DNA from: an uncultured Clostridia bacterium
GTDB lineage: Bacteria > Bacillota > Clostridia > Christensenellales > Borkfalkiaceae
Direction: 5' to 3'
Assembly: GCA_949290575.1 (NCBI GenBank)
Contig: CASESJ010000003.1
Coordinates: 62,001 to 126,000 of the forward strand
Length of the DNA: 64,000 nucleotides
Positions 1-64,000 of the stretch are shown in pieces. Position 1 is the first letter of the stretch. The number at the start of each line of letters is the position of its first letter. Below the pieces are notes generated by a model. The model made no database searches and was not told the origin of the DNA. It saw only the letters and a program-made list of their open reading frames with translations. The position numbers were made by a program, and so were the translations under genes.

Positions 1-1
1 C

Positions 2-865
2 GGCGGCATCAACTGCGCAGAAGTTACATTCCGCGCAAAGGGTGCGGACGAAGTGATTTCGCGCATGGTAAAAGCTTACCCCGATATGTTTGTCGGAGCG
101 GGCACGGTGCTCACCTGCGAGCAGGCTGACGCTGCCGCAAAGGCGGGCGCAAAGTTCTGTGTGGCACCCGGTCTCAATCCCAAGGTTGTAAAGCACTGTC
201 TGGACAAGGGCATACCCTTCGCTCCCGGACTTTCCTCCGCAAGCGAAATCGAGCAGGCTATAGAGCTTGGACTGGATTTCGTCAAGTTCTTCCCCGCGGA
301 GCAGGCGGGCGGACTTCCCTACATAAAGTCGGTGTGCGGACCTTACACGTCCATGCGTTTCATGCCCACGGGCGGCGTGACCGCGGATAACCTCAACACA
401 TATCTCGCATACGACAAAATCGTCTGCTGCGGCGGCAGCTGGATAGTTCCCTCCAAGATGCTCGAGGAGGAGAACTGGGCGGGCATAACCGCGCTCTGCC
501 GCGAGGCTATCGACAAGATGCTCGGCTTCCAGATGGTGCACGTAGGCATCAACTGCGCAAATCCCGAAGAGGCAGAGGGCGTTGCGGACAAGTTCGACAG
601 CGCGTTCGGCTTCACTAAGAAGGTGGGCAACAGCTCGGTATTCGCCTCCACGTTCGTAGAGTGCATGAAGTCGCCCTTCAAGGGCAAGATGGGGCACATA
701 GCCGTCGCTACCAATTCGGTAAAGCGCGCTATGTATCAGCTCAAGATGCGCGGTTTCACCATTGACGAGAGCTCGATTAAGTACGACGCAAAGGGCAAGC
801 CCACTGTGGCATACCTTGCAGACGACTTCGGCGGCTTTGCCGTTCACCTCGTGCTCAAGAAGTAA
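2..865 (+). CDS. eda: KDPG/KHG aldolase fused to a C-terminal VOC-like domain (5' truncated by window)
   Basis: The reading frame is open from base 2, so the start lies outside the window. Residues 1-175 (window numbering) are a class I KDPG/KHG aldolase: the segment CAEVTFR carries the catalytic Glu, the Schiff-base Lys is residue 95 in VKFFPA, and a phosphate loop reads MPTGGV. It cleaves 2-keto-3-deoxy-6-phosphogluconate to pyruvate and glyceraldehyde-3-phosphate, the last step of uronate catabolism. Residues about 178-287 form a second domain beginning HVGIN and later GHIAVATNSV, the pattern of a vicinal-oxygen-chelate (glyoxalase-like) fold with candidate metal ligands His180, a Glu in FVECMKS and the His of GHIAV. 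The stand-alone aldolase at 39643 lacks this extension. The role of the second domain is unknown. The gene heads the kdgK-kduI series, which fits a galacturonate role. Confidence 0.93.
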   Translation, partial: GGINCAEVTFRAKGADEVISRMVKAYPDMFVGAGTVLTCEQADAAAKAGAKFCVAPGLNPKVVKHCLDKGIPFAPGLSSASEIEQAIELGLDFVKFFPAEQAGGLPYIKSVCGPYTSMRFMPTGGVTADNLNTYLAYDKIVCCGGSWIVPSKMLEEENWAGITALCREAIDKMLGFQMVHVGINCANPEEAEGVADKFDSAFGFTKKVGNSSVFASTFVECMKSPFKGKMGHIAVATNSVKRAMYQLKMRGFTIDESSIKYDAKGKPTVAYLADDFGGFAVHLVLKK

Positions 866-880
866 TAAACAAGGTCAAGA

Positions 881-913
881 CGCCGTCCCGCCGCGGCACG
901 CGGCGGGACGGCG
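881..913 (+). other. Intergenic GC-rich hairpin without U-tract
   Basis: A perfect 15-bp inverted repeat with a 3-nt loop lies 15 bases after the aldolase stop. It is followed by an A-rich run rather than T residues, so it is not a standard intrinsic terminator on either strand. It could protect or process the aldolase-kdgK transcript. The same kind of element recurs at 3741-3760 and 44581-44612. Confidence 0.7.
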
Positions 914-967
914 AAGAAAAAATTTCAATAAAAAAATAAAACATATAATTTTCAAGGAGAAAATTCA

Positions 968-1999
968 ATGAAAAAAATCGTAACCATGGGCGAGATAATG
1001 CTCCGCCTTTCCACCCCCAACAACGAAAAGTTCATTCAGGCTGACGAGTTTGACATCAACTACGGCGGCGGCGAAGCCAACGTTGCAGTATCCTGCGCAA
1101 ACTATGGCCACAATGCAGAATTCGTAACCGCAGTTCCCGATAACGAACTCGGCGAGTGCGCTATAGCGGCTCTCCGCAAATACGGCGTTGAGACAAAGCA
1201 CATTGCAAAGTGCGGTGAAAGACTGGGCATCTACTATCTCGAAACGGGCAGCTCCATGCGCCCCTCCAAGGTCGTTTACGACAGAGCTCATTCGTCCATA
1301 ACGACGGCTACGGCAAAGGATTTCGACTTCGACGAAATCTTCAAGGATGCTGACTGGTTCCACTTCACGGGTATCACTCCCGCAGTTTCCGACAGCGCGG
1401 CAGTGCTCACCGAAGAAGCCCTCAAGGCTGCAAAGAAGCACGGCGTTACCGTATCGGTTGACCTCAACTTCCGCAAGAAGCTCTGGTCGAGCGAAAAGGC
1501 TCAGAAGGTCATGACCGGACTTATGAAGTACGTCGACGTCTGCATAGGCAACGAAGAGGACGCAGAACTCGTTCTCGGCTTCAAGCCCGGCAAGACGGAC
1601 GTAACGAGCGGCGAACTCGAGCTCGCAGGTTACAAGTCGATTTTCGAACAGATGGTTGCAAAGTTCGGCTTCAAGTATGCAATTTCTTCCCTCCGCGTAT
1701 CCCACTCCGCATCGGATAACGGCTGGTCGGCTTGCATCTACTCGGCTGCAACCAAGGAATTCTATCATTCCAAGACATATTCCATCCATCCCATCGTTGA
1801 CCGCGTTGGCGGCGGCGACTCCTTCGCGGGCGGCGTCATCACCGGTTTCCTCGACGGCAAGGACTTCAAGGCAGCTCTCGAATTCGGCGTAGCTGCATCC
1901 GCGCTCAAGCACACCATTCCCGGTGACTTCAACCTCGTATCCCGCAAGGAAGTCGAATCTCTTGCAGGCGGCGACGGTTCGGGCAGAGTTCAGAGATAA
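968..1999 (+). CDS. kdgK: 2-keto-3-deoxygluconate kinase (PfkB family)
   Basis: This 343-residue PfkB-family sugar kinase is assigned to phosphorylation of 2-keto-3-deoxygluconate (KDG) to KDPG with ATP. The N-terminal GEIMLRL and YGGGEANVAV segments and the C-terminal signature DRVGGGDSFAGG, with the catalytic Asp near residue 284, place it firmly in the family. The substrate is inferred from context: KDPG aldolase lies immediately upstream, and KduI and UxaABC, which both lead to KDG, lie downstream. An AAGGAG ribosome site precedes the ATG. The stop overlaps the next start as TAATG, implying translational coupling. Confidence 0.93.
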   Translation: MKKIVTMGEIMLRLSTPNNEKFIQADEFDINYGGGEANVAVSCANYGHNAEFVTAVPDNELGECAIAALRKYGVETKHIAKCGERLGIYYLETGSSMRPSKVVYDRAHSSITTATAKDFDFDEIFKDADWFHFTGITPAVSDSAAVLTEEALKAAKKHGVTVSVDLNFRKKLWSSEKAQKVMTGLMKYVDVCIGNEEDAELVLGFKPGKTDVTSGELELAGYKSIFEQMVAKFGFKYAISSLRVSHSASDNGWSACIYSAATKEFYHSKTYSIHPIVDRVGGGDSFAGGVITGFLDGKDFKAALEFGVAASALKHTIPGDFNLVSRKEVESLAGGDGSGRVQR

Positions 2000-2838
2000 T
2001 GAAAATAGCTTTTCGCACACACGACCTGGGCGTGAAGGGACTGGATGGCGCAATCGCAAAGATAAAAGATTGCGGTATCGACGCAGTTCAGCTGGTTGCG
2101 TATAAATTTCTCGACGAAGTGAAGTACGTTCCCGGCGCGCTCACGGACGAACTTGCGGAAAAGATAGGCAACGCTTTCAAGGGGGCGGGCATATCCGTCC
2201 CCCTGACGGGCGCCTATTTCAACCCCGTTCATTCCAACAAGCAGAAGGTTGCCGACTGCAAGAGGGTGTTCAAGGACTACCTCGACCATGTAAAGGCTCT
2301 CGGCTGCGACATAGTGGGAAGCGAAACGGGTTCGTTCAACGACGACAAGTGGACGTACAATCCGCTCAACCGTACCGAAGAGGCTCTCGCGACGGTCATC
2401 GAGACCTTTACCGAGCTCGCCGATTATGCAGCCGAACGCGGCGTTTATATTGGAATGGAAGGCGCGGCGGGACACGTCTGCTACGACGTAAAAACTCTCA
2501 AGAGGGCGGTGGACGGAGTAAACCGCAAAAATGTAAAGGTCATATTCGATATATATAATTATCTGGATATGTCCAACTACGACAGATATCTCGAAATTCT
2601 CGACGAGGGGCTTAAGACCTTCGCGGGAAAGATAGTCGTCTTCCACATGAAAGATTTTGTAGTGGAGGACGGAAAAATAAAACAGGTCGCGCCCGGCAAA
2701 GGGCTGTTCGACTACGAAAAAATACTTGCAAAAATCAAAGCTTACGACAGGGACGCGGTTCTCGTTCTCGAGGGAACGACGGGCGAAGATATAGTGCCCT
2801 GCATTCAATTCGTAAGGAGCAAATGGGAGGTTGTTTGA
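1999..2838 (+). CDS. Sugar phosphate isomerase/epimerase-type TIM-barrel protein
   Basis: The 279-residue protein belongs to the xylose isomerase-like (AP endonuclease 2) TIM-barrel superfamily. Four candidate metal ligands are spaced as in that family: Glu154 in GMEG, Asp184 in FDIYNYL, His216 in FHMKD and Glu258 in LEGTTGED. Members isomerise or epimerise keto-sugars using a divalent metal. Its start overlaps the kdgK stop (TAATG), and kduI follows within a few bases, so it should act in the same hexuronate pathway. It could be an alternative uronate or ketose epimerase. The exact substrate cannot be read from sequence. No signal peptide, so cytoplasmic. Confidence 0.82.
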
Positions 2839-2842
2839 CAAT

Positions 2843-3712
2843 ATGAAATTCGATATCAGATATTCGAATCATCCCGACGATTCCAAACGTTACGATACTG
2901 CGGAACTGCGTCAGAAATATTTAATCGAAAAACTGTTCGAGGCGGATGAAATTCTTCTTACATATTCGCATCAGGACAGAATAATCGCGGGCGGCGCAAT
3001 GCCCGTGAACAAGGCACTGTCGCTCGGCACTTTCAAGGAACTTGCAACGGCATACTTCCTCGAGAGAAGAGAGATGGGCGTCATCAACATAGGCGGCGCG
3101 GGCGTCATCGAGCTCGACGGCAAGAAGTACGACATAGGCTTCAAGGAAGGTATATATATAGGTAAAGGCACAAAGGAAGTCACCTTCACCTCCGTCGACA
3201 AGAAGAACCCCGCAAAGTTCTACATAAATTCCTGCCCCGCTCACAAGGAATACCCCACGGTCAAGATAGTCAAGCCCGTAGAGGGTAAAAATCCTCCCGA
3301 AGGCGTGAGATATTGCATCCAGCGTCATCTGGGCAGCGAGGACGCCATCAACAAGCGCACCATAAATCAGTTCATAATAGGCGGTGTATGCGAAAGCTGC
3401 CAGCTTTCGATGGGCATGACCGAACTTGCAGTCGGTTCGGCGTGGAACACTCTTCCCTCGCACACGCACGAGAGAAGAATGGAAGTATATATGTACTTCG
3501 AACTTCCCGCAAACGAGGCTGTGTTCCACCTCATGGGCACGCCCACCGAAACGCGTCACATCGTCATGCACAACGAGCAGGCGGTAATTTCGCCCTCGTG
3601 GTCGATACATACAGGCGTCGGCACGAGAAATTACACCTTCATCTGGGGCATGTGCGGCGAAAACCAGACTTACGACGATATGGACAATATCGCAACGGAA
3701 GACCTCAGATAA
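2843..3712 (+). CDS. kduI: 5-dehydro-4-deoxy-D-glucuronate isomerase
   Basis: KduI converts 4-deoxy-5-ketouronate, made from unsaturated uronic acids released by pectin lyases and GH105/88 hydrolases, to 2,5-diketo-3-deoxygluconate. The sequence is highly typical: [15 protein letters not shown] near the N terminus, the zinc-site segment [33 protein letters not shown] and a YTFIWGM.GENQ tail. I chose the ATG at 2843, 12 bases after a GGGAGG site; a TTG at 2831 is possible but abuts that site. At 289 residues it is slightly longer than the E. coli protein (278). The next enzyme, KduD, is not in the window, so it must lie elsewhere or be replaced. Confidence 0.96.
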
Positions 3713-3740
3713 ACCTTTAAAAATAAAAACAATATTCATT

Positions 3741-3760
3741 CCCCGCGCCGCGGCGCGGGG
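3741..3760 (+). other. GC-rich intergenic palindrome
   Basis: A self-complementary run (CCCCGCGCCG and its complement) lies between kduI and the ATPase gene, just before the ribosome site. No T-run follows. It is possibly an mRNA stability element or a weak attenuator within the operon. Confidence 0.6.
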
Positions 3761-3783
3761 GAAAATAAGGGGAAATAAATAAA

Positions 3784-4893
3784 ATGGCACATCTTTTATT
3801 CAAAGACGTTAACAAAGTATATCCCAACGGATATCACGCAGTGCACGATTTCAATATGGAAATAAAGGACGGCGAGTTCATCTGCCTCGTCGGCGACTCG
3901 GGCTGCGGCAAATCGACTACGCTCCGCATGATTGCCGGTCTCGAAGAGATTACGGCGGGCGAATTCTACATCGACGGCAAGCTTGCAAACCTCATGACCT
4001 CGAGAGAGAGAGGAATAGCCATGGTATTCCAGTCCTACGCGCTCTATCCTCACCTCACCGTTGCCGAAAACCTCGGCTTCGGTCTTACCCTCGAGGGCGT
4101 CGACGCCGACGTCATAGACGAGAAGGTGCAGAAGACTGCCGCAATCCTCGGTCTTACGCCCTACCTCGACAGGTTCCCTCGTAACCTCTCCGGCGGTCAG
4201 TGCCAGCGTGTCGCCGTAGGTCGCGCGCTCATCAGAAAGGTTTCGATATTCCTGATGGACGAACCTCTCTCCAACCTCGACGCAAAACAGCGCGTAACCA
4301 TGCGTTCGGAAATCAAGCAGATACACCGCTCCGTCGGCGCGACGACCATCTACGTCACTCACGACCAGACAGAGGCTATGACCATGTCCGACCGCATTGT
4401 CGTAATGAAGTCGGGCGGCTACGTTCAGCAGATAGGCACTCCCTACGAGCTGTACTTCTATCCCGATAACCTCTTCGTCGCAGGCTTCATAGGCGAGCCT
4501 CCCATGAACTTCCTCAAGGGCAAGGTAGAGGGCGGCAAGTTCGTCAATGACAGCGTATCTCTCGACATCGCGCCCGTCGTCGACGACATCGCGTCAATCG
4601 AGGGCAAGGAAGTCGTGTTTGCGTTCCGTCCCGAGGCAATAAAGGTTGCAAAGAGCGGCAGAGCGGGCAAGGAAGAGTACCTCATCAAGTCCAACGTCGA
4701 CCTCACCGAGCTGCTCGGCGATACGACCAACGTCTATGCGAACGTAGGCGACGTCAACGTCATCCTCAAGGTCAACCCTCACGATACCCCCGCCATGGGC
4801 GCGGAATTCAAGTTCGTAGTGCCCTACAAGGCGGCTTATATCTTCGATAAGGAAACCGAAAAGGCAATACCTTCGAGCATAAAGAGAAACTGA
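3784..4893 (+). CDS. Sugar ABC transporter ATP-binding protein, MsmX/UgpC type
   Basis: This is a 369-residue ATPase of the CUT1 carbohydrate importer class. It has Walker A GDSGCGKST (about residue 37), Q-loop FQSYALYPH, signature LSGGQCQR, Walker B FLMDEPLSNLDA, H-loop VTHDQTEA and a C-terminal OB-fold regulatory region containing FRPEAI. The signature has Cys where Arg is usual (LSGGQRQR), and Asp replaces the common Pro in the Walker A. No permease or binding protein adjoins it. In Bacillota, MsmX-like ATPases often energise several importers, so it may serve transporters encoded elsewhere. A second ATPase of this type is built into the transporter cluster at 17905. Confidence 0.93.
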   Translation: MAHLLFKDVNKVYPNGYHAVHDFNMEIKDGEFICLVGDSGCGKSTTLRMIAGLEEITAGEFYIDGKLANLMTSRERGIAMVFQSYALYPHLTVAENLGFGLTLEGVDADVIDEKVQKTAAILGLTPYLDRFPRNLSGGQCQRVAVGRALIRKVSIFLMDEPLSNLDAKQRVTMRSEIKQIHRSVGATTIYVTHDQTEAMTMSDRIVVMKSGGYVQQIGTPYELYFYPDNLFVAGFIGEPPMNFLKGKVEGGKFVNDSVSLDIAPVVDDIASIEGKEVVFAFRPEAIKVAKSGRAGKEEYLIKSNVDLTELLGDTTNVYANVGDVNVILKVNPHDTPAMGAEFKFVVPYKAAYIFDKETEKAIPSSIKRN

Positions 4894-5273
4894 CAAAGTC
4901 ATAATATAATCGCAGTCCGTCCGTTGCGGCGGGGCGCAGAGCCTGCGTCCGCGACGGACAGGAGCCGCGCCGTGGCGCGCGGTCCGAATTTTCCGTGCGC
5001 GCAGAACTTTGCAAAGGCGCGCGGCTGTCGCGCGCCCGATAAATTTCAGTAAGGCGGACTAATGTGCTGCGAGCATAAAATGACTCGTGCGCGGCGACTG
5101 CGTCGGCGCGTGCGCGCGGAAGGTTTTCCGCAGTACTTATACGGCGTTTGCGGGCGCATATGCGGCGGCGAATTGCAAAATTCGTCGGTCGTTGAGCCTG
5201 CGGCGGAAAATTCTTCGCAACATAACCCGTAAGGACGGGAAAAATTAAAAATCGTTCCGGAGCTTTTAAATTT
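4894..5273. other. 380-bp GC-rich noncoding gap with several inverted repeats
   Basis: No convincing gene lies here on either strand. A minus-strand frame spanning 4808-5347 overlaps both neighbours and resembles no family. The stretch holds short inverted repeats, for example GCGCGC arms near 5016-5034 and CCCGT/ACGGG at 5226-5239, and ends in a CCGGAG ribosome site for uxaB. I did not recognise any riboswitch or known RNA class. It may be a long structured leader of the uxaBAC operon. Confidence 0.4.
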
Positions 5274-6722
5274 ATGGAAACAATAAGCAAAAAATTATTT
5301 GACAAACCCGAAAGAAAAATAAAGATAATGCAGTTCGGCGAAGGCAACTTTCTCCGCGCGTTTGTGGACTGGATTATTCAGGACCTCAACGATAAGGGCG
5401 CAATTTCGTCCGACGTCGCAGTCGTTCAGCCCATGCCCTTCGGCAGAGTAAAGGACCTCGAGGCTCAGGACGGACTTTACACTCTCCGCCTCGAAGGCAT
5501 CGACAAGGGCGAAAAGGTAAAGAGCAGTCAGGTCATCAACGTAATCGGCGACTGCATCGACCCCTTCACCGAGTACGAACATTTCCTCTCCTACGGCGAA
5601 AGCGAAGATCTGCAGGTTGTAATCTCCAACACGACGGAAGCGGGCATTGCTTTCGACCCCAACGACACCGATTTCACTCAGTGCCCCAAGTCCTTCCCCG
5701 GCAAACTGCTCGCCCTGCTCAAGCGCAGATACGACCACTTCAAAGGCGACATGACCAAGGGTCTTGCAATCATTCCCTGCGAGCTCATAGACTACAACGG
5801 CGAAGAACTGTATAAGTGCCTCACCCAGCTCGCAGAACACAACAAGATGGACAAGAAGTTCATCGAGTGGATGCAGACGGCAAACCACTTCACCTCGACG
5901 CTCGTCGACCGCATCGTTCCCGGCTATCCCAGAAACGAAATCGATGCCATCCGCGAAGAGGTAGGCTATATCGACAACAATGTCGTCAAGGGCGAAATCT
6001 TCCACCTCTGGGTACTCAAGAAGGAGGCTTTCGTGCAGAAGGTATTCCCCGCCGACAGCACGGGTCTCAACGTCATCTTCGCAGACGACATCAAACCTTA
6101 CAAACAGCGCAAAGTCAAGATACTCAACGGCTCGCACACCGCAATGGTGCCCGTGGCATACCTCTGCGGCATAGACACCGTAGGCGAGGCTGTCAACGAC
6201 CCCACAATCGGCAAGTTCGTGCGCGACTTCGTATTCAACGAGGTCAACCCTACGATTGACCTGCCTCAGGACCAGATGACGGCTTTCGCAAACTCTGTAA
6301 TCGAAAGATATCAGAACCCCTATATCCGTCACGAGCTCATGTCCATCGCGCTCAACTCGACTACAAAGTTCAGAACGCGCCTTTTGCCCACGCTTACCGA
6401 CTATGTAAGAATTAAGGGCAAGCTTCCTCTGCACCTCGTATTCGCGTTCGCGGCTCTTTGCGAATTCCACAAGGGCAAGAGGGGCGACGAGCAGATAGCT
6501 CTCAAGGACGACCCCGAACTGCTCGCTCACTGGGCAAAGCTCTGGGCTGAAAACGGCAGCGATTACCTCGCTTTCGCAAAGAAGGTGCTCGCATGGAAGG
6601 AGGCATGGGAGATGGATATGAACGACATTCATCCCGACCTCGCAAAGACTGTTGCCGGCTATCTTGAAAAAATGGATAAAAACGGCATGAGAGAGACCGT
6701 TGAGGAATTTGTAAATGGCTAA
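5274..6722 (+). CDS. uxaB: Tagaturonate reductase (altronate oxidoreductase)
   Basis: This 482-residue member of the long-chain mannitol dehydrogenase family reduces D-tagaturonate to D-altronate with NADH, the second step of galacturonate catabolism. It has an N-terminal nucleotide-binding region (IMQFGEGNFLRAFVDW) and the family catalytic segment KILNGSHT at about residues 279-287, in which Lys, Asn and His line the active site. The start follows CCGGAG by about 11 bases. It overlaps uxaA by 8 bases (ATGGCTAA) and is followed by uxaC, a complete UxaBAC module. Fructuronate reductase (UxuB) is a close relative, but the altronate dehydratase neighbour favours UxaB. Confidence 0.93.
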   Translation: METISKKLFDKPERKIKIMQFGEGNFLRAFVDWIIQDLNDKGAISSDVAVVQPMPFGRVKDLEAQDGLYTLRLEGIDKGEKVKSSQVINVIGDCIDPFTEYEHFLSYGESEDLQVVISNTTEAGIAFDPNDTDFTQCPKSFPGKLLALLKRRYDHFKGDMTKGLAIIPCELIDYNGEELYKCLTQLAEHNKMDKKFIEWMQTANHFTSTLVDRIVPGYPRNEIDAIREEVGYIDNNVVKGEIFHLWVLKKEAFVQKVFPADSTGLNVIFADDIKPYKQRKVKILNGSHTAMVPVAYLCGIDTVGEAVNDPTIGKFVRDFVFNEVNPTIDLPQDQMTAFANSVIERYQNPYIRHELMSIALNSTTKFRTRLLPTLTDYVRIKGKLPLHLVFAFAALCEFHKGKRGDEQIALKDDPELLAHWAKLWAENGSDYLAFAKKVLAWKEAWEMDMNDIHPDLAKTVAGYLEKMDKNGMRETVEEFVNG

Positions 6723-8187
6723 GAAAACAATAATCATAAACGTAGCCGATAATGTAGCCGTTGCGCTCACCGACCTCAAAAAGGGCGAAGTTTACGAGGG
6801 CGTAACGCTCGCCGAGGACATCACCAAGGGGCATAAATTTGCCCTTCGTCCCATCAAAAAAGGCGAAAACATTATCAAATACGGCACGCCGATAGCTCAC
6901 GCGACCGAAGATATTTCTGTCGGACAGCACGTGCACACCCACAACGTAAAGACCAACTTAAACGAAAATCTCGAATACACCTATAACAAAGTCGACTGCG
7001 CTCTTCCCGCAGGCAAGATGCGTCAGGTCAACGTCTACCGCCGCGCAAACGGCGACGTGGGCATACGCAACGAGCTGTGGGTCATTCCCACGGTCGGCTG
7101 CGTAAACGGTCAGGCTAAAGAGATTGTCGATACGTTCAAGGCTCAGTACGGCGAAGAGGGCTTCGACGGCATATTCACATTCACTCATCCCTACGGCTGT
7201 TCGCAGCTGGGCGACGACCACGAAAGAACCAAGTTCATGCTTCAGAAGATGGTAAAACATCCCAATGCAGGCGGCGTGCTCGTGCTCGGTCTGGGCTGCG
7301 AAAACAACCAGATGGACGCCTTTAAGGCGGGTCTGGGCGAGATTGACGCGACCAGGATTAAATTCCTCGTCTGCCAGGAAGTAGAGGATGAAATCGGCAC
7401 GGGCGTAGAGCTGTGCAGACAGATTGCAGAAGTCATAAAGAAGGATAAGAGGCAGCTCACCGACATATCCTGCCTCAAGGTCGGTCTCAAGTGCGGCGGC
7501 AGCGACGGACTTTCGGGCATAACGGCAAATCCTCTCGTCGGACTTTTCTCCGACTACATAGTTTCCGTCGGCGGCACGAGCGTTCTTTCGGAAGTTCCCG
7601 AAATGTTCGGCGCGGAGCAGCTCCTTATGAACCGCTGCAAGGACAAGGCGACCTTCGAAAAGACGGTAAAGCTTATAAACGACTTCAAGGACTACTTCCG
7701 CGCAAACGGACAGCCTGTGGGCGAAAATCCCTCGCCCGGCAATAAGGCGGGCGGCATAACCACGCTCGAGGACAAGTCGTGCGGCTGCACGCAGAAGTCG
7801 GGCTCGGGTCCCATAACCGACGTAGTATTCGACGACGGTTTCGTCACGGCAAAGGGTCTCAATCTTCTGAACGGTCCGGGCAACGACATGTGCGCCGTCA
7901 CCAATCTCGGCGCGGCAGGCTGCCATCTCGTTCTGTTCACAACGGGACGCGGCACGCCCTTCGGCGGGTTCATTCCCACGCTCAAAATTGCCACCAACTC
8001 CGAACTTGCGGCTAAAAAGCCCAACTGGATAGACTTCAATGCGGGCGCGGTGCTCGACAGCGATTTCCCCACCCAGCTCGAGGCTCTCATTGAGCTCATC
8101 GTCGAAGTTGCGGGCGGCAAAAAGGCAAAACACGAAATCAACAACACCAGAGAAATTGCAATATTCAAAACGGGGGTTACCTTATAA
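6715..8187 (+). CDS. uxaA: Altronate dehydratase
   Basis: UxaA dehydrates D-altronate to 2-keto-3-deoxygluconate, which the upstream KDG kinase can then use. The 490-residue protein has an N-terminal SAF domain (about residues 1-95, with the segment GQHVHTHN) and the large GD-AH catalytic region with FTHPYGCSQ, GLGCENNQ, KCGGSDGLSGI and a C-terminal SCGCTQKSGSGPI motif; these Cys and His residues probably hold the metal. It overlaps uxaB by 8 bases, and its stop overlaps the uxaC start as TAATG, so the three genes are translationally coupled. Confidence 0.95.
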   Translation: MAKKTIIINVADNVAVALTDLKKGEVYEGVTLAEDITKGHKFALRPIKKGENIIKYGTPIAHATEDISVGQHVHTHNVKTNLNENLEYTYNKVDCALPAGKMRQVNVYRRANGDVGIRNELWVIPTVGCVNGQAKEIVDTFKAQYGEEGFDGIFTFTHPYGCSQLGDDHERTKFMLQKMVKHPNAGGVLVLGLGCENNQMDAFKAGLGEIDATRIKFLVCQEVEDEIGTGVELCRQIAEVIKKDKRQLTDISCLKVGLKCGGSDGLSGITANPLVGLFSDYIVSVGGTSVLSEVPEMFGAEQLLMNRCKDKATFEKTVKLINDFKDYFRANGQPVGENPSPGNKAGGITTLEDKSCGCTQKSGSGPITDVVFDDGFVTAKGLNLLNGPGNDMCAVTNLGAAGCHLVLFTTGRGTPFGGFIPTLKIATNSELAAKKPNWIDFNAGAVLDSDFPTQLEALIELIVEVAGGKKAKHEINNTREIAIFKTGVTL

Positions 8188-9599
8188 TGAAAGCATTTAT
8201 GGACAAAGACTTTCTTCTGGACACCGAGACGGCTAAAAAGTTATATCACGAGCATGCCGAAAAGATGCCCATAATAGACTATCACTGCCACCTTCAGCCC
8301 AAGGAAATCTACGAGGACAAGAAATTCAGAAACCTCGCGGAAGTCTGGCTGGGCGCGGGCGACAGATACGGCGACCACTACAAGTGGCGCGCGCTCCGCG
8401 CGAGGGGCTATGAGGAAGACAGCATCTCCGGTCCCGACGACGACTATAAAAAGTACTGTCAGTTCGTAGAGAGCATGCCATATTTCGTGGGCAATCCTCT
8501 CTATCACTGGTCGCACCTCGAAATGCAGAGGTATTTCGGCATAAACGACATCATCAATCCCAAGAACGCAAAGAAAATCTGGGACGAGGCGAATAAAGTT
8601 CTCGAGACCCTGACTGCCAGAAAGATGATGGAAAAGTTCAACGTAAAGACCGTCTGCACGACCGACGACCCCGTGGACAGCCTCGAATGGCACAAGAAGA
8701 TGAACGAGGACAAGACCCTGAAGGTCAAGGTGCGTCCCGCGTTCCGTCCCGACAAGGCGATAAACGTCGAGCTTTCGTGGTTCGCAGACTGGGTAGGTCA
8801 GCTCTCCAAAGTTGTCGGAAGACCTCTCAATGACCTCAATGCTCTGTGCGACGCGCTCGCAGAGAGAATTGCATTCTTCGATTCCATGGGCTCGAAGCTT
8901 TCCGACCATGCTCTCGACGTCGTCTGCTATGCTCCCGCAACCTACGAGGAGGCAAATGCAATCTACCTCAAGGGACTTAAGGGCGAGAAGATTTCGCAGG
9001 AAGAGCAGGACAAGTACAAGGGCTACATACTTCTGTTCCTCGGCAAGCAGTACTCAAAGTTCGGCTGGGTTCAGCAGTACCATATCGGCGCACTTCGCAA
9101 CAACTCCAAGTCGATGCTCAAGAAAATCGGACCCGACACGGGTTACGACGCAATCGAAGACGCCGTCTATATGGAAAAACTTTCCGCACTGCTCGGCGCG
9201 CTCGATGAACAGGACGCTCTGCCCAAGACAATACTCTACTGCCTCAACCCCCGCGACAACTACGCGCTCACAGTCCTTGCAGGCTGCTTCCAGAAGGAGG
9301 GCGTAAAGGGCAGAGTACAGGTCGGCACGGCATGGTGGTTCCTCGATCAGCAGGACGGCATGCGCCAGAACCTCGAAACTCTCATGCAGGTAGGTCTCGT
9401 CGCTCAGTCGGTGGGCATGCTCACAGACTCGCGTTCCTTCCTCGCATATCCCCGTCACGAGTATTACAGACGTCTGCTCTGCCAGATGCTCGGTCGCCTC
9501 GTCGAGAGCGGTCAGTATCCCGCAGAAGAGATGGAGACGCTCGGCAAGATTGTCGAAGACGTCTGCTACAACAACGCTAAGGAATACTTTGGCTTCTGA
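8187..9599 (+). CDS. uxaC: Glucuronate/galacturonate isomerase
   Basis: UxaC, an amidohydrolase-superfamily isomerase, converts D-galacturonate to D-tagaturonate (and D-glucuronate to D-fructuronate), the entry step for the pathway encoded here. The 470-residue sequence has the N-terminal metal segment IIDYHCHLQPKEI, WHKKM and TTDDPVDSLEWH, GWVQQYHIGALRNNS, and a C-terminal TDSRSFLAYPRHEYYRR, all typical of the family. Its length matches E. coli UxaC. It is the last gene of the uxaBAC unit and ends about 70 bases before a strong bidirectional terminator. Confidence 0.97.
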   Translation: MKAFMDKDFLLDTETAKKLYHEHAEKMPIIDYHCHLQPKEIYEDKKFRNLAEVWLGAGDRYGDHYKWRALRARGYEEDSISGPDDDYKKYCQFVESMPYFVGNPLYHWSHLEMQRYFGINDIINPKNAKKIWDEANKVLETLTARKMMEKFNVKTVCTTDDPVDSLEWHKKMNEDKTLKVKVRPAFRPDKAINVELSWFADWVGQLSKVVGRPLNDLNALCDALAERIAFFDSMGSKLSDHALDVVCYAPATYEEANAIYLKGLKGEKISQEEQDKYKGYILLFLGKQYSKFGWVQQYHIGALRNNSKSMLKKIGPDTGYDAIEDAVYMEKLSALLGALDEQDALPKTILYCLNPRDNYALTVLAGCFQKEGVKGRVQVGTAWWFLDQQDGMRQNLETLMQVGLVAQSVGMLTDSRSFLAYPRHEYYRRLLCQMLGRLVESGQYPAEEMETLGKIVEDVCYNNAKEYFGF

Positions 9600-9669
9600 T
9601 TGTAACGGGCGGTATAACCGCGCGCGGTCATAAGTCATAATCTCAAAAATCGATAAACCTTAAAAAAAG

Positions 9670-9709
9670 AGCCCCGCGCGGCAGTCGCCGCGCGGGGCTT
9701 TGATTTTTT
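9670..9709. terminator. Bidirectional intrinsic terminator
   Basis: A GC-rich stem, GCCCCGCGCGGC against GCCGCGCGGGGC with a small loop, is followed on the plus strand by CTTTGATTTTTT and flanked on the other side by AAAAAAAG. It therefore ends uxaC on the plus strand and the pectinesterase gene on the minus strand. Confidence 0.9.
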
Positions 9710-9770
9710 GCGTCGTTCTCGTCCGTTGAAGACGAACGGATGCGTATCTGTTGCGGCAAAGCCGCTGCGG

Positions 9771-10739
9771 TCAGACTTTAAGCTGCTTTTCAAGAAGTGC
9801 GTAACGACTAAGAATTTCCTGTCTCTGGCGCGCGTTCAGTTCTTTCGACCACGCGACGGGCTCAAGGGGCGCGTCGGAGGTCAGTCCGCAGTACGAAAAG
9901 CGGCAGGTCTTGTCGCGGTAGGTGTCGTTCCACTTGTTGAAGAGCAGGGGGGATATGTGGCTGCCGAGCGAGCAGTCTATAAAATCGCACTTGCCGAAAT
10001 CGCGCCAGGGTCTGGCGAGATAAATTGCGCCTTCGGGCGCGCCGTCGCTTTCGAACGAGCAGTTGAGGAAGGTATATCCCCTGTCCTGTTTGAGGCTGTG
10101 AGCGGGCGCGGCGACGTAACCGCTGTTGCGTGCGTCGGCTACCGATATAAGTCTGCAGTTGTCGAAATATGCCTCCGCGCAGCCGAAAATGAAGTCCACG
10201 CTGCCGTATATGCGGCAGTTTTTATAAATCTGCACCGCGCTGCCCTCGAGACAGAGCTGCTCTTTGGGTATAAATCCGTCATAGTATGCGGGGTCGTCTG
10301 TAAGTCCCGAGTAGCGCACGACGAGGTCGTCGGGGAAGGGGGAGGTAAAGAGAGTGTCCTGCGTGGACTTCAGGTCGACGTTTTTTGCGACAAAGTTGTT
10401 TGCGTTTACCGAAAGGGCGACGCACTGCCCGACTTTTTCGGGGTGCGCGTTGGAATTTTCGACGGTAAGATTTTCAAGTACGCAGTCCGAACCTGTCACG
10501 CACAGGGTATAGGTGCGGAAAGTATTGTATTCCCTCCCGTCGGCGTGAGGCTTTTTTGCGGCGTCGTCAAATGTAATCTTTGTTGTTTCACGCCCCGCGC
10601 CGATAAGTTTTACTCCGTCGGCTTTTATCCATATTTTGGCGCGATAAGTGCCTTCGGCAAGATATATTGTGGCGGGTTCGTCAAGATTATCCAATATATG
10701 CGCAATGTCGTCACGTTGTGACAAATGTAAAATTTTCAT
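9771..10739 (-). CDS. Pectinesterase (CE8), cytoplasmic form
   Basis: This pectin methylesterase hydrolyses methyl-galacturonate esters. Counted from the ATG at 10739 (322 residues), the family signatures are all present: GQCVALS (104-110), the catalytic Asp128 in TQDTL, catalytic Asp182 in GSVDFIFG, and Arg243 in YLARPW (usually LGRPW). I chose this ATG because GAGAGGTG lies 8 bases upstream; a longer frame adds 19 unsupported residues. There is no signal peptide or membrane segment, so the enzyme should act inside the cell on imported methylated oligogalacturonides. It is transcribed toward uxaC from its own promoter. Confidence 0.92.
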   Translation of the reverse strand: MKILHLSQRDDIAHILDNLDEPATIYLAEGTYRAKIWIKADGVKLIGAGRETTKITFDDAAKKPHADGREYNTFRTYTLCVTGSDCVLENLTVENSNAHPEKVGQCVALSVNANNFVAKNVDLKSTQDTLFTSPFPDDLVVRYSGLTDDPAYYDGFIPKEQLCLEGSAVQIYKNCRIYGSVDFIFGCAEAYFDNCRLISVADARNSGYVAAPAHSLKQDRGYTFLNCSFESDGAPEGAIYLARPWRDFGKCDFIDCSLGSHISPLLFNKWNDTYRDKTCRFSYCGLTSDAPLEPVAWSKELNARQRQEILSRYALLEKQLKV

Positions 10740-10767
10740 ACTCAAACACCTCTCATATAGTGAAAAT

Positions 10768-10796
10768 ATTATACCACAAGTTTTTTTGTGAAACAA
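10768..10796 (-). promoter_or_regulatory. Promoter for the pectinesterase gene
   Basis: Read on the minus strand: TTGTTT, 17 bases, TATAAT. The expected start point is about 22 bases before the gene's ATG. It lies back to back with the plus-strand promoter at 10819. Confidence 0.7.
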
Positions 10797-10818
10797 TCTA
10801 AATTTTAAAAAATATATA

Positions 10819-10847
10819 TTGACTTTTAAAAAAGCGCATGTTATAAT
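10819..10847 (+). promoter_or_regulatory. Promoter of the ABC transporter block
   Basis: TTGACT, 17 bases, TATAAT: a near-consensus vegetative promoter about 64 bases before the membrane protein gene at 10911. It lies in a very AT-rich divergent region shared with the pectinesterase promoter, so both could be controlled together. Confidence 0.82.
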
Positions 10848-10910
10848 ATGAACGTTAAATGTAATATTGCAACATAAATTTCACATTTAAAGTGTGTAAA
10901 ACATATAAAT

Positions 10911-11594
10911 ATGCGAAAAAATGGTTCAAGGGAAATATCATTAAGCCAATATCGCACGACTGATTTGTTTCTGTTTGCGGTTGTTGTGGGACTTGCAGAA
11001 TTGCTAGCTTTTGGTGCCACTATCTGGTTTCCTGATGAAGCAGTTTTTTCTTTTTCATTTATGTTGCCGTTGGTTCTTCTCGTTATGATGAGATGGGGAT
11101 GGCCATCGGTGTTTTATGCGGTTGAAAGTGCAATTATTTATTGTGCGCTGCATTCATTATCATGGCAATATTACCTGACATATATCTTAGGCAATGCTTC
11201 GATAGTTATAGTTTTGGTGTATTTAATGCCTATCGGAAAAGAAAGGGTTGCTAAAAGTGCTATTCTTTCTGTTTTGTTGGTAATAATTGCTTGGATTGTT
11301 GAAGTTTTGGTCCGCAGTATTATGCTTGTTATTACTGGCGTAAACAGTTTTGTTCCTTCATTAGTTTTGATGTGCGGTTTTGCGGACTGTGGACTGTTGT
11401 CGTTGGTAATGGGAGTAATTGCCATATTGGTTGTCCGTAGGTTTGACGGGTTGTTTGAAGATCAGAAAGCTTATCTTTTGAGACTGTATAAAGTAAAACA
11501 GGAAAAGCGCAGGGTGGATACTTTCGGGGAAGATCTTGATGAACTTGATGAGGAGAATCTTTCCAAGCTTGATCGGGATAACGATTTATATTAG
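10911..11594 (+). CDS. Unrecognised multi-pass membrane protein, first gene of the transporter block
   Basis: I do not recognise this 227-residue protein. It has a short cytoplasmic N terminus, roughly six hydrophobic segments (about residues 17-38, 45-62, 68-85, 92-108, 117-140 and 145-173) and a charged C-terminal tail of about 50 residues ending in acidic repeats (GEDLDELDEENLSKLD). The size and helix packing recall substrate-capturing S subunits of energy-coupling-factor transporters, but I see no diagnostic motif, so that is only a guess. It lies directly behind a strong promoter and ahead of two ABC permeases. Codon use and AT-richness match the block to 20.4 kb rather than the uxa genes. 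Confidence 0.75.
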   Translation: MRKNGSREISLSQYRTTDLFLFAVVVGLAELLAFGATIWFPDEAVFSFSFMLPLVLLVMMRWGWPSVFYAVESAIIYCALHSLSWQYYLTYILGNASIVIVLVYLMPIGKERVAKSAILSVLLVIIAWIVEVLVRSIMLVITGVNSFVPSLVLMCGFADCGLLSLVMGVIAILVVRRFDGLFEDQKAYLLRLYKVKQEKRRVDTFGEDLDELDEENLSKLDRDNDLY

Positions 11595-11638
11595 AAGTTT
11601 CAAAGATTAAATGTATTTATAAATTCTTGGTTTTATTT

Positions 11639-11722
11639 GTCCGACTTACATAAATTCGGACGAGATTATCGCTTGATATCAGCGCGATAACATTTTAAAA
11701 AGGTTAATATCGGCTCAAGCCG
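11639..11722 (+). other. Three tandem small hairpins between membrane protein and permease genes
   Basis: Within 84 bases are three inverted repeats: GTCCGA/TCGGAC (11639-11661), TTATCGC/GCGATAA (11666-11690) and CGGCTCAAGCCG (11711-11722). None is followed by a U-run. They may mark an RNA processing site or a leader controlling the permease genes. Confidence 0.5.
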
Positions 11723-11756
11723 ACCTTACACATTATAATGGCAATGGAGGGATATA

Positions 11757-12866
11757 ATGCGGTTGTTTAAACTCAAATGCGATGAGTTCCTTGAATTTGA
11801 TGAATCGAGCCAGACATATTATATGGCTGCCGATCAGCAGGTCAGGGACCAAGCTGAAAAAGCGCATTGGAAAGATATCGGTTTTACGCTGTTGAAAGAC
11901 TGGCGTTTGTACCTTATGCTTGTTCCCATGCTTGTCGTCTATCTGTTATGGCGCTATATGCCCATGACGGAACTTTTGGCGGCATTTAAGAATCCGGCTA
12001 CCGCTGGTGCGGTTACCGTGGACGAGCAGAACTGGTATGGTCTGACTAACTTCCATGATTTGTTCTTCGGCACTTATGCGGCGGATTTCTGGGCGGCGTT
12101 CAGAAATACGTTCATAATTGCGTTCTATGGATTGTTGTTCGGCTTCCCGTTCCCGATTATTCTTGCATTGTTCTTTAATGAAGTAAAGTCTAATCTTACC
12201 AGAAGCATCCTTCAGGTGTGTGTATATCTGCCTAAGTTCATGTCGACGGTCATCATAACCACTTTGGTGATCGTCCTTTTCCGCGGACCTACAACTGAAA
12301 CGGGTACTACGGAAGGCGTGGGCGTGCTTTCGCAGCTCTTCCTCACAATGTTCCCTAACAATAAGGTTTTGTTGCAGGAAGTGTTAGGCGATGGCGGTCT
12401 CGTTTTCTCGAACGAGTATTTCCGAGCTATATATCAGATAACAGGTATCTGGGAACACGGCGGCTATGACTCAATAGTATTCTTTGCCGCAGTAATTGCG
12501 GTTTCGCCCACATCATATGAGGCGGCTCAGATGGATGGCGCGGGCAAGATGCAGCAGATGAGATACGTTGTTCTTCCCAGCATTCTTTCAACCGTTGTCA
12601 TAATGCTCATAATGAAAGTCGGCACGTTGCTTTCAGTCGGATATGAAAAGGTTTACCTGATGTCCAACACCCGTAACTTTACGTCGGCAGAAATAGTTTC
12701 CACGCTGTCAAATAAATGGTATGCGGCAGATGCTGCCGGCTCTACCGGCGGCGCATCGACGGCTTGCGCCATAGCGGCAGAGATGGTAAATAACTTAATC
12801 GGTATGATTCTGGTCATCGGTGCGAACTCTATAGCGCGCAAGGCGTCTGACGTATCGCTTTATTAA
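11757..12866 (+). CDS. Sugar ABC transporter permease, LplB type
   Basis: This 369-residue integral membrane permease of the CUT1/MalF-like class pairs with the next gene. After a cytoplasmic N-terminal extension of about 48 residues come six or so membrane helices; the coupling EAA loop reads SYEAAQMDGAGKMQQMRYVVLP near residues 255-276 and contacts the ATPase. The LplB group is widespread in Clostridia and usually imports oligosaccharides, often from plant cell walls. The start is preceded by TGGAGGG. The neighbouring polygalacturonase and GH105 hydrolase point to pectin-derived oligomers as cargo. Confidence 0.92.
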   Translation: MRLFKLKCDEFLEFDESSQTYYMAADQQVRDQAEKAHWKDIGFTLLKDWRLYLMLVPMLVVYLLWRYMPMTELLAAFKNPATAGAVTVDEQNWYGLTNFHDLFFGTYAADFWAAFRNTFIIAFYGLLFGFPFPIILALFFNEVKSNLTRSILQVCVYLPKFMSTVIITTLVIVLFRGPTTETGTTEGVGVLSQLFLTMFPNNKVLLQEVLGDGGLVFSNEYFRAIYQITGIWEHGGYDSIVFFAAVIAVSPTSYEAAQMDGAGKMQQMRYVVLPSILSTVVIMLIMKVGTLLSVGYEKVYLMSNTRNFTSAEIVSTLSNKWYAADAAGSTGGASTACAIAAEMVNNLIGMILVIGANSIARKASDVSLY

Positions 12867-12881
12867 GGAGGGTATTGCTTT

Positions 12882-13841
12882 ATGAAAAGAAAAATGGAAA
12901 TATCCGAATTAATTTTCAAAATCGTATCGTATGTCCTCCTTATAGTGTTTGCCGTAATGTGCGTGTATCCTTTCATATATGCACTTAGTTCATCGTTCAG
13001 CTCGTCTTCGGCGGTCGATTCCGGTGAAATAGTGCTCTGGCCTGTTGGGTGGCAGACGGAAGCGTACAGATGGGTTTTTGAAAACAACGTATTCTGGATT
13101 TCATATGCAAATACATTGTTTATGGCAGGCGTAGGTACCGTTTGGTGTATGTTGTATACGATGATGGGTGCTTATGCTCTTTCAAAGAAGAGATTGATAG
13201 GCAGAAGAGCGTTTAACTTCTTCCTCGTCTTTACAATGTGGTTTTCGGCAGGTGTCGTTCCCCAGTTTCTCAATTATCAGGCAACAGGTAATGTAATGGC
13301 TGGCTTGTTCGGAACAACTTACCCTGAAATGGACCAGAAATGGCTTATAATCATCGCAATGGGCATGAATGCTCAAAATGTAATTCTTTTGAGAAACGCA
13401 TTTGAAGGCGTTCCTGCAGAAATCGAAGAAGCTGCGCGCATAGACGGCGCTACGGAAATGCAGGTGCTCTTCAAGGTTTACATCCCCATGAGCAAAGCGA
13501 CGATAGCAACGGTTGCGCTGTTCTTCGGAATTTCGCGTTGGAACGGTTACTTCTGGGCGATGCGTATGATGCCTGACCAGCAGTATTCGTGGCCGGTGCA
13601 GGTTTATATACGAAATTTCATTGACCAGACATCAGGATTGATTACTGATCCCGCCGAAGGCTCCGAATGGGAGCACGTAATAAGCACTGTCGGACAAGGT
13701 ACGTTCAGCACTTCGAATTTGTCTGCAATGTCCGTGGTATATGCAATGGTTATCTGCGGCGTCATACCTATATTGTGTATTTATCCTTTCATCCAGAAAT
13801 ATTTCGCCAAGGGCGTAAATATGGGCGGCGTAAAGGAATAA
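12882..13841 (+). CDS. Sugar ABC transporter permease, YtcP/LplC type
   Basis: The second permease subunit (319 residues, MalG-like, six predicted helices) begins 15 bases after the first, behind an AAGGAGGG site. Its EAA coupling loop is EIEEAARIDGATEMQVLFKV at about residues 187-206. It ends with the usual KYFAKGVNMGGVKE-type tail of YtcP proteins. It should form the transmembrane channel with the LplB-type partner and be powered by the MsmX-like ATPase at 17905. Confidence 0.93.
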   Translation: MKRKMEISELIFKIVSYVLLIVFAVMCVYPFIYALSSSFSSSSAVDSGEIVLWPVGWQTEAYRWVFENNVFWISYANTLFMAGVGTVWCMLYTMMGAYALSKKRLIGRRAFNFFLVFTMWFSAGVVPQFLNYQATGNVMAGLFGTTYPEMDQKWLIIIAMGMNAQNVILLRNAFEGVPAEIEEAARIDGATEMQVLFKVYIPMSKATIATVALFFGISRWNGYFWAMRMMPDQQYSWPVQVYIRNFIDQTSGLITDPAEGSEWEHVISTVGQGTFSTSNLSAMSVVYAMVICGVIPILCIYPFIQKYFAKGVNMGGVKE

Positions 13842-13976
13842 TTAAATCGGTTTTAATTGTCGCGATTCAATCGCATATTTAGATTTTCGGTATAGTTTGT
13901 TCCTGTTCCGGAAATATGAATATATTTTTAGTGAAAACTAAAAGATACAAAGACAAATTAAATAAGGAGAATAATA

Positions 13977-16565
13977 ATGAACAAAACAAAAAAACTTGCT
14001 TTTGCAGTGACATCCATGGTGATGGCAGGAACAATGCTTTTCTCCATGGCTGCTTGTCAGCCCGGTTCACCATCAAGCGGCGGTGGTGGTATGAGTGCAG
14101 ACCTCAGCATAACAAAGCCTACTCTTTCTGCTGATCTCACTCCTAAGACTGATGCTAATGACAACCTTACCTATGATGCAGGAACATCGCTTTCCATCAA
14201 CATGGGTAACCAGAACAACTCTCACCCCGCTCGTATAACTTTCCAGTCCGGTGAATTGTCAGGTTCTGTTACTTTACCCGACGGAAAAGACTATAGCACG
14301 GGCGACCTCAAACCTGCATGGCAGTCGTTGGCTGACACTCTTGACCTCAATTTTGTTGATAACTTCAAGAACTACGGTTCAGACGCCCAGATTGAAAATG
14401 CAATTTCGGAACAGAATATACAGGATTTCGATTTTATATCCGGTTCAGTTAGTGCAATAACTCAGAACTCAACATATTTCCTTAACCTTAAGGATTATCT
14501 GTACTATATGCCCAACTATGCGGCATTCCTTGAAAAGTACGAGACCGTATCCTTCTCGCTTACTTCAGACGTTACCAACGGCGGTATGTTCTATGCCCCT
14601 TACTTCGACGGTATGGACGATATAGAAAAATATGCTCTTGCTGAAAAGACCTGGATAAGTGATCTGCTTGACGGCGAGAATACCGATACGACCACATTCA
14701 AGGCACAGGCTGAATCAAAGGGCAAGACCGGAACTTCTGTAACCATGGAATCGTACATGGGCAAGACCGGCAGCTGGGAAGTTGATACGACTTCTGCTGA
14801 TGGTAAATCAGTCGTTAAGGCAAAGGTTAACTATGATGCAGCTCTCAGCGCGGTAAAGAGCTCGAGCTCTGCGCTTGGTCAGGCATATAATGCAGCTGCA
14901 GGAGCTGCTTATACCGGTACCAGCGGTAATATTGTCGATATAATGAATGCGGCAATCAATGCTAAGGCAGGTGAAGTTACCGGCGCACAGCTTACCGCTA
15001 TGCTTAAAGCTTATATCGATGTAGCTTATACGCTTGACGGTAAGGCTTATACAAAGCGTTCCGATGTATTCAACAGCGTATCTGCATGCTGGGATGTAGA
15101 TCTCTTTGTAGCTCTGTCCCGTTGCGCAGTAACATCGCCTACAGTGCTGGGTGCAAATGCAAATCAGCTTTCGAATATTTATGGTCTCTCTGCTCGTCAG
15201 GGTACGACTCAGCGTCGTGTTGACCTTACCGCTTTCGCTGGTGAATTGTTCGGTATTCGTGGTATGGAATCCCGCTATGAATATACCTATATAAACAGCA
15301 AAGGTAATATGGTTGATGCTCGTGCTAATTCGGATTCATATGACCTCGTTGCAAAGCTTTCTCATCTCGAGGATGAAGGTATTCTTTACAGCGGCACAAG
15401 CAATATCAACGCAGCTCGTGATTTCACAGGTCCTTCGTCACTGTTCATGCATGATTATTCTCAGACGCAGACAACCGCAGGTTTCAGCGATGAAGATTTC
15501 AACGTAGCTCCCGTGCTTACTCCTGTTTCCAAGTGGGATACAAACGATGACGGCGAACGTGAAACCATAATGAGATTCACAGAATCCTGGCGTTCCGTAA
15601 AGAATACAGGTTTTGCGGTTCCCGTTTCTGCAGTTAAGGGTAATTCGAACAAACTTGCCGCAGTTCTTAAGTTTATAGATTATCTGTTCTCCAATGACGG
15701 TCAGCTCCTTATGACTTACGGCGAAATCTCGACGAACGGCAATACCAATCCCAACGGTTGGTGGTATGCAACTGAAGCTACTGGCGTAAACATTGATGAC
15801 GTTGCTGAAAAGGTTTCGGTTGATATTTCAAATCCTGACAACGTTGAGGGTGTAAAGCCTCAGATAGTTTCTGACCAGTACTCAATTAAAGATGCCTACA
15901 AGAGCAAATATTTTGTATATAAGGGTAAGGTATATACTGGATTCAATTACCTTGATACTCAGGTTCCTACCGTAACCACCGACAGCATGAACCTCTTCCT
16001 CGGTGAAGAAGTTAATGGCTTCAAGCAGGGTGTTAGCACGAGTATCTCTGCAATTGGTAACTATACCAACTATGCTCGTTGGGTAGTCGGAACGACGTTG
16101 CCTTTAGGTAATAAGAACCAGGGCTTCGAATATCAGTGCACGGCTGATTGCGCACTTGCAGGTGCAAATATCGTTTCTCAGGCTATTTCGAATGGTACGA
16201 TTAAGCACCTTGAACTTTCGCTTGCTGACGTTACCAGCTGGTGGTATCTGATTGCTCCTACTTCGATTGCACTTGACACTTCCATGCAGGAGACGATGGG
16301 TAGCCCTGAACAGTCTCAGATAGGTACTTACTTCCTTAACAGCAGTAAGACTAACCAGCGTCTCAATGTATTCCTTGATCTTCTTTACTATGGATTTGAT
16401 ACAAGCCTCAATATCTGCGACAACGAAAACTATGGTAAGATTAAGGCAAACGGTACTGAGTATGTAACCTGGCTCAACAATAATGGTCTCACGGTTCGTA
16501 CAAACATATTCAGCATATGCTGGTCTGATACCAAGACGTTGTTCAATCTTAACTTAGCTGATTAA
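13977..16565 (+). CDS. Large extracellular sugar-binding lipoprotein of the ABC importer
   Basis: This 862-residue protein has a lipoprotein signal peptide (residues 1-26) with a lipobox ending at Cys27 (SMAAC), followed by a flexible Gly/Ser-rich linker. Later segments (FDFISGSVSAI, KNTGFAVPVSAVKGN, AAVLKFIDYLFSNDGQLLMTYGE) are those of family 1 solute-binding proteins that go with LplB/YtcP permeases. It captures the sugar outside the membrane. It is much longer than the roughly 500 residues usual for LplA-like proteins; an Ala/Gly-rich stretch around residues 280-350 may be an insertion. An AAGGAG site precedes the ATG. Confidence 0.88.
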   Translation: MNKTKKLAFAVTSMVMAGTMLFSMAACQPGSPSSGGGGMSADLSITKPTLSADLTPKTDANDNLTYDAGTSLSINMGNQNNSHPARITFQSGELSGSVTLPDGKDYSTGDLKPAWQSLADTLDLNFVDNFKNYGSDAQIENAISEQNIQDFDFISGSVSAITQNSTYFLNLKDYLYYMPNYAAFLEKYETVSFSLTSDVTNGGMFYAPYFDGMDDIEKYALAEKTWISDLLDGENTDTTTFKAQAESKGKTGTSVTMESYMGKTGSWEVDTTSADGKSVVKAKVNYDAALSAVKSSSSALGQAYNAAAGAAYTGTSGNIVDIMNAAINAKAGEVTGAQLTAMLKAYIDVAYTLDGKAYTKRSDVFNSVSACWDVDLFVALSRCAVTSPTVLGANANQLSNIYGLSARQGTTQRRVDLTAFAGELFGIRGMESRYEYTYINSKGNMVDARANSDSYDLVAKLSHLEDEGILYSGTSNINAARDFTGPSSLFMHDYSQTQTTAGFSDEDFNVAPVLTPVSKWDTNDDGERETIMRFTESWRSVKNTGFAVPVSAVKGNSNKLAAVLKFIDYLFSNDGQLLMTYGEISTNGNTNPNGWWYATEATGVNIDDVAEKVSVDISNPDNVEGVKPQIVSDQYSIKDAYKSKYFVYKGKVYTGFNYLDTQVPTVTTDSMNLFLGEEVNGFKQGVSTSISAIGNYTNYARWVVGTTLPLGNKNQGFEYQCTADCALAGANIVSQAISNGTIKHLELSLADVTSWWYLIAPTSIALDTSMQETMGSPEQSQIGTYFLNSSKTNQRLNVFLDLLYYGFDTSLNICDNENYGKIKANGTEYVTWLNNNGLTVRTNIFSICWSDTKTLFNLNLAD

Positions 16566-16605
16566 TTGCATATTAATTTGCTTGTTTGATGTGATTTAAT
16601 TTGAA

Positions 16606-16640
16606 GTGTGCGGCGCTCATTAATTTGAGCGCCGGCACAC
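16606..16640 (+). other. Hairpin after the binding-protein gene
   Basis: A 14-bp stem with one bulged base (GTGTG plus CGGCGCTCA pairing with TGAGCGCCG plus CACAC) has no U-run after it. Such stem-loops behind binding-protein genes often stabilise the upstream message or partly stop transcription, giving more binding protein than downstream subunits. That role here is inference. Confidence 0.65.
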
Positions 16641-16695
16641 ACAAATTTAAACTTAAATGCTATTTCGCAATAATTAAATTTGGGGAAATTGATTA

Positions 16696-17292
16696 ATGAA
16701 AACTCAAATGAAATTTCAAAAATGGCTGTCGCTTTCAACAATAATAATTGGAGCAATAGTATTTATTTTTGCTATTTGCTTTAATAGCGGCAACCTTGCA
16801 GATCTGATGTATTATGAATCTGTAAATATCAGAAATGCAACTTTTGCAGCTGATGATTTTCTTGCTATGGCACAATCGTTTTCATCGCTTATGCTTGGTT
16901 TGGCTATCGCCTACATTGTTGCCGGAGTAGTTGTATACATTACTGCGACTAATTCCAGACGCAATTATTATATTAGCAACAAAATTGTTGCAATAGCTTT
17001 AATTGCATACATCGTTGCTGTTTCAGTTATCGGTTTAGTCTACATTTTTATGTTGGTTTCAAGCTTCTATGCTATTAACTGGACAGAAATATATGATGTA
17101 TATGAAATAAGACAAGGCATAGGAGCTCCTGAGGTAACTCAGTCGCCTACTATGTTTATTATTGGTATAGTTGTCTTCATAATTACCATTGCCAATGCAT
17201 TGGCATGGTTATATAACCTTATTTGGAAAATAAAACTCATGAAGGGAGAAAAGGCTCTCCTTGAAAAGGGTTCTGTTAAGGAGGTGGCTTAA
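16696..17292 (+). CDS. Unrecognised four-helix membrane protein (accessory 1)
   Basis: I do not recognise this 198-residue protein. Four hydrophobic segments are visible (about residues 12-30, 60-82, 96-122 and 152-175) with a short lysine-rich C-terminal tail. There is no signal peptide beyond the first helix and no enzymatic motif. It sits between the binding protein and the ATPase, and its stop overlaps the next start (TAATG), so it is coupled to another four-helix protein of similar size. Position suggests a transporter-associated role. Confidence 0.75.
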   Translation: MKTQMKFQKWLSLSTIIIGAIVFIFAICFNSGNLADLMYYESVNIRNATFAADDFLAMAQSFSSLMLGLAIAYIVAGVVVYITATNSRRNYYISNKIVAIALIAYIVAVSVIGLVYIFMLVSSFYAINWTEIYDVYEIRQGIGAPEVTQSPTMFIIGIVVFIITIANALAWLYNLIWKIKLMKGEKALLEKGSVKEVA

Positions 17293-17903
17293 TGACTAAA
17301 GATCAGTTGTTGGAGATAGACACCCTCCGTTATAGAAAAAACAAACTTCCTGCAAATCTTGCTTTGCTTGGTTTGGTTTTTAATTGTTTATATTTTTGCT
17401 TACTTTACGGACAGAAAACTGTTTATCAGTCAAATAGTGAAAAAACCTGGTTTGTATCTATTTTGATTGGTTGTTCAGTAATAGCTACTTTGATTGTTCT
17501 TCTCGTTGCATTCCTTGCATCTGAAGGGATAAAAGGCTACAATAAGAAATTCTGTTATGTTCTTATTGTACTTGCCGTATGGCAGATAGCCCGTATATTT
17601 ATATATCCTCTCTATGGTCTTCGTGAAAATATACTCAATGTAGCATATTTTTGGATTCGTCCAGAGAATTCTGTTTTTGAGTTTATAATGATGCTCATTT
17701 GGCTTTGTGCATCTGCGGCTTGTTTTATAGCTGCTGCTGTAATTGGTTATATCAATTGCAAAAAGCTTGAGGATCATATTAAGAGGATTAATAGTGGCGA
17801 AGTAAATATTGATGAGCTTTTTGCCGAAGATAAAAATCAAATGGTTGCAGGGGACAAAGCATTAAATGCTGCTTCCGGAGATACGACAAAGGAGGTAGAG
17901 TGA
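17292..17903 (+). CDS. Unrecognised four-helix membrane protein (accessory 2)
   Basis: This 203-residue protein is of unknown family. It has hydrophobic segments at about residues 21-39, 53-75, 86-108 and 128-152, then a 50-residue soluble acidic C-terminal tail (INSGEVNIDELFAEDKNQ). Start and stop overlap or nearly touch its neighbours: TAATG with accessory 1, and one base before the ATPase start. That tight coupling to the ATPase gene suggests stoichiometric production with the transporter. The overall plan resembles accessory 1, but I see no clear sequence similarity by eye. Confidence 0.75.
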   Translation: MTKDQLLEIDTLRYRKNKLPANLALLGLVFNCLYFCLLYGQKTVYQSNSEKTWFVSILIGCSVIATLIVLLVAFLASEGIKGYNKKFCYVLIVLAVWQIARIFIYPLYGLRENILNVAYFWIRPENSVFEFIMMLIWLCASAACFIAAAVIGYINCKKLEDHIKRINSGEVNIDELFAEDKNQMVAGDKALNAASGDTTKEVE

Positions 17904-17904
17904 G

Positions 17905-18990
17905 ATGCCCGAAGTAAATATCAGACACTTAGATAAAGTTTACGATGGCGGAGTTCAGGCTGTCTGGGATTTTAACCTTGATATTGCTGATGGTGAGTTT
18001 ATAGTACTTGTAGGACCTTCAGGTTGTGGTAAATCAACTACGCTCAGAATGGTTGCTGGACTTGAGGATATTACAAAGGGTGAGCTCATCATTGATGGCA
18101 AAAACTGTACGCGTCTTCCTCCGAAAGATAGAGATATAGCGATGGTATTCCAGAACTATGCTCTCTACGGACACATGACGATTTATGAGAATATGGCATT
18201 TTCGCTTACCCTTCGTAAAGAGGATAAGCTTGTCATTCATCGTAAAGTTATGGCTGCGGCGGAAATTCTCGATCTTAAAACTCAGCTTAACAAAAAGCCT
18301 AAGCAACTTTCCGGCGGTCAGCGTCAGCGTGTTGCGATTGGTCGTGCTATTGTACGTAATCCTAAGGTTTTTCTTTTTGATGAGCCTTTGTCGAACCTTG
18401 ACGCAAAGCTCAGAGGGTCAATGAGACGTGAGTTGATGTTGCTCCATAAAAAGCTCAATGCAACTATAATGTATGTAACTCATGACCAGACCGAGGCACT
18501 TACGCTTGCGGACAGAATCGTATGTATGTCTATGGGGCATGTGCAACAGATAGGCAAACCTATTGAGCTCTATGAAAAACCCGCAAACACATTTGTTGCA
18601 ACTTTCATTGGACTTCCTCCTATGAACCTTTTTGACGGAAAGATTGAAAATGGTCAGTTCGTAAGTGATTTGTTCTCATATCCTTTGAATGCTGAACAGT
18701 TGAAGTATCTTAAGGATTATGACGGCAAAGAGGTAATACTTGGTGTTCGTCCAGAAAACTTTACTCGTGACGGACATATTACTTTCAATATTACCAATAA
18801 TGAGAACCTTGGAATGAACACTCTTGTGCATGGTAAGATTGAAGGAAAGAAACTGGTTGTTTGTAAATTTGCTGAATGGTGTAATTATAAATTTGGCGAT
18901 AGCATCAAACTTGGATTCCAGGAAGAGAAAATGCATTTCTTCGAGAAAGATCCCGAAGGCAGGCATGAATATCAGCACGTTATCAATTAA
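17905..18990 (+). CDS. Sugar ABC transporter ATPase of the cluster, MsmX/UgpC type
   Basis: This 361-residue ATPase has a full motif set: Walker A GPSGCGKST (about 37-45), Q-loop FQNYALYGHM, signature LSGGQRQR, Walker B FLFDEPLSNLDA, H-loop VTHDQTEA, and a C-terminal regulatory domain with GVRPENF. Unlike the ATPase at 3784, it has the standard signature. It is placed inside the transporter block between accessory membrane genes, behind a GGAGG site within the preceding gene's end, so it is the likely dedicated motor of the permeases at 11757 and 12882. Confidence 0.94.
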   Translation: MPEVNIRHLDKVYDGGVQAVWDFNLDIADGEFIVLVGPSGCGKSTTLRMVAGLEDITKGELIIDGKNCTRLPPKDRDIAMVFQNYALYGHMTIYENMAFSLTLRKEDKLVIHRKVMAAAEILDLKTQLNKKPKQLSGGQRQRVAIGRAIVRNPKVFLFDEPLSNLDAKLRGSMRRELMLLHKKLNATIMYVTHDQTEALTLADRIVCMSMGHVQQIGKPIELYEKPANTFVATFIGLPPMNLFDGKIENGQFVSDLFSYPLNAEQLKYLKDYDGKEVILGVRPENFTRDGHITFNITNNENLGMNTLVHGKIEGKKLVVCKFAEWCNYKFGDSIKLGFQEEKMHFFEKDPEGRHEYQHVIN

Positions 18991-19004
18991 GGAGGAAGCA
19001 GAAA

Positions 19005-19634
19005 ATGTCTGATAAAGAAAATACTGTTGTAAATGAAATACCTCCTGAAAAGAGTAACAAGGCTAAAGAAGTGTTATTTAAAATTTGGGCCGGCATAAAG
19101 GAGTGGGGACGTAAACAGATTGTTATTCTTAAGCGTGCACCCCAGCGAATTCCTTTTGTTTTCGTACTGATAACATCAATACTTTGGCTGTTCTGGCTGT
19201 TTACATTTTCTAAGACGGTTAACGAAATTCGTTATATAAATTGGGTAGGACTTGCTATATTTTGCAATACGTTGCTAGCAATTCTTATAATACCTTTGTT
19301 TATGAATTCGTTCCCTAAGCGTAAAAAGCCTAACATTTTATTTATAATTCTTGTATTCTTGTTTATGGCTGCGATGATAGGGCTTGATTTGGTTTATTAT
19401 ATTAATATTAATGATTTCCTGAGTCAGCAATCATCGCTTGATACTTATCTTGCAAGATTCCCTTATATTTCATCGTCATTAAATCTTGCCATTGTTCATA
19501 TCGTTTTACAGGTTATCTGTGCTATCATGTTAGCTCTTATCCCTGTTTATGCTCCTTTGATTAAGAAAATCAATACAGCAAAGGCTATTGAGGGCAATGA
19601 CATCAAAGAAGTTATTGAAGTTGATGATGAATAA
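19005..19634 (+). CDS. Unrecognised four-helix membrane protein (accessory 3)
   Basis: This 209-residue protein of unknown family begins 14 bases after the ATPase stop behind AAGGAGG. A charged cytoplasmic N terminus of about 48 residues is followed by hydrophobic segments at about 50-68, 80-101, 110-132 and 158-181 and an acidic tail (GNDIKEVIEVDDE). It is the last gene before a terminator-like hairpin at 19663. No catalytic motif is visible. Confidence 0.75.
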   Translation: MSDKENTVVNEIPPEKSNKAKEVLFKIWAGIKEWGRKQIVILKRAPQRIPFVFVLITSILWLFWLFTFSKTVNEIRYINWVGLAIFCNTLLAILIIPLFMNSFPKRKKPNILFIILVFLFMAAMIGLDLVYYININDFLSQQSSLDTYLARFPYISSSLNLAIVHIVLQVICAIMLALIPVYAPLIKKINTAKAIEGNDIKEVIEVDDE

Positions 19635-19662
19635 AGTTCTTGTGTAAGCTAATTGTAAATCA

Positions 19663-19697
19663 ATAACCGGCAAAATTTTATTTTGTCGGTTATTTTC
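19663..19697 (+). terminator. Intrinsic terminator or attenuator after accessory 3
   Basis: ATAACCGGCAAAA pairs with TTTTGTCGGTTAT (one G-T wobble) around a 5-base loop, followed by TTTTCC. The T-run is short, so some readthrough into the next gene is likely. Confidence 0.75.
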
Positions 19698-19708
19698 CTA
19701 AATGTAAG

Positions 19709-20413
19709 ATGTCTAAAAAAAAGAAAAAACAACAAAAAGAAACAACAATCGAAAATTATTATGACCTTAAAGTTAATGAGGTGGATGATCTTGTTGCCTT
19801 ACTGAAAGATAGTTCTAAGGCATCAGATAAAGAAGTGACAACTGATATAGCTGAAATCACAGGGGAAACACCATCAGGTAAGGGTAACAAGAATAAACAC
19901 TTTGATCCTTATAAGCGCGATTGGTTAAGTAAACTGCCTACATGGCTTAAAGCCATATTTATAAAGTGGTGGTTCGCGGGATGCGTTTGCTATTTTATAA
20001 TGTGGGGATTGGGTTATTATATAACCAATAATACGGATTTAATGTTGGTTACAGGATTAGTTCTTGGAATAATCGTTGATATTCTTGTAAATCCTAGTTT
20101 AAGATATTTAGAGACAATGGATGGTGAATATAATAGTTATATTATGTTTCCATTTCCGTTTAAAAAATACTGGACGTTTTTTGCTAACGCAATATACTAT
20201 ATTGCGGTAATGTTGCTTGTGTCAATGGTTTATACGGGGTTTAATTTGTTATTACAGCTTATAAATCCTTCGTATTTTATAGGTGTAGAACCTCTTTTGT
20301 TTGCAACAGTATGCGTTGTTATAGATATGGCGTTTATAGGCATAAAGGATCTGATTGTTTATCTGGTAAGAAAGAATAAAGCAAAAAAAGTGGAGGAAAA
20401 CAACGATGTTTAA
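19709..20413 (+). CDS. Unrecognised membrane protein with long charged N terminus (accessory 4)
   Basis: This 234-residue protein is not a family I recognise. A hydrophilic N-terminal 80 residues starting with a run of lysines precedes four hydrophobic segments (about 83-105, 108-128, 155-180 and 192-215) and a lysine-rich tail. The first helix pair contains the segment GYYITNNTDLMLVTGLVLG. No good ribosome site precedes the ATG, which lies 12 bases after the terminator stem. Its last codons overlap the polygalacturonase start by 8 bases, tying the membrane gene set to the hydrolase genes. Confidence 0.72.
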   Translation: MSKKKKKQQKETTIENYYDLKVNEVDDLVALLKDSSKASDKEVTTDIAEITGETPSGKGNKNKHFDPYKRDWLSKLPTWLKAIFIKWWFAGCVCYFIMWGLGYYITNNTDLMLVTGLVLGIIVDILVNPSLRYLETMDGEYNSYIMFPFPFKKYWTFFANAIYYIAVMLLVSMVYTGFNLLLQLINPSYFIGVEPLLFATVCVVIDMAFIGIKDLIVYLVRKNKAKKVEENNDV

Positions 20414-21944
20414 ACTGCTCTTTGTCTCCGGCACGACGGCGTGCTTCGAACTTGACAACAAGGCTCCTTATTACAGCCCCGAAAAATATACCGTTACGCT
20501 CAACGGTAAGAAAATCGAAACCAAGGACACCAATGTCTTTTCACTCTTCAATCTCACGCCCGACACGGAATATACCGTGGGTGTGTCGACGGACAATTCC
20601 TCTCTTACGTTCAGAACGCTCAAAGAGAGCGGCACCGTCAATGTGAAGGAACTTGGTGCAAAGGGCGACGGCAAGAGCGACGACACCTATTATATTCAGA
20701 GGGCAATCGACAGCTGTCCCAAGGGCGGCAGAGTGATAGTGCCCGAGGGCAGTTACTATATAAGACCGATTGTGCTTGCGAGCGATATCACCATAGAGCT
20801 TTGCAAGGGTGCAGAACTTCTGGGCGATATAGTGGAAGAGCACTATCCGTACGTTCCCGCAAAAATCGAGCACGACGACGGCACTGAAGAGATACTGGCT
20901 ACATGGGAAGGCAATCCTCATCCCAGCCACCAGTCGTTCGTTTCGGCATATAAAAAGAGCAACATAAAGATAGTTGGCGAGGGCGTAATCAACGGAAATG
21001 CAGATAAGTCCACATGGTGGGACAGACCTAAGGGCAGAGAGGTTGCCCGTCCCAGACTTGTGACGCTCAATAAGTGCGAAAACGTTGTATTCCACGGCGT
21101 AACCTGCAAGAATTCGGCTGCATGGAACCTGCATCCCTTCTTCTCAAAGAACCTTGGCTTCTACGATTTGCGCGTGCAGAACCCCTACACGGGTCCCAAT
21201 ACCGACGGTCTCGACCCCGAGAGCTGCGACAAAGTTGACATTGTCGGCTGCGTGTTCTCGGTTGGCGACGACTGCGTAGCCGTCAAGGCGGGCAAGATTT
21301 ATATGGGCTCTAAGTATAAGACGCCCGCAAGCCGCCATACGATAAGAAACGACCTCTTCCAGGACGGACACGGAGCTATCGTTTTAGGTAGCGAAATTTC
21401 GGGCGGCGTAAAAGATCTGACAGTCTGCCAGTGCCTTTTCAGACACACCGACAGAGGTCTGCGCATAAAGTCCAGAAGAGGCAGAGGCAAGGATTCTATA
21501 ATCGACGGCGTACTCTTCGAAAATATAAAGATGGAAAACGTCATCACGCCTCTCGTGCTCAATATGTACTATTTCTGCGACCCCGACGGTCACACCGAAT
21601 ACGTCTGGTCGCGCGAAAAGCACCCCGTGGGCGACGACACGCCTTATATGGGTAAATTTACTTTCAAGGATATCGAGTGCGCCGATTGCGAGTGCATGTG
21701 CGCTTACTTCGACGGACTTGTGGAACAGCCCGTAAAGGAGATAACGCTCGAAAACGTATCGTTCTCGTTCAAGAAGGACGCAAAGCCTTTCAAGCCCGCA
21801 ATGCTTGAGTTTGTGCGCGAGTACTGCAAGGAGGGACTGTATATAGACAACGTCGAAAAGGTTACGCTCAGGAACGTAACTTTCGAAGGCGTGGAAGGTC
21901 CTGAAATCATCAAGAAGAACTGCGGCGAACTGATAGTCGAGTGA
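20406..21944 (+). CDS. Polygalacturonase-type glycoside hydrolase, family 28
   Basis: This 512-residue hydrolase cleaves alpha-1,4-galacturonosyl bonds. Residues about 15-75 resemble a fibronectin-type fold (YTVTLNGKKIE, LTPDTEYTVGV), as in exo-acting bacterial GH28 enzymes. The parallel beta-helix follows with all catalytic signatures: NTDGLDP near 264, GDDCVAVKAG near 287 (the Asp pair), GHGAIVLGSE near 321 and RIKSRRGRG near 352. No signal peptide is present, so it should work in the cytoplasm on imported oligomers. GTGGAGG precedes the ATG, inside accessory 4. Base composition returns here to the GC-richer type of the uxa genes. Confidence 0.93.
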   Translation: MFKLLFVSGTTACFELDNKAPYYSPEKYTVTLNGKKIETKDTNVFSLFNLTPDTEYTVGVSTDNSSLTFRTLKESGTVNVKELGAKGDGKSDDTYYIQRAIDSCPKGGRVIVPEGSYYIRPIVLASDITIELCKGAELLGDIVEEHYPYVPAKIEHDDGTEEILATWEGNPHPSHQSFVSAYKKSNIKIVGEGVINGNADKSTWWDRPKGREVARPRLVTLNKCENVVFHGVTCKNSAAWNLHPFFSKNLGFYDLRVQNPYTGPNTDGLDPESCDKVDIVGCVFSVGDDCVAVKAGKIYMGSKYKTPASRHTIRNDLFQDGHGAIVLGSEISGGVKDLTVCQCLFRHTDRGLRIKSRRGRGKDSIIDGVLFENIKMENVITPLVLNMYYFCDPDGHTEYVWSREKHPVGDDTPYMGKFTFKDIECADCECMCAYFDGLVEQPVKEITLENVSFSFKKDAKPFKPAMLEFVREYCKEGLYIDNVEKVTLRNVTFEGVEGPEIIKKNCGELIVE

Positions 21945-21954
21945 CGGAGGCAAT

Positions 21955-23088
21955 ATGGATTACGGCATAATTGATAAGTATATCGACAGGCTGATAGAGG
22001 ATACCAAGCCCGAAGCACCCATATGGAATATAGAGAACATCAGACACGGCAAAGCTCCCGCGTGGAACTATATCGACGGTTGCATGATGACTTCGCTCTA
22101 CACAATCTATAAGCTGACGGGCGACAAAAAATACCTCGATTTCATCGATAAGTTTGTCGATTACTACGTGTTCGAGGACGGTTCTATACGAGGCTACGAC
22201 CTCGAGACATACAACCTCGACAATCTCAACGAGGGCAGAATACTCTTCGATTTGTACCTCGAGACGGGCAAGGAGAAGTACAATAAAGCGATAGAACTGC
22301 TGTATAAGCAGATTTTGGGACAGCCGAGGATAGAAATCGGCAACTTCTGGCACAAGAAGATATACCCCGACCAGGTATGGCTGGACGGACTCTATATGGC
22401 GCAGGTATTCTATTGCCGCTATATCGGCGAGAGGGGCGACGGAGACTATTCCGACCTCGTAAGGCAGTTTACCAACGTCTACGAAAATATGTATGACGGC
22501 ACAAAGAGGCTGTACTATCACGGCTGGGACTACTCCAAAAAGGCGTTCTGGGCTGACAAAAAGACGGGTCTCAGCAAGTCGTTCTGGCTGCGTGCCGACG
22601 GCTGGTATACGGTAGGACTTGTCGATGCGATAAGCTATATCAAGTCGCCCGCCGCTAAGGAGGCGTTGACGCGCATCTTCCGCACGACGATAGAGGGGCT
22701 CGAGCAGTATATTGACCGCGACGGGCATATGTTCTATCAGGTGATAGATAAGATGGGCGAAGAGGGCAACTACCTCGAAACTTCGGGCTCTGCCATGATT
22801 GCGTACGCAATGATGAAGGGAGCAAGGCTGGGACTTGTGGACGAGCGTTTCGCCGCCATAGGCAAGAGTATCTTCGACGGAATTTGCACGCGCTACCTCA
22901 CCGAGAGCGATGGCAAGCTCAACCTCGGCGGAATATGCCTCGTTGCGGGGCTCGGTCCTGAAAACAACCGCCGCCGCGACGGCACGTTCGCATATTACAT
23001 CTCCGAACCCGTCGTCGAAAACGACGCCAAGGGCACGGGACCGTTCGTTATGGCATATACCGAGGTCAAACAGCAGAAAGCTCAGTGA
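21955..23088 (+). CDS. Unsaturated rhamnogalacturonyl/galacturonyl hydrolase, GH105
   Basis: This 377-residue (alpha/alpha)6-barrel enzyme resembles YteR/YesR. It hydrates and removes the unsaturated uronic acid at the non-reducing end of pectin lyase products. Supporting segments are WNYIDGCMMTSLY, the active-site QVWLDGLYMAQVF with the catalytic Asp, FWLRADGWYTVGLVD, and a C-terminal GTGPFVMAYTEV. It has no signal peptide. It starts 10 bases after GH28 and ends the pectin plus-strand unit. The product, 4-deoxy-5-ketouronate, is the substrate of the KduI encoded at 2843. Confidence 0.92.
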   Translation: MDYGIIDKYIDRLIEDTKPEAPIWNIENIRHGKAPAWNYIDGCMMTSLYTIYKLTGDKKYLDFIDKFVDYYVFEDGSIRGYDLETYNLDNLNEGRILFDLYLETGKEKYNKAIELLYKQILGQPRIEIGNFWHKKIYPDQVWLDGLYMAQVFYCRYIGERGDGDYSDLVRQFTNVYENMYDGTKRLYYHGWDYSKKAFWADKKTGLSKSFWLRADGWYTVGLVDAISYIKSPAAKEALTRIFRTTIEGLEQYIDRDGHMFYQVIDKMGEEGNYLETSGSAMIAYAMMKGARLGLVDERFAAIGKSIFDGICTRYLTESDGKLNLGGICLVAGLGPENNRRRDGTFAYYISEPVVENDAKGTGPFVMAYTEVKQQKAQ

Positions 23089-23112
23089 CAATGCAATAAT
23101 TTTGTATAATAA

Positions 23113-23210
23113 AGCCCGCCGCACTTTAAGTGCGGCGGGCTGACTTCATATAGAAAGAAGATAGGTTATGAAAAAGCTCCGCCGCCTGCGACGTTTGCAG
23201 GCGGCGGAAC
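23113..23210. other. Two consecutive GC-rich inverted repeats
   Basis: AGCCCGCCGCAC/GTGCGGCGGGCT spans 23113-23141, and a second stem built on CTCCGCCGCCTGC/GCAGGCGGCGGA spans about 23175-23208. Neither has a good T-run, and together with the terminator at 23231 they form three stacked stems between convergent genes. Confidence 0.65.
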
Positions 23211-23230
23211 AATTAAATAAGGTAAAGTAT

Positions 23231-23269
23231 AAAAAAGCGCGCCGAACTTGCTGTTCGGCGCGCTTTTTA
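23231..23269. terminator. Bidirectional intrinsic terminator
   Basis: GCGCGCCGAAC pairs with GTTCGGCGCGC around a 5-base loop. AAAAAA precedes the stem and TTTTT follows it, so it can end both GH105 transcription and the minus-strand small membrane protein gene. Confidence 0.9.
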
Positions 23270-23283
23270 AATTCAGTTTTAGT

Positions 23284-23520
23284 TCAGGCGAGAAACAGCC
23301 TGCCCGTGACAATGAGGTATATGATATCGAGTATGCAGAGTATCCAGCCCCAGCCGATAAAGAGGAAGAGCAGGAACGCCACAAGGTGCAGCGCGCTGCG
23401 CGTGCGCAGAAGTACGCTCAGCCTTACAAGACATTCGCAGCACCAACCTATCACGGGAATGATTAAAAGCAGCACCTGCACGGCGCGGCTCTGTGAGTAA
23501 AACCACTTGTCGAAGTCCAA
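23284..23520 (-). CDS. Small two-helix membrane protein (paralogue A)
   Basis: This 78-residue protein starts at TTG behind a GAGAGGT site about 6 bases upstream. It has two hydrophobic segments (about 14-33 and 46-68). It shares the frame WFxxQSRxVQxLLLxIPxxxW, then E..VR, and GW..L.D.I near the end with the neighbour at 23563-23784, so the pair are tandem duplicates. The family is unknown to me. The initiation codon is inferred from this alignment and the ribosome site. Confidence 0.65.
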   Translation of the reverse strand: MDFDKWFYSQSRAVQVLLLIIPVIGWCCECLVRLSVLLRTRSALHLVAFLLFLFIGWGWILCILDIIYLIVTGRLFLA

Positions 23521-23562
23521 AATTTACCTCTCGTTATGTATTTGCCTGTGCGGCAAACGCGA

Positions 23563-23784
23563 TTACTGAAGGATAAGTTTCTTGAACAGAAGTACCCAGA
23601 TAAGGTCTATCCAACCGAATACCAGACCGAAAACGGTAACGATAATGCTCACTACAAGTCTGATAAATCCGCCTTTCTTGAGGAAGGTGGACCATCTTAC
23701 GATGATTTCGGTAATCCAGTTTACGCCGGGGATGAGCAGCAAAAGCAACTGTACAAGGCGGCTCTGTCTGTTAAACCAAGTCAT
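23563..23784 (-). CDS. Small two-helix membrane protein (paralogue B)
   Basis: This 73-residue protein starts at the ATG at 23784, eight bases after GGAG (a GTG at 23790 lies too close to that site). Hydrophobic segments span about 10-30 and 40-66, and it ends in KKLILQ. It aligns with paralogue A throughout. The two genes lie in tandem, 42 bases apart, convergent with the pectin operon and separate from it. The function is unknown; a small membrane-stress or regulator-type peptide is possible but unsupported. Confidence 0.68.
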   Translation of the reverse strand: MTWFNRQSRLVQLLLLLIPGVNWITEIIVRWSTFLKKGGFIRLVVSIIVTVFGLVFGWIDLIWVLLFKKLILQ

Positions 23785-23951
23785 TTTCACGTCTCCTTAT
23801 TTTAAATTTCAGAAAGTGCCTTCTGCGCGAAAATCCTTTCAACCGCGTTTAAGATAAGCTATGCGCGGGCAGCAGAAAACATTCCTATGTAACTATTATA
23901 TCACACAATCTTATGATGTCAAAGTTTTTATAAAAATTTATTATCTTACAA

Positions 23952-24494
23952 TCAGATTGCCTTAGCTCTGCACTCGCCGAGGGCGTTTCCGTCGAAATCT
24001 CTGAACGTAAAGACGCCGTCTTCATAGATGATATAACCGTGATGGCTGTTCTCCTTGGGCAGGGAGATTGAACCGGGGTTGAGGTGGAAAAATCCCTCGC
24101 CCTCGACGGCGTTGAGGGGAACGTGAGTGTGTCCCGTGAGATATACCTCGCCCTCTGAGAGGGGAGGGAGAGCTCTGTGTCCGTGCGAGAGGTGAATGTT
24201 CAGCCCGTCGGCAAACACTGTTGCATAGTCGGAAGATACGTTGAATGGCAGCACCATCTGGTCGACTTCGCTGTCGCAGTTGCCGCGCACGCAGATAATT
24301 TTATGCGCAACGGGCGTGAGCAGACTTACCACCTCTTTGGGGTCGTATCTTTCGGGCAGGGGATTTCTCGGTCCGTGATAGAGTATGTCGCCGAGCAGGA
24401 TAAGTCTGTCGGCATTTTCCTCATTAAATACCTTTACAAGCTTTTCGCACCAGTATGCAGAGCCGTGTATGTCCGAAGCTATAATAAATTTCAT
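23952..24494 (-). CDS. YfcE/MJ0936-type metallophosphoesterase
   Basis: This 180-residue phosphodiesterase has all calcineurin-like metal motifs: SDIHGS (Asp8, His10), GDILYHG, GNCDSEVD, SHGHR and TGHTHVP. Members hydrolyse model phosphodiesters and possibly cyclic nucleotides with Mn2+. I start it at the ATG at 24494, whose product begins MKFIIASDIHG; a longer frame adds 41 residues that overlap the upstream gene and match nothing. It overlaps the HAD phosphatase stop by four bases (ATGA), so the two are coupled. Confidence 0.9.
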   Translation of the reverse strand: MKFIIASDIHGSAYWCEKLVKVFNEENADRLILLGDILYHGPRNPLPERYDPKEVVSLLTPVAHKIICVRGNCDSEVDQMVLPFNVSSDYATVFADGLNIHLSHGHRALPPLSEGEVYLTGHTHVPLNAVEGEGFFHLNPGSISLPKENSHHGYIIYEDGVFTFRDFDGNALGECRAKAI

Positions 24495-25279
24495 TTCAGA
24501 AGTTCTCCTAATTTCTGTATAACGCCGTATTGTGCGTTGGAAGGTATCTCCTCGCCTATTTTCTGCTTGAGCAGGGGGAATGCATTCGCCGTGACGTATG
24601 CCTTTCCTGCGGCGCACAGCATCTCGTAATCGTTCATGTGGTCGCCGAAGGCTATGCTCTCGCTCCGCTCCGCGCCGAAGTAGGATAAAAGCGCGTCGAA
24701 CGCCCTGCCCTTGTTTGCGCAGGGTGCGGAGACGTCCAGCCAGTCATAGCCCGAAATCATCGTGCGCAACCCGTCAATCAGGGGCGGCAGAATGACGCCG
24801 CCGTGCTCGGCGCAGGGCTGGCTGTCCCAGACAGAAATCTTCATAACCTCACGGCTACGGGCAACCTCATAGAGGTTATCAACCCTTTTTACGGAGGAAT
24901 ACGAGCGCATAAGCGTCTGCACGAATTGCGGATAGTCGCTGCTGTAATACGCGCAGTCGGCGCACGAGAGCAGGGGGTACAGCCCTTGCTGCTTCTCTAT
25001 TATGCTCAGGGCATATTCCACGCCCTCGGCGGGAGTGGGGTCGGTAAAGACTATTCTGCCGTCCGCCCACGCAATGCCGCCGTTTTCGGCAATGATGGCA
25101 ATCTTGTCGAGGACGGGCGCAAACAGTTTTTTAAGGTTGGGCAGCTGTCTGCCGCTGGCAGGCGCAAAGACTATGCCGCGCTCGCGCAGCGCGGTTATAT
25201 AGGGAAAGGTTTCGGGCGGCATAATCTTGCTGGGCGGAAGCAGAGTTCCGTCCAGGTCGCTCGCGATAAATTTAATCAT
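24491..25279 (-). CDS. Cof-type HAD-IIB phosphatase
   Basis: This 262-residue haloacid dehalogenase-superfamily phosphatase has the nucleophile motif DLDGTLL (Asp8 and Asp10), the motif II region ASGRQ, the Lys of CANKGRAF and motif IV FGDHMNDYEML. Cof-like enzymes dephosphorylate sugar phosphates or flavin precursors in the cytoplasm; the substrate here cannot be told. The ATG lies where transcription from the promoter at 25286-25314 should begin, and no ribosome site is visible, so a leaderless message is possible alongside readthrough from the upstream gene. Confidence 0.9.
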   Translation of the reverse strand: MIKFIASDLDGTLLPPSKIMPPETFPYITALRERGIVFAPASGRQLPNLKKLFAPVLDKIAIIAENGGIAWADGRIVFTDPTPAEGVEYALSIIEKQQGLYPLLSCADCAYYSSDYPQFVQTLMRSYSSVKRVDNLYEVARSREVMKISVWDSQPCAEHGGVILPPLIDGLRTMISGYDWLDVSAPCANKGRAFDALLSYFGAERSESIAFGDHMNDYEMLCAAGKAYVTANAFPLLKQKIGEEIPSNAQYGVIQKLGELLK

Positions 25280-25285
25280 GCTTAA

Positions 25286-25314
25286 ATTTTATCATAACGC
25301 GCGCGTTTAGGCAA
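25286..25314 (-). promoter_or_regulatory. Internal promoter for HAD-phosphoesterase pair, leaderless geometry
   Basis: On the minus strand: TTGCCT, 17 bases, TAAAAT. Six bases separate the -10 from the ATG at 25279, so initiation about seven bases downstream would fall on the A of the start codon. Confidence 0.6.
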
Positions 25315-26659
25315 GCGGACCGAACAGTCTGTAAGCCATAAAAGCCCATCTTTTTCGTCTGGCATTAAAGGGCGAGGACAGCCTGAGGCACTCGGTAAAG
25401 TCCTTGACCACGTCGTCCGTCGCGTCGCCATCGATATATATTCCGCACTCGCTGTTGAGCCACATGGAGCGGAAGTCGAGGTTGTAGCTGCCCAGAAAGC
25501 ACCCGTCGTCGCAGATGACGGCTTTGGCGTGCATAAAGCCCGGGGTGTAGACATAGATGTTTGCGCCCTTTTCTTTAAGTCGCGCCGCGCAGTCGCAGGT
25601 GAGGGCGTAAGCCGCCTTTTTGTCGGGTACGGCGGGGATGATAATCCTGACGTCCGCGCCCCGCCCTGCGGCGTTCTCGAAGGCGGCAAATAGGCGTTCG
25701 TCGAGGCATAGGTAGGGGGTAAACGCCCATACGCGCCGCTCGGCGGAGTATATCGCCTTCAGCAGAGCCGCGCTGCCCGAGCCCGCGTGCGAGGGGGGAC
25801 AGTCAAAAACGGGCACGATTTCTCTGCCGTCGCATGGCGGCAGAATGCACTCTCTGTCGCCCGACCAGCAGGCTGAAAACAGTTCCTGAAATACTGTTGC
25901 CGCGCTGCCGTTCACGCGGAAGGCGCAGTCCTTCCACTTGCCGTGGGGGCGGGTTATGTCTGCGTATTCGTCGGCAATGTTTATGCCGCCCGAGAAGGCA
26001 ACTTTTCCGTCAATGACGGCAATCTTTCTGTGGTCGCGGAAGTTGAGGCGGGACAGCGGCGGGGGAAAAAGTCCGTTAAAAATTTTTATCTCCGCGCCCG
26101 ATTTTCTGAGTATTCTGAATTTTTTCGAGGGCAGCCGCAGGGCGCAGCCTAAACCGTCGGCAATAATCTTTACCTCGACGCCCCGCTTCAAGGCGGCTTT
26201 GAGCCGCGTGAAAAGCCCGTTGAAGACCTGCCCGTCCGAAAAGATATAGAATTCGAGATATACGCTCCTCTTCGCGCCGTCCACGGCGGAGAAGAGGTCG
26301 GCAAAGAAGTCGCGTCCGTCGGCGTAGTATGCGCAGTCGCCGCACGCCTTGCCGACTATTTTCAGGTTGCCCCAGTCGGGCTTGCGCCTCAAAGAAGAGG
26401 CGAAGTATAATGCCGCGCCTATGACGGGCACGAAGGCGATTATGAACAGTCTGGCGCAGCGGTATTCGGCGGGGTACGGGTCGGTCACCGCCTTGAAAGC
26501 CGCTGCCGCGGAGAGCGCAAACGAGGCTGTCGCCGCCGCGCCTACGGACAGCATTGCGGGCAGATATATGCAGAGCAATATTATGCCTGTGATGTAGAGT
26601 GCGAGCGCAATAAGGCACACAAACAGGCGGGAAAACAGAAAATTAAAAAAACCGCGCAT
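25307..26659 (-). CDS. Cardiolipin synthase-like phospholipase D-family enzyme
   Basis: This 450-residue membrane enzyme has two N-terminal hydrophobic helices (about 10-32 and 35-55), another near 70-88, and two HxKxxxxD motifs: HRKIAVID in the first half and HAKAVICD in the second. Bacterial cardiolipin synthases condense two phosphatidylglycerols with these motifs. A SGGINIADEYAD segment after the first motif and a GSYNLDFRSM segment after the second are typical. It follows the dehydrogenase gene by 37 bases on the same strand behind GAAAGG. Other PLD-family phospholipid transferases cannot be excluded. Confidence 0.88.
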   Translation of the reverse strand: MRGFFNFLFSRLFVCLIALALYITGIILLCIYLPAMLSVGAAATASFALSAAAAFKAVTDPYPAEYRCARLFIIAFVPVIGAALYFASSLRRKPDWGNLKIVGKACGDCAYYADGRDFFADLFSAVDGAKRSVYLEFYIFSDGQVFNGLFTRLKAALKRGVEVKIIADGLGCALRLPSKKFRILRKSGAEIKIFNGLFPPPLSRLNFRDHRKIAVIDGKVAFSGGINIADEYADITRPHGKWKDCAFRVNGSAATVFQELFSACWSGDRECILPPCDGREIVPVFDCPPSHAGSGSAALLKAIYSAERRVWAFTPYLCLDERLFAAFENAAGRGADVRIIIPAVPDKKAAYALTCDCAARLKEKGANIYVYTPGFMHAKAVICDDGCFLGSYNLDFRSMWLNSECGIYIDGDATDDVVKDFTECLRLSSPFNARRKRWAFMAYRLFGPLA

Positions 26660-26696
26660 AACCTTTCAGGTCTGCGCGGCGCAAAGATTTTTTATG

Positions 26697-27713
26697 TTAT
26701 AAAATGAGCTTGAAGACGGTCATTTTGTTATCGTGCGACACGTCGGCAAGCTTTGCCGAAAGCACGGCTGCGGCGTCGAAGTCGGAGAGGATTTCCTTAT
26801 CCAGAACGTCGAGGTCTATCGCGCCGTGGAGTATCATATTGATTGCCGACTCGGTATAGCAGTAGCCGTCCGTCACGGTGAACACGCGTATATTGTGCCT
26901 GAAGAGGGGTATGGAATCGAGCTTGAAGCGCAGCGACGACATTCCCTCCAGAACGAGCGTCTTATCGCGCGCGAGCACGCGGGAGGCTATATCGGGATTG
27001 ATTTTCGAGCATGCAATATAAATTGCGGCGTCGCAATTTATGCCGCTCGTCGCTTCGGCTATGTTTGCTTCGAGGTCATCGTCGTACAGTATGGAATAGA
27101 ATACGCCCGACTTTCTCAGTCTCTCCAGCCCTTCGGGGTTGTCGTCGATGACGACGGGCACAAGCTTGTGGTACATTGCAACCTGTGCGAGAATGTACGC
27201 CATAGTGTTGCCGCCGACTATCGCCACTCTGCTGCCCGCAGACAGATTTAATTTATCGTAAATATTTTCTGCAAAGGCGACGTGTTCTATGCAGAGTGCC
27301 TGCAAATCGCTTATTTCGTCGGGCAGAACGGCAACTCTTCTGTAATCGCACACGACAAAATCGCGCAGAAAGCCGTCAAAATCGAGACCGGCAATCTGAA
27401 CGTGTTCGCATTCCTCAAAATCTCCGCGCTTGCAGTGCATGCACTTGCCGCAGGGACGGGTGCCTTCGATAAATACCCTCGCGCCCTTTTCTATGCCGTA
27501 AACCTTTTCGCCGCACTCGGTGACGATGCCCACGGCAAATCTTCCCACGGTCTTGGGATATGCGACGGGCAGTTCGCCCGCATAGCACAGGGCGTCGTAA
27601 TTGCTCGCCAGAACGTAGCTTACTTTAACTTTAACCTGGTCGCTAAGTATGTTAAGCTCGCTCTGCGGCTGCTTGACCAGCATCTTGGGACCTGCTAAAA
27701 TCCAATTATCCAT
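26697..27713 (-). CDS. MDR-superfamily dehydrogenase lacking catalytic-zinc ligands
   Basis: This 338-residue medium-chain dehydrogenase/reductase keeps the structural-zinc lobe (CGKCMHCKRGDFEEC, about 92-106) and a Rossmann fold with AIVGGNTMAYI. The catalytic-zinc site looks lost: the region normally CGSD reads LASNYDAL, and the usual GHE reads GRFAVG. The fold resembles ribitol-5-phosphate or polyol dehydrogenases such as TarJ, but the chemistry is uncertain. The ATG is preceded by a consensus-like promoter close enough for a leaderless transcript, and it heads the minus-strand operon with cardiolipin synthase. Confidence 0.8.
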   Translation of the reverse strand: MDNWILAGPKMLVKQPQSELNILSDQVKVKVSYVLASNYDALCYAGELPVAYPKTVGRFAVGIVTECGEKVYGIEKGARVFIEGTRPCGKCMHCKRGDFEECEHVQIAGLDFDGFLRDFVVCDYRRVAVLPDEISDLQALCIEHVAFAENIYDKLNLSAGSRVAIVGGNTMAYILAQVAMYHKLVPVVIDDNPEGLERLRKSGVFYSILYDDDLEANIAEATSGINCDAAIYIACSKINPDIASRVLARDKTLVLEGMSSLRFKLDSIPLFRHNIRVFTVTDGYCYTESAINMILHGAIDLDVLDKEILSDFDAAAVLSAKLADVSHDNKMTVFKLIL

Positions 27714-27721
27714 ATATGCAT

Positions 27722-27750
27722 ATTATACGCTAAGACGGCGCGTAAATCAA
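27722..27750 (-). promoter_or_regulatory. Promoter of the minus-strand dehydrogenase operon, leaderless geometry
   Basis: TTGATT, 17 bases, TATAAT on the minus strand. The -10 ends eight bases before the ATG at 27713, leaving a predicted leader of at most two bases. No Shine-Dalgarno site is visible. Confidence 0.7.
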
Positions 27751-27828
27751 CCCATTTGCCCGAAAAAGCTTAAAATTAGTTAATTTGAGCGGCGCTATCA
27801 AAAAATTTTATTTGCAACGGAAAATTAA

Positions 27829-27857
27829 TTGACTTGAATGAATTTTTTATATATAAT
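27829..27857 (+). promoter_or_regulatory. rpmE promoter
   Basis: TTGACT, 17 bases, TATAAT, about 38 bases upstream of rpmE, which also has a clear GAGGTGAG ribosome site. Confidence 0.85.
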
Positions 27858-27895
27858 AGTTTAGCATTACAAGAAATAACAGCGAGGTGAGATAA

Positions 27896-28099
27896 ATGAA
27901 GCCCGAAATACATCCCGATTATCATGAAGTGACGGTTGTATGCGCTTGCGGCGCAACATTCAAAACTGGCACCACGAAGAAAGGTGATACGCTCAAGGTA
28001 GATATCTGCAGCAAGTGCCATCCCTTCTTTACCGGCAAGCAGAAGCTCGTGGACACCGGCGGTCGTGTAGACAAGTTTAAGAAAAGATACAATATTTAA
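27896..28099 (+). CDS. rpmE: 50S ribosomal protein L31 (zinc-binding form)
   Basis: This 67-residue ribosomal protein begins [16 protein letters not shown], the classic L31 start. Four cysteines (Cys16, Cys18, Cys38, Cys41) form the zinc ribbon of the C+ type, which also acts as a zinc store in many bacteria. The order rpmE, prmC, prfA that follows is common in Bacillota. It has its own promoter and terminator. Confidence 0.98.
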
Positions 28100-28109
28100 C
28101 AAAAACCTC

Positions 28110-28139
28110 GGCTTCAAACTTAATTTGAAGCCATTTTTT
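28110..28139 (+). terminator. Intrinsic terminator after rpmE
   Basis: GGCTTCAAA and TTTGAAGCC flank a 5-base loop and are followed by ATTTTTTG. Confidence 0.92.
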
Positions 28140-28181
28140 GTATACGCGCGTGTGCGCCCGCATTGTGCGCGACAGTATGAA

Positions 28182-28187
28182 TATAAT
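28182..28187 (+). promoter_or_regulatory. Candidate -10 box next to the YqhQ-PrmC start
   Basis: A perfect TATAAT ends eight bases before the ATG at 28196, but the -35 region is poor (CGCATT at a 17-base spacing). If used, the leader would be one or two bases. No ribosome site is seen. Confidence 0.45.
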
Positions 28188-28195
28188 ATAGAGAA

Positions 28196-30025
28196 ATGTC
28201 AGATAAATCAAAAAAATGTAACCTGAATATTACGTCCGTGGGCGGTCAGGCCGTGCTCGAGGGCGTAATGATGCAGGGAAAAACTTCATATTGCACCGCC
28301 GTGCGCGACCAGGAGGGCACAATTCAGGTCGAAAGACTGCGCCTCAACTCGTCGCCCTCGGTAAAAAAGGCGGCTAAAATTCCCTTCGTCAGGGGCGTCG
28401 TCAACATGTTCTCGTCGCTCGTGCGCGGCTCTAAGGCGTTGATGCGCAGCGCGCAGGTCTACGGCGGAGACGAGGAGGAGCCGGGCAGAATTCAGCGTTG
28501 GTTCGCAGAAAAGTTCAAAAAGGACCTCACGCAGGTCATGTCGCTCTTTTCGGTGATACTTGGCGCATTGCTGGCAGTTGTGCTCTTCATATTCCTGCCC
28601 AACCTCGCCGTCAACGGACTTTCCGAACTCTTCCCCTCGTTTGCGGGAACGGTCTGGGAGTATGTCGTTTTAGGCGTGGTGAAACTTCTGATTTTCCTCG
28701 CATACCTCGGGCTCATATTGCTCCTTAAGGACATACGCCGTCTCTACGCCTATCACGGCGCGGAGCACAAGACGATAAACTGCTACGAAAAGGGTCTGCC
28801 GCTGACGCCCGAAAACGTCGCATCCTGCTCGCGCATTCACGACAGGTGCGGCACGTCCTTCCTGTTTATCGTGCTCATTGTGAATATCGTAATAATTTCC
28901 CTCGTATATTGGGCAATCGGTCTTCAGAACATCTCAAACGGCGCGCTTCGCTTCCTTGCGAGGCTGGGCGTCGAAATTGTCCTTCTGCCCGTAATCGCGG
29001 GCGTGGGATATGAAGTTTTAAAACTTCTCGCAAAGTTTCACGGACCAGTGTCAAAGGTGTTAAAATCGCCCGGAATGCTGCTTCAGAAGACGCTCACTAC
29101 GAGAGAGCCCGACCTTGAGATGATAGAGGTAGCCATCGCCGCGTTCAACTCCGCAATGGAGATGGACGCCGACCCCGAACTGCCCGAAACCCGCTTCGTG
29201 ACGGGCGGCGTGCTCACAGAGATGCTCAGGGAGACAAAAAAGCAGTTTGCCGAGGCGGAGGCGGACGAGAGCGACGCAGAGTGGATATATTCCATAGTTC
29301 TCGGAATGCCCCGCAGCGAGCTTGAAAACTCCTCGAGGGTAATCAAGCCGAGCGAAGCGAAAAAGATAGACGAAATAGTTAGAAAGCGTCTCACGGGCAG
29401 ACCTTTATGGTATGTCGTGGGCGATACGGAATTCTACGGCTGTACCATAAAGGTGGACGAGAGAGTGCTCATTCCCCGTCCCGAAACAGAGATTTTAGCC
29501 GAGCACGCCGTTCGCGCCGTCGAGGACGGCGACAAGGTGCTCGATTTGTGCACGGGCAGCGGCTGTCTGGCAATCGCCATAGCAAAGAACTGCAAGGCGA
29601 AGAGGGTGCAGGTCATCGCGGCGGACGTCTCGGACGCGGCTATAATGGTGGCGAGGGAAAACGCCAACCTCAACTCGGCGGATATCGAGTTCGTGCAGAG
29701 CGACATGTTCTCCAAGGTGCACGGCAGGTTCAACCTCATCGTGTGCAACCCGCCCTATATAAAGAGCGGCGAAATTGCCACTCTTCAGAAGGAAGTGCGC
29801 GACTACGAGCCGAGGGTAGCTCTCGACGGCGGCGAGGACGGACTTGATTTCTACCGCAGACTTGCAAAGGAAGTTTCACGCTATATCGCCAAGGGCGGCA
29901 TGCTCATTCTGGAGTGCGGCGAAGGTCAGGCGGAAGATATATTGAAGATGTTTGAAAAGCGCGATTACGCAATGGTCGTCAAGGACTATGCGGGCGTAGA
30001 CAGGATACTGAAAATAGCCTTCTGA
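28196..30025 (+). CDS. prmC: Fusion of YqhQ (DUF1385) membrane protein and PrmC release-factor methyltransferase
   Basis: Residues 1-300 match the YqhQ/DUF1385 family: the start VGGQAVLEGVMMQG, a core YHGAEHKTINCYE and four or so membrane helices. Residues about 310-609 are PrmC, which methylates the Gln of the GGQ motif in release factors: PRPETE, the SAM loop DLCTGSGCLA and the catalytic NPPY at 518-521. PrmC should therefore be tethered to the membrane by its YqhQ half. prfA, encoding its substrate RF1, follows 32 bases downstream. The frame is open through the junction, with no sign of frameshift. Confidence 0.92.
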   Translation: MSDKSKKCNLNITSVGGQAVLEGVMMQGKTSYCTAVRDQEGTIQVERLRLNSSPSVKKAAKIPFVRGVVNMFSSLVRGSKALMRSAQVYGGDEEEPGRIQRWFAEKFKKDLTQVMSLFSVILGALLAVVLFIFLPNLAVNGLSELFPSFAGTVWEYVVLGVVKLLIFLAYLGLILLLKDIRRLYAYHGAEHKTINCYEKGLPLTPENVASCSRIHDRCGTSFLFIVLIVNIVIISLVYWAIGLQNISNGALRFLARLGVEIVLLPVIAGVGYEVLKLLAKFHGPVSKVLKSPGMLLQKTLTTREPDLEMIEVAIAAFNSAMEMDADPELPETRFVTGGVLTEMLRETKKQFAEAEADESDAEWIYSIVLGMPRSELENSSRVIKPSEAKKIDEIVRKRLTGRPLWYVVGDTEFYGCTIKVDERVLIPRPETEILAEHAVRAVEDGDKVLDLCTGSGCLAIAIAKNCKAKRVQVIAADVSDAAIMVARENANLNSADIEFVQSDMFSKVHGRFNLIVCNPPYIKSGEIATLQKEVRDYEPRVALDGGEDGLDFYRRLAKEVSRYIAKGGMLILECGEGQAEDILKMFEKRDYAMVVKDYAGVDRILKIAF

Positions 30026-30057
30026 CCGCGCTTAAAGACGGTGCAGAGGCAGTTTTT

Positions 30058-31137
30058 ATGGCAGACACATTTATTTCAAAACTACAGGATATCTACAGCA
30101 AGTATTTAAAGCTTTCGGAAAAACTTGCCGACGCGCAGGTCATAGCCGACCCTGCACTGTGGGCAAAGCTCGCCAAAGAGCAGGCGGAAGTGGAGGATAC
30201 CGCCGTAAAATACGGCGAATACCTCGAAACCGAGCGTCAGATGACAGATGCGCAGCGTGCGGCGGAGGGTGAAACCGACGCCGAGATGAAGTCATTGCTT
30301 TCGGACGAAGTCTATGCCTGCAGGCACAGACTGGAAGAGCTTAAAGAGGAGCTTAAAATTCTTCTGTTGCCCAAGGACAAGAACGACGACCGCAACTGCG
30401 TAGTCGAGATACGCGCGGGCGCGGGCGGCGAGGAGGCGGCTCTGTTTGCGGCGAGGCTGTACGAGATGTATGCCCGCTACTGCGACCGTCACCGCCTGAA
30501 GGTGGAGGAAGTCGACGTCAGCCGCACCGAGCTGGGCGGCATAAAGGAAGTCGTTTTCAATGTGTCCGGCAAGCAGGCGTATAAACAGCTCAAGTTCGAA
30601 AGCGGAGTTCACCGCGTTCAGCGCGTGCCCGAGACCGAGTCTCAGGGCAGAGTGCACACCTCTACGGCTACGGTAGCCGTTCTTCCCGAGGCGGAGGATG
30701 TCGAGGTGGAAATAAAACCCGAGGACATAAGAGTGGACGTGTACCGCTCTTCTGGCGCGGGCGGACAGAAGGTCAACAAGACCGAAACCGCAATAAGAAT
30801 AACTCACTTTCCTACGGGCATAGTCGTTACGTGTCAGGACGAGCGCAGTCAGCTCAAGAACAAGGATAAAGCGTTCAAGGTGCTGCGAACAAGGCTTTAC
30901 GATTACTACAACGGACGCAGTCAGTCCGAGCAGGACGCGCGAAGAAAGAGCCTCGTCGGCAGGGGCGACCGTTCGGAAAGAATACGCACCTACAACTTCC
31001 CGCAGGGCAGAGTTACCGACCACAGAATAGGACTTTCGCTCTACACGATAGACACCTTCATGCTGGGCGATATGGACGAAATGGTGGGTGCTTTGCAGGT
31101 TGCCGAGAGGGAAGCGTTGCTTGCCGAGGGCAATTAA
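30058..31137 (+). CDS. prfA: Peptide chain release factor 1
   Basis: RF1 (359 residues) recognises UAA and UAG and triggers peptide release. The codon-recognition Pro-x-Thr motif reads PET in RVPETESQGR, and the catalytic GGQ is at residues 235-237 in SSGAGGQKVNKT. The arrangement after prmC is conserved across Bacillota. AGAGG lies upstream of the ATG. Confidence 0.98.
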   Translation: MADTFISKLQDIYSKYLKLSEKLADAQVIADPALWAKLAKEQAEVEDTAVKYGEYLETERQMTDAQRAAEGETDAEMKSLLSDEVYACRHRLEELKEELKILLLPKDKNDDRNCVVEIRAGAGGEEAALFAARLYEMYARYCDRHRLKVEEVDVSRTELGGIKEVVFNVSGKQAYKQLKFESGVHRVQRVPETESQGRVHTSTATVAVLPEAEDVEVEIKPEDIRVDVYRSSGAGGQKVNKTETAIRITHFPTGIVVTCQDERSQLKNKDKAFKVLRTRLYDYYNGRSQSEQDARRKSLVGRGDRSERIRTYNFPQGRVTDHRIGLSLYTIDTFMLGDMDEMVGALQVAEREALLAEGN

Positions 31138-31158
31138 AGCGGACACAGGGGGTACAGG

Positions 31159-31530
31159 ATGAAAAGAAATCAGTCGGGCGAAGATTACCTTGAAGCCATT
31201 CTGCTCCTTTCAAAGGAGCTTGAGTTTGTTCACCGCATAGACGTTGCGCGCAGAATGAATGTCTCTCAGCCCGCCGTGCAGAAGGCGATAAATATACTCA
31301 TCAACGGCGGATATCTGCGCACGGACGGCATGCACATATACTTTACCGACAGCGGCAGGGAGTACGCCGAAAGCGTATATTCCCGCCACTGCACCATACG
31401 CACGTTTTTGAGCATGCACGGCGTGGACGAAAAAATCGCCGACGCCGACGCCTGCGAAATCGAACACGTCATCTCGCAGGAGACCTTCGAGATGATGCAG
31501 AACTATATCGGCAGTCAGTCGGATAAATAA
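31159..31530 (+). CDS. DtxR/MntR-family metal-dependent repressor
   Basis: This 123-residue regulator has an N-terminal winged helix (about 1-60, recognition region SQPAVQKAINIL) and a dimerisation/metal domain. It lacks the C-terminal SH3-like domain, like MntR. Candidate ligands are Asp9 and Glu12 (SGEDYLE), His77 (SRH), Cys99, Glu102 and His103 (CEIEH). Asp9 is the manganese-regulator choice, while Cys99 is the choice of the iron-sensing DtxR, so metal preference is ambiguous. The feo iron operon behind paired inverted repeats lies just downstream, making it the obvious target. Confidence 0.9.
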   Translation: MKRNQSGEDYLEAILLLSKELEFVHRIDVARRMNVSQPAVQKAINILINGGYLRTDGMHIYFTDSGREYAESVYSRHCTIRTFLSMHGVDEKIADADACEIEHVISQETFEMMQNYIGSQSDK

Positions 31531-31545
31531 TTTTATGATTTTTAT

Positions 31546-31588
31546 GGGCGCGTGCGCCGCAGAATGCGGCGCACGCGCCCCTTTTTTT
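31546..31588 (+). terminator. Intrinsic terminator after the DtxR-family gene
   Basis: A 15-bp perfect stem (GGGCGCGTGCGCCGC and its complement), 5-base loop, then CTTTTTTTATT. Confidence 0.94.
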
Positions 31589-31706
31589 ATTCAGCTGCGG
31601 CAAATTTATCGTTCGCTTTTTCTCAACCTCTGTGCAATTTTCTACGCTTTTTTGCCCGAAACCTGCACCCTCAACGTCCCCTCAGAGAGCCTCCGACAGG
31701 CAAAAA

Positions 31707-31755
31707 ATTAACCAAAGTAAATTTTTTTGTAATTATTTTATTAACCACGGTTAAT
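31707..31755 (+). promoter_or_regulatory. Two copies of an inverted-repeat operator upstream of feo
   Basis: ATTAACCACGGTTAAT (31740-31755) is a perfect inverted repeat with 7-bp arms. ATTAACCAAAGTAAAT (31707-31722) matches it at 13 of 16 positions, 33 bases upstream, about three helical turns. The proximal copy ends five bases before the -35 box of the feo promoter. The size suits a dimeric DtxR-type repressor such as the one encoded at 31159; binding is inferred. Confidence 0.7.
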
Positions 31756-31760
31756 TTTTG

Positions 31761-31789
31761 TTGACATACGGCATAAATATAAATATAAT
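31761..31789 (+). promoter_or_regulatory. feo operon promoter (consensus)
   Basis: TTGACA, 17 bases, TATAAT, an exact consensus vegetative promoter. Transcription would start near 31796, about 50 bases before feoA. The operator pair lies directly upstream, as expected for an iron-repressed strong promoter. Confidence 0.93.
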
Positions 31790-31846
31790 CTAATTGAAAA
31801 AAACGAAAGGGCGGCAGAAGCCGCCTGCAAACAGGAGGAGGCAGAT

Positions 31847-32059
31847 ATGCCCGTCAGTCTTGCGCCCGTGAACACGGCGATGAAAATAGTGAGGATAACA
31901 GCGGAAGACAAGGTGCGCAGACACCTTATGGAGATGGGAATTACCGAAGGGGGCGAAATATCGCTGATATCCTCTTCGGTCAACGGAGTAATAGTAATGG
32001 TAAAGGAAGGCAGGCTGTGTCTTGACGGCGCGCTTGCAAGAAAGATACTTGTCGCCTGA
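31847..32059 (+). CDS. feoA: Ferrous iron transport protein A (first copy)
   Basis: This 70-residue cytoplasmic SH3-like protein assists FeoB. The segment VRRHLMEMGITEGGEISLI is the family hallmark (R..L..MG...G..I). An AGGAGGAGG run precedes the ATG. A second FeoA follows; tandem FeoA genes are common in Clostridia. Confidence 0.92.
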   Translation: MPVSLAPVNTAMKIVRITAEDKVRRHLMEMGITEGGEISLISSSVNGVIVMVKEGRLCLDGALARKILVA

Positions 32060-32134
32060 AAAAAACATCTTTCAGTCGGGGCGGCAAGCGTCGGAAAACG
32101 TTATAAAAAATGCATAGTTTCAGGAGAATAAAAA

Positions 32135-32365
32135 ATGATTAAGCTTTTAAGCGATTTTGCCGTCGGAGAGGGCGGCAGGATAGTAAAGGTTGGCGGACAG
32201 GGCGCGCTGAGGCGCAGGCTGTTCGATATGGGCGTTACTCCCGGTGCGGACGTAACGCTCAGAAAGAAAGCTCCGCTCGGCGACCCTATCGAAGTGACTT
32301 TAAGGGGTTACGAACTCACCCTCCGCAAGACGGAGGCGGCGTGCGTGGAGGTGGAAGTTTTATGA
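32135..32365 (+). CDS. feoA: Ferrous iron transport protein A (second copy)
   Basis: This 76-residue FeoA-domain protein has the hallmark GALRRRLFDMGVTPGADV. It is distinct from the first copy in sequence and charge. Its stop overlaps the feoB ATG (ATGA), so it is translationally coupled to the transporter and is the more likely direct FeoB partner. CAGGAG precedes its ATG. Confidence 0.93.
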   Translation: MIKLLSDFAVGEGGRIVKVGGQGALRRRLFDMGVTPGADVTLRKKAPLGDPIEVTLRGYELTLRKTEAACVEVEVL

Positions 32366-34641
32366 AAACTTTTGCTTTGGCAGGCAATCCCAACTGCGGC
32401 AAGACTACGCTGTTCAACGCGCTTACGGGTTCAACGGCTCACGTCGGCAACTGGCCGGGCGTCACCGTCGACAAGCGCGAGGGCATATACAGGGGCGGTC
32501 GGGAGAAGGTTGCGATAGTCGACCTTCCTGGCATATATTCGCTGTCGCCCTACACGCCCGAAGAGGTCATTTCGCGCAACTATATCCTTGATGAAAAGCC
32601 CTGCGGCATAATCAACGTCGTCGACGCGACCAATCTCGAACGCAACCTCTATCTCACGACGCAGCTTCTGGAGATGGATGTGCCCGTGATAATCGCGCTC
32701 AATATGATGGACGAGGTCGAAAAGGCGGGCGACGCAATAGATACTGCCGCTCTCGAAAGGGCAGTCGGCGTACCCGTGGTCAGCATATCCGCGCTCAGGA
32801 AGAGGGGCATTGCCGAGCTCATGGACAGAGCGATTGCAATGAACGGCGAGCGCAGGGGCACAACCGTGCTCGAGGGCGGGCTCTCCTCAAAGATAGAGCG
32901 CGCAAGGCAGTTCTTTGAAGCCACGGGGGTAACTTCGCCGCTCTTTCACGCGGTCAAGATGCTCGAGGGCGACGAGATAGAACTCAAACACGAGGGCGCG
33001 GGCGAATTGTTCACCGAAATATCTGCAGGGCAGGATATGGAAGCTCTCGTTGCGGATATGCGTTACAGATACATCTCCGAACACTTTTCCTCCGTCAAGA
33101 AGAGGAGCGGCAAGAGCTCTCTTACAAAGTCGGACAGGGCGGATAAGGTGCTCACGCACAAGATATGGGGACTTCCGATATTTGCCGTAATCCTTTTGGC
33201 AATCTTCCATCTGACGTTCTCCGAGGACCTGTTCTACATCTCGGCTATAGCCGAAGCCTGCGGCTCGCCCCTGCCTTCGTGGGGAGATATGGGCTATCAG
33301 TTTATCGACGGAACGGAAATTTACAGCAATTTCGGCATAGCTCTTGCCGCCTGCTTTTACGACGGCGCGGTGTTCTCGCCGGGCGTGATTTTCACAAATC
33401 TTCTCAATCTCGTGCTCAATTACATAACTTACGGCATAGGACTGGGCGTGGACGCGACAGGCGCGGCGCAGTGGGCGTCGGCACTCATTAACGACGGCAT
33501 AGTAGGGGGTATAACGGCGGTTTTAGGCTTCCTTCCCCAGATACTCACGCTGTTTTTGTTCTTCTCAATTCTCGAGGACAGCGGCTATATGGCGCGCGTT
33601 GCGTTCATACTCGACAGAATTTTCCGCCGTTTCGGACTTTCGGGCAGAGCTTTCATGCCCATGATAATGGGCTTCGGCTGTTCCATACCCGCCATGATAA
33701 ACACCCGCACGCTCGCCGACGATGACGAAAGGACGGCAACTATCAGGGTGATACCCTTCTTTTCCTGCGGCGCGAAGCTGCCCATTCTTACGGCAATCGC
33801 GGGCGGGTTCTGCAACCTCGTAGGCTTTTCCAACGTAGACCTGATTACTTACAGCATGTATGTTCTCGGCGTTATTACCGCGATAATCGCAGTTATAGTC
33901 ATGCGCGCAACCACAATGCGCGGCGAAGTGCCTCCCTTTATTATGGAGTTGCCCGCTTACCATATGCCCGGGTTTGTCAATCTAATGCTCCATCTGTGGG
34001 ATAAGACAAAACACTTCATAAAAAAGGCATTTACCATAATCTTCGTATCTACAATAGTAATATGGTTTCTGCAGTCCTTCCGCTGGAACTGGACTTACAT
34101 ATCCGACGGCGACATACAAAGTTCCATTCTGGCGTCTCTGGGTCAGCTCATACAGCCCCTGTTTACGCCGCTCGGCTTCGGCTCGCAGCTTGGCAGCTTC
34201 GGCTGGGTGTTTGCGGTCGCGGCAATTACCGGACTTATCGCCAAGGAAAACGTGATTGCAACCTTTTCGGTGCTCGCCGCGCTCTTCGTTGCCAACTTCG
34301 AGGCCACTGAAGAGGGCGTGGAAGAGGTGATTATTCTCATTGCGGGTACGGGCATTTCACCCGCCGCGCTCATAGCCTTTATAATGTTCAACGTCACTAC
34401 AATCCCCTGTTTCGCGGCGGTTGCCACGGCAAGGGCGGAACTGCCCAAGGGCAGGTTCGTGTGGACGATTGTCTTCTGGCTGGTTTCGAGCTACCTCGTC
34501 GGCACGGTAATCTATACCGTCGGCTCGTGGTGGTGGACGATCTTCATATGGCTGGTTGCAGCGATAGTTGCGGGCACGCTTATAGTGCTCAGAAATAAGG
34601 GGAAGATTAAATTTCCGAAAATAAATAAAAGAGGTGCTTGA
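32362..34641 (+). CDS. feoB: Ferrous iron transporter B
   Basis: This 759-residue polytopic transporter takes up Fe2+. Its N-terminal G domain has G1 GNPNCGKTT, G2 with NWPGVTVDKREG, G3 DLPGIYSLSPYTPEE and G4 NMMD. The membrane part contains the two Gate-type segments with conserved cysteines: GFGCSIPA, and FFSCGAKLP for the first, and IPCFAAVATARAE later. I use the ATG at 32362, which overlaps feoA's stop. It belongs to a four-gene unit feoA-feoA-feoB-small Cys-rich protein. Confidence 0.98.
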   Translation: MKTFALAGNPNCGKTTLFNALTGSTAHVGNWPGVTVDKREGIYRGGREKVAIVDLPGIYSLSPYTPEEVISRNYILDEKPCGIINVVDATNLERNLYLTTQLLEMDVPVIIALNMMDEVEKAGDAIDTAALERAVGVPVVSISALRKRGIAELMDRAIAMNGERRGTTVLEGGLSSKIERARQFFEATGVTSPLFHAVKMLEGDEIELKHEGAGELFTEISAGQDMEALVADMRYRYISEHFSSVKKRSGKSSLTKSDRADKVLTHKIWGLPIFAVILLAIFHLTFSEDLFYISAIAEACGSPLPSWGDMGYQFIDGTEIYSNFGIALAACFYDGAVFSPGVIFTNLLNLVLNYITYGIGLGVDATGAAQWASALINDGIVGGITAVLGFLPQILTLFLFFSILEDSGYMARVAFILDRIFRRFGLSGRAFMPMIMGFGCSIPAMINTRTLADDDERTATIRVIPFFSCGAKLPILTAIAGGFCNLVGFSNVDLITYSMYVLGVITAIIAVIVMRATTMRGEVPPFIMELPAYHMPGFVNLMLHLWDKTKHFIKKAFTIIFVSTIVIWFLQSFRWNWTYISDGDIQSSILASLGQLIQPLFTPLGFGSQLGSFGWVFAVAAITGLIAKENVIATFSVLAALFVANFEATEEGVEEVIILIAGTGISPAALIAFIMFNVTTIPCFAAVATARAELPKGRFVWTIVFWLVSSYLVGTVIYTVGSWWWTIFIWLVAAIVAGTLIVLRNKGKIKFPKINKRGA

Positions 34642-34644
34642 AAT

Positions 34645-34821
34645 ATGGGCGCATTTGAAATTGTTCTGATAGTTCTCTGCTCTCTCGTCGTTATTGGCGT
34701 AATCGCTGCGGCGGTGTACAAAAAAGTAAAGGGCATATCATCGGGCTGCGACTGCGGCTGCAGTTGTTCTGCCTGCCCTCACGCCTGCCCTTCGCGCAAA
34801 ACGGGCGAAGAGAAAAAATAA
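34645..34821 (+). CDS. FeoB-associated Cys-rich membrane protein
   Basis: This short gene encodes 58 residues. It has one N-terminal membrane helix (about residues 4-24, FEIVLIVLCSLVVIGVIAAA), a basic stop-transfer KKVK, then a cluster CDCGCSCSACPHAC with six cysteines (35, 37, 39, 41, 44, 48) and a charged tail. This layout is that of the small Cys-rich proteins encoded after feoB in many Bacillota (FeoC-like position). It probably binds iron or senses redox state at the inner face. The start is three bases after the feoB stop, with GAGGTG upstream. Confidence 0.88.
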   Translation: MGAFEIVLIVLCSLVVIGVIAAAVYKKVKGISSGCDCGCSCSACPHACPSRKTGEEKK

Positions 34822-34851
34822 CATTGTTTTCATCAATACACTCCTTGTAAG

Positions 34852-34888
34852 GCGCGCCCGCGGTTGTAACCGCGGGCGCGCTCTTTTT
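34852..34888 (+). terminator. feo operon terminator
   Basis: GCGCGCCCGCGGTT pairs with AACCGCGGGCGCGC around a two-base loop; CTCTTTTTTT follows. The rest of the 34.89-35.05 kb gap is AT-rich and shows no gene. Confidence 0.93.
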
Positions 34889-35058
34889 TTGCATAATTAT
34901 GCTTTAAAAACTTGTCTGCGCGGGCGAAAGGCGGCAGTTTTTTATGCGGCGGGCGGCAGAAATTATGCGTTTGCGCGCTTTTTTATTGGCATTTTAATAT
35001 AAAATAACAAAAAATTGTCAATTTAATAATATACAGTTGCGCGGCAATTTAATTTGCT

Positions 35059-35094
35059 CAAACGTTTGTCAAACGGCGTATTTTTATGTATAAT
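35059..35094 (+). promoter_or_regulatory. Aminotransferase promoter overlapped by a palindrome
   Basis: TTGTCA (35066), 17 bases, TATAAT (35089). The palindrome CAAACGTTTG at 35059-35068 overlaps the -35 box, so it could be an operator. No regulator is identified. Confidence 0.7.
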
Positions 35095-35128
35095 GAAATG
35101 GTACTAAAATTTTCGGAGAATTGGACTA

Positions 35129-36331
35129 ATGATTAAATTGACCAAAAGAGTAAGGCAGATTGCCCCCTCGATGACGCTTGCAATGTCGGCGAAAGCCGCA
35201 GAGATGAAGGCTGCCGGCGAGAAGGTCATTTCCTTCGGCGTCGGAGAACCCGACTTCGACACTCCCGCGCACATCGTGCTCGCGGCAAAGCAGGCTATGG
35301 ATAAGGGCTATACCAAGTACGTGGCTGCCGCGGGACTTCCCGCGCTCAAAAAGAGCGTATGCGCAAAGCTCAAGAGGGATAACGACCTCGATTACGCTCC
35401 CTCGCAGATAGTCATCTGCAACGGCGGCAAGCACGCCATTTTGAATGCCGTAGCAGCAGTGATAGAGGAGGGTGACGAAGTCATAATTCCTTCGCCCTAC
35501 TGGCTGACTTATCCCGAAGTCGTTCGTTTCTTCGGCGGCGTTCCCGTGTATGTAGAGACCACAAGGGAGAGCGGCTTTAAAATGTCGCCCGAACAGCTCG
35601 AAGCAGCCATCACCGAAAAGAGCAGAATGCTCATCTTCAACAGCCCCTGCAATCCCACGGGCGCGGTATATTCCGAGCAGGAGATCAAAGCCCTCGCAGC
35701 GGTTTGCGAAAAGCACAACCTCTGCGTGCTTTCGGATGAAATGTACGAAAAACTCGTCTACGACGGACTTAAGCATTACTCCATCGCAAGCGTATCGCCC
35801 AAGATGAAGGAAAACACGATACTCGTCAACGGTCTCTCCAAGTCGTATGCAATGACGGGCTGGCGCGCAGGCTACCTCGCCGCGGCTGAACCCGTTGCAA
35901 AGGCTATAGGTTCTTTCCAGAGCCACGCAACTTCCAACGTCAACACGATTACGCAGTATGCGTCCATCGCCGCTCTCGACGGCGACGAGACTGCCATGAA
36001 CGAGATGGTTGCCGCCTTCGCCGAGAGAAGGGTCAACATGATGAAGATGCTCGACAAACTCAAGGCGATAGGTCTTGACTACGTCAAGCCCGAGGGTGCG
36101 TTCTATGTTATGCTGCTGTGCGACAACTTCTACGGCAAGAGCTACAACGGCAAGAAGATTGAGGGCAGCATGGACTTTGCTGAACAGCTGCTTGCGGCTG
36201 AAAAGGTTGCCGCAACGCCCGGAATATGCTTCGGCGACGACAAGTGCATAAGGCTGTCCTACGCGCTCTCCATGGACGACATAAAAGAGGGACTTGCAAG
36301 GATAGAAAAATTCTGCAAGGCACTTGCATAA
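35129..36331 (+). CDS. Class I PLP aminotransferase (aspartate aminotransferase type)
   Basis: This 400-residue fold-type I aminotransferase belongs to the aspartate aminotransferase Ib subgroup of Bacillota and Thermus. Features include the N-terminal FGVGEPDFDTP, NSPCNPTG, the PLP-binding Lys238 in NGLSKSYAMTGWR and a C-terminal Arg in CIRLSYA. It exchanges amino groups between aspartate (or related amino acids) and 2-oxoglutarate. The gene is monocistronic by its own promoter; threonine synthase two genes later would fit aspartate-family metabolism, but that is loose context. Confidence 0.93.
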   Translation: MIKLTKRVRQIAPSMTLAMSAKAAEMKAAGEKVISFGVGEPDFDTPAHIVLAAKQAMDKGYTKYVAAAGLPALKKSVCAKLKRDNDLDYAPSQIVICNGGKHAILNAVAAVIEEGDEVIIPSPYWLTYPEVVRFFGGVPVYVETTRESGFKMSPEQLEAAITEKSRMLIFNSPCNPTGAVYSEQEIKALAAVCEKHNLCVLSDEMYEKLVYDGLKHYSIASVSPKMKENTILVNGLSKSYAMTGWRAGYLAAAEPVAKAIGSFQSHATSNVNTITQYASIAALDGDETAMNEMVAAFAERRVNMMKMLDKLKAIGLDYVKPEGAFYVMLLCDNFYGKSYNGKKIEGSMDFAEQLLAAEKVAATPGICFGDDKCIRLSYALSMDDIKEGLARIEKFCKALA

Positions 36332-36418
36332 GGCGGTAAGATTTCTCTCTTACCTGCGCGCGCCCGCGCGTTGTCGGGACGTGTCGATTGAAAATTAAAT
36401 AAAATTTTTAAAAAGGTA

Positions 36419-36447
36419 TTGAATTTATTCTCTTATGCTGATAAAAT
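36419..36447 (+). promoter_or_regulatory. Promoter of the small P-loop protein gene
   Basis: TTGAAT, 17 bases, TAAAAT, about 40 bases before the gene at 36488, which has an AGGAGG site. Confidence 0.65.
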
Positions 36448-36487
36448 AGAATAAACATAGTATAAAACTATGAATCAGGAGGAATAA

Positions 36488-36901
36488 ATGACAATGATTA
36501 AAATTATCTGCGGCGGCAAAGGAACCGGCAAGACCAAACAGATTATACAGGCGGCTAACACCAATGTTACCTCCTCCAAGGGTCTGAGCGTATTTATAAC
36601 CGACACCAAACGCTACATGTACGACATCGTTCGCGACGTCAGATTTATCGACGTCAACGATTACGTGGTGGCTGGCGAAGACGCGTTCTGCGGTTTTGTA
36701 AAGGGTATAGTCGCAGGCAATCACGATACCGAATACGTTTACATAGACGGCATTGCAAGGATAACGGGCAAATCGCTCGGAGAGCTTGCTGCCACATTCT
36801 ATATGCTCGATAAAATTTCGAACGACAGCAAACTTGTGATAACCGTAACATGCAGTTGCGAGAGGGCAGACCTTCCCGACTTCATTGCAAAGTATTGCTG
36901 A
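36488..36901 (+). CDS. Small P-loop NTPase-like protein of unknown function
   Basis: This 137-residue protein begins TMIKIICGGKGTGKTKQII: a Walker A motif (GGKGTGKT) right at the N terminus followed by a helix. A plausible Walker B is EYVYIDGI at about residues 81-88 (hydrophobic run ending in Asp). I see no signature linking it to kinases or AAA proteins; similar short proteins in Clostridia are sometimes labelled ATPase or PilT-like. It has a promoter and terminator of its own. The lack of a lid or helical domain suggests it acts on, or with, a partner. Confidence 0.75.
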   Translation: MTMIKIICGGKGTGKTKQIIQAANTNVTSSKGLSVFITDTKRYMYDIVRDVRFIDVNDYVVAGEDAFCGFVKGIVAGNHDTEYVYIDGIARITGKSLGELAATFYMLDKISNDSKLVITVTCSCERADLPDFIAKYC

Positions 36902-36917
36902 ACAGACTGAAGTTAAA

Positions 36918-36957
36918 CGTGCGGCGCGGTATCACAATGCGCCGCACGCTTTATTTT
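36918..36957 (+). terminator. Terminator after the P-loop gene
   Basis: CGTGCGGCGC pairs with GCGCCGCACG around an 11-base loop, then CTTTATTTTGG; the T-run is interrupted once. Confidence 0.8.
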
Positions 36958-37033
36958 GGCTTGAGGGCGCAAGGCGGAAAAATACACACATTACGGCGGC
37001 GGTAGATGCGCCGACCGACGAGAGGAAACAGAT

Positions 37034-38521
37034 ATGAATTTTATAAGTACGCGCGGCGGAGAAAAGGTAAGCGGCGCAAGGGCGATAGTACAGGGACTTT
37101 CGCACAACGGCGGACTGTTCGTGCCCGAAAAATTTCCCAAAGTCAGCGCGGAGGAGCTGGAGGCAATGCTCTCCATGAGCTATGCCGAGCGCGCTGCAAA
37201 AGTGCTGTATAAATATCTCGACGACTACGACGAGAAGGACCTTCTGCGCGCCTGCGAAGAGGCGTATTCGCGCTTTGACGGCGACGACCCCGCACCCCTT
37301 GTAAAGCTTGACGACGGAGTGTATGTGCTCGAGCTCTTCCACGGTCCGACGTGCGCGTTCAAGGATATGGCTCTGACCCTTCTGCCCTATCTTCTCAGGA
37401 AGGGCTGCGATATCTGCGGCATAAAGGAGGACATCCTCATTCTCGTAGCCACTTCGGGCGATACGGGCAAAGCCGCTTTAGAGGGCTTCAGGGACGCGAA
37501 GGGCGTCAAAATATGCGTGTTCTATCCCAACGACGGCGTGTCCAAAATGCAGAAACTTCAGATGTGCACTCAGGAGGGCGCAAACGTCAACGTTGTTGCC
37601 GTCAAGGGCAACTTCGACGACTGTCAGACCGCGGTGAAGAACATCTTCAACTCGGTTGAATGCGCGGCTGAGCTCAAGAAGCGCAACTATCTGCTCTCCT
37701 CGGCGAACTCCATAAACTTCGGCAGGCTCGCACCTCAGATAGCCTACTATTTCTCGTCCTATCTCGACCTCGTATCCTGCGGTCAGATAGAGATGGGCAC
37801 TCCCATAGATTTCTGCGTGCCCACGGGCAATTTCGGCAACATTTTAGCCGCATACTATGCAAAGAGAATGGGACTTCCCGTCCGCAGACTGCACTGCGCT
37901 TCCAATATGAACAACGTGCTCACCGACTTCCTTGCAAAGGGCGAGTACGACGCAAGGCGCGAATTCTACAAGACGACTTCGCCCTCCATGGATATCCTCA
38001 TTTCCTCCAACCTCGAAAGGCTTCTGTTCGAAATTTCGGGCAGGGACGCGGCTCTGACCGCGTCGAGAATGGAACAGCTCAGAACGGGCAAGTTCTATTC
38101 GGTCACCAAGGAGGAACAGGCAGACATCAACGAAACTTTCGACGGCGGCTTCGCCAACGAAGAGGAGGTCGTGGAAACCATCTACGACGTGTTCTGCGAC
38201 ACCGGCTACACCATGGATACCCACACGGGTTGCGCAATGAAGGTCGCCGTGGACTGGTTCGAAAAGAACAAGAAGGACACGACTAATATGGTCGTCGTTT
38301 CGACCGCAAGCCCCTACAAGTTCCCTCAGGACGTGCTCTATGCCGTCACGGGCAACGACGTCAGGGACAGCTTCAAGGGCATAAAGAGGCTGCATGCGGC
38401 AACGGCTATGGCTGTGCCCAAGTCGCTTGCAACCCTGCGCGACAAGACGGTGCGCTTCAACGTTGTCGTCAGCCCCGAAAAGATGTTCGACGAGGTCTTA
38501 AGGTTCGTTTCCGAAAAATAA
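37034..38521 (+). CDS. thrC: Threonine synthase
   Basis: ThrC (495 residues, the longer class shared with enteric bacteria and fungi) converts O-phosphohomoserine to threonine using PLP. The cofactor Lys110 lies in FHGPTCAFKDMAL, and the phosphate loop reads PTGNFGN. The N-terminal FISTRGGEKVSGARAIVQGL is characteristic. GAGAGG precedes the ATG. No other threonine genes adjoin it. Confidence 0.96.
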   Translation: MNFISTRGGEKVSGARAIVQGLSHNGGLFVPEKFPKVSAEELEAMLSMSYAERAAKVLYKYLDDYDEKDLLRACEEAYSRFDGDDPAPLVKLDDGVYVLELFHGPTCAFKDMALTLLPYLLRKGCDICGIKEDILILVATSGDTGKAALEGFRDAKGVKICVFYPNDGVSKMQKLQMCTQEGANVNVVAVKGNFDDCQTAVKNIFNSVECAAELKKRNYLLSSANSINFGRLAPQIAYYFSSYLDLVSCGQIEMGTPIDFCVPTGNFGNILAAYYAKRMGLPVRRLHCASNMNNVLTDFLAKGEYDARREFYKTTSPSMDILISSNLERLLFEISGRDAALTASRMEQLRTGKFYSVTKEEQADINETFDGGFANEEEVVETIYDVFCDTGYTMDTHTGCAMKVAVDWFEKNKKDTTNMVVVSTASPYKFPQDVLYAVTGNDVRDSFKGIKRLHAATAMAVPKSLATLRDKTVRFNVVVSPEKMFDEVLRFVSEK

Positions 38522-38601
38522 TCTGCCAGCGCGCATATGCCGCGGCTTTGCGTTGAGGCGGCAATATTTCCGCGTCAACATAGTTTTAGAAAATAATAAA
38601 G

Positions 38602-38640
38602 ACCGCCCGCCGCGCATTGTGCGCGGCGGGCGGCGGTCTG
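38602..38640 (+). other. GC-rich hairpin after thrC
   Basis: GACCGCCCGCCGCGC pairs with GCGCGGCGGGCGG plus a few bases around ATTGT. It lacks a T-run. It may still serve as the thrC transcript end. Confidence 0.6.
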
Positions 38641-38720
38641 TCAGCAGATACCCCCTCCCAACCGCAATCGCGGTCTGTCAACAGGCAAGACCCCAACCGA
38701 AATTGCGCTCTGTTGCCGAT
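38634..38720. repeat. Degenerate tandem repeats, unit about 35-37 bases
   Basis: CGGTCTGTCAGCAG (from 38634), CGGTCTGTCAACAGG (from 38671) and CGCTCTGTTGCCGA (about 38706) begin successive units, each of the first two continuing with CCCAACCG and an AATCG/AATTG-like end. The third is truncated. It lies between thrC and the minus-strand pnuC terminator and has no coding potential. Confidence 0.55.
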
Positions 38721-38754
38721 TAAAAAATGCCCGCCGCAATTCTGCGGCGGGCAT
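38720..38754 (-). terminator. Terminator of the pnuC gene
   Basis: On the minus strand a 12-bp stem (ATGCCCGCCGCA/TGCGGCGGGCAT) with a 4-base loop is followed by TTTTTTA. Confidence 0.9.
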
Positions 38755-38783
38755 ATATTGTTGAGGGAAGGGGCGAAAAGAAG

Positions 38784-39506
38784 TTATATTTCTTTCATCT
38801 CTTCGAAGGCGCGCTGTCTGCGCTTTATTTTTTTCCAGCTTATGAAGCTGTAGCTGTCGTTTACGAGATAGAGCGCGAATGATATGAGGCTGGGCACGAC
38901 GGACGAGCCGATTTCGGGTATCTTCATCGACCAGAGCACGAGAAGGATTATGTCGTTTGCGATAAAGCAGAGGGAGAAATATTCGCAGCGTCTGAGCATG
39001 AGGTAGGCTGCGCCGAGGCTTGCCACGAGAGAGAGGGTGGAGACAATGAGGTTGTCCGTATTCAGCCACTGCAGAAGGAAGTAAAACGCGGTGGTTGCGG
39101 CGGCTGCGCCGAGGGAGAAAAAACCGTATTCTGCGGGGCGCAGTTTATTTATGCTGACTTCCATGTGTTCGGCGTCGGCGTTGCGGTTTTTTATCCACAT
39201 CACGATGGAGGCAATGTGTATGGGCAGCATTAAAAATATATAGATGAGAGCCTCGCCGAAGTAGCGGTTGAGGTATGCGAACGCGGAATATGTCAGGGCA
39301 AACGCTATGGCTATAACCTGACCCCACACCGAGCCCTTTGCGTTGAATATCACGCAGGATACGCCGAAGAGTGCGGATATGAGCGAGAGCGCGTTCTTTT
39401 CCTCGCCCAGCAAAAAGCCTGTGACGATGACTGCCATTCCGCCCAGCCACAATGCCCACTCGAGGGGCGAAAAATATTTTATTGCCTTTGCAAGCTTTGC
39501 CTTCAT
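38784..39506 (-). CDS. pnuC: PnuC-type nicotinamide riboside transporter
   Basis: This 240-residue membrane protein has about seven hydrophobic segments and ends in a basic WKKIKRRQ region. The core WALWLGGMAVIVTGFLL, NAKGSVWGQVIAIAFAL, AYLNRYFGEALIYIFLMLPIH and the C-terminal NDSYSFISWKKI fit PnuC, which takes up nicotinamide riboside for NAD synthesis by facilitated diffusion. I start it at the ATG at 39506; a longer frame runs into the divergent aldolase gene and is spurious. No strong ribosome site is visible. It complements the lone NadA encoded at 44743. Confidence 0.88.
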   Translation of the reverse strand: MKAKLAKAIKYFSPLEWALWLGGMAVIVTGFLLGEEKNALSLISALFGVSCVIFNAKGSVWGQVIAIAFALTYSAFAYLNRYFGEALIYIFLMLPIHIASIVMWIKNRNADAEHMEVSINKLRPAEYGFFSLGAAAATTAFYFLLQWLNTDNLIVSTLSLVASLGAAYLMLRRCEYFSLCFIANDIILLVLWSMKIPEIGSSVVPSLISFALYLVNDSYSFISWKKIKRRQRAFEEMKEI

Positions 39507-39572
39507 GGCTAAATGGTAACACAGCATGCGCAAAAAACAAAACAAATTGCGGTTAAAATTACAAAATAAATA

Positions 39573-39601
39573 TTGCATTGCGCGGTGCGGTGTGGTATAC
39601 T
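39573..39601 (+). promoter_or_regulatory. Promoter of the stand-alone KDPG aldolase gene
   Basis: TTGCAT, 17 bases, TATACT; transcription would start about 35 bases before the ATG at 39643. Confidence 0.75.
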
Positions 39602-39642
39602 TTATGTGCAATAAAATAAAAATTCCCGGAGGAAACTCAACA

Positions 39643-40263
39643 ATGACAAACGAACAGAAACTCGAACTCATAAAGAAGATGAAAGTCGTTCCCGTTGTCG
39701 TTCTCAACGACATCGAAGAAACCATCCCCAAGATGGAAGCTTTAGTAAAGGGCGGACTTCCCTGCGCAGAAATCACGTTCAGAACGCCCTGCGCCGCAGA
39801 CGCAATCGCTCTTACGGTCAAGACCTTCCCCGACATGTTTGTGGGCGCAGGCACGGTCATCAACCGCGAACAGTGCGAAAAGGCTATCGCCGTCGGCTCC
39901 AAGTTCATAGTATCGCCCGGTTTCTCGGCAGAAGTCGCTGACTGCTGCGCAGAACACGGCATGCTCTATCTTCCCGGCATAGTAACTCCCACCGAGGCTA
40001 TGGCTGCAATCGCAAAGGGTCTGACAACTCTCAAGTTCTTCCCCGCGTCCAACTACGGCGGACTTAAGACCATAAAGGCTATATGCGCGGCATTCCCCTA
40101 TCTTCACATCATGCCCACGGGCGGCATTTCCTCCGACAATATCCTCGAATACCTCGCATACGACAAGATTATCGCATGCGGCGGCAGCTGGATGATGAAG
40201 GGCACGCCCGCAGATATCGAAGCTGAAACCAAAAAGGCTGTTGCACTCGTCAACGGAAAGTAA
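39643..40263 (+). CDS. eda: KDPG/KHG aldolase (stand-alone)
   Basis: This 206-residue class I aldolase has the catalytic Glu43 in CAEITFR and Schiff-base Lys131 in LKFFPAS, with phosphate loop MPTGGIS. It is a second aldolase of the kind at 2-865 but without the C-terminal VOC-like domain, and it lies far from the uronate genes with its own promoter and terminator, so it may be constitutive or serve 2-keto-4-hydroxyglutarate. The ATG at 39643 follows GGAGG by 10 bases; an upstream extension of 39 residues is not family-like. Confidence 0.95.
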   Translation: MTNEQKLELIKKMKVVPVVVLNDIEETIPKMEALVKGGLPCAEITFRTPCAADAIALTVKTFPDMFVGAGTVINREQCEKAIAVGSKFIVSPGFSAEVADCCAEHGMLYLPGIVTPTEAMAAIAKGLTTLKFFPASNYGGLKTIKAICAAFPYLHIMPTGGISSDNILEYLAYDKIIACGGSWMMKGTPADIEAETKKAVALVNGK

Positions 40264-40273
40264 TTCGCTATAT

Positions 40274-40304
40274 AAAAACCCGTGCATTCTGCACGGGTTT
40301 TTTT
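40274..40304. terminator. Terminator after the aldolase gene
   Basis: ACCCGTGCA pairs with TGCACGGGT around TTC; AAAA precedes and TTTTTTT follows. Confidence 0.93.
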
Positions 40305-40358
40305 AATTTGAGCGGTTAATATGCCCAAGCCAAGGCAATATAAAAGATTAATTGCGTA

Positions 40359-40387
40359 TTGACTTTGAGGACGCGCTATGTTACAAT
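40359..40387 (+). promoter_or_regulatory. Promoter of the GH13-glgB unit
   Basis: TTGACT, 17 bases, TACAAT, about 52 bases before the GH13 start. Confidence 0.85.
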
Positions 40388-40439
40388 TTTATAAGATAAC
40401 ACCATATTATACATAAAGTAAGAGAATAAGCAACGTACG

Positions 40440-42476
40440 ATGATTAACAGGAGCGCGCTGTTCAGCGACGAAACAATCGATTATAAATTTCCTTACGCGC
40501 CTAAGGCGGGGGATACCGTTACCGTGCGTATACGAACGCTCAGAAACGACGTTCTCAAGGTATACGTATGCTTCGGCGGCAGACGCAAGGAAATGGAAAA
40601 GGAAAACAATTCCTTATATCACAATTTCGACTTTTACAGGGCGGAATTTATCTGCCCCGACCTGGACGAAGTCAGCTATTATTTCCAGATCTGCGACCAG
40701 GACGACCTCGTCTATTACAACCGTCTGGGCGCGGTTACGAACAATCAGGAGGAGTATAACTTTTCCTTCATACCCGGTTTCACCGTGCCCGATTGGGCAC
40801 TCGGCGGGGTGTTCTATCAGATACTTGCAGACCGCTTTTTCAACGGCAATCCAAAAAACGACGTGTGCACAAACGAGTATTACTACACGGGCGGACACGT
40901 AAAAAAGATAGACGACTGGAACGAAATTCCCAAGCCGCTCGACGTCGGCAATTTCTACGGCGGCGATTTGCAGGGCGTTGAACAGAAGATAGATTATCTC
41001 GCCTCTCTCGGCATAGACGGCATATATTTCAACCCGCTGTTCGTGTCGCCCTCCAACCACAAGTACGACACTCAGGATTACGACTATATCGACCCTCACC
41101 TCGCAGTCATTGAGGACGACTGCGAGCACTCCATGCAGAGCTGGGAAAGGCACAACGGCTTCGCCGCGCGCTACATAACGCGCGTCACTTCGCATAACAA
41201 CCTTGTAAAGAGCAACGAATATTTTGCCTCTCTCGTCGAAGAACTGCACGCAAGGGGCATACGCGTCATTCTCGACGGCGTATTCAATCACTGCGGTTCC
41301 TTCAATAAGTGGATGGACAGAGAGGGCATCTACCTCAATAAACCGGGATATTCCAAGGGCGCGTATCAGTCGGTGCGCAGCCCCTATCGCAAGTATTTCA
41401 ATTTCACTCACTCCTTCCCTCTGCCCGAATACGAGGGGTGGTGGGGGTTCAATACGCTGCCCAAACTCAACTACGAAAAGAGCACCGAACTGTGCGAGAC
41501 CATCTTCAACGTCGGCGCGAAGTGGGTTTCCGCTCCTTACAACGTCGACGGATGGCGACTTGACGTCGGCGCAGACCTCGGTCACAGCGCGGCGTTCAAC
41601 CACAGGTTCTGGCGCACGTTCAACAGTCGCGTAAAGAATTCCAACCCCGACAGCTTCATCTTTGCCGAGCACTACGGCGACCCTAAGCCCTGGCTCAACG
41701 GCAGGGAATGGGACAGCGTCATGAACTACGACGCGTTCATGGAGCCCGTCACATGGTTTCTGACTGGCATGGAAAAGCACAGCAACTACTTTGACGAGGG
41801 CAAGCTCAACAACGGCAAGACCTTCTTCGACAGCATGTTCAAAAACATGGCGCGCCTGCCCAGACCTTCTTTGGACAGCGCGATAAATCAGTTGTCCAAC
41901 CACGACCATTCGCGCTTTCTCACGCGCACAAACCGCACCGCGGGCACGCTCAAAGATAAGGGCGGCGCGGCGGCAGGCGTCGGCACGGACGCGCGCGTAT
42001 TAAAGCTCGCCGTGCTCATTCAGATGACGTGGCCGGGCTGTCCAACGCTCTATTACGGCGACGAAGTGGGACAGGTGGGCTGGACCGACCCCGATTGCCG
42101 CAGAACTTATCCCTGGGGCAGAGAGAATACCGACATTCTGGAAATGCACCGCAGCGCGATTGCGCTCAGAAAGAGAATAAGCTGTCTGCGCCTCGGCTCT
42201 CTGAAGGAGCTGGACGCGGGCAACGGCTACATTGCCTACGGCAGATTTGACGGAGAAAATATTGCCGTAATCGTCATCAACAACAACGACAAGGAAATTT
42301 CTCTCTCCCTGCCGGTATGGGAGATAAACATAAATCAGGACGACAGAGTTGCACTATATTATTGCACGGGTTTCAACAATTTTTCGCCCGAGCACTTCAT
42401 AGACGTGCGCTTTGGCAGAATGCTTGTTACGCTTCCGCCCAAGAGCGGCTGCGTATACGGCAAGAGTTTGAAGTAA
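40440..42476 (+). CDS. GH13 alpha-amylase/neopullulanase-type enzyme
   Basis: This 678-residue hydrolase acts on alpha-1,4/1,6-glucans or maltodextrins. Residues 1-110 resemble an N-terminal starch-binding (CBM34-like) beta domain (YAPKAGDTVTVRIRT). The catalytic barrel starts at VPDWALGGVFYQILADRFFNG and has DGVFNHCG, the nucleophile in DGWRLDVGADL, the acid Glu in FIFAEHYGD and the third Asp in LSNHDHSR; a C-terminal beta domain follows. There is no signal peptide, so it is intracellular. It is followed by branching enzyme, suggesting internal glycogen or maltodextrin metabolism. Confidence 0.93.
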   Translation: MINRSALFSDETIDYKFPYAPKAGDTVTVRIRTLRNDVLKVYVCFGGRRKEMEKENNSLYHNFDFYRAEFICPDLDEVSYYFQICDQDDLVYYNRLGAVTNNQEEYNFSFIPGFTVPDWALGGVFYQILADRFFNGNPKNDVCTNEYYYTGGHVKKIDDWNEIPKPLDVGNFYGGDLQGVEQKIDYLASLGIDGIYFNPLFVSPSNHKYDTQDYDYIDPHLAVIEDDCEHSMQSWERHNGFAARYITRVTSHNNLVKSNEYFASLVEELHARGIRVILDGVFNHCGSFNKWMDREGIYLNKPGYSKGAYQSVRSPYRKYFNFTHSFPLPEYEGWWGFNTLPKLNYEKSTELCETIFNVGAKWVSAPYNVDGWRLDVGADLGHSAAFNHRFWRTFNSRVKNSNPDSFIFAEHYGDPKPWLNGREWDSVMNYDAFMEPVTWFLTGMEKHSNYFDEGKLNNGKTFFDSMFKNMARLPRPSLDSAINQLSNHDHSRFLTRTNRTAGTLKDKGGAAAGVGTDARVLKLAVLIQMTWPGCPTLYYGDEVGQVGWTDPDCRRTYPWGRENTDILEMHRSAIALRKRISCLRLGSLKELDAGNGYIAYGRFDGENIAVIVINNNDKEISLSLPVWEININQDDRVALYYCTGFNNFSPEHFIDVRFGRMLVTLPPKSGCVYGKSLK

Positions 42477-42522
42477 GCTTAAGTCGCAGCACGGCTGCAC
42501 CGCATATAAAAGGGGGATAACT

Positions 42523-44571
42523 ATGCAAAACAAGTTTTTCGGAGAGCTGGACAGATATCTGCTCCATCACGGCACACACTACGAGCTCTACAACAAAATG
42601 GGTGCGCACATACGCGAAATAGACGGCGTGCGCGGCGTTCACTTTGTGCTCTGGGCTCCGTCTGCGCGGGCGGTATGCGTCGTTTCCGACGGAAACGGCT
42701 GGACGCCCTGGCGCGACATAATGGAAAAAGTCGACGACTGCATATGGGAACTTTTCGTGCCCGGCATGTGCGAGGGGGTCAAGTATAAATTCCTCATCGT
42801 GCGCGCCGACGGTTCGGAGGTCTACAAAATCGACCCCTACGAGTTTGGCAGCGAAAAGCGTCCCGCAAACGCCTCCGTCGTCACCAATCTCGCCTCTTAC
42901 GAGTGGGGAGACAAGGAATACATAGCAAGAAGAAAGGGCTCGAACTTCCTCGAAAAGCCCATGGCTGTCTACGAGGTGCACCTCGGCTCGTGGAAGAAGG
43001 ACCTCGAAAAGTGGGACGAGGACAAGTATCTCGACTACCGCCGTCTCGCGCACGAACTGTGCGAATATATGGAATATATGGGCTATACCCACGTCGAAGT
43101 TATGGGTATATGCGAATATCCCTTCGACCCGTCGTGGGGCTATCAGGTCACGGGCTACTTCTGCCCGACCGCCCGCTACGGCAGCCCTCAGGACTTCATG
43201 TACTTCGTCGATTATATGCACCAGCACGGCTTCGGCGTCATACTCGACTGGGTGCCCGCGCACTTCCCCAAGGACGATTTCGGTCTTGCAAACTTCGACG
43301 GTACGCCCCTCTATGAATACGCCGACCCTCTCCGCGCGGAATATCCCGAATGGGGCACAAAGGCGTTCGACCTCGGCAAGCCCGAGGTGAGCAACTTTCT
43401 CATAGCTTCGGCTCTCTTCTGGGTGGACAAGTACCATATCGACGCGCTGCGCGCCGACGCGGTTGCGGCAATGCTCTACAATTCCTTTGCGAGGAGCGAA
43501 TGGCGTCCCAACAAGGACGGCGGCAACCTCAACTACGAGAGTTTCGAGTTCTTCAAACACCTCAACAGTATCTTAAGAAGTCGCACCGACGCTTTCATAA
43601 TCGCCGAGGACAGCTCTATTATCGAGGGCATAACCGCGCCCGTAGCCAAGGGCGGTCTGGGTTTCGGGCTCAAATGGAATATGGGCTGGATGAACGACAC
43701 CCTGCGCTACGTCAAGAAGGACCCCGTCTACCGCAAGTATCATCACTGGCTGATGACGCACACCTTCGAATACATCTTCAACGAAAAATATATCCTCGTG
43801 CTGTCGCACGACGAAGTTGTCTACGGCAAGGGCAGCATGTTCAGAAAGATGCCCGGCAACCGCATGGATAAGTTCGGCTCGCTCAAGTGCTACTACACCA
43901 TGATGATGGGTCATCCCGGCAAGAAACTGCTCTTTATGGGACAGGACTTCGCGCAGGAGAACGAGTGGAACTTCCGCACCTCGCTCGACTGGCACCTCTG
44001 CGACGACCCCGGACACAGGGACGTAATGGACTGCTACCGCGCGCTCTTAAAGCTCTACCGCGAAAAGCCCGTCCTGCACGACGACACGGGTTCTTCGTCG
44101 TTTGAATGGATAGAGAGCGGCGACGTCAGCCGTTCGATATTCTCGTTCATAAGGCGCAACCCTTGGAACTATAACGACGCGCTCATCTTTGTCATAAACA
44201 TGACGCCCGTCGACTACTACGACTTCGGCGTGGGCGCGCCCGTGGACGGAAAGTATAAGCGCATATTCTCTACCTATCCCGACGGCAGCGAGTTCGAAGT
44301 GGAGGCGGCAGAGGAGCTGTGCAACGGCAGACCGTACAAGCTTAAATTCGATTTGCGCCCCTTCGAGGCGGTCGTATTCGAAGTGCCCTATCACGAGAGC
44401 ACGGAGGAGGAGAAGAAGGAGGAAAAGCGCGTGCGTTCGCGTGCAAAGCGCGACTTCACCAGCCTCAAGAAGGATACCTCTCACCTGCCCAAGGTGGACA
44501 TTCCCGAAGAGCTTATACCTTCAAAGCCCGCCGCAAAGAAGACGACGAGAAAGACAACCAGAACAAAATAA
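42523..44571 (+). CDS. glgB: 1,4-alpha-glucan branching enzyme (GH13) with basic C-terminal tail
   Basis: GlgB makes alpha-1,6 branches in glycogen. The 682-residue protein has an N-terminal CBM48-like domain (HFVLWAPSARAVCVVSDGN), then YEVHLGSW, the nucleophile Asp in DALRADAVAAML, the acid Glu in IIAEDSS and the third Asp in VLSHDEVVYGKGS, with GQDFAQENEWN after. The last 55 or so residues are an unusual lysine/arginine-rich extension ending PAAKKTTRKTTR-like, absent from ordinary GlgB. It begins 46 bases after the amylase gene behind a GGGGG site. Confidence 0.94.
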   Translation: MQNKFFGELDRYLLHHGTHYELYNKMGAHIREIDGVRGVHFVLWAPSARAVCVVSDGNGWTPWRDIMEKVDDCIWELFVPGMCEGVKYKFLIVRADGSEVYKIDPYEFGSEKRPANASVVTNLASYEWGDKEYIARRKGSNFLEKPMAVYEVHLGSWKKDLEKWDEDKYLDYRRLAHELCEYMEYMGYTHVEVMGICEYPFDPSWGYQVTGYFCPTARYGSPQDFMYFVDYMHQHGFGVILDWVPAHFPKDDFGLANFDGTPLYEYADPLRAEYPEWGTKAFDLGKPEVSNFLIASALFWVDKYHIDALRADAVAAMLYNSFARSEWRPNKDGGNLNYESFEFFKHLNSILRSRTDAFIIAEDSSIIEGITAPVAKGGLGFGLKWNMGWMNDTLRYVKKDPVYRKYHHWLMTHTFEYIFNEKYILVLSHDEVVYGKGSMFRKMPGNRMDKFGSLKCYYTMMMGHPGKKLLFMGQDFAQENEWNFRTSLDWHLCDDPGHRDVMDCYRALLKLYREKPVLHDDTGSSSFEWIESGDVSRSIFSFIRRNPWNYNDALIFVINMTPVDYYDFGVGAPVDGKYKRIFSTYPDGSEFEVEAAEELCNGRPYKLKFDLRPFEAVVFEVPYHESTEEEKKEEKRVRSRAKRDFTSLKKDTSHLPKVDIPEELIPSKPAAKKTTRKTTRTK

Positions 44572-44580
44572 AATTTTACG

Positions 44581-44612
44581 CGCCGCCGCGATTAAATCGC
44601 GGCGGCGCGCAT
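44581..44612 (+). other. GC-rich hairpin after glgB
   Basis: GCGCCGCCGCGATT pairs with a near-complement ending CGGCGGCGCGC around AA. It is followed by ATTCATAGGG, so no U-run is present. Confidence 0.65.
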
Positions 44613-44686
44613 TCATAGGGCAATATGTGCCCGCCAATGGCATAAAAAGGCAGAACGGACGCGCATATGTAAGCCCGCTATTTCGT

Positions 44687-44715
44687 TTGACCTCGCCAAA
44701 TAAATGTGCTATAAT
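44687..44715 (+). promoter_or_regulatory. Promoter of nadA
   Basis: TTGACC, 17 bases, TATAAT, with an expected leader of about 21 bases before the ATG at 44743. Confidence 0.85.
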
Positions 44716-44742
44716 TCCTACAATAAATATAGGATATAAATT

Positions 44743-45660
44743 ATGACGGTAAGACAGTTACAGGACGAAATATTAAAACTCAAAAAACAGACGGACACCT
44801 GCATACTCGCCCACAGCTATATGAGCGAGGAAATCTGCGAAATTGCCGACTTCACGGGCGACAGCTACGCTCTCGCGGTAAAGGCGAAGCAGACGACCAA
44901 TAAAAACGTTATAATGTGCGGCGTGCGCTTTATGGCGGAGATGGTCAAGATGCTCAACCCCGAAAAGAGGGTCATTCTCTCCAATGCGGAGGCAGGCTGT
45001 CCCATGGCGGAGCAGATGGACAGGGAGATGATACTTCAGGTCAAGGAACAGTACCCCGACTACGCAGTCGTGGCATACGTCAACACTACCGCGCTCTTAA
45101 AGACGATAGCCGACGTGTGCGTAACAAGTTCTTCGGCGGTCAGGATCTGCCGCGAAATACCTTATAAGAATATTTTATTCATTCCCGACATCAACCTCGG
45201 CACTTATGTAAAGGAGCGCGTGCCCGAAAAGAACTTCAAGCTGCTGCAGGGCGGCTGTCCAACGCACGCAAAGATAAGCGAAAGGGAGGTGCTTAAAGCA
45301 AAGCAGGCTCATCCCGACGCGCTCTTCCTCGTTCACCCCGAGTGCCGTCCCGAGGTTGTAAAGCACGCCGACTATGTCGGCTCTACGACGGGCATTATGG
45401 ACTATGCGGCTAAATCAGACGCAAAGGAATTTATCATAGGCACGGAGAACGCCATAGTCCAGCACCTGCAGTTCAGTTATCCCGAAAAGCGGTTTTACGC
45501 GCTCTCCAAGGACCTTGTGTGCAACAATATGAAGGCGACTACGCTTTCCGACGTGTACCATTGCCTTGCGGGCGACGGCGGCGAGGTCATTGAGATGGAC
45601 GAAAGTTTAAGACTTGCCGCAGTCAGGTGCATAGAAGAGATGATAAAGTACGGCGGCTGA
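44743..45660 (+). CDS. nadA: Quinolinate synthase
   Basis: NadA (305 residues) condenses iminoaspartate with dihydroxyacetone phosphate using a [4Fe-4S] cluster. The three cluster cysteines are Cys86 (AEAGCPMAE), Cys172 (GGCPTH) and Cys260 (DLVCNNMK), spaced as in other NadA proteins; the substrate motif FLVHPEC is intact. Its usual partners NadB and NadC are not next to it. Instead an IscR-like regulator begins 18 bases after the stop, so nadA may be co-regulated with cluster supply. Confidence 0.96.
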   Translation: MTVRQLQDEILKLKKQTDTCILAHSYMSEEICEIADFTGDSYALAVKAKQTTNKNVIMCGVRFMAEMVKMLNPEKRVILSNAEAGCPMAEQMDREMILQVKEQYPDYAVVAYVNTTALLKTIADVCVTSSSAVRICREIPYKNILFIPDINLGTYVKERVPEKNFKLLQGGCPTHAKISEREVLKAKQAHPDALFLVHPECRPEVVKHADYVGSTTGIMDYAAKSDAKEFIIGTENAIVQHLQFSYPEKRFYALSKDLVCNNMKATTLSDVYHCLAGDGGEVIEMDESLRLAAVRCIEEMIKYGG

Positions 45661-45678
45661 GCCGTCAGGTGAAATGTT

Positions 45679-46077
45679 ATGATGATAACCACAAAGGGCA
45701 GGAACGCCCTTAAAGTAATGCTCGATCTCGCCCAGCACGACGACGGCTCGCCCGTGTCGCTTGCCGATATCGCCGAGAGGGTCAAGGAATCGCAGAAATA
45801 TCTCGAGGCAACGGTTGCCCAGCTCTCGCAGAAGGGACTTATAATCTCTTCGCGCGGCAAGAGCGGCGGCTATCGCCTGTCCAAACGCCCCGAGGAATAC
45901 ACCGTTGCCGAAATCATAACGGCTGCGGAGGGCTCGCTTGCGCCTGTCTCCTGCCTTTCGGGCGAAAAACCCTGCGAAAATGCCGAAAAATGCCTCTCGC
46001 TGCCCCTCTGGCGCGAGCTCGACGACGTAATAATGAATTTCCTCAATTCAAAACTTCTGTCAGACCTGTTGAAATAA
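45679..46077 (+). CDS. Rrf2-family (IscR-like) transcriptional regulator
   Basis: This 132-residue winged-helix regulator starts TTKGRNALKVMLDLA with recognition helix region ESQKYLEATVAQL and the wing GKSGGYRL. It has three cysteines, Cys92, Cys99 and Cys105, in nearly the positions of the IscR [2Fe-2S] ligands (92, 98, 104), but spaced six and five rather than five and five. IscR/CymR-type proteins control Fe-S or cysteine genes. iscS-iscU follow behind a perfect inverted repeat overlapping the promoter, the likely target. It is co-transcribed with nadA. Confidence 0.92.
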   Translation: MMITTKGRNALKVMLDLAQHDDGSPVSLADIAERVKESQKYLEATVAQLSQKGLIISSRGKSGGYRLSKRPEEYTVAEIITAAEGSLAPVSCLSGEKPCENAEKCLSLPLWRELDDVIMNFLNSKLLSDLLK

Positions 46078-46092
46078 CTTCAGTATAAATCT

Positions 46093-46133
46093 GCCGCGCG
46101 GCGGGCATGCGCCCGCCGCGCGGCTTTCTCTTT
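46093..46133 (+). terminator. Terminator after the Rrf2 regulator
   Basis: GCCGCGCGGCGGGC and its complement flank ATGC; TTTCTCTTTTT follows. Confidence 0.92.
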
Positions 46134-46262
46134 TTACTGAACAATATCAAAAATTTCCCCTTTATCTACGCAAAAAATTGCCGCCGTACAAATAATAATT
46201 GCAACTTTTGCGCAAGCTTAAAATACTTTTCGCCGCCCGCAAAATTTTTTTGAAAAGGGGGC

Positions 46263-46300
46263 TAATTCCTATTGACAAAATAGGAATTAATTTTTATAAT
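46263..46300 (+). promoter_or_regulatory. iscS promoter with overlapping Rrf2-type operator
   Basis: Consensus TTGACA (46272-46277), 17 bases, TATAAT (46295-46300). The inverted repeat TAATTCCTAT and ATAGGAATTA, 10-bp arms seven bases apart (46263-46289), covers the -35 box. A repeated half-site TAGGAATTAA recurs at 46319-46328, just before the iscS start. Repression by the Rrf2 protein encoded upstream is inferred. Confidence 0.85.
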
Positions 46301-46336
46301 TATTTCATACTAAAAAGGTAGGAATTAAGTTTACAT

Positions 46337-47530
46337 ATGTCAAAGACTGTTTATGTGGACAACGCCGCGACTACCGCGATGAACGATATCGCAATCGAGG
46401 CGATGAAACCCTGTTTTAAGGAGATATACGGCAATCCCTCCTCGCTGCACAGCGTGGGGCAGGTTGCAAAGGAATGGCTGGAGAGGGCGCGCGCGGACGT
46501 AGCTGCGTGTCTGGGCGCAGAGCCGCGCGAAATTTACTTCACTTCGGGCGGCAGCGAGGCGGACAATCAGGCGTTGCGTTCGGCGGCTTTCAACGGCGCG
46601 CTCAAGGGCAAAAAACATATCATAACGAGTGCGGTCGAGCACCACGCCATACTTCACACGCTGAAGAAGCTGGAGAGCGAGGGCTTCGAGGTGACATATC
46701 TCCCCGTGGACGGTAACGGGCTTGTCACCGCAGAGCAGGTAGCTGAGGCTATCCGTCCCGACACAGCTCTCGTAACGATAATGTACGCAAACAACGAAAT
46801 CGGCACTATAATGCCCGTAAGAGAGATTGGCGCAGTGTGCAGAGCAAAGAAAGTCGTCTTCCACACCGACGCGGTTCAGGCCGTCGGGCACATTCCCGTC
46901 GACGTGGAAAAGGATAACATAGATATGCTGTCCCTTTCGGCGCACAAATTCCACGGACCCAAGGGCGTGGGCGTGCTGTACTGCCGCAAGACTGTAAATT
47001 TAAGAACTTTCATAGAGGGCGGCGCGCAGGAAAAGGGCAAGCGCGCGGGCACGGAAAATCTTGCGGGCGTCTGCGCAATGGCGGCGGCTTTGAAGGACGC
47101 CATAGCTCATCTTTACGAGAACATGGCTGAGGAGGCAAGACTGAGGGATATCCTCATCAGGGGACTTTCAAAAATTCCCCATTCCCGCCTCAACGGCGAC
47201 GCAAAAAATCGTCTGCCCGGCAACGTAAATATGTGTTTCGAGGGCATAGAGGGCGAAAGTCTTTTACTTCTTCTCGACGCAAAGGGCATATGCGCCTCGT
47301 CGGGTTCGGCGTGCACGTCGGGCTCGTTAGACCCCTCGCACGTGCTTTTAGCGATAGGACTTCCCCACGAAGTGGCGCACGGCTCGCTGAGGCTCAGCCT
47401 CTGCCCGTACAACACCGAAGAGGAAATGAAATATATAGTCGAACAGGTTCCCGCGGTTGTGGAATATCTGCGTTCGATATCGCCCGTATGGGAAGAACTT
47501 GAAAAGGGACAGCGTCCCCACTTAATCTGA
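46337..47530 (+). CDS. iscS: Cysteine desulfurase
   Basis: This 397-residue PLP enzyme delivers sulfur from cysteine for Fe-S clusters and tRNA thiolation. The cofactor Lys204 is in SAHKFHGPKG, and the catalytic Cys326 lies in GSACTSGSLDPSHV on a long mobile loop, as in class I IscS/NifS enzymes. AGGAATT upstream doubles as ribosome site and operator half-site. The scaffold gene iscU follows 16 bases later, and a thiouridine/thiocytidine enzyme after that. Confidence 0.95.
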   Translation: MSKTVYVDNAATTAMNDIAIEAMKPCFKEIYGNPSSLHSVGQVAKEWLERARADVAACLGAEPREIYFTSGGSEADNQALRSAAFNGALKGKKHIITSAVEHHAILHTLKKLESEGFEVTYLPVDGNGLVTAEQVAEAIRPDTALVTIMYANNEIGTIMPVREIGAVCRAKKVVFHTDAVQAVGHIPVDVEKDNIDMLSLSAHKFHGPKGVGVLYCRKTVNLRTFIEGGAQEKGKRAGTENLAGVCAMAAALKDAIAHLYENMAEEARLRDILIRGLSKIPHSRLNGDAKNRLPGNVNMCFEGIEGESLLLLLDAKGICASSGSACTSGSLDPSHVLLAIGLPHEVAHGSLRLSLCPYNTEEEMKYIVEQVPAVVEYLRSISPVWEELEKGQRPHLI

Positions 47531-47546
47531 CAAGGAGAAAAATTTT

Positions 47547-47975
47547 ATGGCATTATACAGCGAAAAAGTAATGGACCACTTCACCAATCCCCGCAACGTG
47601 GGCAAGCTCGACGACGCCGACGGCATAGGCGAAGTGGGCAACGCCAGATGCGGCGACATAATGAAGATATATATCAAGGTCAGGGACGGCATTATCACCG
47701 ACGTGAAGTTCAATACGTTCGGCTGCGGCAGTGCGATAGCGTCGTCGTCAATGGCTACCGAGATGATAAAGGGCAAGCCCATCTCCGAGGCCCTCACGCT
47801 TACCAACAAGGCGGTTGCCGAGGCTCTGGACGGATTGCCTGCGCATAAGCTGCACTGCTCGGTGCTCGCAGAGGAGGCTATCCGCGCGGCAATAAAAGAT
47901 TACTACGACAAAAACGGCATAGCTTACGACAAGGCACAGTTCCCCGACCCCTCGGAAGAGGAACATCACGACTGA
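47547..47975 (+). CDS. iscU: Fe-S cluster scaffold protein IscU/NifU-N type
   Basis: The 142-residue scaffold builds clusters with IscS. Cluster ligands Cys35 (NARCGD, with Asp37), Cys60 (FGCGSA) and Cys104 (LHCSVLAEE) are present, and the N-terminal YSEKVMDHFTNPRNVG is the family start. The usual LPPVK chaperone-binding motif is not seen; LPAHK takes its place, which fits the absence of HscAB. A His/Glu-rich tail ends the protein. AAGGAG precedes the ATG. Confidence 0.95.
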   Translation: MALYSEKVMDHFTNPRNVGKLDDADGIGEVGNARCGDIMKIYIKVRDGIITDVKFNTFGCGSAIASSSMATEMIKGKPISEALTLTNKAVAEALDGLPAHKLHCSVLAEEAIRAAIKDYYDKNGIAYDKAQFPDPSEEEHHD

Positions 47976-47990
47976 TTGAAATTATATTTT

Positions 47991-48023
47991 AAGTCCGCCC
48001 GCGCATGAAGCGCGGGCAGACTT
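47991..48023 (+). other. Hairpin between iscU and ttcA
   Basis: AAGTC plus GCCCGCGC pairs with GCGCGGGC plus GACTT around ATGAA, with one mismatch. No real U-run follows. An in-frame ATG (48005) of the next gene lies in the loop. Confidence 0.65.
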
Positions 48024-48028
48024 CGTTT

Positions 48029-48913
48029 ATGAAAGATATGGCAAAACAACTCACCGCGCAGCAGAGCATAGAACGCTCAATAATAACCAAATTCCGCAAG
48101 GGCATATACTCAAGATTTTTAGAGGCGGTAAAGACCTATCGCCTCATAGAGGAGGGCGATAAAATCGCCGTGTGCGTCTCCGGCGGCAAGGACAGCATGC
48201 TGCTCGCAAAGTGCATTCAGGAGCTTAAAAGACATTCCGAAATCCCGTTCGATGCGGAATATATCGTGATGAACCCAGGTTACAGCCCCGAAAACGAGCA
48301 GGTAATCCGCAGCAATCTCGAGCTTTTAGGCATTCCCGCAACCATATATCCCTCGGATATATTCGACGTAAACGACCTCATCGGCGGCGAACATCCCTGC
48401 TATCTGTGCGCGAGAATGCGCCGCGGCTTTCTCTATGCCAAGGCGAAGGAGCTGGGCTGCAACAAAATCGCCCTCGGTCACCACAAGTCGGACGTCATTG
48501 AAACTACTCTCATGGGTATGCTCTTCGGCGGTCAGATACAGGGCATGATGCCCAAAATACGCAGCACCAACTTCGAGGGGATGCAGCTCATACGCCCCCT
48601 GTATTGCGTGCTCGAGGACGACATCATTCACTGGCAACAGTACAACAACCTGAAATTTATAGCCTGCGCCTGCAAACTGACAAAGGACCTCGCGCAGGGC
48701 GAACAGGGTCAGTCTGCCCGTCAGGACGTCAAAAAGCTCATAAAGGACTTCCGCACCCGCAATCCCGACGTCGATTTGTCGGTATTCAAGGCTCTGCACA
48801 ACGTTCAGCTCGAAACTCTGCCCGCCTTCAAGTATAAGGGCGAGGTCTTTTCGTTCAACCGCAAGTACGACGGTCAGATGACTATTTCCTGCCCCGAAGA
48901 GCAGGATGAATAA
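48029..48913 (+). CDS. ttcA: TtcA-type tRNA thiolation enzyme
   Basis: This PP-loop ATPase of the TtcA/TtuA family thiolates tRNA cytidine-32 or a related base with sulfur passed on by IscS. It has the PP-loop VSGGKDSMLLA, a CYLC pair (CYLCARMRRG) and a later CACK cysteine that together can hold a [4Fe-4S] cluster, plus GHHKSDVIET. I give the ATG at 48029, but 48005 (in a hairpin loop) and 48038 are possible; no clear ribosome site marks any of them. The location after iscS-iscU fits its need for sulfur and clusters. Confidence 0.88.
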   Translation: MKDMAKQLTAQQSIERSIITKFRKGIYSRFLEAVKTYRLIEEGDKIAVCVSGGKDSMLLAKCIQELKRHSEIPFDAEYIVMNPGYSPENEQVIRSNLELLGIPATIYPSDIFDVNDLIGGEHPCYLCARMRRGFLYAKAKELGCNKIALGHHKSDVIETTLMGMLFGGQIQGMMPKIRSTNFEGMQLIRPLYCVLEDDIIHWQQYNNLKFIACACKLTKDLAQGEQGQSARQDVKKLIKDFRTRNPDVDLSVFKALHNVQLETLPAFKYKGEVFSFNRKYDGQMTISCPEEQDE

Positions 48914-48923
48914 AATTGAAAAT

Positions 48924-48966
48924 CGCCGCGCCCACCTTTCAAAGGCGGGCGCGGCGGTCTTTTTTG
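48924..48966 (+). terminator. Terminator after ttcA
   Basis: CGCCGCGCCC pairs with GGGCGCGGCG within a longer imperfect stem; GTCTTTTTTTG follows. Confidence 0.9.
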
Positions 48967-49242
48967 CAAAAAATCAGGTCATTAAGTTGTTTTTTTTGCA
49001 GGAACTCGGTCACGCTGCAACTGTTTATGCAGTTTTAAGTTTTTGCAGCATTTCACAGGAATACCGTTTTCTGCGGCAACCAGACAGGCTTTAATTTTAC
49101 TGCGGCGTATTATCGGAACTTTCCCTTGCGGCTGCCTTTTCGAGCATAAAAGTCCCGATTTGGCTGCTTTGATATAGTTAAAACCTATAATCAATTATAG
49201 ATTGAATGTAATTCCGTCTTTTTCTTTTGTGCAGAAAAAGAC
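48967..49242. promoter_or_regulatory. Noncoding stretch upstream of metF with palindrome and hairpin
   Basis: No gene is visible. It contains a 16-base palindrome CTATAATCAATTATAG (49185-49200) and a hairpin GTCTTTTTC/GAAAAAGAC (49216-49242) that directly abuts the -35 box of metF. I searched by eye for a SAM riboswitch and saw none. Confidence 0.45.
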
Positions 49243-49271
49243 TTGTAACGCCTGCGCGCGTGTGTTAAAAT
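49243..49271 (+). promoter_or_regulatory. metF promoter, leaderless geometry
   Basis: TTGTAA, 17 bases, TAAAAT. The -10 ends six bases before the ATG at 49278, so transcription would begin at the start codon. Only a weak AGG lies between them. Confidence 0.65.
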
Positions 49272-49277
49272 AGGTAT

Positions 49278-50135
49278 ATGAAGATTACAGACATACTTGA
49301 CGGCAAGAGGGCGGTGCTGTCATTCGAGGTATTTCCGCCCAAGACGGGGGACGCCTTTGACGGCGTCATAGCGGCGGTGGACGAAATTGCTTCGCTTTCG
49401 CCCGATTTCATAAGCGTTACATACGGTGCGGGCGGCGGTACTTCTAACTATACCGTAAACATAGCCGAGCACGTCAAAAGCAGGTTCGGCGTGACGCCGC
49501 TTGCCCATCTTTCGTGCATATCGTCGGGACGGGCGGATGTGCTGGAAAAACTTAAAACGCTCAAGGATATGGGCGTGGAAAACATACTCGCTCTGCGCGG
49601 AGATTTGCCCGCGGGCTTTACGGGCGGGCTGGACTACAGCTACGCATATCAGCTCGTCGAAGAGATATCCGCCTTCGGCGGTTTCTGCATAGGCGGAGCG
49701 TGCTATCCCGAAGGTCACCCCGAAAGCAGCACTCTGTTTGCCGATATCGAACACCTCAAAATCAAGGTGGACGCGGGCTGTTCTTTTCTGACCACGCAGA
49801 TGTTTTTCGACAACGACGCGTTCTATTCTTTCATGTCGAAAGTGCGCGACGCGGGCATATATGTGCCCGTCATTGCGGGAATAATGCCCGTTACAAACGC
49901 AAAACAGATAAAGAGGATGATGTCCCTTTCGGGCGGGTCTCTGCCTACGCGTTTCAGGCGCATAATAGACAGGTTCGGCGACAACCCCGACGCAATGGCG
50001 CAGGCGGGCATAGCTTACGCCACCGAGCAGATTATAGATTTATACGCCAACGGCGTAAAGGCGGTACACGTCTACTCTATGAACAAGCCCAAAGTCGCCG
50101 CTGCGATAAAGTCAAACCTTTCGCACATAATATGA
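49278..50135 (+). CDS. metF: Methylenetetrahydrofolate reductase
   Basis: MetF (285 residues, FAD-dependent TIM barrel) reduces 5,10-methylene-THF to 5-methyl-THF, the methyl donor for MetH. Segments typical of the family are LSFEVFPPKTGD, ISVTYGAGGG, HLSCIS, LALRGDLP and TTQMFFDND. Its stop overlaps the next start (ATGA), and MetH is third in the unit, so methyl-THF production and use are encoded together. Confidence 0.96.
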   Translation: MKITDILDGKRAVLSFEVFPPKTGDAFDGVIAAVDEIASLSPDFISVTYGAGGGTSNYTVNIAEHVKSRFGVTPLAHLSCISSGRADVLEKLKTLKDMGVENILALRGDLPAGFTGGLDYSYAYQLVEEISAFGGFCIGGACYPEGHPESSTLFADIEHLKIKVDAGCSFLTTQMFFDNDAFYSFMSKVRDAGIYVPVIAGIMPVTNAKQIKRMMSLSGGSLPTRFRRIIDRFGDNPDAMAQAGIAYATEQIIDLYANGVKAVHVYSMNKPKVAAAIKSNLSHII

Positions 50136-50716
50136 ACATACTGACGGGAAGATTGAACCAAATAGACAGGCGCGAAGCTTTATACTACCTCGGCTGTGGC
50201 GCGAAAGCCGTTCAGCCTGAAGAGGTGCAGGCTCTTATGGACGAGTGCGAGCAGGAGGTGCTGAAAGTTCAGGACCTGAAGGCGGTATATAAAATTTACG
50301 ACATAAGGTCTGACGACGAGCTCGACCTCGGCTTTGCAAAGACGGACAGCCGCGACCTTGAAAAGTATCTTTCAGGCTGTAACAAAATCGCGCTGTTCGC
50401 CGCCACGGCGGGTGCGGGCATCGACAGACTGATTGCGCGCTATTCGCGCATATCCCCTGCGCGCGCGGCTGCGGTGCAGGCGTTGGGCGCGGCACTCGTC
50501 GAGGGCTGGTGCGACGAGGTTCATTCGGGCATAATTGCGTCCTTCGGCGGCAAAAAAGCGCGCTTTTCGTGCGGTTTCGGCGATTTGCCGCTGTCCATGC
50601 AGAGGGATATCTTCTGCGCGCTCGACGTCACAAAGTCGATAGGCGTGACGCTTTCGGACAACTTTTTTATGGTGCCGACCAAATCGGTGACGGCAATAGT
50701 GGGAATACCTTTATGA
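50132..50716 (+). CDS. Stand-alone methionine synthase activation-domain protein
   Basis: This 194-residue protein resembles the C-terminal activation (AdoMet-binding) domain of cobalamin-dependent methionine synthase: an N-terminal RREALYYLGCGAK, a central GAALVEGWCDE and CGFGDLPLSMQRDIF, and a C-terminal VTLSDNFFMVPTKSVTAIVG. MetH downstream lacks this domain, so the protein probably supplies reductive reactivation of cob(II)alamin in trans. It overlaps metF and metH by four bases each (ATGA both times), implying strict co-expression. Confidence 0.88.
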   Translation: MNILTGRLNQIDRREALYYLGCGAKAVQPEEVQALMDECEQEVLKVQDLKAVYKIYDIRSDDELDLGFAKTDSRDLEKYLSGCNKIALFAATAGAGIDRLIARYSRISPARAAAVQALGAALVEGWCDEVHSGIIASFGGKKARFSCGFGDLPLSMQRDIFCALDVTKSIGVTLSDNFFMVPTKSVTAIVGIPL

Positions 50717-53094
50717 AATTCAGACAAAAACTCAGAAATTCCGTAATAGTTCTCGACGGCGCGATGGGCACGCAGCTGCAAAGCCTCGGTCTGCCCCTCG
50801 GCACGCTGCCCGAAAGCTGGAATTTAACCCGTCCCGAAGAGGTTAAAAAGGTACATCTTTCATACCTCGGGGCAGGTGCGGACGTAATCTATGCAAACAC
50901 CTTCGGCGCGAACGTCTATAAATTCGGCGAGCAGACCGCCGAGGTGGTAAAAGCGGGCGTAAAATGCGCTCTTTCGGCGGCGAAGGAGTACAAAGACAGG
51001 TTTGTCGCGCTCGATATAGGCTCGCTTGGCAAGCTTTTGAAACCTCTCGGTCCGTTGCCCTTCGAGGACGCCGTTTCAGCCTTCAAGGTTACGGTAAAAG
51101 CGGGCGCGGAGGCGGGCGCAGACCTCATCGTCATAGAGACGATGAACGACATATACGAGCTCAAAGCGGCTGTCATTGCGGCAAAGGAAGTGTGCTCTCT
51201 GCCGATAATCGCAACGCTCGTGTTCGGCGCGGACGGCAAGACTATGACGGGCACTTCGCCCGAGGCGGCTGTCGCCGTCTGCGAGGGGCTGGGCGTGGAC
51301 GCGCTCGGACTGAATTGTTCGCTCGCTCCCGCGGAGATGACGGAGGTGGTTGAAAGATTTTTAAAAGTCAGCTCTCTGCCCGTCGTCGTAAAGCCCAATG
51401 CGGGACTTCCGACCGAGGTCGGAGGCAAGACGGTCTACTCGCTCGGAGCGGAGCAGTTTGCCTCGGATATGAAAAAGCTCGTCGCGCTCGGCGCGAGGGT
51501 GGTTGGCGGCTGCTGCGGCACAACTCCCGAGTATATAAAGTTGCTTTATGACGGGGTTAAAGACGCAGTCCCTGCGCCCGTAAAGAAAAAAAATCTCACG
51601 GTGGTAAGTTCGTACACTCAGGCGCGTTACTTCGGCAATATCCCCGTGCTAATCGGCGAAAGAATAAACCCCACGGGCAAAAAACGCTTAAAGGAAGCTC
51701 TTCGCTCGGGCGATATGGGATATATACTCAACGAGGCGGTCACTCAGACCGATTGCGGGGCACATATCCTCGATGTAAACGTCGGACTGCCCGAAATCGA
51801 CGAGCCCGGAATGCTTTCTCTGGCGGTGAGCGAGATACAGGCTGTGACCGATTTGCCCCTGCAGATAGACACCTCCGACCCCGTTGCGATGGAGAGGGCG
51901 ATGAGGCTGTACAACGGAAAGCCGCTCGTCAATTCGGTAAACGGCAAGCGCGAGGTGATGGAAAAAATTTTCCCCCTCGTCAGAAAATACGGCGGCGCGG
52001 TCATCGCGCTCACGCTGGACGAAGACGGCGTGCCCCCGACAGCCGAGGGCAGAATTGAGATTGCAAAAAAGATTATCGCTGAGGCGAAGGCATACGGCAT
52101 AGGCAAAAACGAGCTCATTTTCGATACCCTCGCAATGGCGGTTTCAGCCGACTGCAATGCGGCGAACGCCGCACTCGACGCGCTCGGCTATATAAGGCAC
52201 AAGCTGGGCTGCAACACCTCGCTGGGCGTTTCCAACATATCGTTCGGACTGCCCAAGAGGGACTTTATAAATTCCGCATTCTTTGCAATGGCTCTCTCGC
52301 GCGGACTTTCGGCGGCTATAATAAATCCCTCGTCGCAGGAGATGATTAAAACCTACAAAAGTTTTCTCGCGCTGTCGGGATTGGACGAAAACTGCATGGG
52401 ATATATCGACTATGCCTCGTCAGTCAGCGCGGGCGAGATAGTGGTCGGCGACAAAAAGACTGTCAATGCGGGCGAAGTCGGGCTTAAGGGCGCGATAGTC
52501 AAAGGGCTCAAAGCGCGCGCTAAAGAGGACGCTGCTCAGCTTCTCAAGGACAGAGCCCCTTTAGATGTCATAAACGAATATATCATTCCTGCGCTCAACG
52601 AGGTGGGCGACGGGTTCGAAAAAAAGACGCTCTTTCTGCCGCAGCTTCTGATGAGCGCGGAGGCGGCTTCGGCGGCGTTCGAGGTGATTAAGAGCAAATT
52701 CTCGGGCGGCGCGCAGTCCAAAAAACTTAAAATAGTTGTCGCCACGGTCAAGGGCGACATTCACGACATAGGCAAAAATATTGTCAGAACGCTGCTCATA
52801 AACTACGGGTTCACGGTTTACGACCTCGGTCGCGACGTCGACCCTCAGGCGGTTGCCGACGCGGTAAAGGAGCACGGCGCGCAGCTGTGCGGACTGTCCG
52901 CGCTGATGACCACTACCGTGCGCTCTATGGCGGAGACGATAGAACTTCTGCGTGCGCAGTGTCCGGATGTAAAGATTGCCGCCGGCGGCGCGGTCATGAA
53001 TGAGGAATACGCCGCGGCTATAGGCGCGGACAGGTATTGCGCCGACGCAATGGCTACGGTCAGATATGCCGAGGAGATTGAAAGTTCTCTGTGA
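50713..53094 (+). CDS. metH: Cobalamin-dependent methionine synthase lacking the activation domain
   Basis: MetH (793 residues) transfers a methyl group from methyl-THF to homocysteine. The homocysteine domain starts VLDGAMGTQLQSLG and has zinc ligands Cys202 (LNCSL), Cys267 and Cys268 (GGCCGT). The folate domain contains GERINPTGKK, a helical cap follows, and the B12 domain carries Asp682-x-His684-x-x-Gly687 (GDIHDIGKN). The protein ends after the B12 domain; E. coli MetH is about 1200 residues. The start is the ATG at 50713, overlapping the activation-protein stop. Confidence 0.96.
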   Translation: MKFRQKLRNSVIVLDGAMGTQLQSLGLPLGTLPESWNLTRPEEVKKVHLSYLGAGADVIYANTFGANVYKFGEQTAEVVKAGVKCALSAAKEYKDRFVALDIGSLGKLLKPLGPLPFEDAVSAFKVTVKAGAEAGADLIVIETMNDIYELKAAVIAAKEVCSLPIIATLVFGADGKTMTGTSPEAAVAVCEGLGVDALGLNCSLAPAEMTEVVERFLKVSSLPVVVKPNAGLPTEVGGKTVYSLGAEQFASDMKKLVALGARVVGGCCGTTPEYIKLLYDGVKDAVPAPVKKKNLTVVSSYTQARYFGNIPVLIGERINPTGKKRLKEALRSGDMGYILNEAVTQTDCGAHILDVNVGLPEIDEPGMLSLAVSEIQAVTDLPLQIDTSDPVAMERAMRLYNGKPLVNSVNGKREVMEKIFPLVRKYGGAVIALTLDEDGVPPTAEGRIEIAKKIIAEAKAYGIGKNELIFDTLAMAVSADCNAANAALDALGYIRHKLGCNTSLGVSNISFGLPKRDFINSAFFAMALSRGLSAAIINPSSQEMIKTYKSFLALSGLDENCMGYIDYASSVSAGEIVVGDKKTVNAGEVGLKGAIVKGLKARAKEDAAQLLKDRAPLDVINEYIIPALNEVGDGFEKKTLFLPQLLMSAEAASAAFEVIKSKFSGGAQSKKLKIVVATVKGDIHDIGKNIVRTLLINYGFTVYDLGRDVDPQAVADAVKEHGAQLCGLSALMTTTVRSMAETIELLRAQCPDVKIAAGGAVMNEEYAAAIGADRYCADAMATVRYAEEIESSL

Positions 53095-53114
53095 AAATTG
53101 TTAAAATTGTATAA

Positions 53115-53158
53115 AATATGCGCCCCGCGCACTATCGCGGGGCGCATATTTCAATTTT
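53115..53158 (+). terminator. Terminator after metH
   Basis: A 15-bp stem AATATGCGCCCCGCG with its complement around CACTAT-like loop bases, followed by TCAATTTTGC; the T-run is modest. Confidence 0.8.
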
Positions 53159-53162
53159 GCTG

Positions 53163-53191
53163 TTGACTTGAGTGCCCGACGGTAGTATAAT
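53163..53191 (+). promoter_or_regulatory. Promoter of the glycosyltransferase gene
   Basis: TTGACT, 17 bases, TATAAT; leader of about 45 bases with GGAG sites before the ATG at 53244. Confidence 0.88.
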
Positions 53192-53243
53192 AAACTGAGT
53201 AAATAAGTTATCGGCGGAGGAGCGTCCGCCGTACGGAGTTCAA

Positions 53244-54425
53244 ATGAGCAAACCCCGCGTATTATTCCCCTATACGGAAGCAGGTCTGGGTCACATAATG
53301 CCCATGAACAGCATAGCGGACGAATTTGAAAAATTATATGGCGATAAGGTCGAGTGCGTGCGTTCCAACTTCTTTACGGAGACCAACAATCCCGACCTCA
53401 TCAAATACGAAAAACACCTCTCCGACAGCGTGGTAAAGTACAATCGCAAGCCCTGCATGGGCTTTTTCGCCACGTTCAACATGGACTTCTGGGGCACTAC
53501 GATATCCAGCTGGGGTGCGGTGGTGTATATCGAGGAGAACGCCGCCGAAGAGGGACTTAAGTACATGAAGGAGCTCAATGCCGACCTCGTTGTCAGCACT
53601 CACTGGGCTACCAATTACTATGCCATGCACCTCAAGGACAGACCGCTCACGGCGATGTACTGTCCCGACGCAAAGATAAACACTCTCTTTCGTTACCCCT
53701 GCGATTTAATGCTCGCGTCCATGCCTACGGGCTATAACCGCGCAAGAAAACTGCACTTTATAAGGTACAACGAAAAGAATATAAAGCTTGTGCCCTTCCT
53801 CATAAGAAAGGAGGCTTTCTCGGTCTCCCGCGACAAGTGCGAAAACAGGCGACTTCTCGGGCTGGACGAGGATAAATTCACCGTCGTGCTCGCCGAGGGC
53901 GGCTACGGTGTGGGCAAGATAAAACAGATGACGGAAGAACTTCTTTCCCGCGATTTGTCCATAAATTTAGTGCCCGTCTGCGGCAGGAACAGGGAGCTGT
54001 ACGAATACTTTTTAACGCTTACTAGCAAGGGTAATACGACATTCCGTCCTTTCGGTCTTGTTGACAATATGTTCCAGATAATCGCCGCTGCCGACATAAC
54101 CTGCGGCAAGAGCGGCGCGTCAATGATGGCAGAGCCCTGCTTTTTCGGCGTGCCTCAGATGATAACTCACTACGCAACCGACATAGAGCGGTGGATAGGC
54201 AAGTACTACTTAAAGACGGTGGGCAGCGCAATCAAGATTTTCAACGTTAAAAAGGCTGCGGACAAGATAGAGGAATTTGTAAATAATCCCGCTCTTTTAG
54301 AGCCGTATAAGAGAGCCGCCGAAAGCCAGCGCGAAAATTACGGCGCGGAAAAGTGCGCAAGGTACATATTCGGTCTGCTCTGCACCCGCTTCCCCGAACT
54401 CAAGGACGGTACGGAACTCTATTGA
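53244..54425 (+). CDS. GT28/MGDG-synthase-like glycosyltransferase
   Basis: This 393-residue GT-B type enzyme has an N-terminal TEAGLGHIMPMNSIA (G.GH acceptor-domain loop) and a C-terminal donor-binding region ADITCGKSGASMMAEPCFFGVP, with LAEGGYGVGKIKQM before it. This architecture fits processive diacylglycerol glucosyltransferases and MurG-like enzymes that add sugars to lipids on the cytoplasmic face. The acceptor is not identifiable. It has its own promoter and stands alone between metH and trpS. Confidence 0.8.
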   Translation: MSKPRVLFPYTEAGLGHIMPMNSIADEFEKLYGDKVECVRSNFFTETNNPDLIKYEKHLSDSVVKYNRKPCMGFFATFNMDFWGTTISSWGAVVYIEENAAEEGLKYMKELNADLVVSTHWATNYYAMHLKDRPLTAMYCPDAKINTLFRYPCDLMLASMPTGYNRARKLHFIRYNEKNIKLVPFLIRKEAFSVSRDKCENRRLLGLDEDKFTVVLAEGGYGVGKIKQMTEELLSRDLSINLVPVCGRNRELYEYFLTLTSKGNTTFRPFGLVDNMFQIIAAADITCGKSGASMMAEPCFFGVPQMITHYATDIERWIGKYYLKTVGSAIKIFNVKKAADKIEEFVNNPALLEPYKRAAESQRENYGAEKCARYIFGLLCTRFPELKDGTELY

Positions 54426-54443
54426 TAAAAAATTTCTGAAAGG

Positions 54444-54486
54444 TGCGGCGGAGCGCGAAAATCACGCTCCGCCGCAAAAAGTTTTG
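54444..54486 (+). terminator. Probable terminator after the glycosyltransferase gene
   Basis: TGCGGCGGAGCG pairs with CGCTCCGCCGCA around a 9-base loop; AAAAGTTTTG follows, so the T-run is short. Confidence 0.65.
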
Positions 54487-54548
54487 TGTATTTGATGTGT
54501 ATAACGCGGCTTATTTGGGTGATTGACCGCTCTTATTTTCATAAACGC

Positions 54549-54578
54549 TTTACTTTTTTGCCCGTCGCGTGATAAAAT
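54549..54578 (+). promoter_or_regulatory. trpS promoter
   Basis: TTTACT, 18 bases, TAAAAT. The leader to the ATG at 54624 would be about 40 bases, too short for a T-box, and no T-box sequence is seen. Confidence 0.65.
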
Positions 54579-54623
54579 GATTAAAAATAAACGGCATAAA
54601 TGCCGCTTTCGATACGGATTGAT

Positions 54624-55622
54624 ATGGAAGAAAAAAAGAAGCTCTATTCGGCTGTTCAGCCTACAAATAAACTGACGCTCGGCAACTACATCGGCGCGAT
54701 CAAAAACTGGTGCGCCCTGCAGAGCGAGTACGACTGCATCTTCGCAATCGCAAACATGCACGCCATAACCGTCAGACAGAACCCCGCAGATTTAAGGCGC
54801 AACACGCTCGAACTGCTCGCCCTTTATATCGCCTGCGGCATAGACCCCGAAAAGTGCGTGCTCTATCTTCAGTCGCACGTCAGGGCGCACGCAGAGCTTG
54901 CGTGGGTGCTCAACACCTTCACATATGTCGGCGAAATGGAGCGCATGACGCAGTTCAAGGATAAATCTTCGAAACACGCAGACAATATTAATATGGGTCT
55001 TATGGACTATCCCGTGCTCATGGCGGCGGATATACTTCTGTACCGCACGGACGTCGTCCCCGTGGGCGTGGACCAGCGTCAGCACCTCGAGATTGCGCGC
55101 GACATAGCCATAAGGTTCAACAATATCTACTCGCCGACATTCACCGTGCCCGAGGGAGTGTATATGAAGATGGGTGCGAAGATAAACGACCTTCTCGACC
55201 CCTCGAAGAAGATGAGCAAATCCTCTGAAAACCCCAACGGCACAATCTTCCTTTCGGACGACAAGGACACCGTCATGCGCAAATTCAGACGCGCTGTTAC
55301 CGACAGCCTTGCCGAGGTAAAGTACGACCCCGAAAACAGACCGGGAGTGAGCAATCTCATATCGATATACTGCGTATTCTCGGGCAAGAGCGTGGAGGAA
55401 TGCGAAAAAACTTTTGCGGGCTGCGGCTACGGCGATTTCAAGACGGCGGTCGGCGAAGTCGTGGCGGAAAAGCTCGCGCCCATACAGGCAGAGCAGGCAA
55501 GACTGCTCGCGGACAAGCAGTACCTCGACGGCATACTGAAGAAGGGCGCGGAGAGGGCTTCTGCCATTGCGGACAGAACGCTTGCAAAGGTTTACAAGAA
55601 GATAGGCTTCTACCAGCTATAA
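54624..55622 (+). CDS. trpS: Tryptophanyl-tRNA synthetase
   Basis: This class I synthetase has the HIGH-equivalent segment TNKLTLGNYIGA near the N terminus and KKMSKSS late; GLMDYPVLMAADILLY and VPVGVDQRQHLE form the tryptophan pocket region. The ATG at 54624 gives the standard start MEEKKKLYSAVQPT (332 residues); an in-frame ATG at 54600 would add eight residues. Its 5' region has only a promoter and a small palindrome. Confidence 0.97.
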   Translation: MEEKKKLYSAVQPTNKLTLGNYIGAIKNWCALQSEYDCIFAIANMHAITVRQNPADLRRNTLELLALYIACGIDPEKCVLYLQSHVRAHAELAWVLNTFTYVGEMERMTQFKDKSSKHADNINMGLMDYPVLMAADILLYRTDVVPVGVDQRQHLEIARDIAIRFNNIYSPTFTVPEGVYMKMGAKINDLLDPSKKMSKSSENPNGTIFLSDDKDTVMRKFRRAVTDSLAEVKYDPENRPGVSNLISIYCVFSGKSVEECEKTFAGCGYGDFKTAVGEVVAEKLAPIQAEQARLLADKQYLDGILKKGAERASAIADRTLAKVYKKIGFYQL

Positions 55623-55677
55623 ATTCCTACGGACGGCGCAGGCGCGCGCCGCATACGGTTTAACGCGCCGACAGAGT

Positions 55678-56562
55678 ATGTTTGGTTACATTCACCCCGA
55701 AAGACCGCACATGTTCATAAAGGACGATATGCTGTATAAGGCACTCTACTGCGGCATGTGCAAATCTATAAGGCAGGGTTGCGGACAGATGGCGCGCACC
55801 GCGTTGACGTACGACATGGCGTTTATGTCCGCGCTCATGCACAACCTCGCCGCCACAGACGTGAAGGTCAGAAAGCGCAGGTGCGCTCTTCATCCGCTCA
55901 AAAAGAGGTTTATGGCGGAGGAGGACGATATCTCAATTCTGTTGGGCTGTATGAACAGCTGTCTCGCATATTATAAATTGTTGGACGACAAGCTCGACGG
56001 CGACAAGAAGGGCGTCTTTGCGTTTCTGTATAAAAAGGGCTACAAGCGCACGCTCAAAAGACATCCTGAGGTAGCGAAGATTATTCAGAACAATATGGAC
56101 TGCCAGCGCGCTCTCGAAGAGAGGGGGTGCGCCGTCATAGACGAGGCGTGCGAGCCGACGGCAAAGATGATGGCAGAACTCTCTGACTATGTTCTGGGCG
56201 ACAAGGCGGACGAACATACCTATGCGCTGTGCTACGACATAGGCAAGTGGGTATATCTTGCGGACGCCTTCGACGACTACGACAAGGACGTGAAGAAGGG
56301 CAGGTACAACGTGCTTTACAGGGCGTTCGGCTGCAAGACAAAGGGCGAGGCGGTTGAAAAGAACGGAGAGGAGATAAATTTTTTATTCAATTCGCTGTTT
56401 GCCAATATGAGGTTTCACCTCGCGGCGGTAAAATTCCATTTCAACCACGATCTGACGGACAACATAATTTTATTGGGAATACCCGCGAGGACGCGGCTGC
56501 TGGTAAAGGGCAGATGCGGAACGGGTAAAAAGGAAGAAAAAAATGAACAAACGCAATCTTGA
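55678..56562 (+). CDS. DUF5685-family protein with two Asp-rich motifs
   Basis: This 294-residue, mostly helical protein matches the uncharacterised DUF5685 family by its start (MFGYIHPE and YCGMCKSIRQ). Two Asp clusters stand out: LLDDKLDGD at 101-109 and LADAFDDYDKD at 194-204 followed by KKGRYN (206-211). They recall the DxxxDG and RDxxEDxxxGR motifs of squalene/phytoene synthases, though spaced about 95 rather than about 135 residues apart. That relation is a hypothesis. Cysteines in YCGMC could bind metal. It follows trpS by 55 bases and overlaps the J-like gene by 20 bases, suggesting a functional pair. Confidence 0.78.
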   Translation: MFGYIHPERPHMFIKDDMLYKALYCGMCKSIRQGCGQMARTALTYDMAFMSALMHNLAATDVKVRKRRCALHPLKKRFMAEEDDISILLGCMNSCLAYYKLLDDKLDGDKKGVFAFLYKKGYKRTLKRHPEVAKIIQNNMDCQRALEERGCAVIDEACEPTAKMMAELSDYVLGDKADEHTYALCYDIGKWVYLADAFDDYDKDVKKGRYNVLYRAFGCKTKGEAVEKNGEEINFLFNSLFANMRFHLAAVKFHFNHDLTDNIILLGIPARTRLLVKGRCGTGKKEEKNEQTQS

Positions 56563-57172
56563 ACTTTTAGGGCTGACCGAGGGCGCGACCGCAGAGGAAA
56601 TCGAGGCGGCGTATAAATCATTGCGCGAAAAATATCTCGAAGAAAGATTTCTCGACGGCGAGGCGGGCAACAATGCCGCGCGCATGCTGACAAAGATAGA
56701 AACTGCGCATAACGAGCTGCTTTCCGAACTTGCGGAGGCGGAAAACGACCTCTCTTCGGACGCGGGCACGGCTTATGCAAAGGTCGAGGAACTCATCAGG
56801 GATGGCAAGATAGACGAAGCTCAGCGCGCGCTCGACGCATTCAACGAGCGCAACGCCCAGTGGCACTATCTCCAGAGCGTGGTATTCTATCGCAAAAACT
56901 GGATTAACGAGAGCAAGAAACAGCTCGAAATAGCCATGCACCTCGACGCGTCCAATGAAAAGTATAAGGAAGCATACAAAAAGCTCAACGACAAAATGGA
57001 GTACGACGCCTCAAGGCACGTAAACGACGGCGCAAATCAGAGCGCGTACCGCGGTCAGACCATGGACGGCATGCAGGAGAACCAGATGGGCGGAAATTTC
57101 TGCTCTGACTGTCTCACCTGCTGCTATATAAATATGTGTATAAACTGTCTCTGCAGCATGTGCTGTAATTAA
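56543..57172 (+). CDS. Degenerate J-domain protein with TPR-like region and Cys-rich tail
   Basis: This 209-residue protein begins NLELLGLTEGATAEEIEAAY, the helix I-II pattern of DnaJ J-domains, but the HPD motif needed to stimulate Hsp70 is missing (REKYLEERFLDG instead). Residues about 75-155 look like a pair of TPR-type helices (GKIDEAQRALDAFNERNAQW). The last 24 residues contain nine cysteines (FCSDCLTCCYINMCINC and on), a possible metal or lipid attachment site. It overlaps DUF5685 by 20 bases and is followed six bases later by a membrane protein gene. Confidence 0.8.
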   Translation: MNKRNLELLGLTEGATAEEIEAAYKSLREKYLEERFLDGEAGNNAARMLTKIETAHNELLSELAEAENDLSSDAGTAYAKVEELIRDGKIDEAQRALDAFNERNAQWHYLQSVVFYRKNWINESKKQLEIAMHLDASNEKYKEAYKKLNDKMEYDASRHVNDGANQSAYRGQTMDGMQENQMGGNFCSDCLTCCYINMCINCLCSMCCN

Positions 57173-57177
57173 CCGAT

Positions 57178-57729
57178 ATGTCCAATAAACGCAATTCAAA
57201 ATCCTTTGAAATAGCGTTGTCGGCTATATCGTGCGCGCTGGCGGTAATATTTCTGCTCGTCGGCACGCTCAGCTATTATCTGCTCGCAACGGGATATCTT
57301 ATGGCTCAGATAAGTCTGATGATACCCCTCTCCAGACAAATATACGTCGGCGACGTTCTGGCTTATATAGGCACCTGTATTCTCACAATCCTGCTCGGCG
57401 CAATCGGGCAGGTGTGGTTACTCGTGCCTTTTGTCATGTTCTTCGGACTTCATCCGCTCGCCAATGCGCTGCAGCTGCGCTTCAACGTAAATAAATGGCT
57501 CGCCTTTGTCATAAAGGCGGTCTGGTTCGACTTTACCCTTTGGGTAATGTACATACTCGTCTTCGGCTCTTCCATAGGCAATACCGATATGGAAGTTTAC
57601 AGAGTACTCAACGATTACATTCTGTTATTTATATTCATCGGCGGCACGATAATCTTCCTTATGTACGACTACGTAATGTTTAACTGTCAGTTGTGGATAA
57701 ATGCCTTTGTCCGCCGCATCAAAAAATAA
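57178..57729 (+). CDS. Unrecognised membrane protein
   Basis: This 183-residue protein has five or so hydrophobic segments (about 9-38, 45-72, 75-100, 108-130 and 145-168) and a basic C-terminal RRIKK. I do not recognise the family. It starts six bases after the J-like gene and ends two bases before the RlmD-type gene, so it is in the middle of a tight operon. The role may relate to the J-like/DUF5685 pair. Confidence 0.75.
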   Translation: MSNKRNSKSFEIALSAISCALAVIFLLVGTLSYYLLATGYLMAQISLMIPLSRQIYVGDVLAYIGTCILTILLGAIGQVWLLVPFVMFFGLHPLANALQLRFNVNKWLAFVIKAVWFDFTLWVMYILVFGSSIGNTDMEVYRVLNDYILLFIFIGGTIIFLMYDYVMFNCQLWINAFVRRIKK

Positions 57730-57731
57730 TT

Positions 57732-59117
57732 ATGCAAAAAAATGAAATTTATCAGGGCGTCGTCAACAGCCTCGGCAGCGAGGGAGAGGGCGTCATAGAT
57801 TTGGAAAACGGCAGAGCGTTCGTCCCCGGCTGTCTTGTCGGCGAAGAGGTTACGTTCAGGGCGTTAAAGGTCAAGGACGACGTAGCCTACGGCAAGATAG
57901 AGTGCGTGCTTTCGCCCTCGCCCGACAGGGTGTCGCCCCGCTGCGAAGTCTATTCAAAGTGCGGCGGCTGTCAGCTTCAGCACATGGATTATGCCGCGCA
58001 GCTCGCGTTCAAAAAGCAGCTTGTGTCAAACTGCCTCAAAAAGCTCGGCGGCATAGATTTTGCTGTATCGGACGTAGTCGCAAGCGAGGAAGTTTTCGGC
58101 TATCGCAACAAACTCTCTATGCCCGTGGGCACGGACGGAGAGGGCAACGCTGTTGTCGGACCTTACGCGCCCCGCTCGCACAGAATAGTCGGCGTGTACA
58201 ACTGCGTTCTTCAGCGCGGGTGGTGTTCAACTCTGATATCCTGTCTCAAGCTCTTCATGAGCCGTTCGGGGTATAAAGGCTACGACGATGAAACAAGAAA
58301 GGGAGACATACGCTACATAGTCTGCCGTCAGTTGCAGGATAAGCACATAATAACCGTAGTTGCGACGAGGCGCATAAAGCTGGACGCCTTTGCGGAAATA
58401 TTGGACAGGGAGTTTACTTCCTTCACCCTCTTGTTGAACGTCAATGCGGGCACGGGCAACGTCATATTTTCAGACAGGTGGTATATCTGCCGCGGTCAGG
58501 GCTTTTTCGAGGGCGAAGATATGGGCATAAAGTTCCGCGCGGGGGCAAATACCTTTTTGCAGATAAACGACGGAGTGCGCACCGCGCTCTATACGGCGAT
58601 AGCCGGGGAAGTGTGTTCGCCCGAAGCGGTTGCCATAGATTTGTACAGCGGCGGGGGAATGCTTACGGCAATGCTTGCGCGCGGCTGTAAGGCGGCTTAC
58701 GGCATAGAAGTCGTCAAAGAGGCGGTAGTATGTGCCGACGAACTCAGAGAAATGAACGGGCTACAGGATAAAATGTTCAATATCTGCGGCACGGTAGAGG
58801 ACAATATTCAAAGAGTTTTCTCTGAGACCGAGGGCGCGGACAGAGTTATCGTCTGCGACCCGCCGAGAAAGGGCATGCAACGCTCGGTGGTGCGCGAAAT
58901 AATAAAAAGCGGCGCGGATAAAGTTGTGCTCGTTTCGTGCAATCCCGCAACGCTCGCGCGCGATCTGGGACTGCTCTGCGGCACTTTGAGGGAGGACGGC
59001 GCAAACATAATCCGCTCGGACGGCGACGGCGCGTACAGAATAAAGAGCATAACGCCCTACGACATGTTCCCCCAGACGAAGTGGATAGAAACTCTCGTGG
59101 TGCTCAGACGAAGATAA
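57732..59117 (+). CDS. rlmD: 23S rRNA (uracil-C5)-methyltransferase, RlmD/RumA type
   Basis: This 461-residue SAM-dependent methyltransferase has an N-terminal TRAM domain (residues about 1-60), [4Fe-4S] cysteines Cys71, Cys77, Cys80 and Cys158, the SAM motif DLYSGGGMLTAML, DPPRKGM and the catalytic Cys403 in VSCNPATLARD. It methylates U1939 or U747 of 23S rRNA, or U54 of tRNA in some relatives; which one cannot be told. I start it at the ATG at 57732, two bases after the preceding stop; a longer TTG frame is unlikely. Confidence 0.9.
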   Translation: MQKNEIYQGVVNSLGSEGEGVIDLENGRAFVPGCLVGEEVTFRALKVKDDVAYGKIECVLSPSPDRVSPRCEVYSKCGGCQLQHMDYAAQLAFKKQLVSNCLKKLGGIDFAVSDVVASEEVFGYRNKLSMPVGTDGEGNAVVGPYAPRSHRIVGVYNCVLQRGWCSTLISCLKLFMSRSGYKGYDDETRKGDIRYIVCRQLQDKHIITVVATRRIKLDAFAEILDREFTSFTLLLNVNAGTGNVIFSDRWYICRGQGFFEGEDMGIKFRAGANTFLQINDGVRTALYTAIAGEVCSPEAVAIDLYSGGGMLTAMLARGCKAAYGIEVVKEAVVCADELREMNGLQDKMFNICGTVEDNIQRVFSETEGADRVIVCDPPRKGMQRSVVREIIKSGADKVVLVSCNPATLARDLGLLCGTLREDGANIIRSDGDGAYRIKSITPYDMFPQTKWIETLVVLRRR

Positions 59118-59131
59118 GTTAACAGGAAATA

Positions 59132-59166
59132 AAGGGTCGGAAACAGCCGTTTCCGACCCTTTTTTA
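59132..59166 (+). terminator. Terminator of the trpS-rlmD gene series
   Basis: AAGGGTCGGAAAC pairs with GTTTCCGACCCTT around AGCC; TTTTTTATT follows. Confidence 0.95.
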
Positions 59167-59177
59167 TTAGACAGCAC

Positions 59178-59206
59178 TTGAAGTCGCCAGTCTTATCTGA
59201 TATAAT
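59178..59206 (+). promoter_or_regulatory. Promoter of the acetyltransferase gene
   Basis: TTGAAG, 17 bases, TATAAT, about 48 bases before the gene, which has a GAAAGGA site. Confidence 0.8.
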
Positions 59207-59254
59207 TGATTTGTTGTAAATAATAAATAACTGAAAGGAAACAGTACTTTAAAT

Positions 59255-59812
59255 ATGATTGAAACGCAAAGGCTGATACTTCGTCCGTTCAAAAGGGAAG
59301 ACGCCGCCGACTTGTACGAATATCTCAAAGAGCCCTCGGTGCATTGTTTCGCCAGCATGAAACTCGACAGCGTCGAACAGGCGGCAGAAATACTCAGAGA
59401 GCGCGAAAATAATAACCAATACTGCTTTGCCATAGTATTAAAAGAAAACGGCAGGGTCATAGGCGAGGTGGAGGCTTACCCAGAGGCGGCAACCCGCGAA
59501 GAGGGCGCGGCACAGGACACGTTCAGTCCCTGTTGGATGCTGAATAAAGACTATCAGGGCAAGGGCTACGCGTTCGAAGCGGTGAGCGCGTTTTTCGACT
59601 ATCTGTTCACACGGCTGGGCGCACGGCGCGTCTATGCCTACACCGAGGACTATAATATTCATTCTCAGAGGCTGTGCGAAAAGCTCGGCATGCGCCGCGA
59701 GGGGGAGTTCAGAGAATTTGTGTCGTTCGTAAACGCGCCTGACGGCACGCCGATTTACGAAAATACAATTCAGTACGCCATATTGCGCCGCGAATGGCTT
59801 AAAGAGGACTGA
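59255..59812 (+). CDS. GNAT-family N-acetyltransferase, RimJ/RimL type
   Basis: This 185-residue acetyl-CoA-dependent acetyltransferase starts ETQRLILRPFKREDAADLY, the usual RimJ/RimL-like opening, with the acetyl-CoA loop DYQGKGYAFEA (Q-x-x-G-x-A class) and the helix NIHSQRLCEKLGMRREG. The acceptor, such as a ribosomal protein N terminus or a small molecule, is unknown. It has its own promoter. Confidence 0.9.
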   Translation: MIETQRLILRPFKREDAADLYEYLKEPSVHCFASMKLDSVEQAAEILRERENNNQYCFAIVLKENGRVIGEVEAYPEAATREEGAAQDTFSPCWMLNKDYQGKGYAFEAVSAFFDYLFTRLGARRVYAYTEDYNIHSQRLCEKLGMRREGEFREFVSFVNAPDGTPIYENTIQYAILRREWLKED

Positions 59813-59821
59813 TTTCATCGG

Positions 59822-59850
59822 TTGGCGTCACTCACTTGATTGAGTATAAT
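59822..59850 (+). promoter_or_regulatory. Promoter of the membrane protein-regulator pair
   Basis: TTGGCG, 17 bases, TATAAT, followed by GAGGGG before the ATG at 59870. Confidence 0.75.
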
Positions 59851-59869
59851 TTTTTGAGGGGATATAAAA

Positions 59870-61117
59870 ATGTTTGAAAATTTATTTGCCAAATACGCCC
59901 GTGCGATTTCCGATGAGAATAAAAGGCGGGAGCTTTACGCAATGTATCGCCTTAAAATAATATCTCTGGCGATATTTTTAGTCCTGAGCATAGCCATGCT
60001 GGTCGAAACCTTTGTATTCGACCCCATAACCGACCCAAAGCTTCTTGATATCGCGTTTGCCGTGTTCGGAGTAACTATGCTCTTGTGGCTGGTCTCTGCG
60101 GCAGTGTGGCTTGTGTGCGCGATAAAGTTCAGATTAAGATACCGCGCGATTTTAAATGCGCCCGCGTCGGCTGGCGAAATGCCCGAAGTTGTCAGCTACC
60201 GCGCCAAAGTCAGAGCGGGCAGAAAGCTCACAAAACCCGTCATCGCAGGCATAATCGCTCTCGTTGCGGGCGGCGCATTCCTGATTTTTGCAATCTTTTA
60301 CGACACTTTCACAAGCCCCGACAGTCAGGAGCTCGGGTTTCTCACAAACATAGCCATATATGTCTTCGCCGTGTGCTTTGCCGCTTTTCTGCTTCTGATT
60401 TTCTTTTCGGAATACAGCAAGGCTTCAGCGGGCAGGACGACTGAAATGCAGACCGAGAGCGAGAGCGCGGCGATAGACGCCGCCAGCGGCAGGGTGCACA
60501 GATATTCATTAAAGTCGGACAAAAACGCGCAGTCGTACCGCTATCTCTTCCCCGATGAAAGTCTGAGGGGCGAGGCGGAGGTCGTCAAAGCCAGAATGCA
60601 GAAATTCACTACGATTGCCGCTATGTCCTCGGCTATTGCATCGCTCATATTGTGCGGCGTGCTGTTTGCTCCCTTTATATGCGCGTTTGAATGGTCGGGC
60701 TACAGCGTGCCCATCGTAATAACTGTAATAACAATTGCGGTAGTCTGTGCCGTTATTCCCTTTGTCAAATCGCTGAAAAGGCTTGAAGAGGAGCAGAAAT
60801 TACAGCTTGAAAGCAATCCCGACTTTTCGCTCAATCTGCAAATCTATCATCTGTATGAGGCATATTCCAAGGGCAAAGGCAGGGTGATTTACATATTTTA
60901 CGCCCTCGCTGCCGTATTGTCCTATGTTCTGGCGGCACTATTTCCGCGTACAATGCTGTCGCTCGTCGGCATAATACCTCTTTTTATCGGCATAGCTTTG
61001 AACTATGTATTTGTCTCTCAGCTGAGAAAGAGCTGTCTGCCGATAGAGGAGCAGATAGACAAAAAAGCGAGGGAAGAGGTTGTCGCCGACGGCGAGGACG
61101 GCGAGGCGGAAGAATAA
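59870..61117 (+). CDS. Unrecognised polytopic membrane protein
   Basis: This 415-residue protein of unknown family shows about eight hydrophobic segments: near 28-48, 57-82, 123-145, 156-178, 245-268, 274-295, 338-355 and 362-383. A soluble loop of about 65 residues lies between the fourth and fifth, and an acidic tail (EEVVADGEDGEAEE) ends it. The two halves each carry four helices, so an internal duplication is possible. It immediately precedes a Crp/Fnr regulator gene, perhaps in one transcript. Confidence 0.75.
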   Translation: MFENLFAKYARAISDENKRRELYAMYRLKIISLAIFLVLSIAMLVETFVFDPITDPKLLDIAFAVFGVTMLLWLVSAAVWLVCAIKFRLRYRAILNAPASAGEMPEVVSYRAKVRAGRKLTKPVIAGIIALVAGGAFLIFAIFYDTFTSPDSQELGFLTNIAIYVFAVCFAAFLLLIFFSEYSKASAGRTTEMQTESESAAIDAASGRVHRYSLKSDKNAQSYRYLFPDESLRGEAEVVKARMQKFTTIAAMSSAIASLILCGVLFAPFICAFEWSGYSVPIVITVITIAVVCAVIPFVKSLKRLEEEQKLQLESNPDFSLNLQIYHLYEAYSKGKGRVIYIFYALAAVLSYVLAALFPRTMLSLVGIIPLFIGIALNYVFVSQLRKSCLPIEEQIDKKAREEVVADGEDGEAEE

Positions 61118-61168
61118 TTGAAATTTGCGCCCGATGCTTTGATATGTGAAGCGGGCGGAGGTATTGAT

Positions 61169-61828
61169 TTGGAAAAGGAACAAGCGGTTAAAAAGCTGCC
61201 CTACTGGCAGCATCTGAGCGAGGAAGAGAAAAAATTTGTTGAGCAAAACGTCGTCGTGCGCAACTTTTTAAAGGGCGAAATTGTGCACGGCTACGGCAGT
61301 TCGTGCCTCGGCACGGCGTTGGTGCTTGCCGGCGAGCTGCGAGTATATATTCTCTCGGAGGACGGCAGGGAGATAACGCTCTTCCGCATGGGCGAGGGTG
61401 CGTCCTGCGTATTGTCCGCATCCTGTATAATCAGGCAGATAACATTCGAAACCAACATGGTTGCCGAGAGCGACTGCTCGCTCCTGGTGCTCGGTTCGGC
61501 GGCGTTCGACAGACTTTCGGAGAAGAACATATATGTAAAGTGCTTTCTCTACGAGGTCGCCGCAGAGCGGTTTTCCTCGGTCATGTGGACAATGCAGCAG
61601 ATTTTATTTTTAAAAATGGACAAGAGGCTGGCAAACTTCCTCATAGCCGAGTGCGAAGAGAGCGGAAGTAAGATTATAAAAATGACGCACGAGCAGATTG
61701 CCGTGCGAATAAGCTCGGCGAGGGAGGTTGTAGCCCGAATGCTCAAGCGGTTCGAGGCAGACGGGCTGGTTTCGCTCGGCAGAGGGTGTGTAATTATCAA
61801 AGATTTACAGTCGCTCAAAAAAATTTAA
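61169..61828 (+). CDS. Crp/Fnr-family transcriptional regulator
   Basis: This regulator has an N-terminal cNMP-binding beta-barrel (GELRVYILSEDGREITLFRMGEG), a long dimer helix and a C-terminal winged helix with THEQIAVRISSAREVVARML. No N-terminal four-cysteine Fnr cluster is seen; two cysteines in GASCVLSASCII are a pattern I associate with clostridial redox or nitrosative regulators, but the signal is unknown. I choose the TTG at 61169, nine bases after GGAGG, giving 219 residues; the frame extends back to 61118 without a ribosome site. Confidence 0.87.
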   Translation: MEKEQAVKKLPYWQHLSEEEKKFVEQNVVVRNFLKGEIVHGYGSSCLGTALVLAGELRVYILSEDGREITLFRMGEGASCVLSASCIIRQITFETNMVAESDCSLLVLGSAAFDRLSEKNIYVKCFLYEVAAERFSSVMWTMQQILFLKMDKRLANFLIAECEESGSKIIKMTHEQIAVRISSAREVVARMLKRFEADGLVSLGRGCVIIKDLQSLKKI

Positions 61829-62219
61829 AACTTTACCGCATGAAAAGACTTTGCTCTGCGCGAATAAAAATTTTGATATTTATAACTGGCAGAACTAAAA
61901 TCTATTTATCGGCGGGTATAAATAATTTAGTAAAGGATTAAATATAAGCTCGATAATGCATACTGAGTTGTGTAATTCGCAAGTTTTATTTTTTTCAATT
62001 ATAGTAAAAAATTTCTTAAAGCCCTCGTCATCGGTGACATACAAAACTAAGTTGTATTTATAAGGGTAAAATAATTTTAATGATATTTATCTCAAAATTG
62101 TACACCGTTTTAAAATTGAGTGTGATTTTATTGATTATTTTGTGAATTTATTCAAATTAACAGAGTGGAAAATTGTATCACGCAAAATACATATTTATAT
62201 CAAAAAAACAGAAAATTGA
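61829..62219. other. AT-rich noncoding gap
   Basis: This is about 390 bases of low-complexity AT-rich sequence between the Crp/Fnr gene and the promoter at 62220. I find no gene, strong terminator or tRNA. Composition changes here toward the AT-richer style seen in the 10.9-20.4 kb transporter block. Confidence 0.5.
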
Positions 62220-62248
62220 TTGACAAAACAGATATTATTTGTTACTAT
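62220..62248 (+). promoter_or_regulatory. Promoter of the peptide-binding protein gene
   Basis: TTGACA, 17 bases, TACTAT. Transcription would start near 62255, leaving a leader of about 170 bases with a long stem-loop. Confidence 0.8.
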
Positions 62249-62258
62249 TCATATAACA

Positions 62259-62361
62259 TTATTCACATGATTTTTAGATGGCTTTTTGTGCTCAGGACGG
62301 GAAAAGCGGTGGATTAATCTTTGTCGGATTATCTGCAGAAACGAGAAAATCATGTGAGTAA
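62259..62361 (+). promoter_or_regulatory. Long-range stem-loop in the 5' leader of the binding-protein gene
   Basis: TTATTCACATGATTTT (62259-62274) pairs over all 16 positions, one of them G-T, with AAAATCATGTGAGTAA (62346-62361), enclosing about 71 bases. It begins just after the predicted transcription start. The interior matched no riboswitch class I know by eye. A structured regulatory leader is plausible. Confidence 0.5.
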
Positions 62362-62423
62362 TGAAGTTGCTTTTTATGTTAAAGTAAAGAGTATTGATTT
62401 TACACTAATTTTGGGAGGATTTT

Positions 62424-64000
62424 ATGAAAAAAATTGTAAAATCAACAGTTGCAATCGCTTTGGGCTGTGTAATGACCCTCAGTATGGCTGCATGCGGAGA
62501 TAGCGGTAACTCGAATAAAGTAGTTATTGGCAGCGTTACCGAAGCTTCCGGCGATTTCCGTTTCCCTGCGGCGTATGGTGGTTCGAGTGTTGGTGCGGCA
62601 GATCAGGATATATCCGGAATGTCCAATGGCTATGAGACTATGTCTGTAAATCAGAATGGTTCTTATGTCTGGAACGAAACCGTTGTTAAGTCTCACAGTG
62701 AAACCGAAAATCAAGACGGTACTTATACAATAGAGATGGAAATTAATCACGGACTGCTTATGAGCAACGGCGAAGAAGTAAAGGCTATAAATTACCTTGT
62801 ATATTCGCTCGTTTTCTCTACGCCTGTTTCTAAGGCTGCCGGCGCAAGCGGTATGGCAGGTAATGTATTTGTCGGATTTGATGAATTCTCGGCATACACA
62901 GGCAATGCAACAACGCCTGTCAAGTTTACAGGTCTCAAATTGCTCAGCGAATATAAGTTCTCTGTGACGATTTCGTCAGATTATTATCCTTATTACTTTG
63001 CTTATGTCTACGGTGCTATTTCGCCCTATGACCTTGAACTTACGGCAGGCGATGCTGACTATGTAAAGGCGGACGAGACAGGTGCTTGGCTCGATAATGA
63101 ATTCTATGCAAAGACGGGTGACACATATGACAGCGTAGCTCATCTGCAAAAAGCGAGATATGACATTTCCACATATCCTTATACAGGTGCATATGTCATA
63201 AGCAAATGGGATGCTGCGACTAAGGAGACGACTCTCACACTGAACCCTAATTTTGCAGGTAACTTCGAGGGACAGAAACCCCATATTGAAACTGTCGTTT
63301 ATAAATATGTTGTTTCAGAAACTCAGATTTCTCAGCTTAAATCAGGTCAGGTAGATATTATTGAAGGTATTACGGGCGGCGACGAGACAAAACAAGCTCT
63401 CGATGTAATAAATGAAAGTCCCGATAAGTTCAAGGAAAACCATTTTGACAGAGCAGGCTACGGTAAAATCCAGTTCGACTGTGACTTTGGTCCCACAATG
63501 TTTGCAGAAGTTCGTCAGGCAGTAGCTTACAGCTTTGACAGGAATGATTTCGCTCAGAGTTTCACCGGCGGCTATGGTGCTCTCGTAAACGGTCCTTATT
63601 CGACCAACTTTGAGGCATATATGAACAACGCTGAAGAAATCGAAGATAGCCTTAACTCGTATGCTTTCTCGGTAAACAATGCAAAGCAGGTGCTTATTGA
63701 TGGTGGTTGGATTTATAATTCCAAGGGTCAGTCCTTTGTGGAAGGTCAGTCAGGCGTTGACAGCGTAAGATATAAAAAACTTACAGCAGAAGAAGCTACT
63801 GATGTAAATAAAAACTATCAGTCGGTACGCAATGAAGACGGTATTGTCTATAAAACTGTCAACATAAACGGCGAATACTATATGCCACTGGTAATCAACT
63901 GGTTCTCGTCAGAAGATAACCCTGTATCCGACCTTCTCGTAACAATGCTTCAGAAAGCTTCGTCGCTCACATCTATTGGCATGGTTATCCGTCAGGAAGT
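62424..64000 (+). CDS. Oligopeptide/dipeptide ABC transporter substrate-binding lipoprotein (3' truncated by window)
   Basis: The frame runs open from the ATG at 62424 to the window end (525 codons seen). A lipoprotein signal peptide ends in the lipobox SMAAC with Cys24. Segments such as YPYTGAYVISKWD, TLTLNPNF, ETQISQLKSGQVDIIEG and VRQAVAYSFDRNDF are those of family 5 (OppA/DppA-like) binding proteins. It captures peptides, or in some cases other solutes, outside the membrane. GGGAGG lies five bases before the ATG. The permease and ATPase genes presumably follow beyond the window. Confidence 0.9.
   Translation, partial: MKKIVKSTVAIALGCVMTLSMAACGDSGNSNKVVIGSVTEASGDFRFPAAYGGSSVGAADQDISGMSNGYETMSVNQNGSYVWNETVVKSHSETENQDGTYTIEMEINHGLLMSNGEEVKAINYLVYSLVFSTPVSKAAGASGMAGNVFVGFDEFSAYTGNATTPVKFTGLKLLSEYKFSVTISSDYYPYYFAYVYGAISPYDLELTAGDADYVKADETGAWLDNEFYAKTGDTYDSVAHLQKARYDISTYPYTGAYVISKWDAATKETTLTLNPNFAGNFEGQKPHIETVVYKYVVSETQISQLKSGQVDIIEGITGGDETKQALDVINESPDKFKENHFDRAGYGKIQFDCDFGPTMFAEVRQAVAYSFDRNDFAQSFTGGYGALVNGPYSTNFEAYMNNAEEIEDSLNSYAFSVNNAKQVLIDGGWIYNSKGQSFVEGQSGVDSVRYKKLTAEEATDVNKNYQSVRNEDGIVYKTVNINGEYYMPLVINWFSSEDNPVSDLLVTMLQKASSLTSIGMVIRQE

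Follow-up and report, generated by a model that had tools for sequence, protein, structure and literature searches.

Our analysis points, with a probability of about 0.9, to a class of sigma-70-type promoters in an uncultured Clostridia lineage that start the mRNA on the A of the ATG start codon or 1–5 bases before it, producing mRNAs that are leaderless or nearly so. Judged from the DNA sequence, a sizeable minority of housekeeping genes probably have an mRNA that begins at the start codon and carries no ribosome-binding site. The genome holding the window, that is, the whole 64-kb stretch of DNA analyzed here, measures 1.54 Mb and is 95.9% complete. Its relatives in public genomes are uncultured Clostridia or Clostridiales, the farthest being Candidatus Faecaligallichristensenella (Clostridia incertae sedis), and 16S rRNA matches in the genome span the first 800 model positions only. 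Counts within the genome were made in a 464-kb sample (GC content, 49%) consisting of the window and a further 400 kb of the genome. Our own simple codon-score script, used in place of a published caller, called 353 genes in this sample and left some stretches of the window uncalled, e.g., about 16.6–17.9 kb and beyond 61.8 kb. All in-frame ATGs lying no more than 120 bases upstream or 60 bases downstream of each coding-score start were taken as candidate starts (534 in total).

The earlier note on this DNA had described, at the genes for a HAD hydrolase, a dehydrogenase, and MetF, -35 and -10 boxes that are separated by 17 bases and end six to eight bases before the ATG, with no Shine–Dalgarno (SD) site between. 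Direct reading bore this out (6, 8, and 6 bases, respectively), and the promoter scan agreed, except for the metF promoter, which lies outside the range of the scan and was found by reading. Reading together with an SD scan found no SD site 4–12 bases before these three starts. The note's perfect TATAAT at the YqhQ-PrmC gene is also present, eight bases before the ATG. That gene is, however, a weak member of the class: its upstream region has no -35 box (best match 1/6) and no TG element, the base before the ATG is A, and the geometry was kept only in one relative (L004), which is 93% identical. Direct reading saw no SD-like stretch between the -10 box and the ATG in any of the four genes (Table 1). 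The short -10-to-ATG geometry was found in 4 of the 50 called genes of the window, and in 31 of the 50 an SD match of at least 4 accompanied one or more candidate starts, SD fractions from our caller being probably too low because its start positions are approximate. The rpmE gene, divergent from the dehydrogenase gene, provides a leadered contrast, and its SD site could be recognized visually in the corresponding rows from relatives.

Table 1. Promoters and genes of the predicted leaderless class, with the leadered rpmE promoter for contrast (window coordinates)
Feature	Position	Strand	Basis	Remarks
-35 box TTGCCT, HAD gene	25309..25314	-	direct reading and promoter scan	17 bases to the -10 box
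-10 box TAAAAT (TG-extended), HAD gene	25286..25291	-		6 bases to ATG; C at -1
HAD-IIB hydrolase gene (Hydrolase_3)	24491..25279	-	family scans	predicted leaderless start 25279
-35 box TTGATT, dehydrogenase gene	27745..27750	-	direct reading and promoter scan	17 bases to the -10 box
-10 box TATAAT, dehydrogenase gene	27722..27727	-		8 bases to ATG; T at -1
Zn-type medium-chain alcohol dehydrogenase-like gene (ADH_N)	26697..27713	-	family scans	predicted leaderless; ATG at 27713
-35 box TTGTAA, metF	49243..49248	+	direct reading	17 bases to the -10 box
-10 box TAAAAT (TG-extended), metF	49266..49271	+		6 bases to ATG; T at -1
metF (methylenetetrahydrofolate reductase)	49278..50135	+	family scans	predicted leaderless; ATG at 49278
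TATAAT before YqhQ-PrmC ATG	28182..28187	+		weak candidate; 8 bases to ATG; A at -1
YqhQ (DUF1385)-PrmC fusion gene	28196..30025	+	family scans	
rpmE leadered promoter TTGACT-17-TATAAT	27829..27857	+	reading and promoter scan	contrast
rpmE SD site GAGGTGA	27884..27890	+	reading and SD scan	contrast; ATG 27896

Two of these loci show further features. YqhQ (DUF1385) and PrmC are fused into a 609-aa protein (28196–30025) encoded directly upstream of prfA, the product of which is methylated by PrmC, and near full-length matches to the fusion were found in 16 relatives. The metF gene is the first of a run that continues with a MetH activation-domain gene (50132) and metH (50713); within 50132–53094, a 194-aa protein encoded between metF and metH (Met_synt_B12, weak match) seems to hold the MetH reactivation domain, which would then not belong to MetH itself. 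The 364-base spacer 5' of metF (48914–49277) has a terminator-like hairpin at its start and contains no called gene. Scans for Rfam families and tRNAs gave no matches anywhere in the window, this spacer included, so that the long region upstream of metF has no known riboswitch to explain it.

The genome-wide distance peak that would be expected if the window genes represent a class, placed by the earlier note at 6–8 bases, was found in the 464-kb sample. Exact TATAAT stood 6, 7, and 8 bases before candidate ATGs 10, 4, and 4 times, respectively, and never at 3, 4, or 5 bases. These 18 of 534 candidates compare with a mean of 1.36 and a maximum of 5 in 200 rounds of dinucleotide shuffling of the 40 upstream bases. 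With at most one mismatch, 27 of 534 candidates matched at 6–8 bases (shuffle mean 9.0, maximum 19), corresponding to 26 of 334 genes (7.8%), against a single match at 3–5 bases. With the first T of the -10-like box about 12 bp before the start codon, this genome-wide peak has the position known from leaderless genes. A combined -35/TG/-10 score gave two distance modes, at 6–8 and at about 30–38 bases: 8 promoter matches fell at 0–5 bases, 21 at 6–8 (13 of them at 6), 11 at 9–17, and 71 at 18–45, and internal ATGs predict 0.17 matches per distance. Approximately a fifth of the recognizable promoter matches 6–45 bases from a candidate start (21/103) are therefore at the short distance. At distance 0, 13 one-mismatch -10 matches were also present. 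Such hexamers touching the start codon were set aside, as several stand behind SD sites and look like AT-rich SD spacers; spacers that resemble promoters in this way (G000:C1 and C2) could mislead simple scans.

The 27 short-distance matches also resemble promoters outside the -10 box. A -35 box matching at least 4/6 at a spacing of 16–18 was present in 19 of them, compared with 13% of 507 control ATGs; 9 carried the TG that extends a -10 box, compared with 4.7% of controls; and a pyrimidine preceded the ATG in 23, compared with 55% of controls. A Pfam domain was found in 17 of the 20 proteins scanned from candidates outside the window, the scan of the 27 leaving aside a 2066-aa protein, a 96-aa protein, and the longer of one gene's two starts. 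Pfam-named candidates include LspA, GcpE, MnmA, TilS, Ham1, alanine racemase, BioY, an M24 peptidase, and a family-28 glycosyltransferase. Their functions are mostly housekeeping, and one candidate is an AraC-type regulator.

The base before the ATG bears on the transcription start itself. The sequence favored by RNA polymerase at its start point is a pyrimidine at -1 followed by a purine at +1; a start on the A of the ATG therefore predicts a pyrimidine immediately before the codon, and we know of no reason why translation should require one there. Among the whole-genome matches listed in the family for the TG-extended pattern TGNTATAAT-N6-ATG, a pyrimidine preceded the ATG in 118 of 120. The genome under study contributed T or C in 14/14; among the matches listed, five genus relatives contributed 58/60 and three sister-genus genomes 46/46. 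The figure was 18/28 in family f139, which shows no enrichment of the pattern. These counts omit two listed matches of one genome (G409). The base-level evidence thus suggests that the start codon is ATG and that transcription would start on its A.

Comparison of orthologs indicated that the geometry is conserved, to a different extent at each gene. For the dehydrogenase, 30 loci of 38 matching genomes were compared. All 24 genus rows, our genome included, have TATAAT 6–16 bases from the ATG, 22 of them within 12 bases, and all 15 loci of a second collection, some from the same genomes, agreed by eye. The spacing drifts to 10–16 bases in many relatives, which would give leaders of several bases, and one relative (L079) combines a short-distance promoter with GAGGT. 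All six more distant homologs from other families are SD-led, and these share 26–31% identity and may be paralogs. The HAD geometry, judged by eye, was kept in 5/6 relatives, being lost in L005, and in 1/5 further rows; metF has a short-distance promoter in 6/25 homolog rows.

Both arrangements were found at mnmA, a gene outside the window that was picked from the genome's list of leaderless candidates and compared in 30 loci of 41 matching genomes. In 12 loci the promoter lies at most 12 bases from the ATG, and none of these has an SD site (0/12). In 11 loci it lies at 19–47 bases, and all have one (11/11); 10 of these 11 distant promoters are again a TG-extended TATAAT with a 4/6 -35 box. 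Among the remaining loci, six gave no recognized promoter and one gave a promoter scoring under the limit. In one locus (L206), the script used the first of two ATGs, the second of which sits 6 bases from the -10 box. When dehydrogenase, metF, and mnmA promoters with a score of at least 9 were pooled, an SD site accompanied 1 of 40 lying within 12 bases of the ATG and 21 of 25 lying farther away. The latter figure carries the weight, because a promoter so near the ATG offers hardly any space for an SD site and the former is partly built in. Fitting the leaderless label to the mnmA tree takes five changes, of which well-supported branches force one, suggesting that the start mode of this gene has switched repeatedly.

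The pattern extends beyond the genus. Exact TATAAT at 6–8 bases occurred 7 times in five genus relatives (1.1 expected), 8 times in fifteen relative loci (0.7 expected), and 6 times in five other genomes of the order (1.2 expected). In contrast, four genomes of the class gave 1 (1.4 expected) and four of the phylum gave 0 (0.6 expected). One-mismatch -10 counts rose only moderately above chance in the genus sample (17; shuffle mean 7.6, maximum 15) and were near the shuffle mean in the order (10 vs 7.9), class (8 vs 8.4), and phylum (6 vs 5.0), for which reason exact matches alone were used in these samples. In raw whole-genome counts, TATAATN{6,8}ATG modestly exceeded TATAATN{3,5}ATG (130 vs 82). 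Applied to 149 phylum and 157 class genomes, such raw counts were swamped by chance matches, presumably intragenic, and were replaced by the TG-extended pattern, with 6 bases or, as a control in the same reading phase, 3 bases before the ATG, and by a split into pyrimidine and purine at -1.

With this pattern, 180 genomes of the order were compared. Our genome has 14 matches at 6 bases against 5 in the control. Sums were made for six families (74/180 genomes) chosen after the tables had been seen. The excess was strong in our own family (166 vs 24, 13 genomes) and in families f141 (186 vs 16, 13 genomes), f163 (168 vs 17, 12 genomes), and f80 (122 vs 13, 12 genomes), and no excess was found in f139 (28 vs 30, 13 genomes) or f157 (21 vs 21, 11 genomes). 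These sums indicate that the signal spans much of the order and is absent from some families. Among 299 phylum genomes, ours had the highest pyrimidine count as read from the table (14, and 0 with a purine). The next, G612 (11 pyrimidine vs 5 purine) and G041 (10 vs 3), show that weaker signals exist elsewhere in the phylum, and they are possible further leaderless lineages.

The leaderless reading put forward in the earlier note is supported by the distance peak, the -35 box or TG element, the initiator on the A of the ATG, and the conservation in orthologs, all of which were found; from these we infer where transcription starts and that the ribosome begins on a 5'-terminal AUG. In the proposed mechanism, RNA polymerase would recognize a -35 box or a TG-extended -10 box, and transcription would begin 7–9 bases past the -10, at a pyrimidine/A step coinciding with the ATG. 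The ribosome would then initiate on the 5'-terminal AUG without SD pairing; ribosome loading of this kind has been shown elsewhere for leaderless mRNAs, in work cited by the Streptococcus agalactiae study discussed below. The remaining genes would use SD-led leaders, both modes coexisting in the genome. Within the family and across much of the order, the leaderless class would be inherited; a single gene may change mode when its -10-to-ATG spacer lengthens and an SD site appears.

Three other explanations deserve consideration. AT-rich upstream DNA might happen to hold TATAAT near an ATG, and single hexamer matches near ATGs are indeed common, as the matches at distance 0 demonstrate. Chance would not, however, limit the peak to 6–8 bases with no exact match at 3–5, enrich the -35 box, the TG, and the pyrimidine at -1 together, or conserve the geometry at mnmA and the dehydrogenase gene. 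We consider it very improbable, and refuted as an explanation of the whole class; at a single gene, such as YqhQ-PrmC, a fortuitous match is possible. Misplaced start codons, with true SD-led starts downstream, are the least probable of the explanations considered. Weak SD matches do precede starts 30 bases downstream in the dehydrogenase (AGGT) and YqhQ (GAGG) genes. Nevertheless, protein alignments in relatives reach residue 1 at the ATGs in question, four of the six distant SD-led dehydrogenase homologs (L092, L093, L096, and L097) begin at the aligned position, and no other start with an SD site was found at the HAD gene or metF.

The boxes might also be secondary promoters, the main transcript being led from upstream and translated without an SD site through coupling, S1, or an unstructured start. 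At the HAD gene, read-through from cls and translational coupling are possible, because the start lies only 27 bases past the end of this same-strand gene, and a hidden upstream promoter is possible at individual genes. In the excerpts of the Clostridium phytofermentans study (PMC5171806), potentially leaderless starts generally had another start site upstream, and the ribosome-binding site was retained. In the present genome, unlike in C. phytofermentans, the -10 box itself occupies the SD position, and orthologs with longer spacers do have SD sites. Moreover, the dehydrogenase and metF genes need no read-through, since the former is divergent from rpmE and the latter follows its 364-base spacer. 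Secondary promoters are thus an improbable account, and we favor transcription starting at the ATG.

How this class evolved is less certain. The odds lean slightly towards a reading in which the leaderless class is a vertically inherited trait of the order, its promoters are under added selection for one exact start, and the two modes are interchangeable at single housekeeping genes, mnmA for example. Such selection would be reflected in the T at -1 in 69/74 genus matches, compared with 55% T (and 22% C) at mapped starts in excerpts of a Sporomusa study (PMC12456013). Homologous promoters that toggle by small changes of the spacer would, in the same reading, make both modes interchangeable in evolution.

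The mechanism is known, and the clade is where it is unexpected; leaderless genes are already known in streptococci and mycoplasmas. The earlier note's remark that leaderless mRNAs are uncommon in Bacillota was borne out in part: they are reported to be rare in clostridia. According to excerpts of Zheng et al. 2011 (PMC3160421), leaderless genes were predicted in 56/209 Firmicutes genomes, at an average of 4.2% and up to 16.6%, concentrated in Lactobacillales and Mycoplasma, and a TG before the -10 was noted in low-GC Firmicutes. Our genes resemble the TA-led genes of that survey, which have TANNNT about 12 bp upstream, no SD site, and SD-led neighbors in the same genome. They differ in belonging to uncultured Clostridia and in the near-fixed T at -1. 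In Streptococcus agalactiae, likewise of the Bacillota, 78 of 891 mapped starts were leaderless (8%), all with AUG and 90% at A, in the part of the report available (PMC4448216); that species is cultured and its starts are mapped, whereas ours are predictions in an uncultured lineage of 49% GC. Clostridia are the nearest mapped organisms by name, and excerpts report few leaderless genes in them: 4% of intergenic sense start sites in C. phytofermentans (PMC5171806), 15 genes in C. difficile (PMC7438776), 7 mRNAs in Sporomusa (PMC12456013), and about 2–3% in solventogenic clostridia (PMC9045289). In our sample, about a fifth of the recognizable promoter matches 6–45 bases from a candidate start lie at the predicted leaderless distance of 6–8 bases. 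Our literature search found no report on leaderless genes in this lineage, and literature joining “leaderless” and “Christensenella” was unrelated to the question; the survey of Lomsadze et al. 2018, which is cited as covering thousands of genomes, could contain related groups.

If confirmed, our results would extend substantial leaderless expression to a clade of gut Clostridia, although little of it has been reported in the mapped members of this class. In these genomes, starts may then be misplaced by gene finders that rely on SD sites. The mnmA and dehydrogenase homologs would provide natural pairs for studying the switch between leaderless and SD-led expression with the promoter nearly constant.
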